Source of the DNA: a bacterium BMS3Abin06
GTDB lineage: Bacteria; Nitrospirota; Thermodesulfovibrionia; UBA6902
Assembly (NCBI GenBank): GCA_002897895.1
Contig: BDSY01000091.1
Location: forward strand, 1-64,000
DNA: 64,000 nucleotides
Reading direction: 5' to 3'
In this document: piece by piece, positions 1-64,000 of the stretch
Layout of the letters: each line of letters opens with the position of its first letter
Position numbering within the stretch: the first letter of the stretch is position 1
Notes under the pieces: generated by a model
Told to the model about the DNA's origin: nothing
Database searches by the model: none
What the model saw: only the letters and a program-made list of their open reading frames with translations
Translations under genes and position numbers: made by a program

Positions 1-8
1 AATTTCGA

Positions 9-240
9 ACAGACAGGTCTTCCGGCTCAGGGCATTATAACTCGTTTCCGAGGCATCCTACTCACCCGCCTTCCCGGTCGTTTCGACCAGTGGCTCAGGC
101 AGTCTCAGTGTCTTTTATCTGTTTTTACCGTCAACCGATAACTGTCAACTGATAACTGCCGTTATGGGCTTTCGTTCCCATTACGGCTGCGGGGCAGCGG
201 GGGGATTTCACCCCTCTTCCTCACATCCATTCGCGCCTGC
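9..240 (-). promoter_or_regulatory. Cobalamin riboswitch R1, with expanded arm
   Basis: Read on the minus strand, this has the usual order of cobalamin-riboswitch landmarks: a GGTGAAATCCCCCCGCTGC-type core with GCCGTAATGGGAACGAAAGCCC, the B12 box GCCACTGG near 85-95, GGGTGAGTAGGATGC, and the closing GAGCCGGAAGACCTGTC. It points left, so the regulated gene lies outside the window. Compared with R3 it carries about 60 extra bases between the GAACGAAAGCCC motif and the B12 box (about 98-160). The insert contains two copies of a GATAACTGYCAACTGATAACTG-like unit. Adenosylcobalamin or a related corrinoid is the known ligand of this RNA class; whether the expanded arm still folds is not shown. Confidence 0.93.
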
Positions 241-306
241 AAAAGGAAAGTCCTTTTATACAGACTTTTAATTCAAACACATTCAATTCTTAAAAGTCAA
301 TTTGCC
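209..306 (-). repeat. Riboswitch leader block, copy 1 (copy 2 at 24728-24825)
   Basis: These 98 bases match 24728-24825 with one mismatch (position 260 is t; the other copy has a). The block covers the 5' part of the riboswitch, the whole leader upstream of it, a stem GACTTTTAA/TTAAAAGTC, and the last codons and stop of exbD. The leader probably holds the promoter, with a TTGACT box at 300-295 as a possible -35 element, but I see no strong -10 at proper spacing. Confidence 0.9.
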
Positions 307-704
307 TGTCCCTCCGTTACAATGCTGAAATTCCTGACCCCTGCAAGCCTCACCTCATCAATCACACTCACGAGGAGACCTATGCCTGCATCCCTGTCAG
401 CCTTTATCCTGAGGGAATCCTTTTCCTCTATCCCTGTTATCCCCTCTCTTACGGCCTCCTGAAGCCCTTTCAGCCCCACTTTTCTATCCATAAAAAAGAT
501 ATCTCCTCCACTCGTGATTATTATTGTTTTTATCGTCTGCTGCTCCGTGGCTGCGGTTTTTGATTCAGGAAGTCTTATCTTTACTGCCGGCTCCTGGATC
601 AGGCGGGAGGTGAGCATGAAGAAGAGCAGCAGCAGGAAGACCACATCCACCAGCGGTGCGATATTTATGTATGAATGATTATATCTTCTTCGCTCAAACT
701 CCAT
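297..704 (-). CDS. exbD: ExbD/TolR-family proton-channel subunit
   Basis: A 135-residue ExbD/TolR protein. It has a short cytoplasmic N-terminus, one membrane segment at about residues 17-33 containing the conserved Asp of the PLVDVVFLLLLFFM stretch, and a periplasmic domain. With ExbB it forms the proton-driven motor that energises TonB. Its start overlaps the end of the exbB-like gene by 11 nt, as expected for a co-translated pair. It is the last gene of the corrinoid operon; riboswitch R1 follows directly. The final codons lie inside the block duplicated at 24.8 kb. TolR is the alternative, but the tonB neighbour favours ExbD. Confidence 0.9.
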   Translation of the reverse strand: MEFERRRYNHSYINIAPLVDVVFLLLLFFMLTSRLIQEPAVKIRLPESKTAATEQQTIKTIIITSGGDIFFMDRKVGLKGLQEAVREGITGIEEKDSLRIKADRDAGIGLLVSVIDEVRLAGVRNFSIVTEGQAN

Positions 705-1239
705 CCCTGCACCTCATATACAGGCTCATGGTTATCTCTTTAAGCACAAAGGCTATCTCGTCAGCCTGTTTCTCAAGGTAATGATGTCCTACATGAATAG
801 GTATTGCCACAAGGAGCCCTGCTGCCGTGGTGATGAGCGCCTCCCAGATACCACTGGCAAGCATGGAAGGATTGACGCTTGTGCTTTTCGCTATCACCAT
901 AAACGCCTTTATCATCCCGATGACGGTTCCGGTTAGTCCAATAAGCGGGGTGATCGTTGCAATCAGCCCGAGCCAGCTCAGTCCGCGCTCTATCACCCTT
1001 ACCTGCTTTTTTGTACCGGTTATCGAGAGTTCCTGCCCGTCACAGCCATCTTCCAGCCCTTTCAGGACAGGAAGCAATATCGCAGGCCTGATCCTCAGTA
1101 GGTCGTTAACCGGCTGTTCTATCATCTTCAAAACACCTCTGTACTGGACCGCCTTGTTTATGAGTATTGCAACCCCTGCTATGGAGCATAACAGTATGGG
1201 ATACATCAGAAACCCGCCTTTTAAGAAAAAATCGATCAT
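694..1239 (-). CDS. exbB: ExbB/TolQ/MotA-family proton-channel subunit
   Basis: A 181-residue inner-membrane protein of the MotA/TolQ/ExbB family. It has a membrane segment near residues 10-30, a cytoplasmic loop, then two membrane helices with the conserved LGLIATITPLIGLTGTVIGM and ALITTAAGLLVAIP motifs of the proton path. It is shorter than E. coli ExbB, as is common for small ExbB forms. It follows tonB directly and overlaps exbD. In this operon it most likely energises the TonB-dependent receptor encoded 16 kb upstream in the same transcription unit. Confidence 0.9.
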   Translation of the reverse strand: MIDFFLKGGFLMYPILLCSIAGVAILINKAVQYRGVLKMIEQPVNDLLRIRPAILLPVLKGLEDGCDGQELSITGTKKQVRVIERGLSWLGLIATITPLIGLTGTVIGMIKAFMVIAKSTSVNPSMLASGIWEALITTAAGLLVAIPIHVGHHYLEKQADEIAFVLKEITMSLYMRCRDGV

Positions 1240-2031
1240 TTATCGCCTCCTTTCAAGAACAAATCTCACCGGCAGCAATACCTCTGACTTTACGGGTATT
1301 CCATGCCTTCTGGCAGGCAGAAATACGGACTTTCTGACTGCCTCCATTGCCTCCCTCTCAAAGCCAAAACCCGCCCTCTCCACAATCTCCACATCAACCA
1401 GCCTGCCGCTTTCATCAATTGTAAGCCTGAGCAGCACTCTGCCTTCTTTACCCCGTTTCCTCGCAACCCACGGATATTCGGGAAACACCCTCTTCAGAAA
1501 CCTCGGACCATCCGCAGAGCCGAACTCTGTTACATAGGCTTTCTCTGATGAGAGCCCACTCTGCATCGCATCCTCTTTAGCTGTACCGACTGAATCTTCC
1601 ACCGCAGATAATACACTCTGAAGCGGGCCTTGCCCGCCATCTTCAGGCTCTGTAAGCCCGGATTGTGCCTCGTCCATCTCTTCTTCTGCAGCAGGTTTTA
1701 TAATATCTGTTTCAGCCGCTGCCACCTCTTTGACCGGTTCTTTATCTGCTGCTGTTGTCTCCGGTTTCTTTTTCTGCAAAATTTTTACTTCAGGTTTTTC
1801 TTTTATTTCCACCTGTTCTATTCTCTCTTTTTTTACAACACGCACTTTTCTGACCCGGGGACTGATAGCAGGCGCAGCATTGTAACTCTCAATTTTTGAT
1901 ATCTCGATATCCCCGGTCCCTTGTTCTGAAAGAGACATAACTGTTGTTGAGAGGGGGATTGAGAGGATGAATATATGAATCAGGACAGAGATCCCCATGC
2001 CATGATTTTTTATTATCCTCTTAATTGCCAT
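1240..2031 (-). CDS. tonB: TonB energy-transducing protein
   Basis: A 263-residue TonB. It has a short cytoplasmic N-terminus, one membrane anchor at about residues 13-33, a Pro/Lys/Glu-rich spacer (about 50-150) and a C-terminal TonB domain (about 165-260) with the family pattern FPEYPWVARKRGKEGRVLLR, VDVEIVERAG and AVRKSVFLPA. The start has AAGGGTGAG a few bases ahead. It follows cbiZ by 12 bases and precedes exbB and exbD, so the operon has its own complete Ton motor rather than borrowing a general one. Its partner is probably the receptor at 17449-19461. Confidence 0.92.
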   Translation of the reverse strand: MAIKRIIKNHGMGISVLIHIFILSIPLSTTVMSLSEQGTGDIEISKIESYNAAPAISPRVRKVRVVKKERIEQVEIKEKPEVKILQKKKPETTAADKEPVKEVAAAETDIIKPAAEEEMDEAQSGLTEPEDGGQGPLQSVLSAVEDSVGTAKEDAMQSGLSSEKAYVTEFGSADGPRFLKRVFPEYPWVARKRGKEGRVLLRLTIDESGRLVDVEIVERAGFGFEREAMEAVRKSVFLPARRHGIPVKSEVLLPVRFVLERRR

Positions 2032-2043
2032 ATCTCACCCTTG

Positions 2044-3195
2044 TCAATCTTTACTCCACTTTTCCTTAAAACCGAGGGCAAATGATTTGAATATAAACCC
2101 GGTAAAGGCTTCATTCCCTGTGTCCATGCGTTCTTCTGCCAGTAATGTCCTGTAGTATGATATACGGTTGTATTTTCCGGAGACTGCGGCAGCGATCTGC
2201 GCGCCGTAGGAGCCCAGTATCTCGGGCATGCAGCTTTCGGGAAGTATCCTCCATTTTATCTTGTCCCTGAGGTGAATGATGGCTGCAACTGCTGCCACCG
2301 TGGGCGGGTCGCTGTTTATGGCATTGAAATTTTTGCAGAAAAGTTCAGCCTCTTTTTCTGAAAGACAGGTGGTGATACCTGCACTCATGGAGTCCATACT
2401 GAGCCCGAACCGTTCCAGGACAGCAAGGGTAAAGCAGCGGGACTCAGGAGTCAGTTTGTTCTGTAAAGACAGAGTCTTCTTTATTGCCTGAAGCACAGCC
2501 CTGCCGATCAGCTCGCCCAGCTTTGTGTGTTTGCCTGCCCCGCTGAGTGGAACCCCGGTACCCAGTTTTGAGGCTACCCCGATCTGGTCTGTCCCGGTTC
2601 CCGTAGCAAGACCGTCCGAGTAACGCGAGGGCACGACAAGCTCCTGAAGCGCTGCTGTCTTTGCCTCTGTAGCTGTCATCACAACACGCACCATTGCCCC
2701 CTGTGTCAATTCATGGTTGATAAAGACCATCGTGTTGATGGTTCCATGGTTTTCAATCTCACCACTATTTAATTTTTCAAATTTCCCCTCTTTCTCATAA
2801 ATAGATGCAGGGTCGCCAATCCTGCCTGCATTTGTCTCAACTCCGCCTGTGCATACTGCAACCACTTCTAAATCACGAAACTTTTCTGACACTATAGCCG
2901 CATTATTCATGTTTGCAGCAGTCCCCAGGGTTGCGCTCTTTTCAGGCGGAAGCGTATGCCGCTCACATATAAGCCTCCTGTATCCGGCCGGATCAGAGGT
3001 CATGGCCTTATGTGATTCATGGTGGTGGCCCGTGGGTTCACACGCCTGGTGGTTGTAAAGGCTCTCCAGGTCATCCCTGAGTCCGCCGTCCACCCGGCAG
3101 GTGGAGATTACCCTGTGCGGCAGGAGAAATCTTACATGGATAATTTTTTCATCACGCTGAATCTCAATCCCGTCATAGTATCGTCCGATAATCAA
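2044..3195 (-). CDS. cbiZ: Adenosylcobinamide amidohydrolase CbiZ
   Basis: A CbiZ-family protein of 383 residues when started at the TTG at 3195-3193, which has AAAAAAGGAGG five bases upstream. Reading further 5' would only translate repeat DNA. CbiZ family motifs are visible: CTGGVETNAGR (about 115-125), GTINTM (about 151-156), TATEAKTAALQ and ATGTGTDQ (about 198-204). CbiZ removes the nucleotide-loop side chain of incomplete corrinoids so that they can be rebuilt into the cell's own cobamide. The protein is longer than the bare CbiZ domain, with an N-terminal stretch of about 110 residues and a C-terminal extension after about 270 that I do not recognise. Its place between the ECF transporter genes and tonB fits salvage of imported corrinoids. 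Confidence 0.88.
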   Translation of the reverse strand: MIIGRYYDGIEIQRDEKIIHVRFLLPHRVISTCRVDGGLRDDLESLYNHQACEPTGHHHESHKAMTSDPAGYRRLICERHTLPPEKSATLGTAANMNNAAIVSEKFRDLEVVAVCTGGVETNAGRIGDPASIYEKEGKFEKLNSGEIENHGTINTMVFINHELTQGAMVRVVMTATEAKTAALQELVVPSRYSDGLATGTGTDQIGVASKLGTGVPLSGAGKHTKLGELIGRAVLQAIKKTLSLQNKLTPESRCFTLAVLERFGLSMDSMSAGITTCLSEKEAELFCKNFNAINSDPPTVAAVAAIIHLRDKIKWRILPESCMPEILGSYGAQIAAAVSGKYNRISYYRTLLAEERMDTGNEAFTGFIFKSFALGFKEKWSKD

Positions 3196-3212
3196 ATTTG
3201 CCTCCTTTTTTA

Positions 3213-3363
3213 TGTAACCGTTCACAGTTATCGGTTCACGGTTCACGGTTCACGGTTTTTGAATGCGTTATGTAACGCCTGAAGCATTTTTGAAATTGAC
3301 TTCAATCAATATCTTGAGCTCTTTTAAAAGAGTTAACTGTTAACCGGCAACCGTGAACGGTTA
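3213..3363. repeat. MITE-like inverted repeat element, copy A
   Basis: Begins GTAACCGTTCAC and ends GTGAACGGTTAT, so the ends are inverted. Inside are three to four tandem GGTTCACGGTT units and a core (TTTTTGAATGCGTTATGTAACGC, then GAAGCATTTTTGAAATTGACTTCAAT) shared with copy B at 48119-48306. It sits exactly between the ecfT stop and the cbiZ ribosome site. No coding capacity was seen. Confidence 0.8.
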
Positions 3364-3368
3364 TTTTT

Positions 3369-4265
3369 TTATAAATACAACCTGCAGATTTCATACACAC
3401 CCCTTAACCTTGATATATAAAGGATATCCCACAGATAGAGTCCGTAGAGTGTCTTCAGTAAAACCGTGCCTGCTGTGACCGAGATAACAGCAGAAAGCAA
3501 AACAGCCTCAGCAGGTGTGACCGCCCGCCTTTTTACAGTCGGGCGGCCGGCAGACGGGCTGAAGGCCCTTGACTGGATGGAGAACGACAGGATATTTGAC
3601 CTCCTGTAGCAGTTGATAAAAACAGGACGTATCAGTTTCAGCCAGTTTCCGAGTAACCTTACCGGATTGGGAGAGAGCACCCTTCCTCCCCTCATCCTCA
3701 TGGCAAGGGAGACCGTGGCAAACTCATCCATTATGGTCGGAATAAACCTGACGGCGGTTACCGTCATAAAGGCAAGCACATACGGGACCCTTAACCGCAC
3801 CATGCCTGAGAGCATCTTCCCGCTGTCAGTGCTCCAGCAGAAGACAAAGCCATAGACCATCATTGATGCAAAACGCAGTGACTGTATGGCCCCATAACGG
3901 AATCCTTCACGATAGATACTTATATCCCCTGTCCACCTGCCGATCAGGGAGGTGTCTGCATTTACAAGGTTTATGAGCACAGTCCTTGGCTCTTCAAAGT
4001 AGAAGACGGACTGGGAGAACATCGTACCCCATACCATCAGGACAACAAGAAGGAGCAGCAGCCGCACCTTGCGCCATTCTATCCGCTCAATGGCAACGAG
4101 TATCCATGACAGGAAAAAAAGTACAAGAAGAGGGGCTGTATTTTCGAGTATAACTGAATAGACGGACATGCAGAGCAGGCAGAGTATCTTGACCCGCGGG
4201 TCAAGGCGGGCAAGTACTCCGTCTCTTCCTGTTGCCTGACTGAAACCGCCGGTCCCGTAAATCAT
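3369..4265 (-). CDS. ecfT: ECF transporter transmembrane subunit EcfT (CbiQ type)
   Basis: A 298-residue EcfT/CbiQ-family membrane protein. It has several hydrophobic helices in the first 150 residues and, toward the C-terminal half, the two cytoplasmic coupling-helix motifs, visible here as AMRMRG and SIQSRAF, which bind the two ATPases. The ATG at 4265 has GGGAGG nine bases upstream; an ATG at 4274 directly abuts that site and is the alternative start. The previous gene stops at 4267. EcfT couples ATP hydrolysis to toppling of the substrate-binding S component; the ATPases are at 15768-17447 and the likely S component is the preceding gene. Confidence 0.88.
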   Translation of the reverse strand: MIYGTGGFSQATGRDGVLARLDPRVKILCLLCMSVYSVILENTAPLLVLFFLSWILVAIERIEWRKVRLLLLLVVLMVWGTMFSQSVFYFEEPRTVLINLVNADTSLIGRWTGDISIYREGFRYGAIQSLRFASMMVYGFVFCWSTDSGKMLSGMVRLRVPYVLAFMTVTAVRFIPTIMDEFATVSLAMRMRGGRVLSPNPVRLLGNWLKLIRPVFINCYRRSNILSFSIQSRAFSPSAGRPTVKRRAVTPAEAVLLSAVISVTAGTVLLKTLYGLYLWDILYISRLRGVYEICRLYL

Positions 4266-4266
4266 C

Positions 4267-6195
4267 CTATCCATCCTCCCATTTCAATCTGTCGCTGAAC
4301 CGCCAGCCTGTAAAGGTTGCCGCAGAGGTATAGATCAGGCTGTTGATCACAATGTTTAAATAGATATACCAGTCTGCAAAATAGAGCCTGAAGAGGACCA
4401 TATGCAGGTAGAGCCCTGTCAGTGTTATAAAGGCATCCGCAAGGGAGAGGCATGCTGCGAGACAGAAGACAGACCTCCTGCTCCAGCTAAACCCCTCCCC
4501 CTTACGCGTGAGCCCCGACACATAAAAGGCTGACTCCTTTGCAACAATGCCCGTGCCTGTAAAGAGTATATCCGCCAACTGGAACCCGCCGAACATGATG
4601 CCGTTCAGCATGTAACGGACAAGTGTTGCAAATGTCACTGTGCCCGGTCTGGGAAGCAGCCTCACAAGGGAGACCAGAAGGGTCCAGTAAAGCAGCGCAG
4701 AGAAAAAACCTGTAAAAAAGACGCTGAACGGTCCGGTCACTGCCGAGACAAATGCCCCGAATATACGGACAGGGACATTTGAGACCACAAAGGTCATTGC
4801 CCCGTAGAGGGAGATAATCACCAGCCACCTGACCTTCATGCCCGCCACTATTTTTTTAAACCTGAGGACAAAGACCAGTGTGGCGGTCAGACTCAGAAAT
4901 ACTGCAATAAGGGTAAATGTCCATGCCGTCAGGTTCATGGATCTGACATGGAGCGGGAACTCATATTCCGCAACAGGAGAGACCGTCCCCATCATGATAA
5001 GCTTTACCACCCTGCGGTACTCTCCTGGCAGGGGATCGGAGGTTACATAAACAGGCAGCACTACCCGTGTCTTTTCTCCGGGCAGGAGCGTGGCTGTAAC
5101 AGTGACTGCCGTGTCCTTTGTTCCGCCTGTCATTGAGTCGGGCGGTCTGAATGATTCAGGCATGATGTCACGGTCTTTATAATAGATACCGGAGCTGACG
5201 AGCAGTGCAATGCTGCCGGTCCCGGCATTCTCCAGGACAAGGCCCTGGTATGTAAAGGGATGATAGTAGTCAATATACTTTGGCTCAACTCCGAAGAAAC
5301 GACCGAGTTTTTTGAATACACCGGGCTGGATGTAGAGTGTATCTGCTGCATACTGCCGGAGGGCTATGCCCTGAATACCGACAGGCATTGATGCCTTGAC
5401 AAGCCTTATTGTATCTCCCAGTGATTCCTGTTTAACGACTTTAACCGTTACAGCCCTGCTGAAGAAAGACTCCTTACCGCCTGCTCCTTTCAGGGTGACC
5501 CGGGCATGTAAGCGATACTCCCCTTGACGCGGCATACGTATACGGAATGGCAAATAAAATCTCTCGTAAGCAACGGAAAGAGTTGTCCTGAAGTGTATGA
5601 CGGTCTCTTGTTCCCCGTAAACTATTTTTGTGTCCCGGTTTTGCGGAAAGGCCGTGACCTTTATCCCGGCGGGGATGGTGATCCTGCCTGTAATGAGGCT
5701 CTTACCCTGTTGATATGCAGTGATAATGAAGGCCGACGTCAGCTCGTTATTCTCAATCGCCGCGCTTGAGCCCCCGGTTTCCTTCTCAAATATCATGGGG
5801 GACGTCAACCCGGCCATTGAGGTGAACGGGACTGAAAACTGGATCCCGGCAGTGTAGTCATTATCCGGGGAGCTTTTTTCAATCACCATGCTTCCCTCAT
5901 CAGTGGAGACCGTAAAGGTATAATCCCTCCGGCCCTTCCACTCAAACACAAGCCATAGTTTTTCCTTTTTTATGCCGCCGGTCTGACGGGAGACAATCAG
6001 ACCCTCTCTCCCCTCTACCTTCACATGCCTGATCCTTACAGGTGAGGGGAAGGTCAGCCATACGCCGTCAGGAACAAATTCCACATCTGCGTCCCGCACG
6101 GCTCCAGGTGATGCAAGAAAGTACCATACGGTGACGCCGGTACCTGTAAGTAATATAAGAATGCTCAACATGAAAAATTTCTTGCCCTTTCTCAT
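4267..6195 (-). CDS. Membrane protein: extracytoplasmic beta domains plus ECF S-component-like C-terminus
   Basis: A 642-residue protein. It has one membrane anchor near residues 8-28, a long extracytoplasmic part (about 30-425), and a C-terminal membrane block of about six helices (about 430-635). The extracytoplasmic part looks all-beta; its last portion resembles NEW3/CARDB-type sandwich domains (LLPGEKTRVVLPVYVTSD, then LPGEYRRVVKLIM). The C-terminal block lies directly before ecfT and has the length and helix count of an ECF S component, the subunit that binds the small molecule. I infer that role from context; no S-family signature is certain. Its start overlaps the preceding stop as TGATG. 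A substrate-binding membrane domain fused to a large outer domain would be unusual for ECF systems. Confidence 0.6.
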   Translation of the reverse strand: MRKGKKFFMLSILILLTGTGVTVWYFLASPGAVRDADVEFVPDGVWLTFPSPVRIRHVKVEGREGLIVSRQTGGIKKEKLWLVFEWKGRRDYTFTVSTDEGSMVIEKSSPDNDYTAGIQFSVPFTSMAGLTSPMIFEKETGGSSAAIENNELTSAFIITAYQQGKSLITGRITIPAGIKVTAFPQNRDTKIVYGEQETVIHFRTTLSVAYERFYLPFRIRMPRQGEYRLHARVTLKGAGGKESFFSRAVTVKVVKQESLGDTIRLVKASMPVGIQGIALRQYAADTLYIQPGVFKKLGRFFGVEPKYIDYYHPFTYQGLVLENAGTGSIALLVSSGIYYKDRDIMPESFRPPDSMTGGTKDTAVTVTATLLPGEKTRVVLPVYVTSDPLPGEYRRVVKLIMMGTVSPVAEYEFPLHVRSMNLTAWTFTLIAVFLSLTATLVFVLRFKKIVAGMKVRWLVIISLYGAMTFVVSNVPVRIFGAFVSAVTGPFSVFFTGFFSALLYWTLLVSLVRLLPRPGTVTFATLVRYMLNGIMFGGFQLADILFTGTGIVAKESAFYVSGLTRKGEGFSWSRRSVFCLAACLSLADAFITLTGLYLHMVLFRLYFADWYIYLNIVINSLIYTSAATFTGWRFSDRLKWEDG

Positions 6196-7925
6196 CAGTG
6201 AATTATATGCACCCGGTACCTTCCCTTCTCCGTACCCTTTCCGTCTGTAAACGGCACCTCCACAAGCGCAATGTATCTGCCGTCTTCCGAGATATCCGCC
6301 ATAAAAAAGACAGGGCCTTCGGTAGGATAAAGATAGACCGGTTTATCCATTCCCGCTCCCTTGTTTGATGTATCAAAAAGGGTGATTCCAAAAGGTGATG
6401 TCTGACCGCCCCTGCGGGATCCGGCCATTCCCGCAAGGGCATTTACAGTAAAGAGCCACCTCTTGTCCCCCGAGAGATAAATGCCCTGCATGGAGCCGTA
6501 GGACTTCCACTTCCATCTCAGCCTGCCGTCAAAGCCGAATGCATAAAGCTGGTTGGCAGCGGGATGGGGCGCGGGTTTCCGCATCTTGCCTTTTACCGCG
6601 CCTGAGGGGATGGATGTGCCGGGCAGGACAAAGTACACCTCTTCTTTGCCGGCCTCAGCATAACTCACAGGGGATGAAACGGGTATATCTCCTATCAGTA
6701 CAGGTGTGCCGAGCTCCTTTACCCACAGGGGGCTGTTTTGCAGGAAGCCCCCGCCCTCTGTCTTTACGGCTCTCTCTGTATCAAAGAACATCCCCCTCCC
6801 GTCATTGAGCCCGATGACCGCATACCTGCCGTCTCCTGAGAGCGCAACTCCCTGCCACGCAGTCGCCCTCTCGTAATAGGGCCTCAGGGGCGGCACCTTA
6901 TACTCCCACAGGACCGCTCCGGTATCTCCGTTCAGGCAATACAGGGTGCCGTTTTCATATACGGAATCCGTCTGCTCAGGTGGACGCCATGTTGATGTCA
7001 GGAGCAGGAGCTTCCTGCCGTCATCTGATATGTCAAACCAGGTGAGGCCGTAAGGGAGCGTCCTGTCCGACGGCCATCGCCACTTTATCCTGCCAGTCCT
7101 GCCGTCAAACCGGTAGACCAGGCACCTGTAACGCCTTTTACCTTCACTGTCCCATCCATGCGTACCGACAATAACTACATCACCTCCGGGAAGCACCTTC
7201 AACCGGTAGACACCCGGAAATTTATAAATGGCATAACTGTCATTCTCTCTCTCAGGCTTTGATGTCTCTATGTCGTCAGCCAGACGGTATTTCCATATCT
7301 CCCTGCCTGTCATTGCATCAAGACAGTAGATATACCCGTCAGGCGACTGCTCCCCCACATAGAGCACTCTTTGTCCACCTATCTCTCCCCATCCGATACG
7401 CTTCACCGTTCCCTCGGCTATCTTCCGTGAATAAACGACCTTTCCCGTCCTAACCTCCACCACCCGGAGGTAACCATGGGAACTGCCTATTGCAAGGTAT
7501 TTATTGTCTCCCGAGAATTTCACAAAGGTGTCAGGGGCAGTCCCCTGGTCAATGCTGAAGGGTATGACATTTTCGAGTTCCACCCTCTGAAGCAGCATTG
7601 GCGATGGCTTAAGCGGCGCAGTGACCCTGCTTGTAAACCGTGTATCTTTGTTGCGGACCTCCACGCTGTATTTCTTGCCCGGACTCCATTCAAGGGGAAG
7701 GAGCAGTTTTTTGCCGGCAAAAAGGAGTGCTCCTTCGTCCTCTCCGCCCCTCTGCCACCTAAAAACCCTTGCCCCTTCTGAACGGACCGTAACCGTTGTA
7801 ATGCCGGGCAGCTCAACTGCCAGGCCGTCGCGGACAAAATATACCCGGGGGCCGGGCTCGTTGCCGGAGCAGCCGCTCATGAAAGCCGCAAACAGGAATA
7901 TCAGCAGGAAGAGTCCTCCCCTCAT
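6195..7925 (-). CDS. Beta-propeller (PQQ/WD40-like repeat) lipoprotein
   Basis: A 576-residue exported lipoprotein. The N-terminus is a signal peptide ending in the lipobox FMSGC (Cys at about 19). The rest consists of repeats typical of PQQ-like propellers: DNKYLAIGSSHGYLRVVEVRTGKVVYSR, YCLDAMTGREIWKYR, YRFDGRTGRIKWRW and YCLNGDTGAVLWEY. Such propellers usually bind ligands or partner proteins at a surface site. No catalytic residues are recognised. Its ATG overlaps the stop of the CobN-like gene (ATGA). The operon has no BtuF-type binding protein, so this protein is a candidate for the periplasmic handling step. That is inference from position only. Confidence 0.78.
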   Translation of the reverse strand: MRGGLFLLIFLFAAFMSGCSGNEPGPRVYFVRDGLAVELPGITTVTVRSEGARVFRWQRGGEDEGALLFAGKKLLLPLEWSPGKKYSVEVRNKDTRFTSRVTAPLKPSPMLLQRVELENVIPFSIDQGTAPDTFVKFSGDNKYLAIGSSHGYLRVVEVRTGKVVYSRKIAEGTVKRIGWGEIGGQRVLYVGEQSPDGYIYCLDAMTGREIWKYRLADDIETSKPERENDSYAIYKFPGVYRLKVLPGGDVVIVGTHGWDSEGKRRYRCLVYRFDGRTGRIKWRWPSDRTLPYGLTWFDISDDGRKLLLLTSTWRPPEQTDSVYENGTLYCLNGDTGAVLWEYKVPPLRPYYERATAWQGVALSGDGRYAVIGLNDGRGMFFDTERAVKTEGGGFLQNSPLWVKELGTPVLIGDIPVSSPVSYAEAGKEEVYFVLPGTSIPSGAVKGKMRKPAPHPAANQLYAFGFDGRLRWKWKSYGSMQGIYLSGDKRWLFTVNALAGMAGSRRGGQTSPFGITLFDTSNKGAGMDKPVYLYPTEGPVFFMADISEDGRYIALVEVPFTDGKGTEKGRYRVHIIH

Positions 7926-10900
7926 TCCGTCCTCTCCTCAATATCTCCCTCAATATCGAGATATGTATCCTCAAGCCTCTTTTTCATCTCCTCAGAGACA
8001 TTCCACATCCCGCGGTTAGCTGCCTCAAGGAGCCGTTCGGTGATGTTCTGCAGGGCATAGGGATTAACCTCTTTGAACCACTTTTGCATCTTCTCATCAA
8101 GTGCGTACTTTTCAGACAGGGCATCATACATCCAGTCCTCTATCACATCAGAAGTAGCATCCCAGTGGAATGAAATATCCACTGCCCTTGAGAGGTCCCC
8201 GGCACCCTTGTAACCGTGGCGCATGAGGCCCTCCATCCATTTGGGATTGAGAATCTTTGAGCGGAAGATATGTTTTGTCTCCTGCTGAAGGCTCCGGTAT
8301 TTAACTCTCTCAGGGTCGGATGCGTCTCCTGAATATGCCCTCGGATAACTCCCCGACACTGCCTTTACTGCTGCAACAAAGCCGCCGAAGTAGGCATTAA
8401 AGTCATCAGAGGAGAAGAGGTCATACTCCCTTGAGTCCTCGTTTTTCACAACAAGGCTGATGTCCGAGAGCCTCCTGCGGAATGTCTCTCTCCTGTCTTC
8501 TCCATAGACCCCTTTGCCGTAGGCATATCCGCCCCATGTAATATAGACCTCTCCGAGGTCTTCGCTTTTCTCCCATGCCTTTGCATCAATTGCCGCAGGT
8601 ATGCCTGCGCCGTAGGCGCCCGGCGGGTCGCTGAAGACACGGAATGATGCCTCACGCAGCGCCTGTTCCGGGTCAATGCCGCGTTTGACAAGTTCTTCCG
8701 CCTCTCTCAGCACGTTTCTCCTCAGAAAATTCTTTTCCGCAGACTCTTTGAGGGCAGCCACCATTGCTGCAGCTTCATCAAGGAGTTCCATCAGGTTGGG
8801 GAATGAGTCCCTGAAAAAGCCTGATGTCCTGAAGGTCACATCCACCCGCGGGAATTTCAATTCCCCGGCAGGAATAACCTCAAGCCCTTCAATACGCCCG
8901 TTCTTTTCATTCCATACCGGCTTCACACCCATAAGGTAGAATGCCTCTGCAATGTCCTCACCCATTGTGCGCATGGTCGGGCTGCCCCAGATAACCATGC
9001 CGATGCTCTCAGGCGGCCCGCCTGTCTCATTTATATGTCTCTCAATGAGTGCGTCTCCGAGCGCCTTCCCTGTGGTCCAGGCAGTGGGGGAGGGTATCTT
9101 AAAGGGATCGACTGAAAAGAAATTCCTTCCTGTGGGCAGGATGTCCACCATGCCCCGGGTGGGTGCGCCGCTGCCGCCGGGAAGGACATGCCTCCCTGAA
9201 AGGGCAGCAGCTGTTGCATCTATCTCCTCTGTGGTCTTCCCCAGTTTCGGCAGTACAACATCACTTATGAATCCCTTGATCCTGCCCGCCTCCGGGCTTT
9301 CATCCGCCATCCGGGGTTCCTGCCCATCTATCACAGCCCTCACTGTTTCAAGCGCTGCCCTGTGTATCTCTGTTATTACAATGGCATTGGTGGGGAAACG
9401 GCCTGTGGGGTCCGGCTGTCCCCTGTATTGAAGAAGCTTGTCATAATCATATCCCCACTGCCTTGCGATTGCCTCCCTGAGGGACGGGACATCCCCGTTT
9501 TTGAGACGAACCAGTTGTGTAATAAGCTCTGCGAGTCCTTCTCCCTCAGGCACAATACCCATTATGTGCAGGCCGTCATTGATGGCAGTGTCGGCCACCT
9601 CGGAGAGATAGGAATGCAGTCTCTCCACAAAACCGTCAAAGTCTGAAAACGCCTCATCTTCAGAGACCTCTATATCCGAGTGAAGATTGTGTTTTGCGGC
9701 CAGTTGCCATATCTCCTTCCGGAGCACAGGCAGTCTTCCGGGGTTCATGGACTTTGTCTGGATGTACTCAAGGATCTTTGTATCAACCTCTTCCAGCTCC
9801 TCATACCTGTCGGCATTGGTCATAACAGGTATCAGGTGGTCAACCACACAGGCATAGGAGCGGCGCTTTGCCTGGGTTCCCTCTCCCGGGTCATTGATGA
9901 TATAGGGGTAGATGTTCGGCAGGTCCATAATGGAGATGTCGGGATAGCACTCCTCTGAAAGCGCCAGTGATTTACCGGGCAGCCACTCAAGGGAGCCGTG
10001 CTTGCCGATATGGAGTACGGCGTCTGCCCTGAATACATCCCTTATCCACCTGTAATGGAATATGTAATGGTGGCCCGGCGCAAGATGCGGGTCATGTATC
10101 TTTTCAGGCTGTTCAACAAAGCCCCTCGGCGGCTGAATGCCTATGTATACATTGCCGTTGATAATCCCGTTTACCATAACCTCATTGTTATGGACAAACA
10201 GCCCGCCCGGTATATCGCCCCAATCCTTTACCATATGTATCCGGTTCTTTTCAGGGAGGCTTTTATGCCATGCACTGTATTGCTCAGGCCTGATACGGTC
10301 AGCCGCCTTCTGCGCCATCCTCTCAGGGATAAGCCACCGCCTGTCGGCAGTAACCCTGTCAAGTATCTCCCGGGCAAGGTCATCACCTGATTCATACTCC
10401 CGTTCAATGGAATACCCCTCTTTTTTCAGCCTGTTGAGAATACTCCTCACACTCTCAAAGGAGTCAAGCCCTGCAGCGCATCCGATACGGTCATTGCGCG
10501 GCGGGTAGTTGTGAAAGATAATCGCCACCCTCTTTTCAGCATTCGGTTTTATTCCGAGCATTGCCCATTTCCCTGCAAGGCTCACGATCTTTTTTATCCG
10601 TTCTTCCACAGGCATATTCCTCAGCAGCGTTGCGCCCGTAAGCAGGTCCTGTTCCGCCGCATCCCTTGTTGAGACAGGCACGGTAATAAGGATACCGTCA
10701 AACTCGGGCTGGGCAGCACTTATGCAGACATCCATGGGTGTTGCTCCCTGTTCCGTCTCTTTCCAGTCCCTGCGGGTCGTAAATAGTGTAATTGCCTGAA
10801 GAACCGGCACACCGATTTTTTCATAAACTCCGGCAAACTCCGGGAGGGTGAGCCTCATTGAAAAGACCATGCAGCTCAGGAGCACATGTATAATGGTTTT

Positions 10901-11671
10901 ACCTTCCACCTGAAAATAGTTCTCCGCCACCCAGACCGGGTCCCTGTTGTTCAAAATCCTGTCAGGGAACCGGTTATAAAAGCATGCAATGGGAAAGCCC
11001 CCCTGCCTCTCGATCTCATTGACAAGGCTGTCCACAAACCCCAGATTGCCATCCACATAATAACCCTGATAAAACCACATACCTGTTACGGGGGTCTTTT
11101 TATCTTCAAGCTCTCTCAGGGATGTGCCCTGTGAGTTCAGGTATTCTTTAAGTGTCCGGGAGACCCCTCCTGTACGCGGATGATAGATTCCCTCACAGGG
11201 CATCTTCTGGGGCGGGTCATAGGGGATACCCTCTCCCGAGAACCTTTTTATAAGGCTCCTGAGGAGATTTGTCCAGTTCTCCCTGCCGCCGAACTTGATA
11301 AAGCGCACCATCTCATTAAAAAAATCGCTGCCGTATTCTGTGGAGTATCTTGCAGAGAGCGACATCTCGTCTTCATCACCGGGCTGGATGAAAACAAGGG
11401 CATTCCGGGATGCCTCAATCAGCTGGTCAAAAAACCTGAATGATTTTCTGCCGCCGTGGAGTATCACGATTACACAGTCTGCTGTCTGAAGGTGATGAGT
11501 AAAGCGCTCCATCATCTTTGAGTCAAAAAGGTCATCACTGGTCCGTGCCTGCAAATCCATACAGCCGGGATATTCCTGTTCTATCCTGCGGAATGCCCCG
11601 GCCATGCTTATCATCCCGGTGCCTGTGGCATTAAATACCACTGTCTTTGTCTTTGTCTTTTTCTTTTTCAT
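7922..11671 (-). CDS. CobN/BchH-type large chelatase subunit
   Basis: A CobN/magnesium-chelatase H-family protein of 1249 residues, the usual size. The chosen ATG at 11671 has GGAGG eight bases upstream and overlaps the preceding stop (ATGA). Family features include RIGCAAGLDSFESV, the region FVHNNEVMVNGIINGNVYIG, a GKHGSLEWLPGK motif, PTGRNFFSVDP and ITWGGYAYGKG. CobN inserts cobalt into hydrogenobyrinate diamide with ATP and two AAA+ partners. Relatives such as HmuS of Bacteroides heme operons are reported to work in the metal-removing direction. The two AAA+ partners are encoded just upstream. The genome also has CbiK, the anaerobic chelatase, so this enzyme may serve corrinoid or tetrapyrrole remodelling rather than primary cobalt insertion. 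The N-terminus begins with a run of Lys and Thr. Confidence 0.88.
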   Translation of the reverse strand: MKKKKTKTKTVVFNATGTGMISMAGAFRRIEQEYPGCMDLQARTSDDLFDSKMMERFTHHLQTADCVIVILHGGRKSFRFFDQLIEASRNALVFIQPGDEDEMSLSARYSTEYGSDFFNEMVRFIKFGGRENWTNLLRSLIKRFSGEGIPYDPPQKMPCEGIYHPRTGGVSRTLKEYLNSQGTSLRELEDKKTPVTGMWFYQGYYVDGNLGFVDSLVNEIERQGGFPIACFYNRFPDRILNNRDPVWVAENYFQVEGKTIIHVLLSCMVFSMRLTLPEFAGVYEKIGVPVLQAITLFTTRRDWKETEQGATPMDVCISAAQPEFDGILITVPVSTRDAAEQDLLTGATLLRNMPVEERIKKIVSLAGKWAMLGIKPNAEKRVAIIFHNYPPRNDRIGCAAGLDSFESVRSILNRLKKEGYSIEREYESGDDLAREILDRVTADRRWLIPERMAQKAADRIRPEQYSAWHKSLPEKNRIHMVKDWGDIPGGLFVHNNEVMVNGIINGNVYIGIQPPRGFVEQPEKIHDPHLAPGHHYIFHYRWIRDVFRADAVLHIGKHGSLEWLPGKSLALSEECYPDISIMDLPNIYPYIINDPGEGTQAKRRSYACVVDHLIPVMTNADRYEELEEVDTKILEYIQTKSMNPGRLPVLRKEIWQLAAKHNLHSDIEVSEDEAFSDFDGFVERLHSYLSEVADTAINDGLHIMGIVPEGEGLAELITQLVRLKNGDVPSLREAIARQWGYDYDKLLQYRGQPDPTGRFPTNAIVITEIHRAALETVRAVIDGQEPRMADESPEAGRIKGFISDVVLPKLGKTTEEIDATAAALSGRHVLPGGSGAPTRGMVDILPTGRNFFSVDPFKIPSPTAWTTGKALGDALIERHINETGGPPESIGMVIWGSPTMRTMGEDIAEAFYLMGVKPVWNEKNGRIEGLEVIPAGELKFPRVDVTFRTSGFFRDSFPNLMELLDEAAAMVAALKESAEKNFLRRNVLREAEELVKRGIDPEQALREASFRVFSDPPGAYGAGIPAAIDAKAWEKSEDLGEVYITWGGYAYGKGVYGEDRRETFRRRLSDISLVVKNEDSREYDLFSSDDFNAYFGGFVAAVKAVSGSYPRAYSGDASDPERVKYRSLQQETKHIFRSKILNPKWMEGLMRHGYKGAGDLSRAVDISFHWDATSDVIEDWMYDALSEKYALDEKMQKWFKEVNPYALQNITERLLEAANRGMWNVSEEMKKRLEDTYLDIEGDIEERTE

Positions 11672-12690
11672 TCCGTAATCCTCCTCCATATTTCCTTCCG
11701 CATATGGCATTCAATATCACAGATATTTTTTATATCCCCTGCGATAGAGACCCTGCGCGAAGGGCAGCCGCCACGGCAGACCGGGCTCAGCTCACAGCTC
11801 ATGCATTTTTCAGGGTATAAGGGGGTCTGTACCAGACCCTGAAGCCGTGAAAAATCAGTATCCCTTACGGTTCCTGCCTGATATTCTCTCATGCCCATGA
11901 GTGAGGCGCACGGGAACAGCCTGCCGTCAGGGGTTACTGCAGCGGCTTCTCCCGCGGCTGCGTAGCAATAAGGCTTTATCTCACTGTCATTCCTCCGCCT
12001 CTGTGCCTGTGCGATCTCCCTTACCTTGAGCGGCGGGAAACGCCTTTCATTAATAAATGAAAGGGTTGTAAACATGCCTTCAACCATGTCTGTAATCTGC
12101 CCCTTTTCAGGTACAAGCCCCGTATTTACAGCACGGCCCAGCGGACGGAGGATGTCGAGGTTTATTACCCTCACGCAGGAAAACCCCGCAGAAAAGAGAA
12201 GAAATTGCGGCAACTTGCCGATATTCTCTTTTGTCAGTACCACGGTAATGTTAACCCCCGTCCCCGACTCTTCCATAAGCCTGAACGCCCTGAGCAGACC
12301 TGCCGAGCCTCCCCGCAGACCCTTGTTTACATCCGGGGTTCCGTCCATGCTGAGCCCTGTTCCTATACGATGTGTCCGGAGATAACGCAGTTTCCCGGAA
12401 TCAAGAAGTGTCCCGTTTGTCTGAACGGCAAAACGGGTCAGGGGATTTATGGCAGAGGCATACTCCACGATATTCCTTATCAGGTCGAACCTGAGCAATG
12501 GTTCACCGCCTGACAGTTCAATGGTGACTTCACCGGTATCGGGCACAAACAGCTCAATCGCCCTGAAGGCAATCTCTTCGGACATGTCCATGCCGTCAGT
12601 GCCTGCATTAACATAGCAGTACCGGCAATGCAGGTTGCACCTATTGGTCAGCATAAGGACAAGGAACCCCACATTCATGGAACTCCCCAT
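11668..12690 (-). CDS. Radical SAM protein with SPASM domain
   Basis: A 340-residue radical SAM enzyme. Cys18, Cys22 and Cys25 (CNLHCRYC) bind the SAM-cleaving 4Fe-4S cluster. ELSGGEPLLR is the GGEP motif. The C-terminal third has SPASM-type cysteines (PYCYAAAGE, LFPCASLMG, CMSCELSPVCRGGCPSRR, CDIECHM), which normally hold one or two more clusters. SPASM enzymes mostly modify peptides or other macromolecules, such as sulfatases or RiPP precursors. I see no precursor peptide gene nearby. The start overlaps the ChlI-like stop (TGATG) and the stop overlaps the CobN-like start (ATGA), so it is tightly tied to the chelatase. The substrate is unknown. Confidence 0.88.
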   Translation of the reverse strand: MGSSMNVGFLVLMLTNRCNLHCRYCYVNAGTDGMDMSEEIAFRAIELFVPDTGEVTIELSGGEPLLRFDLIRNIVEYASAINPLTRFAVQTNGTLLDSGKLRYLRTHRIGTGLSMDGTPDVNKGLRGGSAGLLRAFRLMEESGTGVNITVVLTKENIGKLPQFLLFSAGFSCVRVINLDILRPLGRAVNTGLVPEKGQITDMVEGMFTTLSFINERRFPPLKVREIAQAQRRRNDSEIKPYCYAAAGEAAAVTPDGRLFPCASLMGMREYQAGTVRDTDFSRLQGLVQTPLYPEKCMSCELSPVCRGGCPSRRVSIAGDIKNICDIECHMRKEIWRRITE

Positions 12691-13724
12691 CAGACACCCA
12701 CCCTTGTGCCTCTCCCGGGCTCTCCTATCTCCTCAAAAGGCAACCGTCTCATGCGGTGCGGCAGGGCAAGCTCCACTGCAATATCTATATCCTCATCAGT
12801 CACCTCGCTCCGTCCGTTCCATGCAGCCAGCGCCCTGGCGGTCTTGAGGGTGATAATATCCGCCCTGTGGCCGTCAACACCTGCCTCCACGCAGCGCTTT
12901 GCAATGCCGAAGAGTTTGTCCCTCTCAATCTTCACCTGCGGGTAGAGGCTTATTGCCGCCCCGATACAGGCTGCTGTTTTTCCGGATTCCTCTTCCCATT
13001 TCAGGCAGAAACCCCCGGGATTGTCTTCAAAGGCAATTCTCCTCTCCATCACGTCCACCCTTTCGGAGCTGTTCCGGATACCTTCAATGCCAACGCAGAG
13101 ACCGAACCTGTCGAGGAGCTGGGGTCTGAGTTCTCCCTCTTCAGGGTTCATTGTGCCCACCAGCGTGAAACGGGCCGGATGGGTAAAAGAGACCCCCTCC
13201 CGCTCTACTGTATTTATCCCCATGGCAGCAGAGTCAAGCAGCACATCCACCACATGGTCATCTAAAAGATTAATCTCATCCACATAGAGAATCCCCCTGT
13301 GGGCTGCTGCAAGGATGCCGGGTTCAAACCGTTTCTCACCCTTTTTCAGTGCGTGCTCCAGATCCATTGTCCCGACCACACGGTCCTCGGTGGCGCCCAC
13401 AGGCAGCTCCACCACCCTGACCTTTCGCCTTATAACCTCCTCGGGTTTTCCTGCAATGACCCGTTCACTGCATCCAGTATTGCCGCAATCCCGGCAGACC
13501 CCCTCCTCATCACCCGGCAACAGTTGAAAGGGGCATCCGTTTACCGCATCAATCATGGGCAGTATGTCTGCCAGCGCCCTGACTGCCGTTGACTTTGCAG
13601 TCCCCTTCTCCCCCCGGATAAGCACCCCTGATATATGGGGATTGATGATATTCAGGATAAGCGCAAGCTTCATCCTGACCTGTCCGACTATTGCTGAAAA
13701 GGGATAAACAATATTTTTCTCCAT
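12690..13724 (-). CDS. ChlI/BchI-like AAA+ chelatase ATPase
   Basis: A 344-residue AAA+ ATPase of the magnesium/cobalt chelatase I-subunit family. Walker A is GEKGTAKST (38-46). Walker B is [36 protein letters not shown] carries the sensor and arginine-finger region. A short Cys-rich insert (CPF, then CRDCGNTGC) sits between Walker A and the following strands and could bind a metal. I subunits form hexameric motors that drive the large subunit. It is encoded between the ChlD-like and radical SAM genes, overlapping both by one base, and is the likely motor for the CobN-like protein. Confidence 0.9.
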
Positions 13725-15781
13725 TACAACCTCCTCCTTACTATATCCACAAGGTCACCTGCCTTCAGGTCTTCGGTGCAAAAGTATTCCGCACCTAATG
13801 CAGCGGCAAGCCCTGCAGCAAATCCAAACCTCATTATTCCCGGTTCTTCCGTGTCCACCACCACAAATTTTATCCTCTCCTCGTACGCCATCTTTTCAGC
13901 AGTAACAAGCGCCTCATCCTGTGGAGCAGCGCCGCTGCCGCTTGACACATTCGCCCTGCCGTCCGTAATGATTATTGCTATCGGGCGGGCGGACGGCTCC
14001 TTCAGAAGATGCACCTTCAGCAGTTTAAACCCTTTGACAAGCCCGTCTGCCAGGGGGGTGCGCCCTCCCACAGGCATCTCCCTGAGATGCCTTACGGCAA
14101 GCTCAACAGAAGATGTGGGCGGAAGATTGACAACAGCCTCTTTACGCCGGAAGGTCACCATTGCGATCCTGTCCCTCTTCTGATAGGCATCCATGAGCAG
14201 GGAGAGTATTGCTCCCTTTGTGGCCGTCATACGCGCCCTCACTCCCATTGAACCGCTGGCATCAACTAAAAAGATCAGGAAATTCCCGATCCGCTTCTCC
14301 CTCACCTTCCTGCGGATGTCATCCCTGCGTATGCTGACAGCCATACCATCCTGTTTCTTTCTCTGTCCCTGGTACGGGGCCGCAGCCCTGATAGTGGCAT
14401 CAACGGCTATATCAGGATACCTGTTGCTGAGGATACTCTTTACATACCTGCCTGTCTTCTCTGCGGTCCTTGTCCTGGAGCGCCTGCCCGAACCGCGGCG
14501 GAGAAGGCGGTCGTTCTCCTGTTTGAATCCCTGCACCTTAAATGTACTGCCCGGTTCAAACACCTCTTCAGGAGTCCCCCGGTCCTCCGGCGCGTCTGCA
14601 GGTTCCTCAGTCTCCGGCCGACCGGTACGGAATTCCTCAGCCATATTGTCCGGCTCATCTTTTTCATCCATATTACTGTTTTCAGACCGGTTGCCGGGAT
14701 TATCTTCTTCCCTGCCCCCATTGCCCTTTTTATCATCAGTATCATTTTCTTTCCGCTCCGGATTGCCGGTCGCCGGAGGCGGGGGCAGGGCATCCCTCCT
14801 GCGGTGCAGGAGCGCCATACCGGCCACCCTCCTTATGTCACCGGCTGTTACCTCTGTGCGGCATTCAAATGCTGCAAGCGCCCTGGCTGCGTATTTAATA
14901 ACAATGTCCGCCCTGTGTCCCGCAACATTATTCTGCAGGCAGAGCTCAGAGACAAAACCCGGCAGATATTCAGGAAATACCACTTCTCCGATAGTCCGGC
15001 GCGCCCTGATTATCCGTGCTGAAACCTGCCTGTCCTTCCTGCGGTAAAGGGAAAGAAACTCACCCGGATTATTGTCATAAACCTCTCTCATCTCCATAAG
15101 CTCGACACGCCTCTCAACATCCCTTTCACCTGCCACCTCTACACAGAGTCCGAAACGGTCGAGCAGTTGCGGACGAAGGTCACCCTCTTCAGGGTTCATG
15201 GTGCCTGTGAGGATAAAGCAGGAGGGATGACAGCTGGAAAGGCCTTCCCTTTCTATTACATTGACACCGCTGGATGCTGCATCCAGGATAATATCCACTA
15301 TATGGTCATCCAGCAGGTTAACCTCATCTATGTAAAGGATGCCCCTGTTTGCCCCGGCAAGGAGTCCCGGCTGAAACCGCCTCCGGCCCTTGCTGAGAGC
15401 AACCTCCATATCCAGACCGCCGGTGACCATCTCCTCTGTTACATTCAATGGGAGGTTAATAAGAGGAACCCTCCTGTATGCAATACCGGGATGTCTGCCG
15501 GATCTGATCATCTCCGTACAATCCGGGCAGAGCCGGGCATTATCGTCAGGGTCACATGAATAAGGGCATCCCGTCACTACCTCTATGTCGCGTAAAAGCC
15601 CCCTCAGCGCCCTGACAGCCGTTGACTTTGCAGTGCCCTTCTCACCCCTGATCAGCGCCCCGCTGATACGCGGCTCTATGGCATTCAGGACAAGGGCGAG
15701 TTTCATCTCTTCCTGCCCCACTATTGCAGAAAAAGGATAGGAATAACCCTTCACTGATAATCTGTTCTCAGAGGACTCCAT
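13724..15781 (-). CDS. ChlD-like chelatase subunit (AAA+ plus VWA)
   Basis: A 685-residue ChlD/BchD-type protein. Residues 1-340 form an AAA+ domain with an intact Walker A (GEKGTAKST, 46-54) and Walker B ([13 protein letters not shown]). Next comes a charged, low-complexity linker rich in Asp, Glu, Asn and Pro (about 345-425). The C-terminal part is a von Willebrand A domain with the MIDAS motif DASGSMG (near residue 505) and TPLADG. D subunits bridge the I motor and the H/CobN subunit. In many BchD proteins the Walker A is degenerate; here it is complete and the AAA+ part closely resembles the neighbouring ChlI-like protein. A Cys cluster CPYSCDP, then LCPDC matches the insert in ChlI. The start lies 14 nt inside the preceding gene. 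Confidence 0.9.
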
Positions 15782-17447
15782 TTACCACTCCTAAAAATTC
15801 TCCGACCGTAAGCACAGGCGGATCAATACCTGCTTTTCTGGAAAGTATCAGGGGCAATGGAGCCAGGAGCCCTGCTTCTTCAAGAATCTCTTCACTGCCG
15901 AGCACCTCCGTGACCGGGCCGTCGGCAATGATCCTTCCCTCTTTCATAAGCAGTATCCTGTTGGCAAAACCGGCTGCTGTGTCAAAATCGTGTGTACAGA
16001 AGACAACCGCCTCTATCCCGGTCTCTCCCCTGATCGTCCGGATCAGGTTGCAGATATTCTCTTCATTCTGTCCTGTTGTCGGCTCATCAAGGATGAGAAG
16101 CCCGGGCCTCATGGCAAGCACAGCCCCTGTCGCCACCCTGAGGCGCTGCCCCTTTGAGAGGGCATGAGGGGGCACATCCTCCACTCCTTCAAGCCGCAGG
16201 AGACGGAAAAGTCTCCTGTTCTGTTCCATGCGGAGATCAGCGGGAATACCGAGGTTCTTCTGGCCGAACTCCATCTCAGCCTGAGCGCTGTCCTCAAACA
16301 ACTGGAGGTCGGGATTCTGAAAGACCATTCCCACACTGCCTTTGCCATTACGCCGCTGCCCACCGCTGCAAGAGAGTCCGTTCATGCTTATACTGCCTGT
16401 GGACGGACGGTTCAGCCCGGAGAGGATACTCAGGAGTGTGGATTTACCTGACCCGTTCTGTCCCAGGATCGCAATTATGTCGTTCCGGTAAATATCAAGG
16501 GAGACCCCCCTGAGCGCGGGCTGCCCTGCGCCGTGATAGCTGAAAGACATATCCCTGAGGCTGACTATCCTTTTCTGTTGACCGGTACGGGAGACCTCAT
16601 GACCGTAATCATTTGAGCTGTTTAAAAAAGTCTGCCGTTTCATGATTTCTTCAGTTGCATCCCGGACCCAGTTCTCCGACAGGCAAGGAGAGATCACGCC
16701 TGCGATCTGCAGGGCATCAGGCACCCTGAGCCCGAGGTTTTTAAAGACCTCCACATGGCGGGGAAGCTCTTTCCTGTCTATGTCAAGCACAAACCTTCCA
16801 CTGTCCATAACCATGATGCGGTCGACAATGCCTATCACATCATCAACCCTGTGCTCCACTATGACAATGGTGATGCCCTTCTGCTTCAGGTCATGGAGGC
16901 ACTTTACTATCTCCTGTGTGCCCACAGGGTCAAGCTGGCTGACAGGCTCGTCAAGCGCCAGGACCACAGGTTTCATTGCAAGCTGCGAGGCTATGGCAAT
17001 GCGCTGTTTCTGCCCGCCTGAAAGCCTCTGTATCTGCCTGTCTTCAAACCCCTGAAGGCCTACTATGGAGAGCGCCTCCTTCACCCTTTTATCAATTTCT
17101 TCACGCGGGATACCCAGGTTTTCAGGGCCGAATGAGAGCTCATCCCTCACTGTCGTGCAAAAGAGCTGGTCATCCGGGCTCTGGAAAACCATCCCCACAT
17201 ACTGTGCAATGACGGGCAGGGAAGAGCGGCGGGTGTCAATACCGTTAACGGTCACCGTGCCTTCCATCCTGCCTGCACTCTCATGGGGGATTATGCCGCC
17301 GAGCATCTTAAGGAGCGTGCTCTTGCCGCAGCCTGTCCGGCCTGTGACAAGCACGCATTGGCCCTGCGGCACGGAAAAGGAGACCCCCTGCACCGACCTG
17401 CCGGCACGACCGGCATATTTGAATGAGATGTTTTGAAAGTGTATCAC
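15768..17447 (-). CDS. ecfA: ECF transporter ATPase with two fused ABC domains
   Basis: 559 residues from the GTG at 17447, four bases after the receptor stop, with TGGAAG upstream. It has two ABC ATPase domains in tandem. Domain 1 has Walker A GRTGCGKST (36-44), signature LSGGQKQR and Walker B VLALDEP. Domain 2, from about residue 300, has Walker A GQNGSGKST, the less usual signature LSKGQ and LLILDEPTTGQN. This is the fused EcfA1-EcfA2 form that powers an energy-coupling-factor importer together with EcfT (3369-4265). The domain-2 signature differs from consensus (K for G), a known type of asymmetry in ECF ATPases. It is the second gene of the operon, directly behind the outer-membrane receptor. 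Confidence 0.9.
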   Translation of the reverse strand: MIHFQNISFKYAGRAGRSVQGVSFSVPQGQCVLVTGRTGCGKSTLLKMLGGIIPHESAGRMEGTVTVNGIDTRRSSLPVIAQYVGMVFQSPDDQLFCTTVRDELSFGPENLGIPREEIDKRVKEALSIVGLQGFEDRQIQRLSGGQKQRIAIASQLAMKPVVLALDEPVSQLDPVGTQEIVKCLHDLKQKGITIVIVEHRVDDVIGIVDRIMVMDSGRFVLDIDRKELPRHVEVFKNLGLRVPDALQIAGVISPCLSENWVRDATEEIMKRQTFLNSSNDYGHEVSRTGQQKRIVSLRDMSFSYHGAGQPALRGVSLDIYRNDIIAILGQNGSGKSTLLSILSGLNRPSTGSISMNGLSCSGGQRRNGKGSVGMVFQNPDLQLFEDSAQAEMEFGQKNLGIPADLRMEQNRRLFRLLRLEGVEDVPPHALSKGQRLRVATGAVLAMRPGLLILDEPTTGQNEENICNLIRTIRGETGIEAVVFCTHDFDTAAGFANRILLMKEGRIIADGPVTEVLGSEEILEEAGLLAPLPLILSRKAGIDPPVLTVGEFLGVVNGVL

Positions 17448-17448
17448 T

Positions 17449-19461
17449 TTAAAACTTCCATTCCAGGCCGGCAACGGCATAGACACCGGGCTGTTCATAC
17501 CCGAGCCCTTCTACAATATTCTCATTGAAAATGTTTTCGGCTCTTGCATAGACAACCCAGTTTTCAGTAATACCCGCCCTGGCAGCCACGTCTGTCCTGA
17601 AGTAAGAATCCATCTCCTTATCACCCTTCCACCTGAGCCGGGGACCTGAATAATAACCGTGGATATTGAGATGTAAATTATTGATATCATATGCAAGATC
17701 AAGATTGAACTTGTTCCTGGCAATCTGCACTGTCCTGAATGTCTCACCGTCTTTCTCGGATTTTGCATCAGTATAGGTGTAGTTTCCCCTGAATGTCAGC
17801 GAATCGGTCAGGTTGAAAGACAGCGATGCTTCAACCCCCTGTGATCTTGCCGCATCCCGGTTATCATACATGCCGATAATCGCGGGATCGGGATTGATCC
17901 CGTAGACAAAAGCAATGGCATCATTTAATTTCGTATGCCAGTAAGCAGATTCGAGGTTGAGTCTTTTCTGCAGCAGTGACTGCCTGACGCCGAACTCATA
18001 AGTTTTCCCTTTCTCCGGGTCGAGATGTTTGTTCCCGTATTTGGGATCATACAAATTGGAAAATGTGGGCGCTTTGAAACTTGTCCCGTAATCCCCGTAA
18101 AGGGTGGTTCCCGCGGCCTGGAAAGTGTAGCTGATGCCTGCCTTTCCCGTGACCTGGTTTCCAAATTCCTCATGATGATCATTCCTTACCCCGAACGAGA
18201 AGACAAGGTCACCGTTGAGCATAAGAACCTGGTCATTGAGGTAAAATGAATAATTATTCAGATCCTTTTCGATTTCTCCGTATTTACCCCATTTTTTTCC
18301 TTCCTGTTTCTGGAATTCAGTGCCAAGAAGGAAGGTGTTTAAGGTGTCCGGTCCCAGTTCCCAGTCCCATATGAAGTTGTAATCAGCCAGGTAGTTTTCA
18401 TTCCGGTAATAATAGGGCTTTCCGTCACCTTTGTCGTATACCGGGACAATATCGCCCTTGTTATAATAATTCACCCAGTCGAGTGTAAAATTATCGACCG
18501 GAGCGATAACACTTCCAAGGTAACCGTCATCCTCATCCAGACCTTTCTTCTTATGCTTATAGTAGCCAAGCGTAAGGGTCTGCTTTAAGCTGTCGGTAAT
18601 TTTATGCTGCATCTTAATGCTTCCGTTATAGTAATCCGATGCAGACAGGGAATTGGGGTCAGGCAGTTGGAACGACCACCACGGTGTTGAGGGAGAGTCA
18701 TCAGCGTATGACTCACGAAGCTCGGCATAGTTAAATTCCGAGTCCGTATACATAAAAGAACCGTCAATATTAAACGAATCGCTGAATTTATAACCCAGGT
18801 TTAAATTTGAAGAGAAATCTTTAAAGTATTCATACTCATGCACGCCGCCGCTGTCAGTATCCCCCGCGTACAATGAATATCTCAGTTTATCGCTTGAACC
18901 CCTTACGGAAGCATAGTCTTTTCTCCAGTCTAAAGACCCTGCTTCACCGCCGACCTTTATTTCCGGTCTTTTTGTGCCCTTTTTTGTCGTAATGACAATA
19001 ACGCCTGCAGTGGTGTTTGAACCGTAAATGGCAGCCTGAGGCCCTCTCAGGATTTCGATTTTTTCGATGATCTGAGGGTCAATCTGGCCTAAGAGGTTGC
19101 TGACGCCGCCACTCATTGCTTCATTTACCTTGACACCGTCAATAACAACCAGAAAATGTCCCTGGCTGAAGCCTCTCAACTTCGGGTAGTTGAACTGGCC
19201 GGGGCCGCCTGCCTGTTTAAACTCAACACCCGGCGTAGACCTCAGGATTTCCGTAAAATCCGTAAAATTGTTTTTCTCTATCTCATCAGCAGTAATTACC
19301 GTCACGGAATCGGTCAGATTTTCAATCTTCTTTTCAATCTTGGTACCTGTGACAACGATCTCTTCCATTGAAGTCAGATCATCACCTGCAGACACAGAAG
19401 TGACAAAGGATAAAATACAGACGGTGAGCAAAACATGATACAAAAGACGTGTTGGCTTCAT
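17449..19461 (-). CDS. TonB-dependent outer-membrane receptor, corrinoid-regulated (BtuB-like)
   Basis: A 670-residue TonB-dependent receptor. It has a signal peptide (about 1-25, ending VSAGDD), a TonB box EEIVVTGTK (about 33-41), a plug domain (about 45-160, with LRGFSQGHFLVVIDGVKVNE and IEILRGPQAAIYGSNTTAGVI) and a 22-strand barrel ending in Phe (GVYAVAGLEWKF). It follows cobalamin riboswitch R2 and the ribosome site GAGGGAGGAAAAG. Size and regulation fit a BtuB-like corrinoid transporter. The operon also encodes chelatase-like proteins, so a metallo-tetrapyrrole other than cobalamin is possible. It is the first gene of a tightly packed operon down to exbD. Confidence 0.9.
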   Translation of the reverse strand: MKPTRLLYHVLLTVCILSFVTSVSAGDDLTSMEEIVVTGTKIEKKIENLTDSVTVITADEIEKNNFTDFTEILRSTPGVEFKQAGGPGQFNYPKLRGFSQGHFLVVIDGVKVNEAMSGGVSNLLGQIDPQIIEKIEILRGPQAAIYGSNTTAGVIVITTKKGTKRPEIKVGGEAGSLDWRKDYASVRGSSDKLRYSLYAGDTDSGGVHEYEYFKDFSSNLNLGYKFSDSFNIDGSFMYTDSEFNYAELRESYADDSPSTPWWSFQLPDPNSLSASDYYNGSIKMQHKITDSLKQTLTLGYYKHKKKGLDEDDGYLGSVIAPVDNFTLDWVNYYNKGDIVPVYDKGDGKPYYYRNENYLADYNFIWDWELGPDTLNTFLLGTEFQKQEGKKWGKYGEIEKDLNNYSFYLNDQVLMLNGDLVFSFGVRNDHHEEFGNQVTGKAGISYTFQAAGTTLYGDYGTSFKAPTFSNLYDPKYGNKHLDPEKGKTYEFGVRQSLLQKRLNLESAYWHTKLNDAIAFVYGINPDPAIIGMYDNRDAARSQGVEASLSFNLTDSLTFRGNYTYTDAKSEKDGETFRTVQIARNKFNLDLAYDINNLHLNIHGYYSGPRLRWKGDKEMDSYFRTDVAARAGITENWVVYARAENIFNENIVEGLGYEQPGVYAVAGLEWKF

Positions 19462-19504
19462 TTCTTTTCCTCCCTCGAGAAATTTTTTGATTTAAGGTTC
19501 CGGT

Positions 19505-19655
19505 CTGGACAGGTCTTCCGGCTCAGGTCTTTTGCCTACTTGCCCATCTTCCCGGTTATTACGACCAGTGATTTTGGTTCGGGCTTTCGTTACCTTCACG
19601 GCTGCGGGGCAGCGGGGGACTTTCACCCCTCTTCCCTGACATCCAGCCAGCAATG
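19505..19655 (-). promoter_or_regulatory. Cobalamin riboswitch R2, upstream of the receptor operon
   Basis: On the minus strand the element shows GGGGTGAAAGTCCCCCGCTGC, CGTGAAGGTAACGAAAGCCC, a B12-box variant (CACTGGTCG), GGGAAGATGGGCAAGTAGG and GAGCCGGAAGACCTGTCC. It lacks the expanded arm of R1 and is more divergent than R1 and R3 are from each other. About 45 bases separate it from the receptor start. The ribosome site sits within CTCGAGGGAGG, a sequence also kept after R3. No clear intrinsic terminator was seen, so control may be at translation initiation. Confidence 0.93.
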
Positions 19656-19660
19656 TTTTT

Positions 19661-19900
19661 TTATTCTTTTCTTGTTCTTAACATCTCCTCGATCTTTTTT
19701 ATTCTTTCATTATATTCGCGACACTTTTCCTCGTGTTTCTCCTGCATCTCCCTTGACTTAATCCCACCGATATGCACGGATGACTTGTTGAATGTAAAAT
19801 CAAAAAGTTCTTCCTCGTCCCTCAGGCATTCTTTTATAAACTCCTTCTCTTTTCTGAGTTCCTCAGGCGTCATATCTTCAGGATTGTTTCGTTTTTTCAT
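19661..19900 (-). CDS. Small charged coiled-coil protein, 79 residues
   Basis: A 79-residue open frame with AAGGAG six bases before its ATG, so it is probably translated. It is almost entirely charged helix: MTPEELRKEKEFIKECLRDEEE at the start and KCREYNERIKKIEEMLRTRKE at the end. Leu/Ile spacing is compatible with a coiled coil. No signal peptide, metal motif or known family was recognised. It lies after cbiK and just before riboswitch R2, so it could be the last gene of the nrdD-cbiK operon. Function unknown. Confidence 0.6.
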   Translation of the reverse strand: MKKRNNPEDMTPEELRKEKEFIKECLRDEEELFDFTFNKSSVHIGGIKSREMQEKHEEKCREYNERIKKIEEMLRTRKE

Positions 19901-19997
19901 TTTAAACTCCTTATTCTCATAATCGTATTAAACCGTCTTTCTTCTTGTCACCTCCTTTAAGATTCATAACCCGCCCCTGCCGTGTTTATCATCAACT

Positions 19998-20828
19998 TTA
20001 ATAAAACCTCATCAACTCCATAGACCTCTTCAGACGGTCAAGAAAACAGTGCGGTATGTCATCATAAAAACCCAGACTCTTCGGGAAGGACACTCCCTCA
20101 TATTCTGCCGAGACCCAGTCCACCTCAAAGCCCGTCTCTTCAAGGGCAGTCATGAAGCTGTTATCTTCACCCATGAGGTCTTCTTCCACATGAAGCCCGG
20201 CTACATACATAAAGGGGATTAACCTTGCCCTTTGCCAGCCCTGCTTTTTCATCTGAACTTTCCTGAAGGCGCTTTCCCTGCCCGGAATACCCTCGAGGGT
20301 GGACAGGAAGACATTGTCATACCTGTGAGACAGGAGATTATCAAGCCCCAGGCAGAGTATATTTGCAGGGTCTGCGGCAAGTGGCGTGCCGTGCGCCGCT
20401 ATCATGTTGATTCCCTCTTCCGGAGACAGGAAGTCTATTGAAACAATATCCAGCGCCTCTTCAACAAAGCGCCACCTGTGCAGGAGGGTCTCGCCTACTA
20501 TCGTCCTCAATCCGGGGAAGCTCTCACATACCTCTGACAGTATCTGATATTCGGTGCCCGGGAACACGTGCAGGGGCTGCACCACCACCCTTCTGTACCC
20601 CTCTGCCTCCAGGGAGGCAAGCGCCTCTGTCACTCCCGGGTGGCCTGTCTTTTCCCTGATTATCTCGGATGTATAAGCCCAGCGGGTCTCAAGCCAGCTG
20701 AATTTCTTTTTTACCAGTCTGTCGAAAATCTCATAAACAACCCCTCCCCTGGCGCTCGTTCCAAAGGCGGCAATAAGGATTGCCGGCTTGTCCTTAAGTG
20801 TCCTCTTTCTGAGTTTTTTCTCTTTCAT
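19998..20828 (-). CDS. cbiK: Anaerobic cobaltochelatase CbiK
   Basis: A 276-residue CbiK-family sirohydrochlorin cobaltochelatase; the chosen ATG at 20828 has AGAGG about ten bases upstream, 13 bases after the previous stop. It shows PAILIAAFGTSARGG near the start, then VVVQPLHVFPGTEYQIL and FMYVAGLHVEEDLMGED. The His residues in the last two match the metal-handling His pair of Salmonella CbiK. The enzyme inserts Co2+ into sirohydrochlorin, an early step of anaerobic B12 synthesis. No signal peptide is seen, so it acts in the cytoplasm. As the fourth gene behind riboswitch R3 it would be repressed when B12 is sufficient. Confidence 0.9.
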   Translation of the reverse strand: MKEKKLRKRTLKDKPAILIAAFGTSARGGVVYEIFDRLVKKKFSWLETRWAYTSEIIREKTGHPGVTEALASLEAEGYRRVVVQPLHVFPGTEYQILSEVCESFPGLRTIVGETLLHRWRFVEEALDIVSIDFLSPEEGINMIAAHGTPLAADPANILCLGLDNLLSHRYDNVFLSTLEGIPGRESAFRKVQMKKQGWQRARLIPFMYVAGLHVEEDLMGEDNSFMTALEETGFEVDWVSAEYEGVSFPKSLGFYDDIPHCFLDRLKRSMELMRFY

Positions 20829-20841
20829 AACTTCATTGCCT

Positions 20842-21618
20842 CTATCCGCAGAGATAGGCGTCACAATAGACACCGCTCCGGCACAGCAGTTTTAATGTCT
20901 TTGAAGTCTCTGTAACCACCCTGTCCAGGGGATTCAATATTGCGGCATCAAGCCCTGCACCGGCCATTACACCGAGGGTGGTGTTATTGATAATATGCCT
21001 GTTCTTTTTCCTGATTCCCTGTGAGATATTGCTCAGTCCCACGAGAGTTTTCACTCCCGGAAGCATCTCCTTGAAGGCGCGAATGCTTCCGGCTGCATTA
21101 AGCAGTGCATCAGGGCTTACTGCAAATGAGGACAGGACAGGATCCATGTATATGTCTGAAACATCAATCCCCCGGCGTGTTGCCTGTTCGGCAATGTCCA
21201 CGGCGATCACACACCTGCTGTCCGTACATTCTGCATATCCGTTTCCGGGCACGGCCATGCCGATAACAGAGGCATTGAACTCATGTGCAAGATCAAGAAG
21301 CCTCTCCATCCTTTCCCTTTCGCCGGTGACACCGTTTATTATCGCCCTGCCTTTATGTGCCGCAAGTCCTGCCTCGATGATCTCCGGTGTGCCGTTGAGA
21401 CAAAGTGGCACATCAACATGCTGTTTTATGAGCATAACCAACTCCTTCATAATAGCCTCTCCATTTTTGATATCAGGGCCGAAATTTATATCTAATGCAT
21501 CCGCCCCTGATTCCGCCTGTAAAATGGCAAGACTGACTATCGGGGAGAAATCTCCCGAGACAATGCTTTCATAAACCGCTGTGTTCAGCGCATTAATCTT
21601 TTCACCTATGACAAACAT
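20842..21618 (-). CDS. Pterin-binding methyltetrahydrofolate:corrinoid methyltransferase-like protein
   Basis: 258 residues from the ATG at 21618, which has AAGGAGG upstream; it overlaps the nrdG end by 17 nt. The TIM-barrel pterin-binding fold of the DHPS/MeTr family is indicated by MFVIGEKIN at the start, GADALDINFGP, LCLNGTPEIIEAGL, IINGVTGE, YMDPVLSSFAVS and TLVGLSNISQG. Relatives include AcsE and the folate domain of MetH, which move a methyl group from methyl-tetrahydrofolate to a cob(I)alamin protein. A true dihydropteroate synthase is less likely given the sequence and the B12 context. No corrinoid-protein partner gene is in the window. Confidence 0.82.
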   Translation of the reverse strand: MFVIGEKINALNTAVYESIVSGDFSPIVSLAILQAESGADALDINFGPDIKNGEAIMKELVMLIKQHVDVPLCLNGTPEIIEAGLAAHKGRAIINGVTGERERMERLLDLAHEFNASVIGMAVPGNGYAECTDSRCVIAVDIAEQATRRGIDVSDIYMDPVLSSFAVSPDALLNAAGSIRAFKEMLPGVKTLVGLSNISQGIRKKNRHIINNTTLGVMAGAGLDAAILNPLDRVVTETSKTLKLLCRSGVYCDAYLCG

Positions 21619-22321
21619 GATGGTATTGTTCCTCCTTTGAGATATTCCTGATGCCGTATCTGCTGAATCCGCAGAGACTTTTGTAAAGGTGTTCGGCATT
21701 CACTTCCAGGGGGGCAAGGTCTTCCCTGCAATCCGCATACGGCTTGAATGCCTGCAGAAAGTAGTTTTCCGTTTTCATAAGTTGCAACTCCATTATCATC
21801 TCGCTTATGTCCTCTCTGCCGAGGCCGCTGAAGAGGGTTGTCCTTATTTCATAGGGTATGCCGCTTCCTGTTACGGCATTAACGGAACTGATAATGGCCC
21901 CTGTATCCACCCCGGTTCCGGCGACCCTGTGATAGATCCTGAGCGGAGCCTTGTAATCCACGGCAATATAATCAGGCAACCTGGCTTTTAATAATTCCTC
22001 AAGCGCGGCGGGTCTTGAGCCATTGGTATCCAGCTTTACAACAAACCCCATGTCTTTAACAGCCCTGATAAATTCCGCGAGCCCCTGCAGCAGCAGGGGT
22101 TCGCCGCCTGTTATAACCACACCGTCAATCAATCCCTTCCTGCGTGACAGAAATGAGAGGACATCCTGTTCAGGCACAGGGCTGCTGAACATGGCAGGAT
22201 AAACCAGCCCTGGGTTATGGCAATAGGGACACCTGAAATTGCACCCCTGTGTAAAGACAACAGCGCTTATCTTCCCGGGATAATCTATTAAAGAGAACTT
22301 ATGAAGGCCGCCTGTTCTCAT
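21602..22321 (-). CDS. nrdG: Anaerobic ribonucleotide reductase activating protein
   Basis: A 239-residue radical SAM activase starting at the ATG at 22321, which overlaps the nrdD stop as ATGA. AAGGAG lies upstream. The N-terminus MRTGGLHKFSLIDYPGK is typical of NrdG-like activases that work with NrdD of the non-enterobacterial type, and the CNFRCPYC motif holds the 4Fe-4S cluster. VVITGGEPLL is the GGEP motif. It generates the glycyl radical on NrdD under anoxic conditions. Confidence 0.9.
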   Translation of the reverse strand: MRTGGLHKFSLIDYPGKISAVVFTQGCNFRCPYCHNPGLVYPAMFSSPVPEQDVLSFLSRRKGLIDGVVITGGEPLLLQGLAEFIRAVKDMGFVVKLDTNGSRPAALEELLKARLPDYIAVDYKAPLRIYHRVAGTGVDTGAIISSVNAVTGSGIPYEIRTTLFSGLGREDISEMIMELQLMKTENYFLQAFKPYADCREDLAPLEVNAEHLYKSLCGFSRYGIRNISKEEQYHHVCHR

Positions 22322-24411
22322 GCCAGGGTAAACTCCTTCCGTGTCCTGAACTCTTCTTTCTTGCCCCTGTTCCACTGTTTTACAGGACGCAGGTAGCCGA
22401 CTATGCGGGAATAAATCTCCGTCTCTTCATGACAGCGGGGGCACTTGCTGTGCTCACCTGCAATATACCCATGGCCGGGACAGACGCTGAAAGTAGGGGT
22501 TACAGTGAAATAGGGCATGCGGTAGTTTTCACAGACCCTGCGGATAAGTCCCTTCAGGGCGGATGTATCGTCTATTCTCTCTCCTGCATAAAGATGCAGG
22601 ACTGTCCCGCCCGTGTACCTCTGCTGAAACTCATCCTGATAATTCAGCGCCTCAAACATATCATCGGTAAAGTCTACAGGCAGGTGTGTGGAGTTTGTAT
22701 AAAACGGTTCCGCCCTGCGGCCTTGATATTGGGTCTCATTGGCACAGATAATATCCGGGAACCTCTCTTTATCAATCTTCGCCAGCCGGTATGATGTCCC
22801 CTCAGCAGGCGTGGCCTCAAGGTTATAGTTGTTACCTGTCTCCTCCTGAAACTCCACTAATTTACTCCTCATAAAATCCATGACCTTTAGTGTAAAGGCG
22901 TGTCCCTGCCCGGAGGCGATCCCCTTGCCGAACAGGTTCAGACAGGCCTCGTTCATGCCTATAAGGCCGATTGTGGAGAAGTGATTTTTCCAGTACGCAT
23001 CAAAACGTTCCTTGACGCTCCTCAGATAGTACCTTGCATAAGGGTAAAGATTGCCTTCCGTAAACTTCTCCAGGACCTTTCTCTTTATCTCAAGGCTCTC
23101 TTTTGACAGGACCATCAGTCTGTCTATGAGAGCAATAAACTCATCCTCGTTTTCAGCCGAATATCCGAGCCTCGGCATATTGATTGTGACCACGCCGATA
23201 GAGCCTGTCAGCGGGTTTGCCCCGAAGAGACCGCCCCCTCTCTTTTGCAATTCCCTGTTATCAAGCCTCAGCCTGCAGCACATGGAACGGGCATCCTCGG
23301 GTTTCATGTCCGAGTTTATGAAGTTTGAAAAATAGGGAATCCCATACCTGGCGGTCACCTCCCATAAGACATCGAGGTTAGGATTTTCCCAGTCAAAATC
23401 CTTTGTGATATTGTATGTGGGAATCGGGAATGTAAAGACCCGTCCCTTGGCATCGCCCTCCAGCATCACCTCCAGAAACGCCCTGTTGAACATATCCATC
23501 TCTGTCTGAAACCCGCTGTATGTCTCCTCTGTCAGTTTGCCGCCTGTAACAACAGGCCGGTCTGAAAAGTTTTTTGGAACAGTAAGGTCAAGGGTGATAT
23601 TTGTAAAAGGGGTCTGAAAACCAACCCTTGTAGGCACATTGATATTAAAGACAAACTCCTGCAGCGCCTGTTTGACTTCCCTGTAACTCAGGCCGTCATA
23701 TCTGATAAACGGGCTTAAAAGGGTGTCAAAGTTTGAGAATGCCTGCGCGCCCGCAGCCTCTCCCTGGAGTGTGTAGAAGAAATTCACCGCCTGACCCAGG
23801 GCGCTGCGGAAATGCCGGGCAGGGCTGCTCTCTATCTTTCCCGACGCGCCCTTAAACCCCTGCATCAGGAGATCAAAAAGGTCCCATCCCACACAGTACA
23901 CGGAGAGGATGTTCAGGTCATGGATATGGAAGTCTCCGTTTGAGTGGGCATGCCTGATCCCGGGAGGGTATATCCTGTTCAGCCAGTAGATACTGCTGAT
24001 CTCTGATGAGATATAGTTATTCAGTCCCTGGAGTGAAAACGCCATGTTGCTGTTCTCATTGACCTTCCAGTCAATCTGTTGCAGGTACTGATCAACAAGG
24101 TCGATATCCACCTTTGTGGTGATCCGCCTGATCCCGGCATGCTGCTCGCGGTAGAGGATGTATGCCTTGGCAGTCCTGCGGTAAACCGAGGACAGAAGCA
24201 CCTCCTCCACTATATCCTGAATCTCCTCAACAGCAGGGATCCTGTTGCCGATAACCTGCTGTGCAAGGTTCAGAACCTTCAGGGTCAGCTTTCCGGCAGT
24301 ATCGTAATCAAACTCACCGGTAGCTGCGCCGGCCTTTGCAATTGCATTTGTAATCTTTTCTGCATCGAAGCTTAGTGTCTTTCCGTCTCTCTTCCGGATA
24401 CTCTTAAACAT
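22318..24411 (-). CDS. nrdD: Anaerobic (class III) ribonucleoside-triphosphate reductase
   Basis: A 697-residue class III ribonucleotide reductase, which makes dNTPs without oxygen and without B12. Residues about 1-90 form an ATP-cone allosteric domain (SIRKRDGKTLSFDAEKITNAI). The catalytic barrel has the SMCCRLRLD cysteines and NPLTGSIGVVTINMPRLG. The C-terminus has the zinc site (Cys644, Cys657, Cys660) and the glycyl radical site at Gly672 in RIVGYLRPVKQWN. AUG has GGAGG upstream. It is preceded by cobalamin riboswitch R3, which suggests that the cell also has a B12-dependent class II enzyme and uses this one when B12 is scarce. Confidence 0.95.
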   Translation of the reverse strand: MFKSIRKRDGKTLSFDAEKITNAIAKAGAATGEFDYDTAGKLTLKVLNLAQQVIGNRIPAVEEIQDIVEEVLLSSVYRRTAKAYILYREQHAGIRRITTKVDIDLVDQYLQQIDWKVNENSNMAFSLQGLNNYISSEISSIYWLNRIYPPGIRHAHSNGDFHIHDLNILSVYCVGWDLFDLLMQGFKGASGKIESSPARHFRSALGQAVNFFYTLQGEAAGAQAFSNFDTLLSPFIRYDGLSYREVKQALQEFVFNINVPTRVGFQTPFTNITLDLTVPKNFSDRPVVTGGKLTEETYSGFQTEMDMFNRAFLEVMLEGDAKGRVFTFPIPTYNITKDFDWENPNLDVLWEVTARYGIPYFSNFINSDMKPEDARSMCCRLRLDNRELQKRGGGLFGANPLTGSIGVVTINMPRLGYSAENEDEFIALIDRLMVLSKESLEIKRKVLEKFTEGNLYPYARYYLRSVKERFDAYWKNHFSTIGLIGMNEACLNLFGKGIASGQGHAFTLKVMDFMRSKLVEFQEETGNNYNLEATPAEGTSYRLAKIDKERFPDIICANETQYQGRRAEPFYTNSTHLPVDFTDDMFEALNYQDEFQQRYTGGTVLHLYAGERIDDTSALKGLIRRVCENYRMPYFTVTPTFSVCPGHGYIAGEHSKCPRCHEETEIYSRIVGYLRPVKQWNRGKKEEFRTRKEFTLA

Positions 24412-24587
24412 AATTTCTTACCTCCATGTCGGGAGACTATGGGTTTTGTTCTCCGTGTGCAACTGCTCGGATATATCTCCCCCTTTTCCGAATGGGGAGA
24501 CCAGGGCAGCTACGATATAAGATAGAATCCGAGATACTGAAGGAATGAAATCATTGACAGGATTACACACCTCCCTCGAGATTTCCA

Positions 24588-24762
24588 AATGGACAGGTCT
24601 TCCGGCTCAGGGCATTGCGACCCGTTTCAGGGTTGCATCCTACTCACCCGCCTTCCCGGTCTTTTCGACCAGTGGCTTACGATTGGGCTTTCGTTCCCGT
24701 TACGGCTGCGGGGCAGCGGGGGATTCTCACCCCTCTTCCTCACATCCATTCGCGCCTGCAAA
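24588..24762 (-). promoter_or_regulatory. Cobalamin riboswitch R3, upstream of nrdD
   Basis: Minus-strand landmarks: GGGGTGAGAATCCCCCGCTGC, CGTAACGGGAACGAAAGCCC, B12 box GCCACTGG, GGGTGAGTAGGATGC, GAGCCGGAAGACCTGTCC. It is compact and lacks the R1 insert. The leader between it and nrdD (24412-24587) keeps a CTCGAGGGAGG site like that before the receptor gene, and further on TCTCCCC and GGGGGAGA can pair as a hairpin about 60 bases before the nrdD start. Confidence 0.94.
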
Positions 24763-24825
24763 AGGAAAGTCCTTTTAAACAGACTTTTAATTCAAACACA
24801 TTCAATTCTTAAAAGTCAATTTGCC
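24728..24825 (-). repeat. Riboswitch leader block, copy 2 (copy 1 at 209-306)
   Basis: Same as 209-306 except for one base. In copy 1 the outer end of the block encodes the last residues and stop of ExbD; here the same bases (AGGCAAATTGAC on the minus strand) are not part of any exbD gene. This suggests that the R3 leader was copied from an R1-like locus. Confidence 0.88.
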
Positions 24826-25135
24826 TCTTCATACACGACACTGTGGGCCTGCATATGTGACTGCGGAGTGTATTGGGCATTGGGATGGCTTAAGGCGTGC
24901 GTGAGCAATCCCTTTTGCCGGTAATTAAGATCGGACTAACTAACCAACCGCCTTGCAGTTGCGACTGCCTGCTTTTGCTTTCTGGCAAGATGGTTTTTTA
25001 ATTCTTTAATAGCAAGGTTGATCGCCCGCTTTCCTCCTCTTCTGAAATTATACCGGTATGGCATATATGAAAAATTATAAAAACAAATATACAAAACTGA
25101 GCGCGAAAAATAACATTTTATTTTTGAGCGAGCCT
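24826..25135. other. Intergenic region with one possible 42-residue basic peptide
   Basis: About 310 bases between the riboswitch R3 leader and the large membrane-protein gene. The only open frame of note is minus 25064-24936, 42 residues starting MPYRYNFRRGGKRAINLAIK, rich in Lys and Arg, with no ribosome site. It may be a remnant. The segment 25065-25130 is A+T rich and could carry promoter or terminator elements, but I cannot define one. Confidence 0.4.
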
Positions 25136-28100
25136 TTACTTTCGCGGCTCCTGTTTTTCCGGTTCAGGTTTTTTCGTCCGGGGCAACGTAGCACGTTTCA
25201 GTTTCATTTTCTTCAATACACCGCCGCTGCTGAAACATTCCCATGCCCACCTGAGCCATTTGACAAGACAGAAGGCAAGCCACATGGCCCAGAAAAGCAT
25301 TAGAATATTGTATACCAGCCTGGGAAGCGAAAGCACCCACGGCTGAGGCATTGCGGACCCTATCCTGTCCCGGCTCCAGTTCAGATAGAGCTGTGTCGAA
25401 TTATTGCCTGAGATCTGCATGTCGGGAATACCGAGCAGGCCCCGTGAAATAGCCGTGTAAAGGCCGGACATGGCGACCACTGTCCATATTATCAGACCGG
25501 TCTGTGCCAGGTTGTAAAGAAAAGCTTTTTCAGGAGGGTGATGATCTTTACGTACCCCGATGACAAGGAACCACCCGGCAATCAGTATTGCCGTAAACGC
25601 AGGGACCTGGGTGAGGCCAAGGCTCAAAAGCAGCCAGTGACGCCTCTTGAGCGGAGTTATCGTGACCCTTCCAAGCCCAAGCGCTATCAGAATAACGATG
25701 AATATATAACTCCAGAACAGGACCGCGGGGCCGAGAGTCGGGCCGGAAGTCCAGAGTATCCACCTGTTTCGCGGCATATTGAAAGTGACTTGCGCATTTA
25801 CTGCCTCTTTCCCGATTTTCACATCCGGCCCCCTGATCAGCATGGAAGATCCTGATTCACGGTTCCATCCAAGATTAATCGTCTGGCTTCCGGGCTGAAG
25901 AGGTATGACAACCTTTTGCCCTTCCTGCCTGATCGGCTGGCTTTTATCATTGATCCTGACTGTCTGCAAGTCCGCGCCTTCAGGCAGAATGACCTCGTGC
26001 TGTCCGCCCTGGCTGGCCCTGACCTTCAAGGCAAGCCCCGCCTTGTCTGAACGGAGACCGGGAGTTAACACCAGCTTTGCCGAATCAATTGTGATCATCT
26101 GTCCGGGTATTGCCTTTGGCCGGGTTATCCTGATTGAGACGCTTTCACCGGGCCAGGGCTTCCAGGTCGGACGCCAGTCTCCCTGCCTGTCCTGATGGTG
26201 GATAACCGGAATTCCTGAAAGCTCGCAATGCCATATGGGGCTTGCGTCAAGCACCCATGTCTCTGTCCAGGGAACAGTCTCAGGCGCCTTCAGAGAAATC
26301 TCAGGGGCTGTTTTCAGAGATGAGCTCCATGATATTCTGCTTGATTTCGGATCCATGTTTACAAGCGCCTTTCCGTCTTCCACGTGAATCCCCGCAGTGG
26401 TTACAGACTCGCCCTGCAAGAGCGGCACAGAAACTGCTGCCGGTGTACCAGCCGGTGTCAGGCGGGTTACCATGGTTTCGACCTGCCATGTAAGCCCCAG
26501 GTGGAGAATACGTTCAACATGAAGGAAAGGGGGAAGATTGCCGCTGTCCGCAGGCAGACGCTCACCTGATTCTTTTTTGATGCGTGTTATCTGAATGCCG
26601 CTTTCGACTCTTCCGTCCTTATGTATTCCCTGCACATCCCATCCACTGCCTGAATAAGTTGCATAGTGAGGCTTCAGGGGCAGGGGGATCTGTATGGAAT
26701 TTCCGGAACCGGATTTCCCGGTTAATACAATCCTGTGAATCCCTTCAGGCACAAGCGCCCAGAGCATGCCGCCGGAATCCTTTGACAGCTCGCTGAGGGG
26801 CTTGTTGTCAAGGTAGACCTCTTCAGGAGACCATGCCCCCGAATTACCGGGCAGAGGCACCGCAGTCCGGGAGGCTGCATGTACCTCAAGGAGAATGTGC
26901 AGGCTTTCAGGCATAACCTTCAGGTCCATTCGGAGAAAGTCGGCGCAGTCCGGAAAGCAGTCGGGCTTTTCAAGCAGCCTGGCCTGAAGCTCTTTCAGGA
27001 GCTCTGGCGGCGGAAACAGGGAGTCCCCTGCGTGTGCGCCGGATATGCCTCCTGCAAATAAAACCATTAATACGGCCATTGCTGCGGTACTGTTCATTTT
27101 GCCGCTCATCTTTTGCCACATTGCGCGCGGCTCAATTACTCCCATAATCATGAATGCGAGCAGAATGACCCGGACAAACGCGAGCACAAGGTTTGCAGAT
27201 GGTGAGAGCAGCCACAGCCTGATCTCCTGGTCTCTCTTCACCGGCCCGTTCCATTGCATTTTAATGGCCTTCCATTTCCACGTGGGGATTCCCGGCCCTG
27301 TCTGTATAAGTGCATCAGGATCACCGGTGAAAATCTCTTTCCTTTTTCTATATGCATCCGTTTTTCTCAAAACCTGAGAGTATCCCATTGAATCTTTGAG
27401 TTCATATTGTTTCCTGATTTTGCTCCGGGATTTCGACAGAGGCCCGGTTTTGTCTGCTTCCTCCATGACCTCTTCATCATCAATCATGACCGCCTTTTCC
27501 ATGACTTGCGATCCGGTGCTATACGCTCTGTGCAGCTCAAGCTGCGGGAATATTCCTGTCCTGATCTGACTGACCATAAAAGGTATGACCATGACCAGCA
27601 GGATAATAACAGCACCGCCTCCCCATATGTAGACCAGCCGTTTGAACCAGCCTTCAGGCAGCACGCGGATCAGGGCTGTTGCCGCAAGGATATGGAGCCA
27701 TATTGTCCGCGGCGCACCGGGTTCATGGAATATCAATACCATTGTCAACAATGCAATAATTCCCCACTTAAGGTTCCTGAGCTTAAACACTGCGGCAGCA
27801 ATAATCAGCACCAGGAAAAAATCAAGAAGTGTCCAGCGCCTGACCCATGTGCCGGGCAAAATGTCAACGCCGGCTGCTGTAATCAGCCTCCAGCCGGGAG
27901 GGAGGTTCAGCACTCCGGACAGGGAGTTAAAATCATGGTCCCAGCCGACTGCCGGGATGACGGCTGTTGCTTTGACATACCTTGAATCCGCTGTCAGATT
28001 CAGCTTCCCCTGCCTGAGTTCGACCCCGGGTTTTTTGCCGTCTTCACCGGTTGTTATGAGGCGGTCCGTTCCGCTGACCGATACCCGGCCAAGCATTGCC

Positions 28101-29257
28101 GGCGGATTTATGGCAAGCCGCCACTTGCGGCTCAGGGTGCCGGTGATATGATCCTGTATGGTAAAGCCCTTTCCATCAAAATCAAGCCACCAGGTCCTGT
28201 AGAGATTTAAACGGTCGGGCGCAGGATCAGGATCACCCCTCCGTATCTCCCTGAACCTGACAATTGCACCGGGTTCAACGATATATGCTGAATACTGCTT
28301 CCATCCGGAGGGCATGCCGGTCTGTCCGGGTTCAACAGACGGCACCCCCTCAAGCTTAACCATACGGAGATGGTTCTGCGGAGCAAACGACCATATTTCG
28401 CGCCCGAAGGCCCCGGCTGCAGGCCCAAGCTTATTTACAGGCCCGCTGAATCGTGTAATTATATTAATTCCCCAGCGACCGGGGCGGGCCTGTATCAGCA
28501 AGTCGCCCGCATCCCCGATCCTCGCCGGGAGCGGGCTTTTAAGGCTCATTGGGATGCTGTTGTTCAGAAGGACTTTTTCGAGTTTGATCTCCCTGCTCCG
28601 GCCTGAAACATTGACCTGAAGACGGGTAGTCATTTTCAGAGGTATGGAATCGGTTATCAGCCTGAAAATTCTTACGGAAAGACGGTCTTCCCGGTTTTCA
28701 GATAAAACACGTTTCTGCAGCCAGAGGCGGTTGTTCTTATCCAGCACAGGATAATCAACGCTCTTGTTGTTTATGGAAAGAGCGACCATGCCTGTTGCAG
28801 GAGGAATCCTGATCATCTCGGGCATCTCCGTCCATTTGAATTTTCCGCTTACACGGTATTTACCGGGAGTAAGGTATATGGACGGGGTCTGATTTCTGTT
28901 AGTTACAGGGATGCCTTTATTGTCTGACTTTACTTTTTCGGGCCATATATCCCCTCCCCCGGGAAGCGGCGCCCAGCCTTTGGAAAACACAACCCACTCC
29001 TGTTCAAACCTGCCGCCTCTGGAATTAAAATACAGCCTTAATCTTGACGGCCACATGCAGCGGACAGCATTTTCATTGTTATAATCCGGGGGACAGAGCC
29101 TCTCTTGCATTCCGTGGAGGACCCAGGGTTTCCACTTCAAAAGATATCCCGGAATATCTTTTTCATTCACAGGCGCTGCTGCTGCAATGGATACAAGAAA
29201 AAGAAATACTGCAAAGGTGAGTATTAAAGCCGGCCGACGGGCATGTTTTTCAGCCAT
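25136..29257 (-). CDS. Large multi-domain membrane protein, apparently internally duplicated
   Basis: 1373 residues with CAGGAGGGACA before the ATG. Residues 10-28 form a signal peptide. Then comes an extracytoplasmic region (about 30-470), four or so membrane helices (about 476-590), a soluble stretch, helices near 690-715, and a second signal-like segment (AVLMVLFAGGISGAHAG, about 725-742). A second extracytoplasmic region (about 745-1160), several C-terminal helices and a Lys/Pro/Glu tail follow. The sequences after both signal-like segments resemble each other (Cys-containing amphipathic start, then a PLPGxxxxWxPE-type stretch, then a beta-rich part), which suggests duplication of one membrane-plus-beta unit. 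I do not recognise the family. It may be an envelope-spanning or polymer-handling protein, but nothing shows this directly. Confidence 0.75.
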   Translation of the reverse strand: MAEKHARRPALILTFAVFLFLVSIAAAAPVNEKDIPGYLLKWKPWVLHGMQERLCPPDYNNENAVRCMWPSRLRLYFNSRGGRFEQEWVVFSKGWAPLPGGGDIWPEKVKSDNKGIPVTNRNQTPSIYLTPGKYRVSGKFKWTEMPEMIRIPPATGMVALSINNKSVDYPVLDKNNRLWLQKRVLSENREDRLSVRIFRLITDSIPLKMTTRLQVNVSGRSREIKLEKVLLNNSIPMSLKSPLPARIGDAGDLLIQARPGRWGINIITRFSGPVNKLGPAAGAFGREIWSFAPQNHLRMVKLEGVPSVEPGQTGMPSGWKQYSAYIVEPGAIVRFREIRRGDPDPAPDRLNLYRTWWLDFDGKGFTIQDHITGTLSRKWRLAINPPAMLGRVSVSGTDRLITTGEDGKKPGVELRQGKLNLTADSRYVKATAVIPAVGWDHDFNSLSGVLNLPPGWRLITAAGVDILPGTWVRRWTLLDFFLVLIIAAAVFKLRNLKWGIIALLTMVLIFHEPGAPRTIWLHILAATALIRVLPEGWFKRLVYIWGGGAVIILLVMVIPFMVSQIRTGIFPQLELHRAYSTGSQVMEKAVMIDDEEVMEEADKTGPLSKSRSKIRKQYELKDSMGYSQVLRKTDAYRKRKEIFTGDPDALIQTGPGIPTWKWKAIKMQWNGPVKRDQEIRLWLLSPSANLVLAFVRVILLAFMIMGVIEPRAMWQKMSGKMNSTAAMAVLMVLFAGGISGAHAGDSLFPPPELLKELQARLLEKPDCFPDCADFLRMDLKVMPESLHILLEVHAASRTAVPLPGNSGAWSPEEVYLDNKPLSELSKDSGGMLWALVPEGIHRIVLTGKSGSGNSIQIPLPLKPHYATYSGSGWDVQGIHKDGRVESGIQITRIKKESGERLPADSGNLPPFLHVERILHLGLTWQVETMVTRLTPAGTPAAVSVPLLQGESVTTAGIHVEDGKALVNMDPKSSRISWSSSLKTAPEISLKAPETVPWTETWVLDASPIWHCELSGIPVIHHQDRQGDWRPTWKPWPGESVSIRITRPKAIPGQMITIDSAKLVLTPGLRSDKAGLALKVRASQGGQHEVILPEGADLQTVRINDKSQPIRQEGQKVVIPLQPGSQTINLGWNRESGSSMLIRGPDVKIGKEAVNAQVTFNMPRNRWILWTSGPTLGPAVLFWSYIFIVILIALGLGRVTITPLKRRHWLLLSLGLTQVPAFTAILIAGWFLVIGVRKDHHPPEKAFLYNLAQTGLIIWTVVAMSGLYTAISRGLLGIPDMQISGNNSTQLYLNWSRDRIGSAMPQPWVLSLPRLVYNILMLFWAMWLAFCLVKWLRWAWECFSSGGVLKKMKLKRATLPRTKKPEPEKQEPRK

Positions 29258-29290
29258 TGTCCCTCCTGAAAATCAGTATGTCTGTCTGTC

Positions 29291-29316
29291 ATTCCGGCAG
29301 TCCTTAAAGCCGGAAT
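29291..29316. repeat. Short hairpin between purB and the large membrane protein
   Basis: ATTCCGGC and GCCGGAAT form an 8-bp stem with a 10-base loop, starting five bases after the purB stop. It has no T-run. It resembles the ATTCC-type hairpins seen at 31609-31643 and 58880-58960 and is probably one of a dispersed REP-like family. Confidence 0.6.
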
Positions 29317-29320
29317 CCGG

Positions 29321-30622
29321 TCACAAACCCTGCTTAAACACCCTCTTATATATGTAATTCACATTTTTTGTATAAAACTTTAAGTCAAACAGGGCATCTA
29401 TTTCATCATCTGACAGATATTTCTTTATTAATCGGTCTTTTTTCAACAAATCTTTAAAAGGCTTCCTCTGCTCCCAGCTCTGCATGGCCCTTTTTTGAAC
29501 AAGGCGATAGGCATTCTCACGGCTTAATCCCTTTTCCGTTAATTGCAGAAGCACACGCTGTGAACAGAAAAGGCCGCAGCTTCTATCAATATTCTCCTTC
29601 ATTCTTTCCGGGTAAACCCGGATGCCCCTGAGTATGCCGGTCAGCCTCACCAGCATGTAATCAATGAGTATTGTGCTGTCCGGGATTATTATCCTTTCAA
29701 CAGATGAATGGCTGATGTCGCGTTCGTGCCACAAAGGGATATTTTCCATGGCAGCCACAGCATTTGAGCGGACGACCCTTGCTAATCCGCTGAGGTTTTC
29801 GCTGCCAATGGGGTTCCGTTTATGCGGCATTGCAGAAGAGCCTTTCTGCCCTTTTTCAAAGGGCTCCTCTGCCTCAAGCACTTCCGTCCGCTGAAGATGT
29901 CTCATCTCCACTGCCATTTTTTCAATGGCCCCGGCTATGAGGGCAAGTGTGTTCATATACTCTGCATGCCTGTCCCTCTGGATGACCTGTGTTGTCACCG
30001 GTGCGGGCTTAAGGCCGAGTTTTTTGCATACATAGGTTTCAATAGAGGGTGGAAGACTTGAAAATGTCCCGACAGGGCCTGATAGCTGTCCATAATTGAT
30101 TGTATCTCTTGCTGCTTTTATGCGGGCAAGGTCCCGCTTCATCTCTTCATACCAGAGGGTAAAAGTGAGTCCGAATGTAGTGGGCTCAGCATGAATGCCG
30201 TGGCTCCTGCCCATCTGGAGGGTTGTCTTATATTTGATGGCATTGTCTTTTAAAACTTTCATTAGCTCTGTAATGCCATTAATGATGATGTCCGCTGCCT
30301 CGCGCATCAAAAGGGCAAGCGCCGTATCACCTATATCCGATGATGTAAGGCCCTTGTGAATGAACCGGGAATCAGGCCCTGCATTTTCCGCAACTGATGT
30401 TAAGAAAGCTATTACATCATGCTTCACTTTTTTTTCTATCTTATCAATCCGTTTAATGTTGAATTTGGCGCGTTTTTTAATTGTCGCCAGACTCTTTTTA
30501 GGTATCTCACCCAATTCAGCCCAGGCCTCACAAGCTGCGATCTCAACATCGAGCCATTTCTGAAATTTATTTTGAGGCTCCCAGATTTTTGCCATTTCAG
30601 GTCTTGAATATCGTGGTATCAA
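29321..30622 (-). CDS. purB: Adenylosuccinate lyase
   Basis: 433 residues from the TTG at 30622, chosen because CCGGGAGG lies five bases upstream and the protein then begins IPRYSRPEMAKIW, the usual PurB N-terminus. The frame stays open further upstream only through a repeat array. The fumarase/aspartase-superfamily signature GSSAMPHKRNP is present, with GRSHGIHAEPTTFG and the HERDISHSSVERI region carrying the catalytic acid/base residues. It cleaves adenylosuccinate and SAICAR in purine synthesis, in the cytoplasm. It follows the phosphoesterase gene on the same strand. Confidence 0.95.
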   Translation of the reverse strand: MIPRYSRPEMAKIWEPQNKFQKWLDVEIAACEAWAELGEIPKKSLATIKKRAKFNIKRIDKIEKKVKHDVIAFLTSVAENAGPDSRFIHKGLTSSDIGDTALALLMREAADIIINGITELMKVLKDNAIKYKTTLQMGRSHGIHAEPTTFGLTFTLWYEEMKRDLARIKAARDTINYGQLSGPVGTFSSLPPSIETYVCKKLGLKPAPVTTQVIQRDRHAEYMNTLALIAGAIEKMAVEMRHLQRTEVLEAEEPFEKGQKGSSAMPHKRNPIGSENLSGLARVVRSNAVAAMENIPLWHERDISHSSVERIIIPDSTILIDYMLVRLTGILRGIRVYPERMKENIDRSCGLFCSQRVLLQLTEKGLSRENAYRLVQKRAMQSWEQRKPFKDLLKKDRLIKKYLSDDEIDALFDLKFYTKNVNYIYKRVFKQGL

Positions 30623-30640
30623 ATTGTCCTCCCGGTTATG

Positions 30641-30721
30641 TAGCTCAACGTTGCTCAATATTGTTCAACATTGCTTAACATTGCTTAACATTGAGCTACA
30701 TTGAGCTACATTGAGCTACAT
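30641..30721 (-). repeat. Eight tandem 10-bp repeats ahead of purB
   Basis: Read on the minus strand, units are AATGTAGCTC (three times), AATGTTAAGC (twice), AATGTTGAAC, AATATTGAGC and AACGTTGAGC, in that order without spacers. The array fills almost the whole gap between the phosphoesterase stop and the purB ribosome site. The drift in sequence along the array suggests slippage-type expansion. Confidence 0.85.
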
Positions 30722-30723
30722 TT

Positions 30724-31449
30724 TTATCTTCCAGCCGATAGCCTGTTAATAAGATACGCCGGCAAGCCGGCTTTTTTCATCTTCTTTTGAGTTAATACTA
30801 TATCATAAGATATCCGCTTTATTTCCACGCTATTGTCGCTGAGCAGGACATATGCTGCATCAGGATTGCCGTCCCGCGGCTGGCCGACACTGCCCGCATT
30901 TACAATGTACCTGTTCTCTTTACGGATTTCCGCATAATGGTAATGAAATTTTATTTCACCTCCTGAAAAACGTTCCACTATAAAGGGTATATGCGAATGG
31001 CCTAAAAAGCATATCTTTTCTTTGAAATAGTTGAAATTTATGCGCGCATCGTATTCATATAATAAATAGCGCCATTTCTCCGGCTCCCTGGGGGTTGCAT
31101 GCACAAGATAGATATTGTCTTCTTCCAATTCCGCTGTCAGAGGCAGGCTTTGAAGAAACTCCACGTTTTCCCTGCTCAAAACTTCTCTCGTCCACTCAAT
31201 GGCAACTCTTGCAAGAGGGTTGAAATATGTAATGCCGGTCATTCCGGCAGCCGCCCGGTCGTGGTTGCCGGCAACCATTATTTTTGCCTTTTCTTTTAAA
31301 ATTTTTGTGCACTCATTCGGGTCCGGACCATAGCCGACACTGTCGCCTGAGAAAAGAATACCCTCGATTTTCTCCTCTTCTGTTTTTGCAAGAACAGCTT
31401 GAAGGGCCTCAAGATTGGCATGGACGTCTGAGATGATAGCGTAATGCAT
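30724..31449 (-). CDS. Metallophosphoesterase (YfcE/MJ0936-like)
   Basis: 241 residues of the calcineurin-like phosphoesterase fold. The metal-site motifs are complete: ISDVHANLEAL (DxH), FSGDSVGYGPDP (GDxxxxG), VAGNHDRA (GNHD), VHATPREP and FLGHSHIPF (GHSH). These bind two divalent metals. The family includes phosphodiesterases of small nucleotides and generic phosphatases; the substrate cannot be told here. No signal peptide is seen, so it is cytoplasmic. It is transcribed in the same direction as purB, separated only by the tandem repeats. Confidence 0.88.
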   Translation of the reverse strand: MHYAIISDVHANLEALQAVLAKTEEEKIEGILFSGDSVGYGPDPNECTKILKEKAKIMVAGNHDRAAAGMTGITYFNPLARVAIEWTREVLSRENVEFLQSLPLTAELEEDNIYLVHATPREPEKWRYLLYEYDARINFNYFKEKICFLGHSHIPFIVERFSGGEIKFHYHYAEIRKENRYIVNAGSVGQPRDGNPDAAYVLLSDNSVEIKRISYDIVLTQKKMKKAGLPAYLINRLSAGR

Positions 31450-31789
31450 AGTCCGGGCTCAAATGTTAAATTCGAATATTTTGAAGTTTATTATTCAATT
31501 AAATTATACCCTGTAAATTATAACCTGTTTTGCGATTAACAGAATATTCCAATCAGGAGTAGAATAGTAACCGGGCATCCGGAATCTATTAAAGCCACTG
31601 GTAAAGCCACTGGATTCCCGCTCAACAGAATGCGGGAATGACGGCTTAACCGTTATGTTTTTACGCAGACGCTATTGCAGACACTATTATAGATATATTT
31701 GTTAAACTCTAATATCCGGATGCATATTGATTGCAGGAGGCCCTGTGTGTCATGAGTTTTATTTAAAATCTTTAAGGGGAGTAAATAAA
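31450..31789. other. Intergenic region with REP-like hairpin, divergent start regions
   Basis: 340 bases between the divergent phosphoesterase and envelope operons, so it should carry two promoters; the A+T-rich 31450-31550 is the likely place, but no box is clear. At 31600-31650 are two copies of AAAGCCACTGG followed by a hairpin GATTCCCGC/GCGGGAATGAC, a dispersed repeat type. No gene was seen. Confidence 0.5.
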
Positions 31790-32542
31790 ATGAAGACTCT
31801 TTTTATATTGCTATCCCTTCTGTGTGTCGCCCTCTTCTGCTGCCCGGTCTTTGCAGAGACGCCAGGAGAAATCGTAAAAAAGGCGGATGAAATGTGGCAT
31901 GGCAAAAGCAGCGTTTCAGAAGTCACAATGACTCTCATCAGACCTTCCTGGACCCGGAAAATTTCTACTAAAGCATGGATGCTGGAACCCGCTTATGCAT
32001 TAATCCTGATTACCGGACCCGCAAAAGACAAAGGAATTGTAACACTGAAACGTAAAAATGAGCTCTGGAACTGGATTCCTGCGATTCAGCGGGTAATCAA
32101 AATCCCCCCATCCATGATGCTGCAGCCGTGGATGGGCTCGGATTTCACCAATGATGATCTGGTGCGGGAATCGTCCGTGGTAGACGATTACATCCAGAGC
32201 TTGATCGGGGAAGAAAAGATCAATGGGTATGCATGTTACAAAATAAAATTAATGCCCGGACCGGAAGCGGGTGTAGTCTGGGGAAAAGTAATAATGTGGA
32301 TTTCAAAAAAGGGTTATATGGAATTAAAAACCGAATATTATGATGAAGAAGGTAAATTAGTCAAAACATTAACCGGCAGGGAAATTAAAAAAATGGGAGG
32401 CCGGATACTTCCCTCCCGCTGGGAGATGATTCCTGTAAACAAGCCGGGGCAAAAAACAGTCCTGAATTATCATGATATTAAATTTAATGTAAAGATCAGT
32501 CCGTCTTTCTTCTCATTACAAAACATGAAACGGGTGCGGTAG
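31790..32542 (+). CDS. LolA-like periplasmic lipid/lipoprotein carrier
   Basis: 250 residues from the ATG at 31790, preceded by AAGGGGAG; the frame upstream is open but the signal peptide begins here (hydrophobic 3-18, cleavage near VFAETP). The mature part reads as the LolA/outer-membrane-lipoprotein-sorting-like fold (VKKADEMWHGKSSVSEVTMTLI, then GKVIMWISKKGYMELKTEYYDEEGKLVKTL). These half-barrel proteins carry lipids or acylated proteins across the periplasm. It starts an operon with two permeases, an ATPase and an outer-membrane barrel, so it probably receives cargo from the ABC exporter. Cargo unknown. Confidence 0.82.
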   Translation: MKTLFILLSLLCVALFCCPVFAETPGEIVKKADEMWHGKSSVSEVTMTLIRPSWTRKISTKAWMLEPAYALILITGPAKDKGIVTLKRKNELWNWIPAIQRVIKIPPSMMLQPWMGSDFTNDDLVRESSVVDDYIQSLIGEEKINGYACYKIKLMPGPEAGVVWGKVIMWISKKGYMELKTEYYDEEGKLVKTLTGREIKKMGGRILPSRWEMIPVNKPGQKTVLNYHDIKFNVKISPSFFSLQNMKRVR

Positions 32543-32553
32543 AAGGGGGATTT

Positions 32554-33771
32554 ATGTACATGGCCTTAAGCTGGCGGAATTTATGGCGCAATAAAAAACG
32601 AACACTCATTGCCGTGGCTTCCGTGCTTCTTGCTGTCCTTGTCGCTGTTGTAATGCGTTCAATGCAGGACGGCTCTTACGCATATATGATCCGCTCCTCG
32701 GTCAGATTTTACACCGGCTACATGCAGGTGCAGGGGAATGGTTACTGGGAAAATCGCTCGCTGGACCGCAGCATTGTTATTGATGAAAAACAGCAAAAAG
32801 AGATTTTGCAAATTCCTCACATCACTTCCATAGTGCCGAGACTGGAGGCTTTTTCGCTGGTCTCCTTTGAAAAGGCTACAAGGGTGGCGCAAATTATCGG
32901 GATTGATCCGGCAGCGCAAAACAATATGACCGGCCTGGGGAAAAGGCTTGTGCAGGGTAAATATCTGACGAATACATCTAATGGAGTATTAATCGCAGAG
33001 GGATTAGCGGATATGCTTAAAGCCGGTGTCGGAGACAGTATTGTGCTTTACGGACAGGGCTATCACGGCAACATTGCTGCGGCAAGGCTGCCGGTTGCGG
33101 GTATTGTCAGGTTCCCGGTTCAGGAGATGAACAACGCTTCGGTCTTCCTGGCGCTGGGGAATGCTCAGAACATATTTTCAGCTTTTGGCAGAATAACCTC
33201 ACTGGCGATCATGCTGGACGATATCAGGAACCAGGCGGACGTGCATAATGCATTAAGTTCAATGCTGGGCAGGCAATATACTATCATGTCCTGGGAAGAA
33301 ATGATGCCTGACCTGGTCCAGGGCATTGAGCTGGATAATGCAAGCGGATTGATCATGCTGATTATTCTTTATATTGTCATTGCTTTCGGCGTTTTCAGCA
33401 CCATCATGATGATGACCACTGAGCGGGCAAGAGAATTCGGCATTCTGATATCGGTCGGGATGAGAAAAACGAGCCTCATTTGGGTAACGACATTGGAAAC
33501 CGTATTTCTTGCCTCCATAGGCGCAATCGTTGGAGTTGCGGTAAGCCTGCCTGTGATTATTTATTTTCATTTTCACCCGATCCCCATTACCGGCGGAGTT
33601 GCAGCTTTTTATAAGTTGTTCGGTGTGGAGAACCCGGTTTTCTATTTCAGCGTGGATCCGGGGCTCTTCATTCACCAGGCAATTGTTGTTCTGCTCATTG
33701 CACTGGCAACAGCGCTCTATCCCCTCTTCTTCATCAAAAAATTGCAGCCCGTGCAGGCAATGCGCTGTTAA
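32554..33771 (+). CDS. FtsX/MacB-type ABC permease 1
   Basis: 405 residues, LolC/E or MacB-like topology: one membrane helix near residues 16-36, a periplasmic MacB-type domain (about 40-265), then three helices (about 270-295, 320-350 and 370-395). GGGGGA precedes the start by a few bases, 11 bases after the previous stop. Such permeases extract lipids or lipoproteins from the outer leaflet of the inner membrane, powered by a cytoplasmic ATPase. It pairs with the next gene, which has the same layout but clear sequence differences, so the transporter is probably a heterodimer. Confidence 0.87.
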   Translation: MYMALSWRNLWRNKKRTLIAVASVLLAVLVAVVMRSMQDGSYAYMIRSSVRFYTGYMQVQGNGYWENRSLDRSIVIDEKQQKEILQIPHITSIVPRLEAFSLVSFEKATRVAQIIGIDPAAQNNMTGLGKRLVQGKYLTNTSNGVLIAEGLADMLKAGVGDSIVLYGQGYHGNIAAARLPVAGIVRFPVQEMNNASVFLALGNAQNIFSAFGRITSLAIMLDDIRNQADVHNALSSMLGRQYTIMSWEEMMPDLVQGIELDNASGLIMLIILYIVIAFGVFSTIMMMTTERAREFGILISVGMRKTSLIWVTTLETVFLASIGAIVGVAVSLPVIIYFHFHPIPITGGVAAFYKLFGVENPVFYFSVDPGLFIHQAIVVLLIALATALYPLFFIKKLQPVQAMRC

Positions 33772-33783
33772 GGAGAAAACAAG

Positions 33784-34998
33784 ATGCTGTTGACTCTTGC
33801 ATGGAAAAATACCTGGAGAAATAAGAAACGCAGTTTCATTATTATTCTCTCCATCGCCCTGGGATTGTGGGGCTCTCTTCTGGCCGGCGCAGTCTGGATG
33901 GGCTGGGGTGAATCCATGGTGAATACGGCGATTGAGCGTGATCTGTCGAATATCCAGATTCATAAGAAAGGATACACCCGGAACAAAGAGATCACGAATT
34001 TCATCCCCCGTGGATTTCGGATTCTCAAAGAAACGCAGCACATTCCGGGAGTAAAAGCCGTTTCCGGAAGGACTCTCGTTGAGGCCATGGCAGCCTCTCC
34101 GACTTCGACCTTTGGAGTAAAAATCGTGGGCATTATTCCCGCACAGGCAAAAAAGGTAACGAATATTCATAGCCTGCTCAGACAGGGAACCTATTTTAGG
34201 GGAAGGGGCAGGAATCCGGTTATTATCGGCAAAAAACTGGCTGACCGGCTGGGACTGAAACTCCATTCCAAAATCATCCTGAGTTTCCAGGGCATGGACG
34301 GTTCACTCAATTATGCGGCATGCAGAATTGTCGGAATTTACAAAACGAACTCCGCACTTTTTGACCAGTCAAATGTTTTTATGAAGCAACCCGACCTGTT
34401 CCGCCTTTTAAACAGTAAACCGGCCATTCACGAAATTGCCGTCAGGACAGAGTCTTCACGGATCATGCCGAAGGTCTTTGATGCGCTGAAAACAAAATAT
34501 CCCGGTCTCGCCGTGCAGACATGGAAAGAGCTTGCACCAGAGGTCGCCTTAATCTCCGCTGCAATGGAAAGCTATACATATATCTTCCTCGGCCTTATTT
34601 TATTTGCGCTGCTTTTCGGCATAACAAACACCATGTTGATGGCTGTTATGAAGCGTGTCCGGGAGATAGGGGTTCTTATAGCAATCGGGATGAAAAGGGG
34701 AAAGGTTTTCAGCATGATTTTGCTGGAGACCGTTCTGCTTTCGATTACAGGAGGTGTTGCGGGAATTGTGACCGGAGGACTTTCCATTGCTTATTTTTCC
34801 CATACAGGAATCGATCTTTCCGCCTTTGCTTCCGGTATGGAGACATTCGGCGCAAGCACCATGGTCCATCCCTTTCTGCCTCTGGATATGTACATCGCCC
34901 TGCTGGTTATGGTGGTGGCAACAGCGATTCTCTCTGCGGTGCTGCCTGCATGGAACGCCATCCACATTCAACCGTCGGAAGCGATCAGGACTTATTGA
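33784..34998 (+). CDS. FtsX/MacB-type ABC permease 2
   Basis: 404 residues. N-terminal LTLAWKNTWRNKKRSFIIILSIALGLWG, one helix, a periplasmic domain (about 50-260) and three C-terminal helices, with TNTMLMAVMKRVREIGVLIAIGMKRGKVF, the coupling stretch typical of FtsX-type permeases. AAGGAG lies upstream. The N-terminal motif is shared with permease 1 (SWRNLWRNKKRT), showing that the two genes are ancient duplicates. It should form the membrane part of the transporter with permease 1 and the ATPase that follows. Confidence 0.87.
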   Translation: MLLTLAWKNTWRNKKRSFIIILSIALGLWGSLLAGAVWMGWGESMVNTAIERDLSNIQIHKKGYTRNKEITNFIPRGFRILKETQHIPGVKAVSGRTLVEAMAASPTSTFGVKIVGIIPAQAKKVTNIHSLLRQGTYFRGRGRNPVIIGKKLADRLGLKLHSKIILSFQGMDGSLNYAACRIVGIYKTNSALFDQSNVFMKQPDLFRLLNSKPAIHEIAVRTESSRIMPKVFDALKTKYPGLAVQTWKELAPEVALISAAMESYTYIFLGLILFALLFGITNTMLMAVMKRVREIGVLIAIGMKRGKVFSMILLETVLLSITGGVAGIVTGGLSIAYFSHTGIDLSAFASGMETFGASTMVHPFLPLDMYIALLVMVVATAILSAVLPAWNAIHIQPSEAIRTY

Positions 34999-35043
34999 TT
35001 TATCAATTGCCGGGTAATTTGAAATTGATACAGGAGGTTTAAA

Positions 35044-35730
35044 ATGCCGCTGATTGAACTGGATAATGTGAGCAAAACATATAACACTACGGCTGTTCCG
35101 ATACAGGCCGTCAAAAATGTAAGTCTCAAAATTGAAAAGCAGGAATTCACGGCAATAGTCGGCCCCTCCGGTTCCGGCAAAACAACATTGTTAAATCTGA
35201 TCGGGGGATTGGATAAACCAACGAACGGCAGCGTACTGGTTGAAGGGACGGATATATCCACTTTGAAACCTGATGCACTCATAGATTTCCGGTTACATCA
35301 TATCGGCTTTGTCTTCCAGGCTTACAACCTGGTACCTGTATTCAGCGCCAGGGAAAATGTGGAATTCATCATGCTTTTGCAGAAGATTCCAAAAGCTGAA
35401 CGGGAAAAACGGGCTATCGAACTACTGGAAGCAGTGGGGCTGGGAGACAGGATTGACAGCCGCCCGTCTCAATTGTCCGGAGGGGAGCAGCAGCGGGTGG
35501 CAGTAGCCCGTGCGCTGGCATCACGCCCGAATTTTGTTCTGGCGGATGAGCCGACAGCGAATCTTTCTCATGCTGCCGAATCCCTGCTCGACATGATGAA
35601 CCGGTTAAACAGGAATTACGAAATGACTTTTGTCTTCTCAACTCACGATCCGCGCGTCATCAAACGCTCCCGCCGCGTTGTAACATTAGAAGACGGGGCC
35701 GTTGTATCAGACGTTACAACAGCAGCGTAA
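35044..35730 (+). CDS. LolD/MacB-type ABC ATPase
   Basis: 228 residues. Walker A GPSGSGKTT, Q-loop in FVFQAYNLVPVFSARENV, signature LSGGEQQRVAVARAL, Walker B FVLADEP and switch STHDPRV are all present, as in LolD. After Walker B the usual TGNLD of the D-loop reads TANLS; the D-loop Asp is replaced by Ser. CAGGAGG precedes the start. It powers the two FtsX-type permeases. The D-loop change could alter coupling between sites; the call as an active ATPase still holds from the other motifs. Confidence 0.9.
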   Translation: MPLIELDNVSKTYNTTAVPIQAVKNVSLKIEKQEFTAIVGPSGSGKTTLLNLIGGLDKPTNGSVLVEGTDISTLKPDALIDFRLHHIGFVFQAYNLVPVFSARENVEFIMLLQKIPKAEREKRAIELLEAVGLGDRIDSRPSQLSGGEQQRVAVARALASRPNFVLADEPTANLSHAAESLLDMMNRLNRNYEMTFVFSTHDPRVIKRSRRVVTLEDGAVVSDVTTAA

Positions 35731-35750
35731 AACAGGGAGCTCTTGTTTTT

Positions 35751-36959
35751 ATGAGAAAAAACAAATCCCGAATTGCCTGTCTCATATTATTACTTCTCTT
35801 TATCTTTCCTCTTCCTGTTTCAGCAGGGCTTTCATCTTTTAACATAAACGGATATGTAAAATACCTTTTCAGCTCCTCAAAAACACCTGCGGTGGATGAA
35901 AGACTGAATGCAAACCTGATCCACGCCAGGCTGAACGCGCAGTGGTATCCCTCGGAAGCGCTCCGCGCAGGGCTCGGACTGCGCATGAGGGCATATTACG
36001 GCAACCTCATAGAAAAAACCCCTGACTTTCTGACTCAAATCAAAAACCATTATGAATATGGCCGGCTGGACGCGGTTTTGTGGGACAGGGAAAAATCCGT
36101 TGGCTATGCCCAGATAGATCGTTTGTGGCTGGATTACAGCAAGGGCAACATAGAGACGACCATAGGACGTCAGCGCATTGCATGGGGAACAGCACTGGTA
36201 TGGAACGTTATCGATTTATTCAATCCTCAATCAATCCTTGATTTTGATTATGAAGAAAAGCCGGGAGTTGATGCATTGAGAATACAATATTACACTGGTG
36301 CGGTCTCTAAAATTGAATTATCCGCAAAGCCCGCTAAAAACAGGGATAAAACGATTACGGCGGGTTTATTCTCGGTAAATTATTCCGGCTATGATTTTTA
36401 TGGAATTGCCGGGGAGAGAAACAATCGCCGGGTTCTGGGTGGAGCCTGGGCCGGGGCTATTGCCAAAGCAGGGTTCAGGGGTGAATTTTTAATCAGTGAG
36501 GCGCCGGATAAAAGCGCTCCGGCAATGCTTCCCGACCTGTCTGATTTTGGAACGTCCTTTTTTAAGTACGACAAACCTACGGCAAGCGCCGTATTATCTG
36601 CGGACTATACCTTCTCAAATTCTTTTTATATCCATACGGAAGCTCTTTACAACAGCATCGGCAAGACCCGGAATGCAGGGGTATTTTACCAGGAGGCATT
36701 GCAGGCGGGCCTGCTTTCACCCTCCCGGTGGTCCATTTTCCAGGAGTTTTCTTATGACATAACCCCGTTATTACGCGGAAGCATCTTCGCCATTTTCAAT
36801 CCAGATGACGGGTCCTCACTCATTGTGCCCCGGTTCAGATGGTCAATTACGGCAAATCTGGATTTCACCCTGATTGCATTTTCTGCTCACGGCGCTCATT
36901 TTACCGAATGGGGAGATTATGGGAATTCAGTATTTACACGGTTTAAATATTCCTTTTAA
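35751..36959 (+). CDS. Outer-membrane beta-barrel protein
   Basis: 402 residues with a signal peptide (about 6-25, cleaved near SAGLSS). The rest alternates polar and hydrophobic residues as in a beta-barrel and ends in Phe (FTRFKYSF), the outer-membrane insertion signal. It has a DIRECT-porin-like GRQRIAWGTALVWNVIDLFNP stretch, resembling DUF1302-type or alginate-export-type barrels. It is the last gene of the operon, 20 bases after the ATPase. I infer it forms the outer-membrane end of the export route; its own ligand is unknown. Confidence 0.8.
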   Translation: MRKNKSRIACLILLLLFIFPLPVSAGLSSFNINGYVKYLFSSSKTPAVDERLNANLIHARLNAQWYPSEALRAGLGLRMRAYYGNLIEKTPDFLTQIKNHYEYGRLDAVLWDREKSVGYAQIDRLWLDYSKGNIETTIGRQRIAWGTALVWNVIDLFNPQSILDFDYEEKPGVDALRIQYYTGAVSKIELSAKPAKNRDKTITAGLFSVNYSGYDFYGIAGERNNRRVLGGAWAGAIAKAGFRGEFLISEAPDKSAPAMLPDLSDFGTSFFKYDKPTASAVLSADYTFSNSFYIHTEALYNSIGKTRNAGVFYQEALQAGLLSPSRWSIFQEFSYDITPLLRGSIFAIFNPDDGSSLIVPRFRWSITANLDFTLIAFSAHGAHFTEWGDYGNSVFTRFKYSF

Positions 36960-36987
36960 ATCCATTGGGCCGTTATTCACGGAAATC

Positions 36988-37020
36988 AAAAAAGCCCTGC
37001 AAATTAATGCAGGGCTTTTT
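36988..37020. terminator. Bidirectional intrinsic terminator
   Basis: A-run, AAAGCCCTGC, loop AAATTAAT, GCAGGGCTTT and T-run. It serves both the plus-strand envelope operon and the minus-strand glnK-amtB operon, which converge here. Confidence 0.92.
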
Positions 37021-37061
37021 CTTCTTCTGAAAGCAGGCCGTCTAAATTCCGGCTGTTTTAA

Positions 37062-37412
<351 letters not shown>

Positions 37413-37433
37413 TCAATTTTTGGTGATCGAGTA

Positions 37434-38780
37434 TTATATTTTCACTCCTTTTGCAGACGGGTGTATCTGAAAATCGGGATATGCCTCGACTCCGTGCTCT
37501 CCTATATCAAGTCCTTCAATCTCTTCATCAGCGCTTACTCTTAATCCAACCGTTGCTTTTATTACCTTAAATAAAATAAATGCAGTCGGAAATACCCAGA
37601 GAAAAGCGGCGCCTATGCCTAACAACTGCACACCGATTATTTTCAGGGTAACACCATCTGCATTAAAGAGTCCTGCTGCAAGTGTTCCCCATGCTCCGCA
37701 GACACCGTGTACTGAAACAGCGCCGACAGGGTCGTCTATCTTGAGTACCTGGTCAATAAACACCACTGAGAGTACAACGATGATTCCGGCTATGAATCCG
37801 ATTAGAATGGCGCTTCCCGGAAGCACATTGAAACATCCGGCCGTTATTCCTACCAGGCCCGCAAGCGTACCGTTTAATGACATGGTGGCATCAGGTTTTT
37901 TGAATTTAATCCATGACATCAGCATTGCTCCGATTGCACCGGACGCTGCTGCCAGTGTTGTATTGACTGCTATTATTGCCAGATCCGTGGTTGCGGCTGT
38001 TGTGCTTCCGACATTAAACCCGTACCACCCGAACCAGAGGATGAATACGCCCAATGCGCCGATGGTGACGTTATGTCCCGGAATAGCCTTGGCCTCTCCA
38101 TTAACATACTTCCCTATCCTCGGACCGACTACGATAGCGCCTGCAAGGGCAGCCCAGCCGCCGACCGAGTGAACAACAGTTGAACCCGCAAAATCAATAA
38201 AGCCCAGTCCTTCCAGCCAGCCCGAACCTTTAAAGAGACTTCCCCATGCCCATGAACCGAATACAGGATAAATAAGGGCGCTTATTACTACGGAATACAG
38301 GAGATAACCTATAAACTTTGTCCGCTCTGCCATGGCTCCTGAAATAATGGTAGCAGCCGTAGCCGCAAAGACCACCTGGAACATCCAGAACGTCAGCGTC
38401 CACGGGTCTTTATCCGCGGCAAAGTCGCTGAGAAAAAAACCTGTTGTGCCGAACCATCCTGTTTTTGAGACGCCAAACATTATCGCAAAACCAATCGCCC
38501 AGTAAGCGACAGCGCCTATTGACATATCCATCAGGTTTTTCATGATAATGTTTGCTGCATTCTTTGCCCGTGTAAAGCCGGCTTCCACCATTGCAAACCC
38601 TGCCTGCATAAAAAAGACCAGGAAGGCTGCAACAAGGGTCCAGAGGAAATCCGCGTTTGTCTGCACTGTCTGGATTGCTTCGGCATTGCCTGCAATCGTA
38701 GGCAATGCCTCTTCAGCAAAAGCCGTTATTGAACCTGTTAACATCAAAGCTAACACTGTTAAAACTATCCATCGTTTCAT
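37434..38780 (-). CDS. amtB: Ammonium transporter AmtB
   Basis: 448 residues with a cleavable N-terminal signal peptide (about 1-22) and eleven predicted membrane helices. Conserved channel motifs include DFAGSTVVHSVGGWAALAGA (pore His), WFGWYGFNVGS and VHGVCGAWGTLAAGLF (second His). It imports ammonium at low supply and is blocked by unmodified PII. AAGGAGG lies upstream. It is preceded by a small Fis-domain gene and a sigma-54 promoter, which fits nitrogen-starvation control. Confidence 0.95.
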   Translation of the reverse strand: MKRWIVLTVLALMLTGSITAFAEEALPTIAGNAEAIQTVQTNADFLWTLVAAFLVFFMQAGFAMVEAGFTRAKNAANIIMKNLMDMSIGAVAYWAIGFAIMFGVSKTGWFGTTGFFLSDFAADKDPWTLTFWMFQVVFAATAATIISGAMAERTKFIGYLLYSVVISALIYPVFGSWAWGSLFKGSGWLEGLGFIDFAGSTVVHSVGGWAALAGAIVVGPRIGKYVNGEAKAIPGHNVTIGALGVFILWFGWYGFNVGSTTAATTDLAIIAVNTTLAAASGAIGAMLMSWIKFKKPDATMSLNGTLAGLVGITAGCFNVLPGSAILIGFIAGIIVVLSVVFIDQVLKIDDPVGAVSVHGVCGAWGTLAAGLFNADGVTLKIIGVQLLGIGAAFLWVFPTAFILFKVIKATVGLRVSADEEIEGLDIGEHGVEAYPDFQIHPSAKGVKI

Positions 38781-38811
38781 TTGATAGACCTCCTTCTTAT
38801 ATTTTGACTAT

Positions 38812-38833
38812 TTTGCCGGTTATCGCCGGCAAA
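38812..38833 (-). other. Hairpin in the amtB leader
   Basis: TTTGCCGG and CCGGCAAA pair around a six-base loop between the Fis-domain gene and amtB. There is no strong T-run, so it may be an mRNA-stability or attenuation hairpin. Confidence 0.55.
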
Positions 38834-38865
38834 TGCTTTTTGAAATTTTTTCAGATTACTGCCTG

Positions 38866-39054
38866 CTACCATCTTTCATATTCTTTATCCCCTCCTTTCC
38901 TGATTCCATATTTTTTGATTTTGTATCCAATCATTCTCTCGGTAATCCCAAGCCTTTTCGCCGCCTGTATCTTAACCCAGCTACATTCCTTAAGGGCCTT
39001 GATTATTTCTTCTTTTTCTATCTTTTCTATTTTGACTGGCAGAGAATCCATCAT
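38866..39054 (-). CDS. Stand-alone NifA-type Fis DNA-binding domain, 62 residues
   Basis: 62 residues. EKEEIIKALKECSWVKIQAAKRLGITERMIGYKIKKYGI is very like the C-terminal helix-turn-helix of NifA (positions about 14-52); the GITERMIGYKIKKYGI end is the recognition helix. The AAA+ and sensor domains of NifA are absent, so it cannot activate sigma-54 RNA polymerase alone. It may be a small DNA-binding regulator, or a remnant of a nifA gene. The putative sigma-54 promoter lies so close (start site about seven bases from the ATG) that the leader would be almost absent and no ribosome site is seen, which leaves the exact start open. amtB and glnK follow. Confidence 0.65.
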   Translation of the reverse strand: MMDSLPVKIEKIEKEEIIKALKECSWVKIQAAKRLGITERMIGYKIKKYGIRKGGDKEYERW

Positions 39055-39071
39055 ATCTGATATGGGATATA

Positions 39072-39087
39072 TGCTAAAACCGTGCCA
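39072..39087 (-). promoter_or_regulatory. Sigma-54 promoter for the Fis-amtB-glnK operon
   Basis: Minus strand TGGCACGGTTTTAGCA matches the TGGCAC-N5-TTGCA pattern, with GG and GC ten bases apart. It fits nitrogen-limitation control of amtB-glnK. Confidence 0.75.
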
Positions 39088-39131
39088 GATTGCAACTTAT
39101 TGAAATTAAAGAAAATTGCAGGGATTAATGA

Positions 39132-39176
39132 CTACAATATTGTAGTGCGACATACAATATTGTAGGACAATGTTGT
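39132..39176. promoter_or_regulatory. Cluster of palindromes upstream of the sigma-54 promoter
   Basis: CTACAATATTGTAG (39132-39145), then TACAATATTGTA (39153-39164), then ACAATGTTGT (39167-39176). Between the first two, 39141-39156 reads TGT-N10-ACA, the NifA upstream-activator pattern. Position, 60-110 bp before the promoter, suits an enhancer-binding protein. Confidence 0.6.
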
Positions 39177-39216
39177 ATGTTTATGAAGCCATGCGGGGTG
39201 AAATAAAACGGCTTAA

Positions 39217-39375
39217 GTTGTTGCCCAAATAACCATAGAACATGAAAATGGAGCTTATTTTGGTACTGGTAAATCAGGAGTATCATTGTCAAGCAATAGA
39301 TTCAGTCAGGCGTTAAAAAATAATAGAAAACTCAGGGAAAAGATTGACAAAGTGAAAAAGCAGCTTGATTTGTAA
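39217..39375 (+). pseudogene. Short open fragment of unknown origin
   Basis: A 52-codon open frame without a start codon that ends NRFSQALKNNRKLREKIDKVKKQLDL. Its composition looks protein-like but no family was recognised. It lies in a degraded area; a second such tail, ending KSPKVQELKAIAV, is on the minus strand around 39400-39510. Confidence 0.35.
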
Positions 39376-39544
39376 ATTAGTGTTATCCAACAATATTATA
39401 CAGCGATTGCTTTAAGTTCTTGAACCTTTGGCGATTTCTTAGCTGCAATCCGGAGGTCCGGCTTTGCCTGCATATTGTTGTATTGCGAATTATTTTGACT
39501 CAAATAATCGAATTATTCAAACCCGAATATCTTCGGGTTAATCC

Positions 39545-39603
39545 ATTCATTTTCCTTCAAAACCCTTCAATTTAGGGTGAAAGGGTTCCGAAGGAAAATG
39601 AAT
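39545..39603. repeat. 59-bp hairpin
   Basis: ATTCATTTTCCTTC at one end and GAAGGAAAATGAAT at the other, with inner arms AACCCTT/AAGGGTT, make a long imperfect stem. It lies about 50 bases downstream of the transposase fragment. It could be a transposon end or a small inverted-repeat element. Confidence 0.7.
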
Positions 39604-39650
39604 TTATCAGGTTGCTTTAATTTGAATAAAAATGCCCTTTTTGAGACATT

Positions 39651-39832
39651 TTAATCTGCAAAACAACAGGCGGCTTCCTTTATTGGTTGTATTTGTGAAT
39701 GTGTTGCCCAAAAGTACCATTTCTTTAAGCTTCTCTCAAATTCTTCTTTCTCGCTTTCTTTGTATATCTCCTGAAAGTTCTCTCTTATCTGCATTGCCCT
39801 TACTGTCTTTAAATTCATCCGTGGCATTTTTC
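39651..39832 (-). pseudogene. C-terminal fragment of an ISL3-family transposase
   Basis: In the frame ending at the TAA at 39653-39651 the sequence reads MPRMNLKTVRAMQIRENFQEIY, continuing to LKKWYFWATHSQIQPIKEAA. NLKTVRAxxIRExFQxIY and KKWYFWATHSxxxPIKEAA are characteristic of the ISL3 (IS204/IS1001/IS1165) transposase C-terminal region. Everything before and the last segment after are missing. It abuts and slightly overlaps the helicase 3' end, so insertion and decay of this element probably replaced the helicase's original C-terminus. Confidence 0.7.
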
Positions 39833-42800
39833 AGCCATTTTGTCGGTCGTAGCGATAATAAAAGCTTCCTTGTTACTGTCCAAAAGGTCATACATCTCGC
39901 CTGGGAGCTTTCTCTTTTTTTCATCCGGCCCGCTTTCAAGCAGACCTGCCGCTGATATAAAATCAAGTTCTTCGGCTGCTCGCTTTACCTGCGCCATAAA
40001 AAACTTTTGCAGTCTCCCACGGCGAAAATAGGTGATAAGCGCTCCGGCAGAAGTATCACAGGCATCCTGCCTGAGCCTGTGCATAGGGCTATTCAGGCTG
40101 GAAGCCTGAGCTGCAATGTATTGCCTTATTCTTTCTAACTGTTCAGTGCTTCGAATTATATGATCAAAAGATTCGGGCATCCACACAGGTCCTCTTTGAC
40201 CTGTTAGCTTGTTCAACTCATTGGCTGTATAGGATTTCCAGGAATGGGTAATCTTTGATAAAGTCCATTCACCTCTCGGAATTACAATAACATGGACATG
40301 ATTGGGCATGACAGCAAATTTATCCAAATAGTATCGTTCACCATCGAAATAGTTTAATGTTTTCTCAACAATTTGTTTACACTCTTTGTTGTCTAATATG
40401 CATGAGCCATGACCATTGTTCAATAAATCATCATATCGTTTGGAAAAAAGGCGAAAGTATTCAATCTTTTTATGTTGTTTCAGTTTTTTTACTTCAGAAG
40501 GGTTGGAGATTTTGTTGGCTTCCAGCCACTGTTCTCTCTGCCTTTTTATGTTTTCAGAAACTTCTTGCGGAATTGAATCATATAACCTGAAGGTAACAAA
40601 ATAAGAGGTTCCTTTCTGCTGCCAATGAGGCAAATTTCTCTGTTTTGTTTCGACTGATTTATACGGATCAAAATACATTATTATATCAGACATATCCTGG
40701 CCGGAATGATTGAAGCACAGGCTGGAAGCCTGAGTAACTTTTGCTGTGCGGGCTTTTTTGGGCAGGTGTTTTATTTTTTCAAAAAGGTCGGAATCCTTTT
40801 CGCGGATATCCCGGATAACCTGCAAGTATTTCAGTTCGCTCTCCTCCGCTTCATCATCGCCTTCCAGCGTTTTCTTTGAAATCAACCGGTCGAACAGCTC
40901 ATGGGAGCCGATAGGTTCGCCTTCGGTTAAAAGCTCCGCATCGCCGCCAAGCAGGGTTAAAAAGGCATTGATTTTCGCTTCTGCCGCTTCTTTCAGCTTA
41001 ATCTGGTCATTGGATTGTTTCGTAGGGAAAAAATTGAATGTATGGATAACATCAAAGGGTGTATCAACCCGGTTAATACGGCCCACTCTCTGCATCATTC
41101 GGGCCGGGTTCCAGGGGATGTCGTAATTGATCACCACATTGGCGCGGTGCAGGTTCACCCCTTCCGACAGGACTTCAGTAGCAATTAATATACGGTAATC
41201 TTCTTTTGGCCGGCGGGCCCGGGCATCAAAGTTTTCAAGCACTTTGTCACGGATAGATTCACCCGAATCGCCGGTAAACAAAAGAACCTTGCCGGGATAA
41301 TCTTCATCAATATTTTTAAATAAATAATTGGCAGTTTCCTTTGATTCCGTGAAAATAATAATATGATTCTTTTTCAGGACATTATTGTTTGACAGTTCAT
41401 TTTTAAATTTCAGAAGTTTCGGATCACGTTTAACGTTCTGCCAAAGTTTTTTGACTTCCGTCAGGATGGCATGGTCATGCTCTAAATCTTTTTTGAGTTC
41501 TTCTCTGAAATTTTTGCTGTCATATTTCTCCGCTTTACCTTCATCTATCAATCGCTGGACCGCCTCATCATCGTCGTTTTCTATAAATTCAAATATCTTG
41601 TTGGTGTGCTTCTTACTGACATACACATAGCCATTGTCCAGCTCTTTTATGAACATTTCGTAGGAACGCAGGAATCTGTCAACGGAATTTCTAAATGCAA
41701 AGAAACTGCTTTCCAGTCGTTTGACAAGCAGTATTTTCATAAACCGGCCCATGTTCCTCTGGGATTGCTCTTCAAGCTGATCAATCTTTCCCGCATAATA
41801 AAGCATGGGCATATAGCGAGCATATCTGAATTGATTTGCTATAAGGTCGATTGTTTTATTGAAGATATCGTCCTCATCATCATTGAGTTCGTAGAATAGC
41901 GGCTCAGGTTTTTTGACATCCGGAAATTCAAGCCCCTGTTCTTTTATGTCTTTGATGAAATATTTTTCAATTTCTGTTCGGGTGCAGCGTACCATTAAAT
42001 ATTTCAGGACCTTATCGCGAATTTCCCGTGCATTTGCTCTTACAGTATCTATGTATTTGGTATGGTCTTTCTGCCTGTCCAGTTTTTTAAGTTTTCTGTC
42101 CAGGCCATTAAAGAATGCCTCCAGGTCAGGCAGATTGGGAATGGTACTTTTTTTGGCTTTCTGAAACAGTTTAAGCAGGCTTAGAATATCTTTGGGAGCA
42201 TTGTTATAAGGCGTTGCAGTTACCAGGACAACTCTTTTCCCGCGGCATACTTCCGCCAGTTGCTCATAGGATATTGTAGTTTCGGTTCTGAAACGGTGCG
42301 CTTCATCGATGATAATATTGGTGTATTTGTCTAATCCCCTGTCCGGCAATTTATCTAATTTGCCGAGTGATTCAAAATCAGCCGGAACCCGGAAGTCCGA
42401 AAACACATTGGGCCAGGAACCGGGATTTGATTTTTCCAAAAGTACCGGCGGGGCGATAATAAGCGTTCTGCCGTCTAATTGACCTGCCAGCATAGCTGAA
42501 ATGTAGGTTTTCCCTAACCCCACGACATCGGAGATAAAAACACCGCCATATTCCAGAAGTATTTTTTTGGCGTTTAAGACAGCCTGCTCCTGATATTCGA
42601 GTTTTTTAAACTCCTGGGGCAGATATTTAATGAATACCTCATCTGTCCGGCTGAGCTCATCTTTGAAATATTCGTAGAGAAACTTCAGGTATAGCTGATA
42701 AGGAGTGATATTTTGAGTCAACCAGGTCTTGTCCTGAATGGTCTGAACATATTTTTCGCTGACATCTACTGCGTTACACCACAATTCCTCAAATTTGTTT

Positions 42801-43360
42801 TTTGCAAAATCATAGTCGCTTCTGTTTTTAAGTTCCACGTTGAATTCAAGATTGTCGACCAGCCCGGCTTGTGTGAAATTGCTGGAACCTGTGATAACGC
42901 GGCCGGTATCTCTGTCGCCCTCCTTAAATGTCATAATATAGAGTTTGGCGTGGATATTCTGTGACGGATAAGCCCTGATTTCCAGCTTGCTGTTTCTGAT
43001 CCATGCTATGAATTTATGTACGCCTTGTTCAACGTTTCTATTGTCTTCGGAAACCTCCATTTCATTCTGAACAAGATTTTCAACTTCCTGCTTTGCTTCC
43101 GCATGAGAGAAATCAAATGTTTGTCGGGTTGGTTTATTCGCCTTTCCCATCATTTCGAAAGTTTGTCTGCTTGTGCTGATACCAATCAGGATTCTGATTT
43201 TTTCCGTGCTTTCCAGTGATGGGTAGATGGCGTGAAACCAGCTTGAGTAGAAATATCCTGCGAGACAATCAAAAAATGACGTATCTTTAATAAGGACTTC
43301 AAATCTTTCTTTAAGACTTTGATTTTCTTCGTTTGTAATAAATGACAGATCGGTGTTCAT
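39815..43360 (-). CDS. PLD-domain DEAH helicase carrying an in-frame transposase insertion
   Basis: 1181 codons. Residues 1-250 hold a phospholipase-D-like domain (NIHAKLYIMTFKEGD with His137, ITGSSNFTQAGLVDN). Residues 250-560 hold a helicase motor (SDVVGLGKTYISAML, IIIDEAHRFR, LVTATPYNNAP). Residues 630-780 hold the second motor half ending MQRVGRINRVDTPF. From about residue 877 to 1101 the frame is occupied by a REP-associated tyrosine transposase; the helicase tail (ALITYFRRGRLQKFFMAQ onward) then resumes in the same frame. The end, KMAEKCHG, abuts an ISL3 fragment and may be truncated. PLD-helicases of this type are common in defence or restriction islands; activity of this copy is doubtful. 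No methylase or partner gene is next to it. Confidence 0.75.
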   Translation of the reverse strand: MNTDLSFITNEENQSLKERFEVLIKDTSFFDCLAGYFYSSWFHAIYPSLESTEKIRILIGISTSRQTFEMMGKANKPTRQTFDFSHAEAKQEVENLVQNEMEVSEDNRNVEQGVHKFIAWIRNSKLEIRAYPSQNIHAKLYIMTFKEGDRDTGRVITGSSNFTQAGLVDNLEFNVELKNRSDYDFAKNKFEELWCNAVDVSEKYVQTIQDKTWLTQNITPYQLYLKFLYEYFKDELSRTDEVFIKYLPQEFKKLEYQEQAVLNAKKILLEYGGVFISDVVGLGKTYISAMLAGQLDGRTLIIAPPVLLEKSNPGSWPNVFSDFRVPADFESLGKLDKLPDRGLDKYTNIIIDEAHRFRTETTISYEQLAEVCRGKRVVLVTATPYNNAPKDILSLLKLFQKAKKSTIPNLPDLEAFFNGLDRKLKKLDRQKDHTKYIDTVRANAREIRDKVLKYLMVRCTRTEIEKYFIKDIKEQGLEFPDVKKPEPLFYELNDDEDDIFNKTIDLIANQFRYARYMPMLYYAGKIDQLEEQSQRNMGRFMKILLVKRLESSFFAFRNSVDRFLRSYEMFIKELDNGYVYVSKKHTNKIFEFIENDDDEAVQRLIDEGKAEKYDSKNFREELKKDLEHDHAILTEVKKLWQNVKRDPKLLKFKNELSNNNVLKKNHIIIFTESKETANYLFKNIDEDYPGKVLLFTGDSGESIRDKVLENFDARARRPKEDYRILIATEVLSEGVNLHRANVVINYDIPWNPARMMQRVGRINRVDTPFDVIHTFNFFPTKQSNDQIKLKEAAEAKINAFLTLLGGDAELLTEGEPIGSHELFDRLISKKTLEGDDEAEESELKYLQVIRDIREKDSDLFEKIKHLPKKARTAKVTQASSLCFNHSGQDMSDIIMYFDPYKSVETKQRNLPHWQQKGTSYFVTFRLYDSIPQEVSENIKRQREQWLEANKISNPSEVKKLKQHKKIEYFRLFSKRYDDLLNNGHGSCILDNKECKQIVEKTLNYFDGERYYLDKFAVMPNHVHVIVIPRGEWTLSKITHSWKSYTANELNKLTGQRGPVWMPESFDHIIRSTEQLERIRQYIAAQASSLNSPMHRLRQDACDTSAGALITYFRRGRLQKFFMAQVKRAAEELDFISAAGLLESGPDEKKRKLPGEMYDLLDSNKEAFIIATTDKMAEKCHG
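40059..40732 (-). mobile_element. REP-associated tyrosine (Y1/RAYT) transposase insert with REP hairpins
   Basis: The encoded segment, starting near MSDIIMYFDPYKSVETKQRNLPHW, has the Y1 transposase pattern: GTSYFVTFRLYDSIP, the HUH motif in FAVMPNHVHVIVIP, GPVWMPESFDHIIRSTEQLERIRQYI with the catalytic Tyr region. Hairpins CAGGCTGGAAGCCTG lie at 40718-40732 and again at 40094-40108, with a variant CAGGCATCCTGCCTG at 40059-40073. Such REP hairpins are the cognate substrates of RAYT enzymes. The whole insert keeps the host frame open on both sides (about 675 bp, a multiple of three). Confidence 0.85.
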
Positions 43361-43375
43361 AAATACCCTATGTTA

Positions 43376-43627
43376 TCATCTTTGAGTTTTTCGAACAATA
43401 ATGTGACCTTGGGGACGTTGTTGGCTACATCGACTTATTTCCACCGGGGGATTAGCTTTTTCCCTTTTGGCGTCTTTAGGGCGTCTTAAAATATACTTAG
43501 TTCCTTTTCCTGTAGTTCCTATTTGTGGAAAAATTTTCAAAAAAACCAATTCCGTCAAATCCCGGGTTGCTGTTCGATTGGAAGTTTCACAAATCACTTG
43601 ATATTCTTGATCCGTAATTTTACCGTT
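43376..43627 (-). pseudogene. Truncated winged-helix C-terminal domain
   Basis: The frame from 43627 reads NGKITDQEYQVICETSNRTATRDLTELV, then FPQIGTTGKGTKYILRRPKDAK. This is the C-terminal winged helix common at the end of Fic-family and AlbA/RecG-like regulator proteins. It is preceded directly by a stop codon and has no plausible start, so the catalytic part is lost. It lies just upstream of the helicase, 16 bases from its start, as in many accessory cassettes. Confidence 0.6.
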
Positions 43628-43760
43628 TCAGTTCTATTGCAACTAATACATTCACAGAATCTGTGTGAAATCCCGCATGCAGTAAGCAAAATGCCTCAAT
43701 ATACATGCCGGAATACATGCCGGAATCAGGGTTTAGCGCTGAAAACCCCGCAATTATTGT

Positions 43761-43776
43761 TGGTATGAATTTTGCT
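43761..43776 (+). promoter_or_regulatory. Sigma-54 promoter of the receiver-domain gene
   Basis: TGGTATGAATTTTGCT has GG and GC ten bases apart as in TGGCAC-N5-TTGCT. It lies about 40 bases before the GTG start at 43815. Upstream at 43705-43730 the unit ATACATGCCGGA is repeated in tandem and could bind an activator. Confidence 0.7.
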
Positions 43777-43814
43777 TATTTTATTATGATGAAGAGTATC
43801 AGGTCAGGGGTCAT

Positions 43815-44210
43815 GTGAATTTGGATAAGAAGATAAAAATATTAATTATAGATGATGAGGAGCTTATTTGCTGGTCATTGAAGAAGATATTTGAAAAGGA
43901 GGAGTATTCTGTCAACTGTGCACATACAGGAGATGATGCCTTACGGAAACTCAATGAAAACAGGTATGATATTGTAATTACGGATTTAAAACTCCCCGAT
44001 GTCAGGGGCCTTGAGATTGTCAAAAAAATAAAAGAAATGGCAGTAGATACCGTTGTAATTGTTATGTCATCATATTTTCCTGAACCTGTTGTGGATGATG
44101 TGATGAAACATGGCGTCTTCAGGTGTGTGAACAAGCCCTTTGAGATAAATGATATTATAAGTGATGTCAAAGACGCAATGGAAATTAAGGAAAAAGGAGC
44201 TATCGGATAG
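43815..44210 (+). CDS. Single-domain response regulator
   Basis: 131 residues starting with GTG, with CAGGGG ahead. It is one receiver domain: acidic pair IIDDEE, phospho-acceptor Asp57 (IVITDLKLPD), Ser/Thr switch region in VVIVMSSYF and Lys in VNKPFE. It has no output domain, so it would act through protein contact, as CheY or Spo0F do. The C-terminal extension after about residue 120 is short. No histidine kinase gene is adjacent. The upstream sigma-54 promoter suggests control by an NtrC-type activator elsewhere. Confidence 0.88.
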   Translation: MNLDKKIKILIIDDEELICWSLKKIFEKEEYSVNCAHTGDDALRKLNENRYDIVITDLKLPDVRGLEIVKKIKEMAVDTVVIVMSSYFPEPVVDDVMKHGVFRCVNKPFEINDIISDVKDAMEIKEKGAIG

Positions 44211-44235
44211 AAGCCGGAATCAATGCCTCTCAGGG

Positions 44236-44907
44236 TTAAGAAATAATATCCCGGTTTATCTTTATGTCCATCTGCCGCTTAATGCTTTCGATAAAAACCT
44301 GTATTGACTGATTCTTTTTGGTAGAGAGAAATATCTTATTAAGTTGATCACCGTTTCCCCCTTTTATTGATTTAAGAATCTTTAATTCTTCAGGTGAAAG
44401 TTCTGCAGTTTCACCTACCAGATTGCTCATCCTGGAAATGATCAGGTCGTTTCTTAACCCCCTTTCATATGCCCGGGGTGTTATGCGGCTTAATTTTAAC
44501 GCCCTCTTATATACATTCGGGTCAAAAACGCCGTTTCTCTGAAAATACGGGGTATTTATTATGGTTTCCTTAAGCTCGTTTTCAGTTACTGTTATCCCGG
44601 CTTTTTTGGCTGCAAGAAGGAGAACCTTTCTGTCGACCATGGTGCCGAGAACCCTCTCTTTAAGATTCTTCTCTTCAATCTCTTTTTGATCGGGATATTG
44701 CTCCCTGAGCTTTTTGTATTCATTATCATATACACGCCAGAATTCATCAAGGAGGATTTTTTCATCCCCGACCCGGGCTGCAAATATTACAGACTGGCTG
44801 TCTTTCGGCCCGATACCCCAGAAAATAAAGGCAACAGAGATCATCAGGGTGATTGCTGAAAGCAGGAACACCGTGAAAAACTTATTGCCGCTCATCATCT
44901 TAAGCAT
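44236..44907 (-). CDS. SurA/PpiD-like N-terminal chaperone, membrane anchored
   Basis: 223 residues. One N-terminal membrane anchor (about 9-30, FFTVFLLSAITLMISVAFIFWG) is followed by a SurA_N-type chaperone domain (about 45-185) with VLGTMVDRKVLLLAAKKAGITVTENELKETI and a YKRALKLSRITPRAYERGLRNDLI stretch. The parvulin prolyl-isomerase domain of full PpiD/SurA is absent, so it would act as a chaperone only, on the periplasmic side. It lies downstream of hemC on the same strand with about 50 bases between; co-transcription is possible. Confidence 0.78.
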   Translation of the reverse strand: MLKMMSGNKFFTVFLLSAITLMISVAFIFWGIGPKDSQSVIFAARVGDEKILLDEFWRVYDNEYKKLREQYPDQKEIEEKNLKERVLGTMVDRKVLLLAAKKAGITVTENELKETIINTPYFQRNGVFDPNVYKRALKLSRITPRAYERGLRNDLIISRMSNLVGETAELSPEELKILKSIKGGNGDQLNKIFLSTKKNQSIQVFIESIKRQMDIKINRDIIS

Positions 44908-44955
44908 ATGATAATATAGCGCAAAGGCCGGTTAAAGGGCAAGACATTGAATTAT

Positions 44956-45912
44956 TTACCGGTAAACCTCGGCGAGGATTTTATCGGCTCCCCGGGAGAG
45001 AAGCTTTTCAGCAAGAGATTTGCCAAGGGACTCGGCGTCTTCAGGCTTCCCTTGCATTACGTTTTTGATTAAGGTCTCGCCTTTCAGGCTCCCGACGAGT
45101 CCCTTAATCACAATATCCCCGTCTTTTAACTCTGCATAAGCAGCTATGGGCACCTGGCAGCCGCCTTCGAGTTTTTTAAGGAATGCGCGTTCAGCCCTGA
45201 CGCATATTGAAGTCTCTTCATGATTTAAATTCTTGAGAATGTTGTTAATAAATTCATCATCTACCCTGCATTCTATTCCAACAGCGCCCTGTCCTATGGC
45301 AGGGAGACAGAGGTCCGGGGAAAGGATTTCAGTAATCCTGTCTGCCCGGTCAAGCCGCTTTACTCCGGCAGTGGCAAGAATGATGGCGTCAAACTGTCCT
45401 TCATCGAGCTTTCTTATTCGTGTATCAACATTACCGCGGAGCTGGGTGATTTTCAGATCAGGGCGTTTATTCAATATCTGGCATATTCTTCTCAAACTGC
45501 TTGTGCCGACGTGAGCGCCCTGAGGTAAGTCTTTAAAACTTCTTATAGTCTGTGTTCTGTGTTCTGTGTTCCGTGCTCCGGCAATAAATGCATCTCTCGG
45601 GTCCTCCCTTTTGCATATGGCGGAAAGATGAAGACCTTCAGGCAGGTCGGTTGGAACGTCTTTCATACTGTGAACAGCAAGGTCGGCTTTTCCTTTGAGC
45701 ATTGCCTCTTCAATCTCTTTTACAAAGAGGCCCTTGCCGCCGACCTGGGCAAGCGGGACATCAAGAATCTTATCCCCTGTTGTCTTTATCTTATTCAGCT
45801 CTATATTTAAATCCGGATTGATCTTCAGCAGCCCGGATTTTACCCATTCCGCCTGCCAGAGTGCCAGCCTGCTGCCCCGTGTTGCAATAATGATTTTATT
45901 TTTTTTCTCCAT
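44956..45912 (-). CDS. hemC: Porphobilinogen deaminase (hydroxymethylbilane synthase)
   Basis: 318 residues. It has ATRGSRLALWQAEWV, KTTGDKI, HSMKDVPT, GTSSLRR, LRGNVDTRIRKL and the dipyrromethane cofactor Cys in LEGGCQVPIAAYA. The enzyme joins four porphobilinogens into hydroxymethylbilane, the precursor of heme, siroheme and B12. Its ATG lies 17 nt inside the hemA 3' end. Between DAF and GTSSLRR it has about ten extra residues (ARNTEHRTQT) encoded by a 7-bp tandem repeat at 45551-45578; this surface loop varies in the family, so the protein may tolerate it. Confidence 0.95.
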   Translation of the reverse strand: MEKKNKIIIATRGSRLALWQAEWVKSGLLKINPDLNIELNKIKTTGDKILDVPLAQVGGKGLFVKEIEEAMLKGKADLAVHSMKDVPTDLPEGLHLSAICKREDPRDAFIAGARNTEHRTQTIRSFKDLPQGAHVGTSSLRRICQILNKRPDLKITQLRGNVDTRIRKLDEGQFDAIILATAGVKRLDRADRITEILSPDLCLPAIGQGAVGIECRVDDEFINNILKNLNHEETSICVRAERAFLKKLEGGCQVPIAAYAELKDGDIVIKGLVGSLKGETLIKNVMQGKPEDAESLGKSLAEKLLSRGADKILAEVYR

Positions 45913-47179
45913 TATTCTCCTCTGGTTCTAAATCAAATAATCTTTTGGCCATATCTACCATGACATCCTGGTCATCCTCTGCTGTCTTCAATGCCGCAGT
46001 CGGAGCATGTATCAGTTTGTTTACAATTGAGGCGCTCAAATATTCTATGGCCTTTATTTTTTCTTCTTCAAGAGGGCTGATTTTTCTCAGGGTTTTTTCA
46101 AGCTCCTCTTTTCTTATTGCCTCGGCTTTTCCCCTTAATGCAATAATGGCCGGAACAGCGGCAAGAGAATCCTGCCATTTCAAAAAAGACGCAACTTCCA
46201 CGTCTACAATTTTCTCGGCCTTTGCCGCCTCCCTGCCTCTTTCCTCGATATTTGTATTGATAATTCCCTTGAGGTCGTCAACATCATAAAGATATACATT
46301 GTCCAAATCATTGATCTCAGGGTCGATATTTCTCGGAACCGAGATATCAATAATAAACATGGGCCGTTGCTTTCTTTCTTTCATTATCCTGTGCAGCTGC
46401 TCTTTCCTCAATATATAGTCCGGGGCACCTGTGGAACAGATCACAATATCGGTATGCAGCAGTTTCCCGACAAAATCATCAAACGGTATTGCCTTCCCGT
46501 CAAATTCCCCGGCAAGCTCCTCTGCCCTCGAATAAGTGCGATTTGTTATAAAAACATCTCTTACGCCGTTGTTTATCAGGTTTTTTGCAGCAAGCTCCGC
46601 CATTTCGCCTGCCCCGATAAGCATAAAGGATTTTGTGGAGAGGTCTTCAAAAATCTTCTTTGCCAGCTCAACAGCCGCAAAACTGATGCTCACTGCATTT
46701 TCAGCAATCTTTGTCTCTGTCCTGATACGTTTTGCCACTGACACGGCCTTTTTCATCAGCTTGTTCAGGTATACGCCCGTGGATTTGCTTTTAAGCGCAA
46801 AATCATAAGCATCTTTTAATTGCCCGAGGATTTGCGGTTCTCCCACCATCATTGAATCGAGACTTGAGGCAACCCTGAACACATGCTTTATGGCCTTTTG
46901 TCCCTCATAAATATAGAGCGCCTTGTCCAGCGCTTCCCTGGGCACATTATGAAAGCCGGCAATAAAGTTTTTAATGTTCTCTGTCCCGGAATCACTGCTG
47001 TTGACACCTGCATATATCTCCACCCTGTTGCAGGTTGAAAGTATTATATTTTCTTTTATGCCTGGAGAGTCTTTCAGTATATTAACGGCCTCTCCAAGCT
47101 TCGGGCCGTCAAAGGCTATTTTCTCCCTTATTTCCACTGTTGCTGTTTTGTGATTAAGTCCGACAACCAATATATTCAT
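45896..47179 (-). CDS. hemA: Glutamyl-tRNA reductase
   Basis: 427 residues. GLNHKTATVEIREKIAF, the catalytic-Cys segment ILSTCNRVEIYA, EPQILGQLKDAY and MLIGAGEMAELAAKNL (NADPH site) are present, with the C-terminal dimerisation helices. It reduces glutamyl-tRNA to glutamate-1-semialdehyde, the first step of tetrapyrrole synthesis by the C5 route. It follows ccsA and overlaps hemC, a common ccsA-hemA-hemC order. Heme feedback is known to destabilise the enterobacterial enzyme; nothing visible here shows such control. Confidence 0.96.
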   Translation of the reverse strand: MNILVVGLNHKTATVEIREKIAFDGPKLGEAVNILKDSPGIKENIILSTCNRVEIYAGVNSSDSGTENIKNFIAGFHNVPREALDKALYIYEGQKAIKHVFRVASSLDSMMVGEPQILGQLKDAYDFALKSKSTGVYLNKLMKKAVSVAKRIRTETKIAENAVSISFAAVELAKKIFEDLSTKSFMLIGAGEMAELAAKNLINNGVRDVFITNRTYSRAEELAGEFDGKAIPFDDFVGKLLHTDIVICSTGAPDYILRKEQLHRIMKERKQRPMFIIDISVPRNIDPEINDLDNVYLYDVDDLKGIINTNIEERGREAAKAEKIVDVEVASFLKWQDSLAAVPAIIALRGKAEAIRKEELEKTLRKISPLEEEKIKAIEYLSASIVNKLIHAPTAALKTAEDDQDVMVDMAKRLFDLEPEENNGEKK

Positions 47180-47239
47180 AAAGATTTAAGGTCTGGTGAT
47201 TTTATTTTCCGCAATCCGCATTTTACCGGGATTAGTTAT

Positions 47240-48067
47240 TTACATGAATGCGTGGCGTCCTTTCAGGATAAGGGTAACTCCAAAAAATGCAAATATAACT
47301 ACAATAAAGCCGATTATTGAAAGGATGGCTGCCTTCCTGCCGCGCCATCCGACAGCAAGCCTCAGATGCAGAACAAGCGCATAGATAAGCCATGTAATAA
47401 GCGACCATACCTCTTTTGGATCCCATCTCCAATATGTTCCCCACGCGGAATTTGCCCATATAACCCCGGTTATCATGGCAAAGGTTAAAAGAGGAAACCC
47501 GAGGGTAATGAGGTGATAGTTAATCTCGTCAAGCACCTGCAGACTCGGCAGTTTCCGGAACAGGCCGCTCAGGTGTTTTGACTTGACATATCTTTCCTGC
47601 AGCAGATACATAATACCGATTCCGCAGGCCATGGCAAAGGCGGCATCTCCCAGGAACGCCAGGATAACATGAATCCCAAACCAGTAGCTTTGGAGAGCGG
47701 GGCTCAATGTCTTTATCTCACGCGGGAAAATGGAAGACGAAAACATGAGGATGAAAACTATAGGCATGATAAAAGAGCTTAAAAGCCCCGGTTTGTAACG
47801 GAATTCGTAAAAAAAGAATAATATCAGCACACACCATGAAAAAAATGAAGTTGCCTCATGCATGTTTGTGACAGGGATATGCCCGCCTTCAACATATCTT
47901 GAAATAATATTTGCAGTATGAAAGAGAAAGCCTGTTACCGCAAGATAAAGCGCTAATCCCGAAGTGGTTTTTCTGCCCCGGAAAATCTCTATGATACCTG
48001 CAATTGTTGCAAGAAAGTAGAAGGTAAGGGCTAATTCAAAAAGAAGGACGTTTATTTCAATATGCAA
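47240..48067 (-). CDS. ccsA: Cytochrome c assembly protein CcsA/HemX-like
   Basis: 275 residues with about eight membrane helices. It has the heme-handling WGxxWxWDPKEVWSLITW motif (here SAWGTYWRWDPKEVWSLITW) and conserved His near HTANIISRYVEGGHIPVTNMHEA. Proteins of this family carry heme to the outside of the inner membrane for c-type cytochrome maturation by system II, or act with HemA as HemX. Its place ahead of hemA and hemC suits either role. The size is that of CcsA. No ccs1/resB gene is in the window. Confidence 0.88.
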   Translation of the reverse strand: MHIEINVLLFELALTFYFLATIAGIIEIFRGRKTTSGLALYLAVTGFLFHTANIISRYVEGGHIPVTNMHEATSFFSWCVLILFFFYEFRYKPGLLSSFIMPIVFILMFSSSIFPREIKTLSPALQSYWFGIHVILAFLGDAAFAMACGIGIMYLLQERYVKSKHLSGLFRKLPSLQVLDEINYHLITLGFPLLTFAMITGVIWANSAWGTYWRWDPKEVWSLITWLIYALVLHLRLAVGWRGRKAAILSIIGFIVVIFAFFGVTLILKGRHAFM

Positions 48068-48118
48068 TGCAGAGTCTCCCTGGAAAATAATTATTCAAAC
48101 CGCAGACTTTCAAATAAC

Positions 48119-48306
48119 GTAATCGTTCACGGTTATCGGTTCACGGTTCACGGTTTTTAAATGCGTTATGTAATACTTGAAGCATTTTTGAAATTGACTT
48201 CAATTCCTGAATGAATTCTTTCGCATTCCTGTCAGACAATACCTTGACCTCTTTTTACATACTTCTACTAACCGTTAACTGTTAACCGGCAACCGTGAAC
48301 GATTAC
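48119..48306. repeat. MITE-like inverted repeat element, copy B
   Basis: Perfect 16-bp inverted ends, GTAATCGTTCACGGTT and AACCGTGAACGATTAC, enclose 156 bases. The left part matches copy A at 3213-3363, including TTAAATGCGTTATGTAA and GAAGCATTTTTGAAATTGACTTCAAT. The right end contains the stop codon of the following MobB-like gene (48303-48305). No protein is encoded. Confidence 0.85.
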
Positions 48307-48857
48307 ATATATTTTTTGGCATAGGTGATGAATTTGTCAATTTCACCTTTCGTATTAATTAAATCCATGCAGAATATTTTTGTATTTTTTTTTAATATCG
48401 GGGCTGAAAACCGGGGATTTTTAATCTGTTTCCCGGAGTTGATTATTATAATGTCCGCCTTCCCGCCCACCCTGACGGCAGAAGGCTTCATCTGTCCGTC
48501 TTCGCCGATGACGAATATTACCAGATGGGGATTCAGAAAATCCAGAGGAGTGTTGCCCTCAACAACAACACCTCTGAGGCCGTCCATCTTGCTCATTGCG
48601 ATATTTAAGGCATCTTCAAGTCCACTGCCCGGACTTTGAATCCAGACGACTTTTTCAGCGCCGGATTCAGCCATTACTGCTGTATCCTTATCTTTTTGCA
48701 TTATCGTGGCCCGGTCATCAGTGATTGAAGTATAAACAGATGATTTTGTAAATTTGATAGCGCCGAAGCCCTTGAGATTTTTAAGCAAGATCGAACAGAG
48801 GGTAGTCTTCCCCACCTTGCTGTGTGCTCCGGTTACAGAGATTATTTTAAATGACAT
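48303..48857 (-). CDS. MobB-like P-loop GTPase
   Basis: 184 residues from the ATG at 48857; frame upstream is open but low in coding signs. ISVTGAHSKVGKTTLCSILL is a Walker A (GxxxxGKT) typical of the MobB/dethiobiotin-synthase-like group. VVEGNTPLDFLNPHLVIFVIG follows the Walker B region. MobB helps molybdopterin guanine dinucleotide synthesis; the family also includes small cobyrinate-type and KTI12-like P-loop proteins, so the exact role is not sure. The last codon and stop sit in the inverted end of the repeat element. The protein has no membrane segment. Confidence 0.7.
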   Translation of the reverse strand: MSFKIISVTGAHSKVGKTTLCSILLKNLKGFGAIKFTKSSVYTSITDDRATIMQKDKDTAVMAESGAEKVVWIQSPGSGLEDALNIAMSKMDGLRGVVVEGNTPLDFLNPHLVIFVIGEDGQMKPSAVRVGGKADIIIINSGKQIKNPRFSAPILKKNTKIFCMDLINTKGEIDKFITYAKKYM

Positions 48858-49209
48858 AGTTACAGGATACAGGATACAGGCCGCAGGCTGCAAGATAGCG
48901 GGTGGCAATCGCGGGAATACAAGCAGATAGTCAGAAAATTTGCCTGCCTCGAATGAAAATATAATTCAAATCTTCTGATATCAATCAGCAAAGAGCATGT
49001 TGCAAAGACGAGACATAAGGTCATTCAAAAGTGTGGATGACAAATTAACAAGCCTGAATCTGCAATACCTGTAAAAACTGACAGTATACTCTTTTTTCAG
49101 AATCTGGTAATTTATTTCGGGCTTTTATTATTTACCGGATTTTAACAAATCAGGTTTCCTTTAAACAATTTCAAGGACAGAGGGATTTTAAAATGGGAGG
49201 GGAGTATTT
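48858..49209. other. Intergenic region, divergent genes, nothing clear
   Basis: 352 bases between the divergent MobB-like and BNR-repeat genes. It starts with a short ACAGGAT tandem repeat. A+T-rich stretches at 49080-49190 could hold the plus-strand promoter; GGGAGGGGAG before 49210 is the ribosome site. No open frame or strong hairpin was seen. Confidence 0.5.
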
Positions 49210-50889
49210 ATGATCAGAAAAGGTGTTTTATATGTGGCGGCAATTTATGTCTTTATTTGTCTTGCAGCAGCTTCTGTGGCCGGCGCAGATATGCAGGAGA
49301 TGGAATGGAAGGAAGTCGGTCGCGGCATCAGGGATTCAGACCTGCAAACAGTGGCAGTCAGCCCTGATAATCCGGACCTGGTTTTTATGAATTCTTTTAA
49401 TGCGGTTTACAGAACTACGAACGGGGGCAAAAACTGGGATGAAGTCTTGTCGTTCAGGGGTACCGGGAAGGCAATAAATGCCATTGTAATAACTCCTTCA
49501 AATGCAAAGATTGTTTACGCTGCGACTGACGACGGCCTATACAGAAGCGATAACACGGGTATGAAATGGGAAAAAATTTTCAGCGCTGTCGGTGATTCGG
49601 GGAAAGCAGTCCTTTGTGCGGCTGTTGATCCTGAAGACCCCGGCGTGATATATGTCGGAACCGGGGCAGGTCTTTTCTTTACAAAAAACAATGGAAAGGA
49701 TTGGAAAAGAGGCCGGAACCTGCCTTCTGATTCCAGTCTGTATTTTATAGCCGTTGACCGTTCAAATCCTCATATAATCTATGCTGCCGCAGATAAGGGG
49801 CTATACAAAAGCTCAAACAGTGGAGGCAGTTGGGAGAGGATACTTAAAACAAACTTTAATGCAGAAGACAGGGCTTCCCAGGATGATCCTGATGCGGACG
49901 AAATTGATGAAATCAAAATTGAGAACAGGATACAGAGCATTGCAATTGACCCTTCAGATAACGGCACGGTTTATGCCGGTACTTCACAGGGACTCATGGT
50001 CACCGCAGACGGGGGATCAACATGGAAGGCGATAAGCAGCCTCGGTCTCGGCAGCAGGGATATACGCCATATTGCAATTAATTCATCAGACACAGGCCAT
50101 TTGTATGCAGCCACGGGCAGAGGAGTTTTCAGATATTCAAAATCTACCGGCACCTGGGATGAACTCTATAAAGGCATAATCTCTCCTGATGTGCGTTACC
50201 TGGCCTTTGCGTCAGATACCCGGAACAACTTTCCTTCTCTATGGGCAGCCACAAAGAGAGGTATATTCAAATCACTTCCCTCAGTGAGCGTTTCAGCTCA
50301 ACAGAATATTGCCCTGAGAAACAGAATAAAAGAAACAGAAGAGAGACTTTCCATGTTTGCTCATGAACCGTCAATCGGAGAGATCAGGGAAGCAGCCATA
50401 ATATATGCCGAGGTTCAACCAGGGAAGATAGAGAAATGGCGGAAGGCCGCAGCACACAGGGCATGGCTGCCGGATTTAAAGTTTGCATACGATAAGGGCA
50501 ACGACTGGCAAAGCAGTACATATTTTTATAATTACAAAGGCGAAGAAAAATATAGAGATGATGATATAACAAGAGGCGACGACAGTGGATGGTCAATCTC
50601 CCTTACCTGGGAGCTGGGCGACCTTATCTGGAACAGCTCCCAGACATCAATTGATGTGAGGTCAAAGTTAATGGTCCAACTCAGGGATGACATACTTAAT
50701 GAAGTGACAAGGCTCTACTTTGAGAGAAGGAGGCTGCAGATTGAGCTGCTTATGTCTCCTCCCGGGGATACCAAAGACAGGATAGAAAAGGATCTCAGGT
50801 TACAGGAGTTGACAGCAAATATCGACGCACTGACAGGCTCCTATCTTTCAAAAAGGCTTGGAAATACCGAACTCAGTGCCCGGCGATAA
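49210..50889 (+). CDS. Secreted BNR/sortilin-like beta-propeller protein
   Basis: 559 residues with a signal peptide (about 5-26). Residues 40-370 form repeated Asp-box units: TTNGGKNWDEV, SDNTGMKWEKI, TKNNGKDWKRG, SSNSGGSWERI, TADGGSTWKAI, as in BNR and VPS10/sortilin-type propellers; each repeat carries an adjacent YAAT or YAGT strand. Residues 390-559 are helical and charged with a probable coiled coil (NEVTRLYFERRRLQIELL). This helical end resembles proteins that are predicted to associate with outer-membrane efflux or filaments, but I cannot assign it. Its function is likely binding or scaffolding outside the cytoplasm. Confidence 0.78.
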   Translation: MIRKGVLYVAAIYVFICLAAASVAGADMQEMEWKEVGRGIRDSDLQTVAVSPDNPDLVFMNSFNAVYRTTNGGKNWDEVLSFRGTGKAINAIVITPSNAKIVYAATDDGLYRSDNTGMKWEKIFSAVGDSGKAVLCAAVDPEDPGVIYVGTGAGLFFTKNNGKDWKRGRNLPSDSSLYFIAVDRSNPHIIYAAADKGLYKSSNSGGSWERILKTNFNAEDRASQDDPDADEIDEIKIENRIQSIAIDPSDNGTVYAGTSQGLMVTADGGSTWKAISSLGLGSRDIRHIAINSSDTGHLYAATGRGVFRYSKSTGTWDELYKGIISPDVRYLAFASDTRNNFPSLWAATKRGIFKSLPSVSVSAQQNIALRNRIKETEERLSMFAHEPSIGEIREAAIIYAEVQPGKIEKWRKAAAHRAWLPDLKFAYDKGNDWQSSTYFYNYKGEEKYRDDDITRGDDSGWSISLTWELGDLIWNSSQTSIDVRSKLMVQLRDDILNEVTRLYFERRRLQIELLMSPPGDTKDRIEKDLRLQELTANIDALTGSYLSKRLGNTELSARR

Positions 50890-50934
50890 TAAATAACGAC
50901 CGGCAACACGCAATACAATGACTTTATTTTGACA

Positions 50935-50961
50935 AACGCATTTAAAACCGTGAACGGTTAC
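50935..50961 (-). repeat. Truncated MITE-like repeat, copy C
   Basis: 27 bases, on the minus strand GTAACCGTTCACGGTTTT and then AAATGCGTT, match the first part of copies A and B. It touches the stop codon of the Trm112-like gene. Confidence 0.65.
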
Positions 50962-51134
50962 TAATCTTTCAAGGTCTCAGCCTCATCAATAAGCATTACG
51001 GGTATGTCGTCTTTTATGTGATATAAGAGCTTGCAGTTATCACAGACAAGGCCCTCTTCAGATTCGTTTAACCTTATATCACCTTTGCACTTCGGGCACG
51101 CAAGGATATCAAGCAGTTCTTTTTTAACAGCCAT
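50961..51134 (-). CDS. Trm112-family small zinc protein
   Basis: 57 residues with GGAGGAGG before its ATG. Sequence MAVKKELLDILACPKC, then VCDNCKLLYHIKDDIPVML, is the bacterial Trm112/UPF0434 form, with Cys13, Cys16, Cys31 and Cys34 for zinc. Trm112 activates several methyltransferases in eukaryotes and archaea; bacterial members are often beside lipid A or glycosyl genes and their partners are mostly unknown. It is transcribed away from the DUF2064 gene at 51268, so the two could share a divergent control region. Confidence 0.9.
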   Translation of the reverse strand: MAVKKELLDILACPKCKGDIRLNESEEGLVCDNCKLLYHIKDDIPVMLIDEAETLKD

Positions 51135-51267
51135 AGCCACCTCCTCCTTATTAAAAACGGAAATTTACTATTACAGGCTAAAAAAATAAGCGCTTTTAAT
51201 GTATACTATTTTATCTTAGTTTTTCAGAATTATAAAGCAATCTGAATAACTTTTTCATTTAAGGCAT

Positions 51268-51903
51268 ATGAAAAAAGCAATAATTACTTTTGTGAAAGCT
51301 CCTCTGACCGGCACGGTAAAAACAAGGCTGCAGGTTGATATGGGAGCTGAAAAAACCCTTGAGATATACAAGTCCTTTGTTTCCGAGGTTACATCCCAAT
51401 GTGCAGGATTGAGGGGCATGGATAAATTCCTCGGATGTACCCCGACAAAAAACAATGATTTCCTCATGCAAATTGCACGGAAATGTAATATGAAAACTTT
51501 TAACCAGAGGGGAAATGACCTCGGGAAAAAAATCGTCAATGCTTTCAGGGATCACTTTAAGAAGAGTTACACCGAGATAGTCCTGATCGGCAGTGACAGC
51601 CCGACTATACCAAAAGAATATATAAGAAGGGCATTTCATGAGTTAAAGAAAAATGATTTTGTTTTTGGTCCCTGCTGTGACGGAGGGTTGTACCTGATAG
51701 GAGTGAAAAACAAAATAGAGCCTGCGATATTCAAAAATATTCCATGGGATACCGCCGAAGTACTGACGCTGACCCTTCAAAATCTCTATGATTTAAATAT
51801 CCGGTTTTCAATGCTTCCATTCTGGTACGACGTAGACAATATCGATGATTTAAAATTCCTGAGATTGCATCTCAGGTATCTGAATAAAAACCTTCCTGTT
51901 TAA
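51268..51903 (+). CDS. DUF2064/TIGR04282-type nucleotidyl/glycosyl-transferase
   Basis: 211 residues of the GT-A fold. N-terminal KKAIITFVKAPLTGTVKTRL, then IVLIGSDSPTIPKEYI with the DxD-like metal motif, and FGPCCDGGLYLIGVK, SxxWYDVDNIDDL match the DUF2064 group, also called rSAM/selenodomain-associated transferase 1. The donor and acceptor are unknown. No signal or membrane segment is seen. It stands alone between Trm112 and the dnaJ operon. Confidence 0.82.
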   Translation: MKKAIITFVKAPLTGTVKTRLQVDMGAEKTLEIYKSFVSEVTSQCAGLRGMDKFLGCTPTKNNDFLMQIARKCNMKTFNQRGNDLGKKIVNAFRDHFKKSYTEIVLIGSDSPTIPKEYIRRAFHELKKNDFVFGPCCDGGLYLIGVKNKIEPAIFKNIPWDTAEVLTLTLQNLYDLNIRFSMLPFWYDVDNIDDLKFLRLHLRYLNKNLPV

Positions 51904-52061
51904 TCCGCAATACCTTTACAATGCAGTCCACCTCGTGAACCGGATATTTTTTTAACTTTGTGCCTCTGCGCCTTTGCCACTTTCTCATTTTGCACCTGAG
52001 TAGTTTTAATTTATATGGTATAATTTCGATAACTCAAAGTATTATATTTAGGATAAACCAA

Positions 52062-52091
52062 CTTGACATAAGCTGTATCAAGTCATATGAT
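52062..52091 (+). promoter_or_regulatory. Sigma-70 promoter with HAIR operator for the heat-shock operon
   Basis: TTGACA (52063-52068), a 17-base spacer and TATGAT (52086-52091) form a near-ideal vegetative promoter. The inverted repeat CTTGA-N11-TCAAG (52062-52082) overlaps the -35 box and spacer and has the geometry of the HspR operator (HAIR). hspR is the second gene of the operon, so self-repression is likely. Confidence 0.85.
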
Positions 52092-52134
52092 ATTAATTGT
52101 AGAAAGCAAAAGGCATTAAAAGAAGGGGAATGAA

Positions 52135-53187
52135 ATGGCAACTACCACGTCAGACTATTATGAAATTTTAGGCGTCAAGAAAAGCGCGTCTACAGATGAA
52201 ATAAAAAAGGCATACAGAAGGCTTGCCCGCAAGTATCATCCCGACTTAAATCCCGGCGATAAGGCGGCTGAGAAAAAATTCAAAGAGATAAATGAAGCAT
52301 ACGAAGTGCTCAGCGATTCAAAAAAGAGAGCAGAGTATGACCGGTTCGGAAAGACCGATTTTGAAGGCGCCCCTGGATTCGAGGGATTTAAGACTCAGGA
52401 TTTCGGCTTTGGCCCCGGCGGTGTTGAAGATATGTTTTCCGATCTGTTCGGCCGTTTCAGGCATGAGGAAGCGCCTTTAAGAGGGGCGGATATCTCAACC
52501 CGGCTTGATATTTCACTTGAAGAGGCTTACAAGGGAGTGACTAAGCAGATGACACTGACAAGGGAAGTTCCCTGCAAAAGTTGTGGAGGCACGGGAGCAG
52601 AAACATCTCAATTATGTTCTCATTGCAAGGGTACCGGTTCAATAAAGCAGAGCAGAGGGGTTTTCAGATTAAGCCGGCCCTGCCCTGCATGCAAAGGCAG
52701 TGGGAAGATAATATCGAAGGTATGCAAGGCTTGCAGAGGCAGCGGAAGCACTCTTTCAACCGATACGATAAAAGTCAGGATTCCACCGGGGGCGGATACC
52801 GGAAGCAGGGTTAAACTCAGGGGCATGGGCGGTGCGGGAGTAAAGGGCGGACCTGCAGGCGATCTGTACATAGAGCTGGGTGTCAGGCCGCACTCAACTT
52901 TTAAACGGGATGGGAATAACATTTATGTGGATGTTCCGGTTACTGTTACTGAAGCAACGCTCGGTGGGAAAATCAAGGTCCCGACCCTTGACGGTACGGT
53001 TACAATGACTCTCCCTCCCGGCACTGACAGCGGGAAAAAATTCAAGCTCAAAGGCAAAGGCATACCAGACAGAAAAACGGGGGTCAGGGGGGATGAATTC
53101 GCAATCATCAAAATAGTTGTACCGAAAAAAGTATCTAATAAGACGAAGGAAGCGCTAAGGGAGATAGAGAAGGCATATAAGACATAG
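52135..53187 (+). CDS. dnaJ: Chaperone DnaJ
   Basis: 350 residues. J domain at 8-70 with the HPD motif (35-37), a Gly/Phe region to about 115, and four CxxCxGxG zinc repeats ([32 protein letters not shown]; about 145-205). C-terminal substrate-binding beta domains follow. It delivers misfolded proteins to DnaK and stimulates its ATPase. AGAAGGGGA lies before the ATG. Behind a HAIR-type operator and followed by hspR and clpB, this is the HspR-controlled stress set; dnaK itself is not here. Confidence 0.95.
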
Positions 53188-53238
53188 CTCAACTATTGTC
53201 AATATTGAGATGCTTTAAACCATGTTTAAGGGACGGAT

Positions 53239-53580
53239 ATGGATGATAAAAAACGACCGTTATTTATGATTGGCGTAGTCTGTGAGATGTTTAATATTCA
53301 TCCGCAGACTCTGAGGTTATATGAAAGGGAAGGACTGCTGCATCCGCAAAGGGTGGGGGGGGCAAGGCTCTATTCACAGGAGGACCTTGAACGTATAAGG
53401 ATGATATTGAATCTTACTAAAGAACTCGGGGTAAACAGGGCAGGGGTAGACATAATTCTCAGGATGAGACGAAGATTTGAGGCCCTTCAGAGAGAGATGG
53501 ACCAAATGATGGATTATCTTGAAAGTGATATAAGAAAAAAATTCAGAAAAAGAATAAGAGATGTGTTTGAGGAGGATTAA
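53239..53580 (+). CDS. hspR: MerR-family heat-shock repressor HspR
   Basis: 113 residues. Winged helix-turn-helix of the MerR type with MIGVVCEMFNIHPQTLRLYEREGLLHPQRVGGARLYSQEDLERI at residues 10-53, as in HspR of Streptomyces and Helicobacter. A coiled-coil part follows (about 70-105) and the cofactor-binding C-terminal domain of other MerR proteins is absent. HspR with DnaK as co-repressor binds HAIR sequences. It is in the operon it is expected to repress. Confidence 0.92.
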   Translation: MDDKKRPLFMIGVVCEMFNIHPQTLRLYEREGLLHPQRVGGARLYSQEDLERIRMILNLTKELGVNRAGVDIILRMRRRFEALQREMDQMMDYLESDIRKKFRKRIRDVFEED

Positions 53581-53586
53581 TAAATA

Positions 53587-56184
53587 ATGAGAACAGACAA
53601 GTTTACAATAAAAAGCCAGGAAGCTATTCAAAAGGCCCAGGAACTTGCCCAGCAAAGGGGCAATCAGCAGGTTGATGTAGAGCACCTTCTTCATGTGCTA
53701 CTTGAAGAAGGGATTGCGCTTGAAATCATAAGAACTCTTGGTGTGGATATCGCTGCTTTAAAAAAAGAGGTTGAGACGGAAATTGAAAAAATGCCGAAAG
53801 TTCTGGGCTCCTCTCCGGTTGGACAGCTTTATATTACACAGGAATTAAAGAATGTCTTTGAGGCGGCCTTCAGGGAGGCGGAACATCTCAACGATGATTA
53901 TGTGAGTGTGGAACACCTGCTTCTCGGAATCATCAAGACCAAAAACAGGTCTGAAAAAATTCTTAAGAACATGGGTGTAACCGATGATAAAGTCCTCGCT
54001 GCAATGCGCGAAATAAGAGGCGCCCAGCGTGTCACAGACCCGGCCCCGGAGGATAAATACCAGGCGCTTAAGAGGTATGCAAAAGACTTGACGGAACTGG
54101 CCGCAAAGGGCAAACTCGACCCGGTAATCGGCAGGGATGAGGAAATAAGAAGGGTTATACAGGTGCTGTCGCGGAGGACAAAAAACAACCCTGTTATAAT
54201 CGGTGAGCCTGGAGTGGGTAAGACGGCAATTGCCGAGGGCCTCGCCCAGAGAATAACCTCGGGCGATGTTCCCCAGAGCCTTAAAAATAAGAGGGTTGTT
54301 TCCCTTGATATGGGCGCTCTCGTTGCAGGTGCAAAGTTCAGGGGAGAATTTGAAGACAGGCTCAAGGCGGTTCTCAGGGAAATAGAAGAAGCACAGGGCA
54401 GTGTGATTCTTTTTATTGATGAGCTTCATACAGTAGTGGGAGCCGGAGCTGCCGAGGGATCGATAGACGCATCCAATATGCTCAAACCGGCTCTTGCAAG
54501 GGGAGAGCTCAGGTGTATCGGGGCAACCACTCTGTCAGAGTACAGGAAGTATATTGAAAAAGACCCTGCGCTTGAACGGAGATTTCAGCCTGTTTTTGTG
54601 GAAGAGCCGACAGTGGAAGACACCATATCAATACTGCGCGGACTTAAAGAGCGTTACGAAGTCCATCACGGCGTGAGGATCAAAGACGGAGCTATTGTTG
54701 CGGCAGCGGTGCTGAGTAACAGATATATTACCGACAGGTTCTTACCCGATAAGGCAATCGACCTCATTGACGAAGCGGCATCGAAACTGAAAATGGAAAT
54801 AGACAGCATGCCTGTGGAACTCGATGAGCTGGAAAGAAAGTTAAGGCAGCTCGAGATAGAAAAACAGGCGGTGATGAAGGAAAAGGATGAGGCCTCGAAA
54901 AAAAGGCTTGAACACATTAAAGAAGAGATATCGAAATTTAAGGAAAAAAGAGATGTCCTGAAGTCCCGGTGGCTGAGGGAAAAAGAAGCGATTAACAGCA
55001 TAAGTTCAATCAAGGAAGAACTTGAGCGCACAAAGACTGAAGCGGAAAAAGCCGAGAGAGAAGGAGACCTCAACAAGGCCGCTGAACTGAAATACGGCAA
55101 ACTGCTTGCCTTGCAGAAAAAGTTCGAGGAGGAAAATGCAAGACTGGCACAGGAGGAAAGCACAAGCAGGCTGCTGAAAGAAGAAGTTGACGAAGAGGAT
55201 ATTGCCGGGATTGTTTCAAAATGGACAGGCATTCCCGTCAGCAAAATGATGGAAGGGGAAGTCGAAAAACTCCTGAACATGGAAGAAAGGCTGAGCCTTC
55301 GTGTAGTCGGGCAGGCAGCGGCGATAAAGGCGGTTTCAGATGCTGTAAGAAGGTCAAGGGCAGGAATACAGGATCCGAACAGGCCGATAGGTTCTTTTAT
55401 TTTCCTTGGCCCTACGGGCGTCGGGAAGACGGAGCTTGCGCGGGCGCTTGCCGAATTCCTTTTTGATGAAGAAGATGCAATGATAAGGATTGATATGTCG
55501 GAGTACCAGGAGAGGCATACTGTTTCAAGACTCATCGGCGCCCCTCCGGGATATGTCGGATATGATGAAGGCGGCCAGTTAACCGAGGCAGTCAGGAGAA
55601 GACCTTATGCCGTGATACTCTTTGACGAAGTTGAAAAAGCTCATCCCGAGGTTTTTAATGTGCTTCTGCAACTTCTTGATGACGGCAGACTCACGGACGG
55701 ACACGGAAGAACAGTTGATTTCAGAAATACGGTCGTAATTATGACCTCAAACATTGGAAGCCAGCATATACAGGAGATGCTTACAGAATGGACAGAGGAA
55801 GAACAGATTCAAAAGGGAGTGATGGAAGATCTTAAATCATTCTTCAAGCCCGAGTTCCTGAACAGGGTGGATGAGATCATAATCTTCCATGCACTGAGCA
55901 AAGAATTGCTGATGAAAATCGTTGAGATTCAGATTAATCGTATGAAACATTATTTAAAAGACAAACACGTTGAACTTGAACTGACCGACAGGACAAAGGC
56001 CTTTCTGGCTGAGACAGGATATGACCCGGTTTATGGGGCAAGGCCGCTTAAGAGAGCAATTCAGAAAGAGATACTGAATCCTCTCGCCACAAAACTCCTG
56101 GAAGGCGCATTCGAACCCGGGGACGTCATAGAGGTTGATATGCAGGAAGATAAAGTCGTTTTTAATAAAAAAGCCCCGATGTAA
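53587..56184 (+). CDS. clpB: ClpB disaggregase
   Basis: 865 residues, usual length. N-terminal Clp repeat domain (about 1-145), AAA-1 with GEPGVGKT (near 207) and [10 protein letters not shown], the middle coiled-coil domain (about 400-525), AAA-2 with GPTGVGKT (near 610) and [10 protein letters not shown], then the C-terminal oligomerisation domain ([15 protein letters not shown]). It threads aggregated proteins through its pore with DnaK/DnaJ. It starts six bases after hspR and its stop overlaps the sensor-kinase start as TAATG. Confidence 0.96.
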
Positions 56185-57779
56185 TGAGGATAAATGAACA
56201 GCTCAAGCAGGAGATTGAAAATCGCAAAAAAGTAGAGGCGAAGTTGCGGCAAAGCGAGGAACGCCTGGAGTTGGCGTTGCGCGGGGCGGACCTCGGGATG
56301 TGGGACTGGAATGTACAAACAGGCGAAGTCCGGTTCAACCGCCGCTGGGTTGAGATGCTGGGATACGAACCTGATGAGATTGAGCCGCATGTCAGCGCAT
56401 GGAAAAAACTGGTGCATCCTGATGATATGCCGCGGATGGAAGAGGTTCTGAAAAACCATCTCGAAGGCCGTACTCCATTTTACGAAACCGAACATCGACT
56501 GCTGACCAGGGCGGGTGGATGGAAGTGGATACTGGTTAGAGGTAAAGTTGTCCATCGGGACAGTGACGGGCGCCCTGTAAGAACAACAGGCACGCACTTC
56601 GACATCACAGAGCGGAAGAAGCTTGAAAGCCAGCTTTTGCATTCACAAAAGATGGAGGCAGTAGGGCAGCTCGCAGGGGGAGTAGCGCATGACTTCAATA
56701 ACATCCTCTCAGCCATTATGAGTTACGGCTATCTCTTAAGGAACAAACTGAGAGATGACGAGCAGTCAAGGGATAATATAGACAAAATACTTTTATTGTC
56801 GGACAGGGCTGCACACATAATACAGGGGCTCCTTGCGTTCAGCAGGAAACAGCATTTCGAGTTCGTACCGGTAAAACTCAATAATACCATCCGGAACATT
56901 GAAAAGCTGCTGGCAAAGTTCATTGGTGAGGATGTAGGACTGAGGACAAGGCTTACAAACAAAGAGCCCGCAATAATCGCCGACAAGACGCAGATAGAGC
57001 AGATCATTATGAACCTTGCCACAAACGCGCGTGATGCCATGCCCGAAGGGGGGAGCTTCACCATAGAGACGGAAGTTGTGGAAATAGATGAGAATTTCAT
57101 AAAGACTCACGGCTACGGGGAGCCCGGGATTTATGCGCTTCTGTCTGTAACGGACAAGGGGACAGGCATGGATGAGGAGACGAAACAAAAGATATTTGAG
57201 CCTTTTTTTACAACCAAAGAAGTGGGCAAGGGCACAGGACTCGGGCTTTCTATTATCTACGGGATAGTAAAACAGCACAATGGTTATATCAATGTGTACA
57301 GTGAGCCGGGGAAGGGCGCAACGTTCAGGATATATTTTCCAATTATCAAGGCAGCGGCTGAAAAAGAAAAGGCAAAGGACCTTCCGGATCTGTCGGGAAA
57401 AGCAGAGGCCATACTGCTGGCAGAGGATGAACCTGCTGTAAGGGATTCCATCAGGAAAATTCTTGAGGAATTCGGCTATAAAGTGATAGATGCGGAAGAT
57501 GGAGAGGATGCGGTAGAGAAATTCGCAGAGCATAAAGATGAAATAGAACTTCTCATACTTGATGTTGTAATGCCGCGGAAAAACGGCAAAGAGACGTTTG
57601 AAGAAATAAGAAAACTGAAACCCGGGATAAAGGTGCTTTTTACAAGCGGGTACACAGCTGATATTATACAGAGGAGAAAAATTCTTAAAGAAGACGTGAT
57701 CTTTATCTCAAAACCGATTTTACCCAATAAATTTTTAGCAAAAATCAGGGAGGTACTTGAAGATGAACGCAACGATTAA
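56184..57779 (+). CDS. PAS-domain hybrid sensor histidine kinase with receiver
   Basis: 531 residues, soluble. Residues 1-28 form a coiled coil. A PAS/PAC module follows (about 28-150, [22 protein letters not shown] up to DITERKK). Dimerisation and His-phosphorylation in [15 protein letters not shown] (His about 169), ATPase domain with [20 protein letters not shown] and [18 protein letters not shown], and a receiver at 410-528 with Asp about 459 in LLILDVVMP. Translation is coupled to clpB by TAATG, which is unusual. No membrane segment is seen, so the PAS domain should sense an internal signal. The following HD-GYP regulator overlaps its end and is the likely partner. Confidence 0.9.
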
Positions 57780-58836
57780 CTACAGAATTCTTCTGGTTGA
57801 TGATGACCCCGATCACCTCGAAGCTGCTTCACGGTTACTTGCCGGACAGCATTACTCTGTGATAGCCTGCAATAACGCAATGGAGGCAATGGATAAGATA
57901 CAGGAAAACAATATAGATATTGTCCTGACCGATATCAGGATGCCGGAAGTTTCAGGGATCGAACTTCTCGAAAAAATACACAGGATTAACTCTCAGATAC
58001 CCGTAATCTTACTGACTGCATATGCCGACCTGAATGTTGCGGTAGAGGCGATAAAAAAAGGGGCTTTTGACTTTATCATAAAACCTGCTCCTCCTGATTA
58101 CCTCCTCCATGCCATAAAAAAGGCATGTCAATATAATAATTACTTAAGACTGAAAGAGAACTACAAATGTTATCTTGAAGATATGGTCAGGCAAAGGACA
58201 TATGAAATGGAAGCCGCCAGGAAGGATGCAGAAGCATTCAGCGAGGAACTGCTGGAGCGCTTAACAACAGTGGCGGAGTTCAGGGACACGGCAGCCGGGG
58301 CTCATGTGGCCAGGATGGGCATTTTTTCAGAATTGATTGCCAAAACTCTGGGATTGCCCGCCGATTTTATCAAGGGAATAAAATCTTCAAGCTCGCTGCA
58401 TGATATCGGAAAGATAGGGATAACCGATCACATACTGTTTAAGCCGGGAGCTCTTACGCCTGAAGAATTTGAGGTTATTAAAACACACACGATTCAGGGG
58501 CAAAAGATTCTGTCGGGCTCTTCGCATCATGCTATACAGATGGCGGAATCCATAGCTGCAAATCATCACGAGAGGTGGGACGGGACAGGATATCCGGGAG
58601 GATTAAAGGGTGAGGATATTCCCATGGAAGGCAGGATCGTGATGCTTGCCGATCAGTACGATGCATTGAGAAGCAAGAGGCCTTATAAACGGGCGTTCGG
58701 CCACCGGGAAGTCCTCAGGATAATAACAGAAGGAGACGGAAGAACAATGCCCGGCTATTTCGACCCCGGCGTACTGGATGCGTTTGTCAGGAACTCTTCG
58801 AAGTTTGAGGAAATATATAATTCGTATACAGACTGA
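57763..58836 (+). CDS. Response regulator with HD-GYP phosphodiesterase domain
   Basis: 357 residues from the ATG at 57763 with GGAGG nine bases upstream; it overlaps the kinase end by 17 nt. Receiver domain (1-120) with Asp57 (LTDIRMPE) and Lys in KPAPPDY, a helical linker (about 125-165), then an HD-GYP domain (about 170-350) with [39 protein letters not shown] and [17 protein letters not shown] enzymes hydrolyse cyclic di-GMP. The PAS kinase upstream would control it, linking stress chaperones to c-di-GMP signalling. Confidence 0.92.
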
Positions 58837-58841
58837 ATGTT

Positions 58842-58984
58842 GAGGCTCTTGCAAAAGTCCCTTCAAAATAACCTGTGCCGTCATACCCGTGGAAACGGGT
58901 ATCCAGAAGTCTTTGTTTTTTAAAGAAACTGGATTCCCGATTACTACCTTGGGAATGACAAAAAAAGACTTTTGCAAGAGCCTC
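58842..58984. mobile_element. MITE-like element with 18-bp inverted ends
   Basis: GAGGCTCTTGCAAAAGTC at 58842-58859 is repeated perfectly inverted as GACTTTTGCAAGAGCCTC at 58967-58984. The 107 bases between carry two imperfect hairpin halves, one around CCCGTGGAAACGGG and one around GGATTCCCGATTACTACC. No gene is encoded. It is directly followed by a terminator. Confidence 0.75.
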
Positions 58985-58985
58985 T

Positions 58986-59032
58986 GTTAACAAAAAAAGG
59001 GCCTGGAATATCCAGGCCCTTTTTTTGTTAAC
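58986..59032. terminator. Perfectly palindromic bidirectional terminator
   Basis: GTTAAC, seven A, GGGCCTGGA, ATATCCAGGCCC, seven T, GTTAAC; stem of about 20 bp with flanking A and T runs on both strands. It serves both the plus-strand kinase operon and the minus-strand tail-fibre-like gene. Confidence 0.93.
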
Positions 59033-59046
59033 TTCTTTACCCTTAT

Positions 59047-59973
59047 TTATTTTACCAGAGTCTCAACCATAAAAGACTCACCGGTTAGTTTTTCCACAGC
59101 CTTTACAAGTTTTTCCATATTGATCTGAACCACGCGGCCGGTCTTTACATTCTTTGAATAAAATACCCATTCACCGGTCTCAGGGTCATGCGGAGAAATC
59201 TGAGTAGTGTTTCCCAATCCATCTTTTACCCACAGTTCTCCGGCACTTGAGTATATGCTTGCTTCCTGGGTTGCGCCAAAAACTATATCCGCACCAGCGC
59301 CATCGCCATTCAGGACTATTCCATAATTATTTGTTCCTCTTGTCTGCTGATCTACCCAGAGTCCTGCAACGTTTGTTATAGTTCCGCCAAAATCAGGGAA
59401 ATTCTCAAAATATGCATGCCTCCAGTTAGTGCCGCTGGTTGTGGCATAGCCTGGTGCTGCATTAGTACCATAAGAATGAATACCATAGAAGTTCGTAATA
59501 GTGTGATTATTTGTGGACGCTATTCCACCATTTGTCAAAAGTAATTCATTCCCTGTAACAGTGTCAATGGTATAATCTCCGCTGTCCGTTTTTATCACTA
59601 TTTGATTTTGCATCCCGGCAATAGCGCTCATCGTACCAGACCCTCTAAGTTCTGCATTAAACAATGCACCTCTCATAATACCGCCTGTTGAACCTATGGC
59701 ATAATGATAAGGCCACACAACGAAAGCGTTTGATCCGGCATCGGATGAATTAATACTATCTGTTATGAATGTTCCATTTAACCAGGTGTTTGTGCTTTTA
59801 ATTGCATTAACATTAAGTGCAGTCTGGTCTGTGTTTTCTACATCAATTGCACGGGTAGGAGTGCTTACTCCGACACCAAGCTTACCGTTTACAATAAGGT
59901 CTCCTGCTGCGTAGAGATTAACTCCGATAAGTAATATCCCCACCATTAAAAATAGTAATATTGTCTTTCTCAT
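59047..59973 (-). CDS. Exported tail-fibre/adhesin-like protein
   Basis: 308 residues with a signal peptide (about 1-22, cleaved near YAAGDL). GDLIVNGKLGVGVSTPTRAIDV is typical of proteins whose N-terminus resembles phage tail fibre or collagen-stem chaperone proteins (VNGKLGIGTTTP-type). The middle part is rich in Asn, Gly and Thr with beta character, for example GNELLLTNGGIASTNNHTITNFYG and YGTNAAPGY. The end has a short helix (VVQINMEKLVKAVEKL). No phage genes are nearby. A surface-exposed or cell-wall role is likely. CTTTTAACCCTCC around 59980 gives an AGGAGGGTTAAAAG ribosome site. Confidence 0.72.
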   Translation of the reverse strand: MRKTILLFLMVGILLIGVNLYAAGDLIVNGKLGVGVSTPTRAIDVENTDQTALNVNAIKSTNTWLNGTFITDSINSSDAGSNAFVVWPYHYAIGSTGGIMRGALFNAELRGSGTMSAIAGMQNQIVIKTDSGDYTIDTVTGNELLLTNGGIASTNNHTITNFYGIHSYGTNAAPGYATTSGTNWRHAYFENFPDFGGTITNVAGLWVDQQTRGTNNYGIVLNGDGAGADIVFGATQEASIYSSAGELWVKDGLGNTTQISPHDPETGEWVFYSKNVKTGRVVQINMEKLVKAVEKLTGESFMVETLVK

Positions 59974-60084
59974 CTTTTAACCCTCCTTTTATTTAATTTT
60001 TGAACAACTGAGGAATATTTAGCTATATGATTTTTTTATTATACCATTTTATTTTATTATTTTGTCAAATATTTTATTGCGTAG

Positions 60085-60165
60085 CCCGGGTTTAATACCC
60101 CGCCCCTTGGGGCGTTCATTGCTTTTAAAGACCCCGTCCGCTTGCGGCGGGGTAGTTCATTGTGA
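60085..60165. repeat. Two GC-rich hairpins in an intergenic repeat
   Basis: ACCCCGCCCCTTGGGGCG then GTTCATTG, and ACCCCGTCCGCTTGCGGCGGGGT then AGTTCATTG; the two units look like repeats of a single form. They lie between the tail-fibre-like gene and the YfhO-type gene, and may act as terminators of the latter. Confidence 0.6.
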
Positions 60166-60169
60166 TTTT

Positions 60170-62893
60170 TTATTGTGGGGGGGGTGAGTCAACAGGCGGA
60201 CCGTAAACTTCTACTTCGTCAAATGATAATATGCTTTTCCCTGATGCCTTTATCCTGATATAACGTGCAGCTTGCGGCCTTTCAAAAACGATGCGCGTAG
60301 GACCATCACGCCTTACCCGAGATATTACAGAACCTACATTGCTCCAACTATTGCCATCATTTGACAGCGCTATATATAAAGGCCTGGCATTCACTGACTG
60401 ACCCTGGCTGCTCTCAAACAAAAGAATTGTTTTAATCCTCTGAATACGATTCAGATCTAAAAACCAGTCAGGATTATCACTTGGCCGGGTTGAGAAGCCG
60501 GACCCCGGGCTGTAATCACCGTCTACAAACCGGCTGACATACAAGTCCTGCTGCTGGTAATGCCATTTTGTCCAGGGGAATTGCCAATGTGAAGAGGTAG
60601 CAGAATATCCCAGCCAATTTTTCTTGCCGTAGGCGAGATTTGGAGTTTTCGGAGAAGGAGTGTATGTCCAGGTGTATTCTGTTTCAAGATTATTACCAGT
60701 GTACAGGCTATTGTACCAGATCATAAATCCACCTGTACTTATGATTAATATAACAATTATCCCTGTAATTCTTGGCAAACCACTCAAGCCGCGAAAACAG
60801 ACAAAAAACCCGATTATTGCAAACGTTGCACAGCTAATAACCATCCCCCAGAAGGAAGCATTGCTCCAGTACCTGAATTCTATCAAGCTCTTCCCGGCAG
60901 GGATTTCAACTGCATGCGCCGCCCCGTTAGCCCGATAGACCCGGACTCTTTCCCCGTTTACCCATGCGCTCCAGTAACCCGTGTATGGATAGGATAATCC
61001 GAAGAACGCAGGAGACTGAGAATTGACTTGAAACTCCATTCGATTGAATGAACTGTAAACCAGTTTCACAGTGCCCTTCTTCATGTTTTTTGCCCCATCG
61101 GTTATTGCCCTTGCCTTTTCCGGACCGGACCCCTCAATAAAAACCTCCTGGGGCAGACGATTACGCTCCATCCTCTTATAAGCATCATCCCGGCTGTCTA
61201 CCGGTATAACCCGGGTAAATATTTTTCCCAGAAAGGGCTCCATGAAAGAACGCTTAAGCTGGATATTAACAACTGAAGAATGCATCCCTCCTCCAGGATA
61301 GTATAGATAGTCCAGTTTGATTCTCTTTTGTTTTTGCATCTCTTCAAAAGTCGGTGATTCATATTTTTTTTCAATCCAGAACGCTGCCCTGTATTTCAAA
61401 ACAATTCCCATCTGGACAACTATCACTACAATTAATAAAATACCCGGCGCCCTGGTTGCGCCGGTACGCACACTATAAATAACCAGAGCTATTAATGAAA
61501 CGATCCCCAATATGATTACTATAAATTCAATCCATAAAAAGGGCATATTAAGAAAGTAGCCGGCAGTGTAGGGGTGGAATAAATCCTTGAATATTGATAA
61601 AGAGAATATGTGATATCCTGTAATATACAACAAATAGTAACTTATTATTAATAACAAGGAAGTACATGCAAGTATGCTCAAGGGTCTTAACGTAAGAGAT
61701 AACCGTCTTAATTTCAGGGAATATGTATTTTCTTTTACTATCCATGCCAACAGCAACATTATAAAGACAGGCATAATCATGGAAATCCGTCCGGGAACCC
61801 TGAAAGACGATGCCAATGGCAAATACTCCCACGCAAGTCTGTGAACCGGGGTACGGGGTCCCTGTATATAAAGAAACATAATCATCAACAGACCCCAGAT
61901 GGCCCAGACAGAACGGGGAATTTTTATTTTGAAAAGCAGAAGTACCGGAAGAATTGCTGCCATGAGAATCAGTGATGACCCCCCGAATGCGCTGTGCGCC
62001 TCTGAGCGGAGAGGAAGAATAAAATTGTTCACTGTACCCATGAAAGTGTCCAGCCCTTCATTCGCCCATCCATAGTTTTGACCCAAGCGGTCTATATTCA
62101 TGGATATAAAATCAAAATAGAAAGGCAGAATATAGACGGATGACAGCATTATTCCCAGACATATGCAAAATCCGACCTTCAACCAAAACCGGAGGGCCGT
62201 TTTATAATCAACCTGTTTGTCATGCAGTATATCTGATAAAAAAAAGGGGATGATAAGCGTGAACAAGCCTGCACCAAGAAGGCCATAATACATCATCTGA
62301 GGATGGCCGCTGACAACAAGTAAATACGTTGTCCCTATTATGCACAAAGGACCAATCCACTTTCTGGGATCAACAAAATACCAGCCGATTGCAATACAAA
62401 GAAGGAAGTGTGTTGTATAGGCATCCAGGGCCGGCCCATAACGATACAGGTCCAGGATGCGGAGGTTATAGACAGTGATAAGAGAAATAATAAATGAAAA
62501 AAGCATATTAAGCTTTATCTTTCTTAAGAATGCAAACAATACCATCTGGGCAAGTCCGAGAGACAGCAATTTGAGAAAATTATTCACATCAATCAGTTTG
62601 CCTTCCCAGTAACCGGGTAATATTGATGCAAGATATGAAACAGGATAAAAAACCTGCCCCAGAGTTAAGGCGGAAGAAGAATGACCGGATGCAAAGCCCG
62701 GCACATAAAGAGGGAAAGAGCCGGTTTTAATAGAGAAAAGAAGTTCCATTTGTTGCTTGATTGGAAATTCCAGATAATCATTTCCAATCGTCATGTTAGA
62801 TATAAAGGGAATCATCCAATAAAAAAGTAAAAAGGGAAGAAGAACAATTATGCAGTAGATTGATGTTTTTTTCGTAAATGCGAATAAATTCAT
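60170..62893 (-). CDS. YfhO-like membrane protein with C-terminal discoidin domain
   Basis: 907 residues from the ATG at 62893; a TTG nine codons upstream is possible but has no ribosome site. Eleven or twelve membrane helices (about 10-520), an extracytoplasmic segment (about 520-680), two helices (about 690-740), then an F5/8 type C (discoidin) domain (about 770-905, ending YIRIKASGKSILSFDEVEVYG). The N-terminal part, with TIGNDYLEFPIKQQMELLFS and ASGHSSSALTLGQVFYP, resembles YfhO/GT-C-type membrane glycosyltransferases. YfhO proteins are linked to lipoteichoic-acid or polysaccharide decoration. The added discoidin domain binds carbohydrate in other proteins. Co-oriented with the glycosyltransferase upstream, it likely modifies a cell-surface glycan. 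Confidence 0.75.
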   Translation of the reverse strand: MNLFAFTKKTSIYCIIVLLPFLLFYWMIPFISNMTIGNDYLEFPIKQQMELLFSIKTGSFPLYVPGFASGHSSSALTLGQVFYPVSYLASILPGYWEGKLIDVNNFLKLLSLGLAQMVLFAFLRKIKLNMLFSFIISLITVYNLRILDLYRYGPALDAYTTHFLLCIAIGWYFVDPRKWIGPLCIIGTTYLLVVSGHPQMMYYGLLGAGLFTLIIPFFLSDILHDKQVDYKTALRFWLKVGFCICLGIMLSSVYILPFYFDFISMNIDRLGQNYGWANEGLDTFMGTVNNFILPLRSEAHSAFGGSSLILMAAILPVLLLFKIKIPRSVWAIWGLLMIMFLYIQGPRTPVHRLAWEYLPLASSFRVPGRISMIMPVFIMLLLAWIVKENTYSLKLRRLSLTLRPLSILACTSLLLIISYYLLYITGYHIFSLSIFKDLFHPYTAGYFLNMPFLWIEFIVIILGIVSLIALVIYSVRTGATRAPGILLIVVIVVQMGIVLKYRAAFWIEKKYESPTFEEMQKQKRIKLDYLYYPGGGMHSSVVNIQLKRSFMEPFLGKIFTRVIPVDSRDDAYKRMERNRLPQEVFIEGSGPEKARAITDGAKNMKKGTVKLVYSSFNRMEFQVNSQSPAFFGLSYPYTGYWSAWVNGERVRVYRANGAAHAVEIPAGKSLIEFRYWSNASFWGMVISCATFAIIGFFVCFRGLSGLPRITGIIVILIISTGGFMIWYNSLYTGNNLETEYTWTYTPSPKTPNLAYGKKNWLGYSATSSHWQFPWTKWHYQQQDLYVSRFVDGDYSPGSGFSTRPSDNPDWFLDLNRIQRIKTILLFESSQGQSVNARPLYIALSNDGNSWSNVGSVISRVRRDGPTRIVFERPQAARYIRIKASGKSILSFDEVEVYGPPVDSPPPQ

Positions 62894-63148
62894 TTTGTAA
62901 AAATTACCAAAGCTGTCCAAAATAATCTGTAATTAAAAACTCCATCCTTATAAAATAAGTCTTTTGGACAGGCTTATTATATATTTAAAAATCAGGTTGC
63001 CCTCTCTTTTTTCTATTTTTCTCAGTAAAGGCCTGATATGAGACTTCTCATTTTTACAGGGGAATAAGGACTTGACCAAAACAAATTGTTTTAAGAAAAA
63101 CTACTTGAAAATTCTAAAGCAATAAGAATGTGAAATTAGATTTTTTTA
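62894..63148. other. Intergenic region, nothing clear
   Basis: 255 A+T-rich bases between the glycosyltransferase stop and the YfhO-type start. A promoter for the latter would lie here. I see no hairpin with a T-run and no open frame. Confidence 0.5.
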
Positions 63149-64000
63149 TTATAAGCTCTTCTCTTTTATCACATAATTGGGCCTGTTTTTTGTTTGAATA
63201 AACATTTTCCCTAAATATTCACCGATCAAGCCAAGAAATATTAACTGTATCCCCCCTAAAAACAAGACCGAAATTAATATAGACGTCCATCCTGGCAGTG
63301 CTGTTTTAAAATAGAATTTTGTGACTAATGCATAAGTTGTGTATAAGAATGAACAAAAAGAAATAAAAAAACCAACCATGACAGATATTCTTAAAGGCAC
63401 TATACTGAATGATGTAATGCCCTGCACGGCAAAAGAGGTCATCATCCCCAATGTGTATTTAGATGAACCGGAATGCCTGCTTTGTATGTCATATTCAATA
63501 CCTGTCTGATTATATCCTAACCATGAAACAAGCCCCCTTATAAAAAGCCCGTCTTCCCTGAACTTTCTCAATTCATTAACAACCTTTTTATCCAGCAATC
63601 TAAAGTCTGCGGAACCTAATGGTATGTCAACATCAGATATCTTATTTATAAGTTTATAAAAAATTTTCGACGTTATCTTTTTAAAAAAACCAATATCCTG
63701 AATATCTCTTCTAACCGTATATACGACATCATAGCCTTCCTTCCATTTTTTGATAAGCCCGGTTATCAATCCCGGGGGGTGCTGTAAATCAGCATCCATA
63801 CTTATTACACAGTCTCCCCCGGCATGGTCTAACCCGGCTTTTAAGGCCCGTTGATGACCAAAATTCCTTGAGAAAGAGATATATTTAACGGAGGCATTAT
63901 TTTTTGCAACTTCCTTTATTTCCCTGAGAGTTGAATCCGTACTTCCGTCATCAACAAAGATAATTTCATAAGAATATACTTTCTCCAATTGATCCGCAAT
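63149..64000 (-). CDS. GtrB/DPM-type glycosyltransferase, cut by window end
   Basis: Partial; the frame is open to the last base (283 residues visible). GT-A family 2: IIFVDDGSTDST near the visible start, ISMDADLQHPPGLI (DxD), FRLLDKKVV and RHSGSSKYTLG typical of GtrB/ArnC-like polyprenyl-phosphate glycosyltransferases. Two C-terminal membrane helices follow (about 200-225 and 235-260), as in GtrB. It transfers a sugar from a nucleotide donor to undecaprenyl phosphate at the inner face of the membrane; a GT-C enzyme then uses it outside. The YfhO-type gene just downstream is a candidate user. Confidence 0.88.
   Translation of the reverse strand: MADQLEKVYSYEIIFVDDGSTDSTLREIKEVAKNNASVKYISFSRNFGHQRALKAGLDHAGGDCVISMDADLQHPPGLITGLIKKWKEGYDVVYTVRRDIQDIGFFKKITSKIFYKLINKISDVDIPLGSADFRLLDKKVVNELRKFREDGLFIRGLVSWLGYNQTGIEYDIQSRHSGSSKYTLGMMTSFAVQGITSFSIVPLRISVMVGFFISFCSFLYTTYALVTKFYFKTALPGWTSILISVLFLGGIQLIFLGLIGEYLGKMFIQTKNRPNYVIKEKSL

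Follow-up and report, generated by a model that had tools for sequence, protein, structure and literature searches.

Fis is a free-standing protein of the HTH_8 class and has been proposed to descend from the DNA-binding domain of an NtrC-type activator, while the microProteins of eukaryotes are dominant-negative, single-domain relatives of transcription factors. Full-length NifA (TIGR01817) combines a GAF domain, an AAA+ domain with a GAFTGA motif and a C-terminal helix-turn-helix (HTH). In Gluconacetobacter the NifA domain, taken by itself, is sufficient to bind its UAS, with a Kd of 20 µM, and is a monomer in solution (PMC10590331). In Desulfovibrio vulgaris, DVU1949 is a single-component sigma-54 activator of several nitrogen operons including DVU1231-1233 (PMC4641369). 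In the open-access papers searched, no description of a stand-alone NifA/HTH_8 protein ahead of amtB was found. A gene for such a protein lies in the window, the whole stretch of 64,000 nucleotides from the Nitrospirota bacterium BMS3Abin06 that was analysed here.

The small gene (38866..39054, minus strand), located as an open reading frame with profile matches, encodes 62 amino acids. Its product matches Pfam HTH_8 with an E-value of 1e-13 (51.2 bits against a gathering score of 22) and its best NCBIfam match, covering residues 11-51, is the C-terminus of NifA (6.4e-9), in line with the sequence-only reading, which had described a NifA-type DNA-binding domain in a 62-residue protein. HTH_8 stands alone, as neither a GAF nor an AAA+ domain with GAFTGA accompanies it, and the product scores 35.1 against the NifA equivalog cut-off of 528.85. 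With a score above the gathering score and a position nested among NifA-type domains in the tree discussed below, it belongs to the NifA-type HTH_8 class. It shares with NifA the homologous C-terminal HTH_8 and the same sigma-54/IHF promoter logic, but differs from it in the missing GAF and AAA+ domains and in the recognition helix, which is ITERMIGYKIKKY in the 62-aa protein. Compared with NifA (T-P/S-RQ), two helix positions are changed in the small proteins, E replacing P/S and M replacing Q. Among the helices listed, TERM is found in 74/76 small proteins, and T-x-RQ in 21/27 long-frame proteins; L036 has SERT in place of TERM.

The AlphaFold (AF2) monomer model, built from a 66-sequence alignment (mean pLDDT 86.6), consists of three helices at residues 5-23, 28-35 and 39-49, and the N-terminal region of Fis, with its helix A dimer, does not appear in it. 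The nearest solved structures by fold are 2m8g (the DNA-binding domain of a sigma-54 activator), NtrC1 (4l5e) and Fis, with Foldseek E-values of 0.012 or weaker, which is what a protein of this size would be expected to give, while the nearest by sequence are 2m8g and 9qq6, a Nif-specific regulatory protein. The small protein thus resembles Fis as a free-standing HTH_8 protein with a matching fold (TM 0.74), but its model has no separate helix A and the two share 21% identity. It differs further in that its gene occurs in nitrogen operons behind sigma-54 promoters and its domain falls among NifA-type domains, in a tree without Fis.

Some match to the protein at E 1e-9 or better is present in all 37 genomes of the family. 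Among the matches listed, a short frame of 139 aa or less occurs in 32/37 of these genomes and long frames only in G007, G019, G020, G021 and G033. Of 183 relatives in the named collection 80 loci were retained, almost all from Nitrospirota. Among the matches listed for 395 genomes drawn from the phylum, short frames occur in a wide range of families within the class as well as in some beyond it. Dropping frames over 140 aa together with L112 reduced 110 distinct matches to 78 small genes, 77 of which have a 250 bp upstream stretch; L048, with a long upstream open frame, and L082, for which no start was found, stand outside most counts. The median dN/dS across 567 usable pairs is 0.10, with every pair below 0.5, a further 579 pairs being saturated in dS. 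Against its nearest relative (L038) the 62-aa gene has a dN of 0.049 and a dS of 0.159, a comparison of 7 and 5 changes that is weak alone. The start Met and the recognition helix are conserved among the small genes. These substitution patterns show the 62-aa frame to be a genuine gene, on which strong purifying selection acts. The Ka/Ks comparison that the sequence-only reading had called for is answered in this way, and a frame broken in close relatives, which it had named as grounds for abandoning the idea, did not occur.

Downstream on the minus strand follow amtB (37434..38780), the ammonium transporter gene, and glnK (37062..37400), the PII protein gene, as second and third members of the operon, both recognised as open reading frames with profile matches. 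amtB starts 85 nt past the small-gene stop and glnK 33 nt past amtB, so that the small gene heads amtB-glnK as originally proposed. This position is conserved in relatives: with 15 loci on short contigs set aside, 51 small genes are followed by 2.5 kb or more of sequence, and 44/51 have amt within 3 kb downstream on the same strand, one has glnK only and six have neither, three of the six having a porin. An outer-membrane-like protein, whose weak match to Pfam Gcw_chp is below cut-off, often lies between the small gene and amt. A second copy in the same genome (58 aa, about 70% identical to the 62-aa protein) precedes a glutamine amidotransferase and glnA. A second nitrogen island was observed at G000:C38 (L142, 1-8742), with palindromes and a sigma-54 promoter before amt-glnK, palindromes without a clear sigma-54 match before another amt, and then this same second copy of the small gene with the amidotransferase and glnA behind it. 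Contigs L060 and L100 each carry two nearby small genes ahead of nitrogen genes. Elsewhere in the window, an 1181-aa frame (39818-43360, minus strand) with PLD-like and SNF2/helicase regions contains an IS200-like (Y1) transposase domain at residues 993-1085, and copies of CAGGCTGGAAGCCTG lie at 40094 and 40718 within its span; it looks as if a helicase gene had received an in-frame insertion of a REP-associated transposase.

The operon is preceded by a sigma-54 promoter (-24/-12), TGGCACGGTTTTAGC, at 39073..39087 on the minus strand. A sequence match of this kind is unsurprising alone, with 0.45 expected per window, and it is the conserved placement that counts: a strong match lies no more than 60 nt upstream of the ATG at 67/77 loci, against 0.62 expected from shuffles. 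An IHF-like site, TTTCAATAAGTTG (39093..39105, minus strand), has one mismatch to the IHF consensus WATCAANNNNTTR. Such sites, with 0-1 mismatch, are found in 43/67 promoters against about 6.5 expected and mostly begin 17-18 bp before the -24 element. By sequence, the -24/-12 promoter and the upstream sites are those of a sigma-54 enhancer-dependent operon. Taking the predicted +1 as the 12th base after the -12 GC, the leader is 7 nt long (39055..39061, minus strand) and without a Shine-Dalgarno-like sequence. The good sigma-54 promoter and the very short leader of the sequence-only reading are both borne out, the latter as a prediction from the -12 element. Leader lengths predicted in the same manner for 67 promoters are 1-2 nt in 11, 3-7 nt in 13, 8-12 nt in 19 and 13 nt or more in 24, with a Shine-Dalgarno-like sequence in 0/11, 2/13, 10/19 and 24/24, respectively. 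The predicted sigma-54 messages of L016, L022 and L025 have only 1-2 nt ahead of the start codon; near-leaderless sigma-54 messages would be unusual, if the predicted +1 is right.

Further upstream lie the three palindromes noted in the sequence-only reading, which are candidate enhancer sites. Two are copies of TACAATATTGTA, at 39133..39144 and 39153..39164, containing ACAATATTGT at 39134-39143 and 39154-39163, and the third, ACAATGTTGT, is a sequence match at 39167..39176. ACA-N4-TGT, with the consensus TACAWWWTTGTA, is present in 64/67 small-gene promoters against 3.7 expected, usually twice, the motif counts being taken from promoters preselected for a strong sigma-54 match within 45 nt of the ATG. 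In most promoters the distance from the end of the last palindrome to the -24 element is 44-47, 55-56 or 65-67 bp, values that differ by about 10 bp, or one helical turn, as expected of enhancer sites. TACAANNTTGTA occurs at four places in the 2.98-Mb genome, all within two nitrogen loci. There is no genome-wide excess of it, since the reversed control pattern also occurs four times in 2.98 Mb; its count is chance-like and only its placement is not.

A TGT-N10-ACA site had likewise been reported upstream of the gene, and TGT-N10-ACA is the site given for nifH in the NifA study (PMC10590331), as opposed to the ACA-N4-TGT found here. The sequence is indeed present at 39141-39156, where it corresponds to the interval from palindrome 1 to palindrome 2, and the window holds 19 such sites against 10.3 expected. 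As an operator it was rejected: it occurs in 14/67 promoters (3.2 expected), but N9 and N3 spacings do so too (23 and 18), and among the tested spacings only ACA-N4-TGT has a fixed gap (64/67). By these spacing counts, TGT-N10-ACA arises from the way the palindromes are spaced and is not itself the conserved site. An operator dedicated to the small protein was also rejected, as promoters with and without the small gene are alike, with 1.88 and 1.74 perfect sites per promoter, the latter set having been found partly by the palindrome pattern, which biases its counts upward, and L244 and L249 having been excluded from it as chance matches.

The palindromes extend well beyond the small gene. In relatives they are present in the nifH promoters of 15/18 loci, the exceptions (L132, L133 and L135, in genomes G010 and G014) having a different nif promoter type; by coordinates, a NifA/VnfA-like activator frame lies near these three loci. 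In the 37 family genomes TACA-N4-TGT combined with a sigma-54 promoter gives 55 matches in 25 genomes, against 0 for the reversed control. The targets at 30 pattern loci, a few of which cover one same promoter, are the small gene (9), amt (5), nifH (2), nifB (2), urtA (1), a class-II amidotransferase-like protein (7; the name is inferred, and the protein has no NCBIfam match) and four others, at least two of which look like chance. A comparison set was formed from 26 genomes with no match, or just a weaker or long-frame match, to the small gene; at E 1e-6 the matches in this set are in frames of at least 327 aa, bar weak ones of 65 aa (G241) and 101 aa (G227). nifH is present in 8/26 of them, with ACA-N4-TGT in 8/8 of those nifH promoters, and palindrome plus sigma-54 pattern occurs in 8/16 comparison genomes (12 matches, against one for the reversed control). 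At L230, L236 and L228 the palindromes immediately precede porin-amt or porin, leaving no space for a small gene. Since comparison genomes keep the sites without a convincing small gene, the sites do not depend on it and the small gene is most likely an addition to the regulon.

The palindromes are most likely read by a full-length NifA-type activator, as we infer from this distribution. The search for a full nifA that the sequence-only reading had recommended was successful, as the genome encodes L003, of 512 aa, which scores 587 bits against the equivalog cut-off of 528.85. nifH occurs in 17/37 family genomes and was not found in the organism's own genome, which is 92% complete; the NifA-type protein therefore appears to serve general nitrogen limitation here, a role proposed even for genomes without nifH. 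This regulon resembles that of DVU1949 in placing several nitrogen operons under one sigma-54 activator, but belongs to another phylum, and the accessible part of that paper mentions no stand-alone domain protein (PMC4641369).

In a tree of 46 columns, which are few and leave most inner forks unsupported, 77 small genes group as a single clade (SH-aLRT 95) placed among NifA-type domains, Fis being absent from the tree. Closest to them among full-length proteins are L099 and L104, whose genes come immediately after amt-glnK; the recognition helices of both are TPRM, with the M of the small proteins, and the lead-in SL(K/R)D..IEREEI is common to all. The tree and these shared residues support the view that the small genes probably descend from a NifA-type protein. 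The amt-glnK promoters of L099 and L104 have no ACA-N4-TGT palindrome, which means that site and small gene may have originated at different times.

That this is a real, selected gene of NifA-type origin, set in a sigma-54 regulon at the head of its operon, is strongly supported by comparative sequence evidence. For its function we propose, at a probability of about one half, that it encodes a NifA-derived DNA-binding microprotein which would be made when the regulon is on and would compete with the activator for its own sites as negative feedback. Under nitrogen limitation the full-length activator (GAF-AAA+-HTH_8) would bind the ACA-N4-TGT palindromes; together with IHF and sigma-54 RNA polymerase it would switch on amt-glnK, glnA, nifH, nifB, urtA and others, with the small gene leading the transcripts from the amt-glnK or glnA promoters. 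The small protein keeps the HTH fold and, lacking GAF and AAA+, cannot activate sigma-54; it would most likely occupy the same palindromes as a homodimer or as a mixed dimer with NifA, and thereby damp the regulon with a delay. The likeness to eukaryotic microProteins would be one of working, in that the DNA-binding domain of a larger regulator is made by itself under that regulator, but there is no homology and for the small protein a negative effect is a proposal. The antagonist put forward in the sequence-only reading thus fits, but had been confined to its own operon, a limit that does not hold, because the palindromes are common to the wider nitrogen regulon and an antagonist would act throughout it.

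This proposed brake draws on the isolated Gluconacetobacter domain binding the UAS alone, but the same source has such a domain, without helix A, as monomeric and weak (PMC10590331). Against a hexamer a domain of this kind would compete poorly, unless it were present in abundance or joined with NifA. The two altered recognition-helix positions may shift DNA preference, nothing in the small-gene promoters, which have no extra or different sites, marks a dedicated operator, and several of these promoters are predicted to give near-leaderless messages. The changed helix, TERM in 74/76 small proteins against T-x-RQ in 21/27 long frames among those listed, is also what would be seen in a regulator with targets of its own, timed only by its operon position; this is improbable, although the observation set against it, that no second conserved motif was recognised within 170 bp upstream of regulon promoters, is a weak point. 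A positive role, in which the protein binds a palindrome and stabilises DNA geometry or NifA binding, would suit the Fis-like fold (TM 0.74 by query), the helical phasing of the sites and their number, two to three per promoter, which would allow mixed occupancy. Such an enhancer co-factor is unlikely, given that the promoters and the activator persist in genomes that have no convincing small gene, so that this architecture does not need it, and that the architectural role is already filled by the IHF-like site.

The other explanations fare worse. The 1-2 nt leaders of 11/67 promoters and 3-7 nt leaders of 13/67, with Shine-Dalgarno-like sequences in 0/11 and 2/13, would fit a near-leaderless first frame serving mainly operon translation or message stability, but conservation is in the amino-acid sequence, above all in the recognition helix, making this very improbable. 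As the exact complement of a missing domain, the small protein could lend DNA binding to an AAA+ activator without one; all 16 extracted own-genome activators, however, end in an HTH-like domain (L149 weakly matched, 7.0 bits) and in a 17th the end matches HTH weakly, so none needs the domain supplied, and this split arrangement was rejected as scarcely tenable. Homology to the NifA C-terminus without all the other domains had also suggested a relic of nifA. Descent from a NifA-type protein is upheld by the tree, but decay is not, as purifying selection (median dN/dS 0.10, all pairs below 0.5), a single clade across many families and a conserved start and promoter leave a functionless pseudogene ruled out in practice.

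Negative feedback at the activator's sites may, more tentatively, be the work of a widespread microprotein family of single origin, in which a freed and helix-retuned domain was built into the operons of its own activator and became a regulon-wide enhancer brake under NifA as general activator of nitrogen limitation. If true, control would be exerted at the enhancer, unlike the usual control of enhancer-binding proteins through their sensor domains, and the family would be a second instance, beside that proposed for Fis, in which a domain of a sigma-54 activator has turned into a protein of its own.

Follow-up and report, generated by a model that had tools for sequence, protein, structure and literature searches.

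An in-frame RAYT transposase nested in a PLD-SNF2 helicase has close relatives nested in other restriction-modification genes

We show that a RAYT (REP-associated transposase, TnpAREP), together with its flanking REP hairpins, lies in frame inside a PLD-SNF2 restriction-type helicase of bacterium BMS3Abin06 (Nitrospirota; UBA6902), within a window of 64,000 nucleotides (assembly GCA_002897895.1, contig BDSY01000091.1, positions 1-64,000, forward strand). The explanation that we regard as probable is that the REP-RAYT cassette is a passenger that settles in permissive linkers of mobile restriction-modification (R-M) genes, is translated without breaking their frame and keeps its nuclease. A cassette open in one frame would have inserted in the linker just before the helicase C-terminal domain, where it would borrow the promoter and ribosome-binding site of the host and be translated as an internal domain of the helicase. 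Since it keeps the host frame and occupies a permissive linker, the host enzyme would probably still be usable. It would belong to a RAYT lineage whose members live mostly in frame inside large R-M and defence genes, would travel between phyla aboard a horizontally mobile R-M operon, and would retain an active HUH/Tyr single-stranded DNA nuclease on which the maintenance or movement of the cassette and its REPs depends.

Results

Organization of the fused frame

The fused frame runs for 1181 amino acids without interruption on the minus strand, from an ATG at 43360 to a stop at 39815, and comprises a PLD nuclease, an SNF2/DEAH helicase, a REP, the RAYT, two REPs and the helicase C-terminal part, in that order. 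The features of the locus are as follows.

39815..43360, minus strand: fused frame, PLD-SNF2/DEAH helicase with nested RAYT (ORF, Pfam and PADLOC)
42779..43075, minus strand: PLD-like nuclease domain, residues 96-194, HKD motif HAKLY (Pfam PLDc_2, E 1.1e-9)
41948..42325, minus strand: SNF2/DEAH helicase domain 1, residues 342/346-471, DEAH at 352-355 (Pfam SNF2-rel_dom 2.6e-8, SNF2/ResIII)
41066..41395, minus strand: C-terminal RecA domain of the helicase, residues 656-765 (Pfam Helicase_C 2.3e-21)
40679..40738, minus strand: 5' REP block, 60 nt, translated VTQASSL..., core CAGGCTTCCAGCCTG at 40718-40732; abuts the conserved KKARTAK
40115..40678, minus strand: RAYT (TnpAREP) core, residues 895-1082, starting at its own former ATG (MYFDP) (Y1_Tnp, NF047646, 4ER8)
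40292..40300, minus strand: HUH motif codons, H1021-V-H1023 (sequence; HUH kept in 19/19 relatives)
40118..40120, minus strand: catalytic tyrosine codon, Y1081 (sequence; Tyr kept in 18/19 relatives)
40034..40114, minus strand: 3' REP block, 81 nt, translated AAQASSLNSPMHRLRQDACDTSAGALI, cores at 40094-40108 and 40059-40073 (sequence); its final ~18 nt are host linker
39830..40033, minus strand: leftover helicase C-terminal part (TYFRRGRLQKFF...EMYDLLDSNKEAFIIATTDKMAE), shorter than in homologues (homologue alignment)
39654..39830, minus strand: ISL3-type transposase remnant, which truncates the gene (Pfam DDE_Tnp_ISL3 1.2e-7)

The original prediction of a RAYT inside a PLD-DEAH helicase, with no stop on either side, is borne out by this single frame and its ordered Pfam domains, and the REP-bounded, read-through arrangement that it described is conserved in related genomes. 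It had placed the RAYT at residues 877-1101; the REPs fall within those bounds, but the RAYT core itself is tighter. The best defence-family match of the fused protein in PADLOC is C3a139 'HKD+Snf2' (8.9e-44, residues 37-1012), and with both the HKD nuclease and the SNF2 helicase profile present, the host gene is a PLD-SNF2 restriction-type helicase of the C3a139 kind.

The nested element is a RAYT domain and not a standalone RAYT gene: it retains its own ATG, its own stop codon is gone, and it lies in an open frame of 1185 codons. Pfam Y1_Tnp matches residues 993-1085 of the fused protein (E 3.1e-7), NF047646 matches the RAYT at E 7.7e-14 with 51.8 bits, under the 80-bit cut-off of the model, and a profile search reached the TnpAREP structure 4ER8 at 2.1e-8; a PDB search with the single RAYT sequence gave chance matches only. 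The structure model of the full-length protein was good for the host part and of low confidence for the RAYT part, owing to too few sequences, and the RAYT was therefore modelled alone (pLDDT 92.5). Foldseek ranked 4ER8 first for this model (prob 1.00, TM-score only 0.45-0.51), followed by IS200/IS605 transposases. The one relative without the catalytic tyrosine, which is nested in a type IIG methylase (L195), has His in its place. The nuclease may be active within the fusion.

Junctions, REP blocks and reading frame

We scanned 84,980 species genomes and also searched the family and phylum of the organism itself; about 50 of the close helicases found have no RAYT, and four others carry one. 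These four come from Nitrospirota HyVt-268 of the same genus (L038/L009), Bacteroidales (L039), Bacteroidota (L040) and Caldithrix (L041); they are full length, 80-93% identical to the window protein, always open in frame, and carry the RAYT in the same linker. Nesting in the helicase recurs in several phyla, which is more than had been claimed from the window.

The original prediction had called for alignment with uninterrupted homologues, and this alignment located the junctions and revealed no target duplication at the insert. The insert follows the conserved KKARTAK and precedes (ALI)TYFRRGKLQKFF; unbroken genes have a linker of ~8 residues at this position. The left junction, AAA/GTAACT (variants GTTACT and GTAGCT), falls at the identical base in 4/5 fused genes, L038 being without those six bases. 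The right junction is common to L038, L039 and L041, in which the same linker codons (about nine) are lost and replaced by the element, while the window gene and L040 retain GGAGC(G/A)CTTATC of the unbroken linker.

REP hairpins of the form CAGGC-TTCCA-GCCTG stand on either side of the RAYT, with CAGGC-AGGAT-GCCTG downstream. Most copies have GTAAC or GTTAC before or after the hairpins; RAYT REP hairpins have a GTAG-type tetranucleotide on the 5' side, and the sequence here is not GTAG. Across the five fused genes the ten REP blocks range from 54 to 93 nt, yet the length of each is a multiple of three; every block is open in the host frame, and with a single exception the two remaining forward frames contain stops. 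These regularities, found in five independent assemblies, argue against the earlier suggestion that the hairpins happen to be open by chance. An assembly or binning chimera would agree with the origin of all fused helicase copies from metagenome-assembled genomes, but the arrangement is common to five separate assemblies from different projects with normal divergence, and other nested cases described below sit on contigs of 2.2-2.6 Mb (G467:C1, G1009:C5), which makes a chimera extremely improbable.

Each fused genome holds one copy of the nested RAYT, with no second or standalone copy. The REP core occurs three times in G000, twice within the fused gene, and in G001 only as the two copies within the fused gene; dispersed cognate REPs were not seen in either genome. 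With the core almost missing outside the fused gene, no ongoing REP spread is visible in the fused genomes. Viral and plasmid collections contained no close RAYT and no fused helicase, the viral match (L058) being unbroken, and 150 genomes from the phylum to which the REP-rich Peptococcaceae genome G040 belongs contained no relative. As this RAYT is found nowhere else in these genomes and hardly any REP cores lie outside the gene, the cassette most likely arrived together with a horizontally moved helicase.

Selection and history of the insert

Purifying selection acts on the RAYT part: for each pair compared, neutrality is rejected (P 0.004 to 1e-16). The dN/dS of this part is 0.12-0.14 between L041 and the others (dS ~1.4-1.6) and 0.21-0.36 among the four closer copies; that of the helicase body is lower, at about 0.07-0.11. 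Selection may act for the element itself, and it could equally be explained by a function for the host.

Synonymous divergence is uneven along the gene. Among the window gene, L039 and L040, pS is 0.12-0.18 in the RAYT and 0.30-0.50 in most flanking segments, whereas L041 is mosaic along the gene and its RAYT pS exceeds that of most of the helicase. Outside the gene, the flanks of the window and L038 show no similarity. Both pS patterns would agree with several independent, homing-like, site-specific RAYT insertions at one linker. Against this, the common junctions and the same lost linker codons in L038, L039 and L041 fit one insertion, the same genomes hold no standalone copy of the nested RAYT, and the mismatch in pS between RAYT and flanks is attributable to the plainly mosaic helicase alleles. 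Repeated insertion at one site therefore seems to us an unlikely history, and a single old insertion, after which the flanks recombined with unbroken alleles, would explain the uneven pS as well as the common junctions.

State of the window copy and its operon

The last ~110 residues of the family are missing from the window gene, where the ISL3 remnant takes over at ~39829, and the orthologous methylase partner is absent from the window genome, the best match being 37% identical and located elsewhere. The window copy is probably a decaying orphan. A Bacteroidales relative of the L039 type (L155) has both the complete C-terminus and the partner methylase, in an intact operon where the fused helicase, of 1294 codons, is followed by a gene of the AlbA/Schlafen type and then by the IIG methylase. 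It had been foreseen that the transposase might lie in a decayed gene; this describes the window copy in part and fails for the family, in which L039 and L155 are full length with the operon intact. A dead element in a decaying gene, open by chance, would suit a window copy without C-terminus and methylase, and is contradicted for the family by four fused homologues of full length, of which one has its operon intact, by the REP lengths in multiples of three, the selection on the RAYT and the recurrence in other genes; we consider it very unlikely. A fusion protein would be made, and the host enzyme would probably work with the insert.

The linker as a landing site for palindromic repeats

In other lineages, different palindromic repeats occupy the same helicase linker, always in frame.

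ACLPKNQRRQGN: repeat in the helicase linker of L046
TQAFLPV...TQTRMSVL: repeat in the helicase linker of L077
PPIPPLVKGGEGGF: repeat in the helicase linker of L073, L075 and L087
VIARSEATKQS: repeat in the helicase linker of L088 and L089
PSPARGEG: repeat in the helicase linker of L071

The type IIG methylase of the operon has two such repeat sites, and L039 carries REPs of the window family in both. Judged by these translated repeats, the helicase linker is a landing site for palindromic repeats.

Relatives of the RAYT in other R-M and defence genes

In G089, from the same class as the window, a RAYT lies in frame within the type IIG methylase of the operon, after motif I. We searched 317 Bacteroidota and 82 Calditrichota genomes with the RAYT alone, so that a bias towards R-M and defence hosts is not imposed by the query. 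Most of the closest relatives are nested and have frames of 954-1332 aa, one of 468 aa (G685) running into a contig end; relatives further away are standalone, at 214-272 aa. The query that led to the nested clade was itself nested, and the genomes sampled were mostly metagenome-assembled. The hosts of the nested clade are the following.

Type IIG methylase: L195
HsdR, two kinds: L196-L198 and L201
HmaB, two sites: L200 and L203; L199
Methylase of the window operon type, at the same site as in G089: L202
Mod-like gene (by sequence reading), ending early after the RAYT: L204

Host domains lie on both sides of the RAYT in the IIG methylase, HsdR and HmaB genes. Sequence on either side of the insert aligns with unbroken homologues (Tistrella HsdR and Meiothermus DUF1156, ~70% identity), which makes the RAYT an internal addition and fixes the junctions in HsdR and HmaB. 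The insertions fall after methylase motif I, at the HsdR nuclease/helicase boundary, between HsdR domains and near the helicase C-terminus. The REP loops TTCCA and AGGAT are common to the window gene and L201, with different stems.

A branch of the RAYT tree supported at 98/98 separates all 16 nested RAYTs and 6 standalone rows from 25 rows that are all standalone and adjoin ordinary genes. Three of the 6 (L147, L150 and L151, of another RAYT type) have a long branch and are probably misplaced; one standalone member (L205) sits in an HsdM-HsdS-RAYT-HsdR operon, the gene names being by sequence reading. With a general RAYT model on 100 Nitrospirota genomes, only the window and G089 copies were nested among the ~158 matches listed. 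Because nesting recurs across phyla and the closest relatives are mostly nested in restriction or anti-phage genes, it looks like the way in which one lineage of transposases lives, not like an accident. We set aside a 611-aa frame in G146, in which the RAYT follows a truncated Rhs gene and is terminal, so not nested, as well as long frames in G104 and G094, whose RAYTs are standalone and whose extra length is a spurious or adjoining frame.

The main rival to a passenger is domain capture, in which the RAYT serves as a working nickase or ssDNA-binding domain of R-M and defence enzymes, cutting, for example, hairpins or ssDNA of invaders. All host genes being R-M or defence genes would agree with it, as would the intact HUH motifs, the vanished RAYT stop codon, prolonged purifying selection while apparently nested, and an HmaB pair (L203/L200) in which the RAYT is better kept than the host protein (pN 0.26 vs 0.35). 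Yet the insertion positions are functionally unrelated, close homologues manage without a RAYT, the RAYT is always REP-flanked, the same linkers hold REP-only inserts, and the tyrosine is lost in L195. We judge capture to be improbable; the proposal that the insertion adds a useful HUH nickase to the helicase also fares poorly, since diverse hosts and positions, flanking REPs and REP-only inserts favour a passenger, which may itself have moved between these genes.

Discussion

Inteins and homing endonucleases are nuclease-bearing, in-frame passengers that prefer DNA-metabolism genes and are tolerated by the host protein. The nested RAYT resembles inteins in these respects, but would stay in the mature protein and lies in variable linkers, whereas inteins occupy conserved active sites; Pfam found no self-splicing (Hint) domain in the fused protein. 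That a RAYT lineage is resident in R-M genes as translationally transparent, frame-preserving linker insertions, made with the host enzyme and moving by homing or by exchange between alleles, intein-like without splicing, is conceivable, and we lean somewhat against it. The IS200/IS605 elements share the HUH Y1 transposase superfamily and fold. The nested RAYT differs in having a REP pair in place of subterminal IS ends; no TnpB was seen adjoining it, and its single copy per genome departs from the multicopy pattern of such elements. The host gene and the type of its operon partner belong with PLD-SNF2 helicases and type IIG methylases (PADLOC C3a139, REase_MTase_IIG), in which the helicase normally has a linker of ~8 residues at the place of the RAYT.

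Known RAYTs have the HUH motif with one tyrosine, the 4ER8 fold, inverted REP hairpin flanks and one copy per genome (PMC2817692, PMC6006769), all of which recur here; they are standalone genes, in contrast to the internal, stop-less domain of a host enzyme that we describe. In-frame REPs within DNA-processing genes are already known, and intragenic REPs and Rickettsia RPEs are likewise in-frame palindromic repeats, often in DNA-processing genes and sometimes at one site in related genes (PMC3733652). They carry no gene, the larger ones encoding 43-82 aa (PMC3733652), whereas the nested cassette has ~235 residues with a complete transposase. In the open-access literature, which is the extent of our search, we found no description of RAYTs nested in R-M genes.

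RAYTs are usually regarded as standalone, possibly domesticated genes, and formal evidence of their autonomous mobility is reported to be absent (PMC6006769). The repeated occurrence of one RAYT clade within R-M genes that are not related to each other, in each case together with in-frame REPs, provides insertion events and empty sites for tests of RAYT mobility. The nested RAYTs would also show clearly, in bacteria, how transposases can persist as internal domains of enzymes that probably still work. One survey of RAYTs discarded members that were longer than expected, taking them for fusions or errors of annotation (PMC6006769), and nested RAYTs may account for such odd long 'fusion' proteins.

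Repeats at the helicase linker

Across different lineages, we found palindromic repeats of five or more families, unrelated to one another, in frame at one linker of the PLD-SNF2 helicase, the same inter-domain site at which the RAYT cassette of the window sits (L046, L071, L073, L075, L077, L087, L088 and L089). A horizontally mobile helicase gene may pick up repeats from its successive hosts. The genome of Peptococcaceae SCADC1_2_3 (G040) carries 51 copies of the window REP core, allowing at most one mismatch, and no relative of the window RAYT was detected in it; its own helicase (L042) is unbroken. It is possible that this is a donor-type genome, or that the RAYT is absent from its draft assembly.

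The end of the window helicase gene is joined to a further element:
39654-39830, remnant of an ISL3-type transposase

The window genome also holds, at another locus, a second PLD-helicase/methylase pair (G000:C40:835-3555 and 4840-6045; 34% identity), which is without the window RAYT.

Nested RAYTs and inserts in other genes

A second nested RAYT, with a different REP family, lies within a type IIG methylase (L126/L127, G089:C61:13507-14028), in an operon of the same kind as that of the window helicase. Another, within a type IIG gene (L195, G697:C3), keeps its HUH motif, while its catalytic tyrosine is replaced by histidine. The HmaB proteins L200 and L203 contain more in-frame REP-like inserts, at several linkers besides the RAYT site, for example:
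repeated SGNDAGAPSAS
GTPASRRNAEATGTVAIPAV
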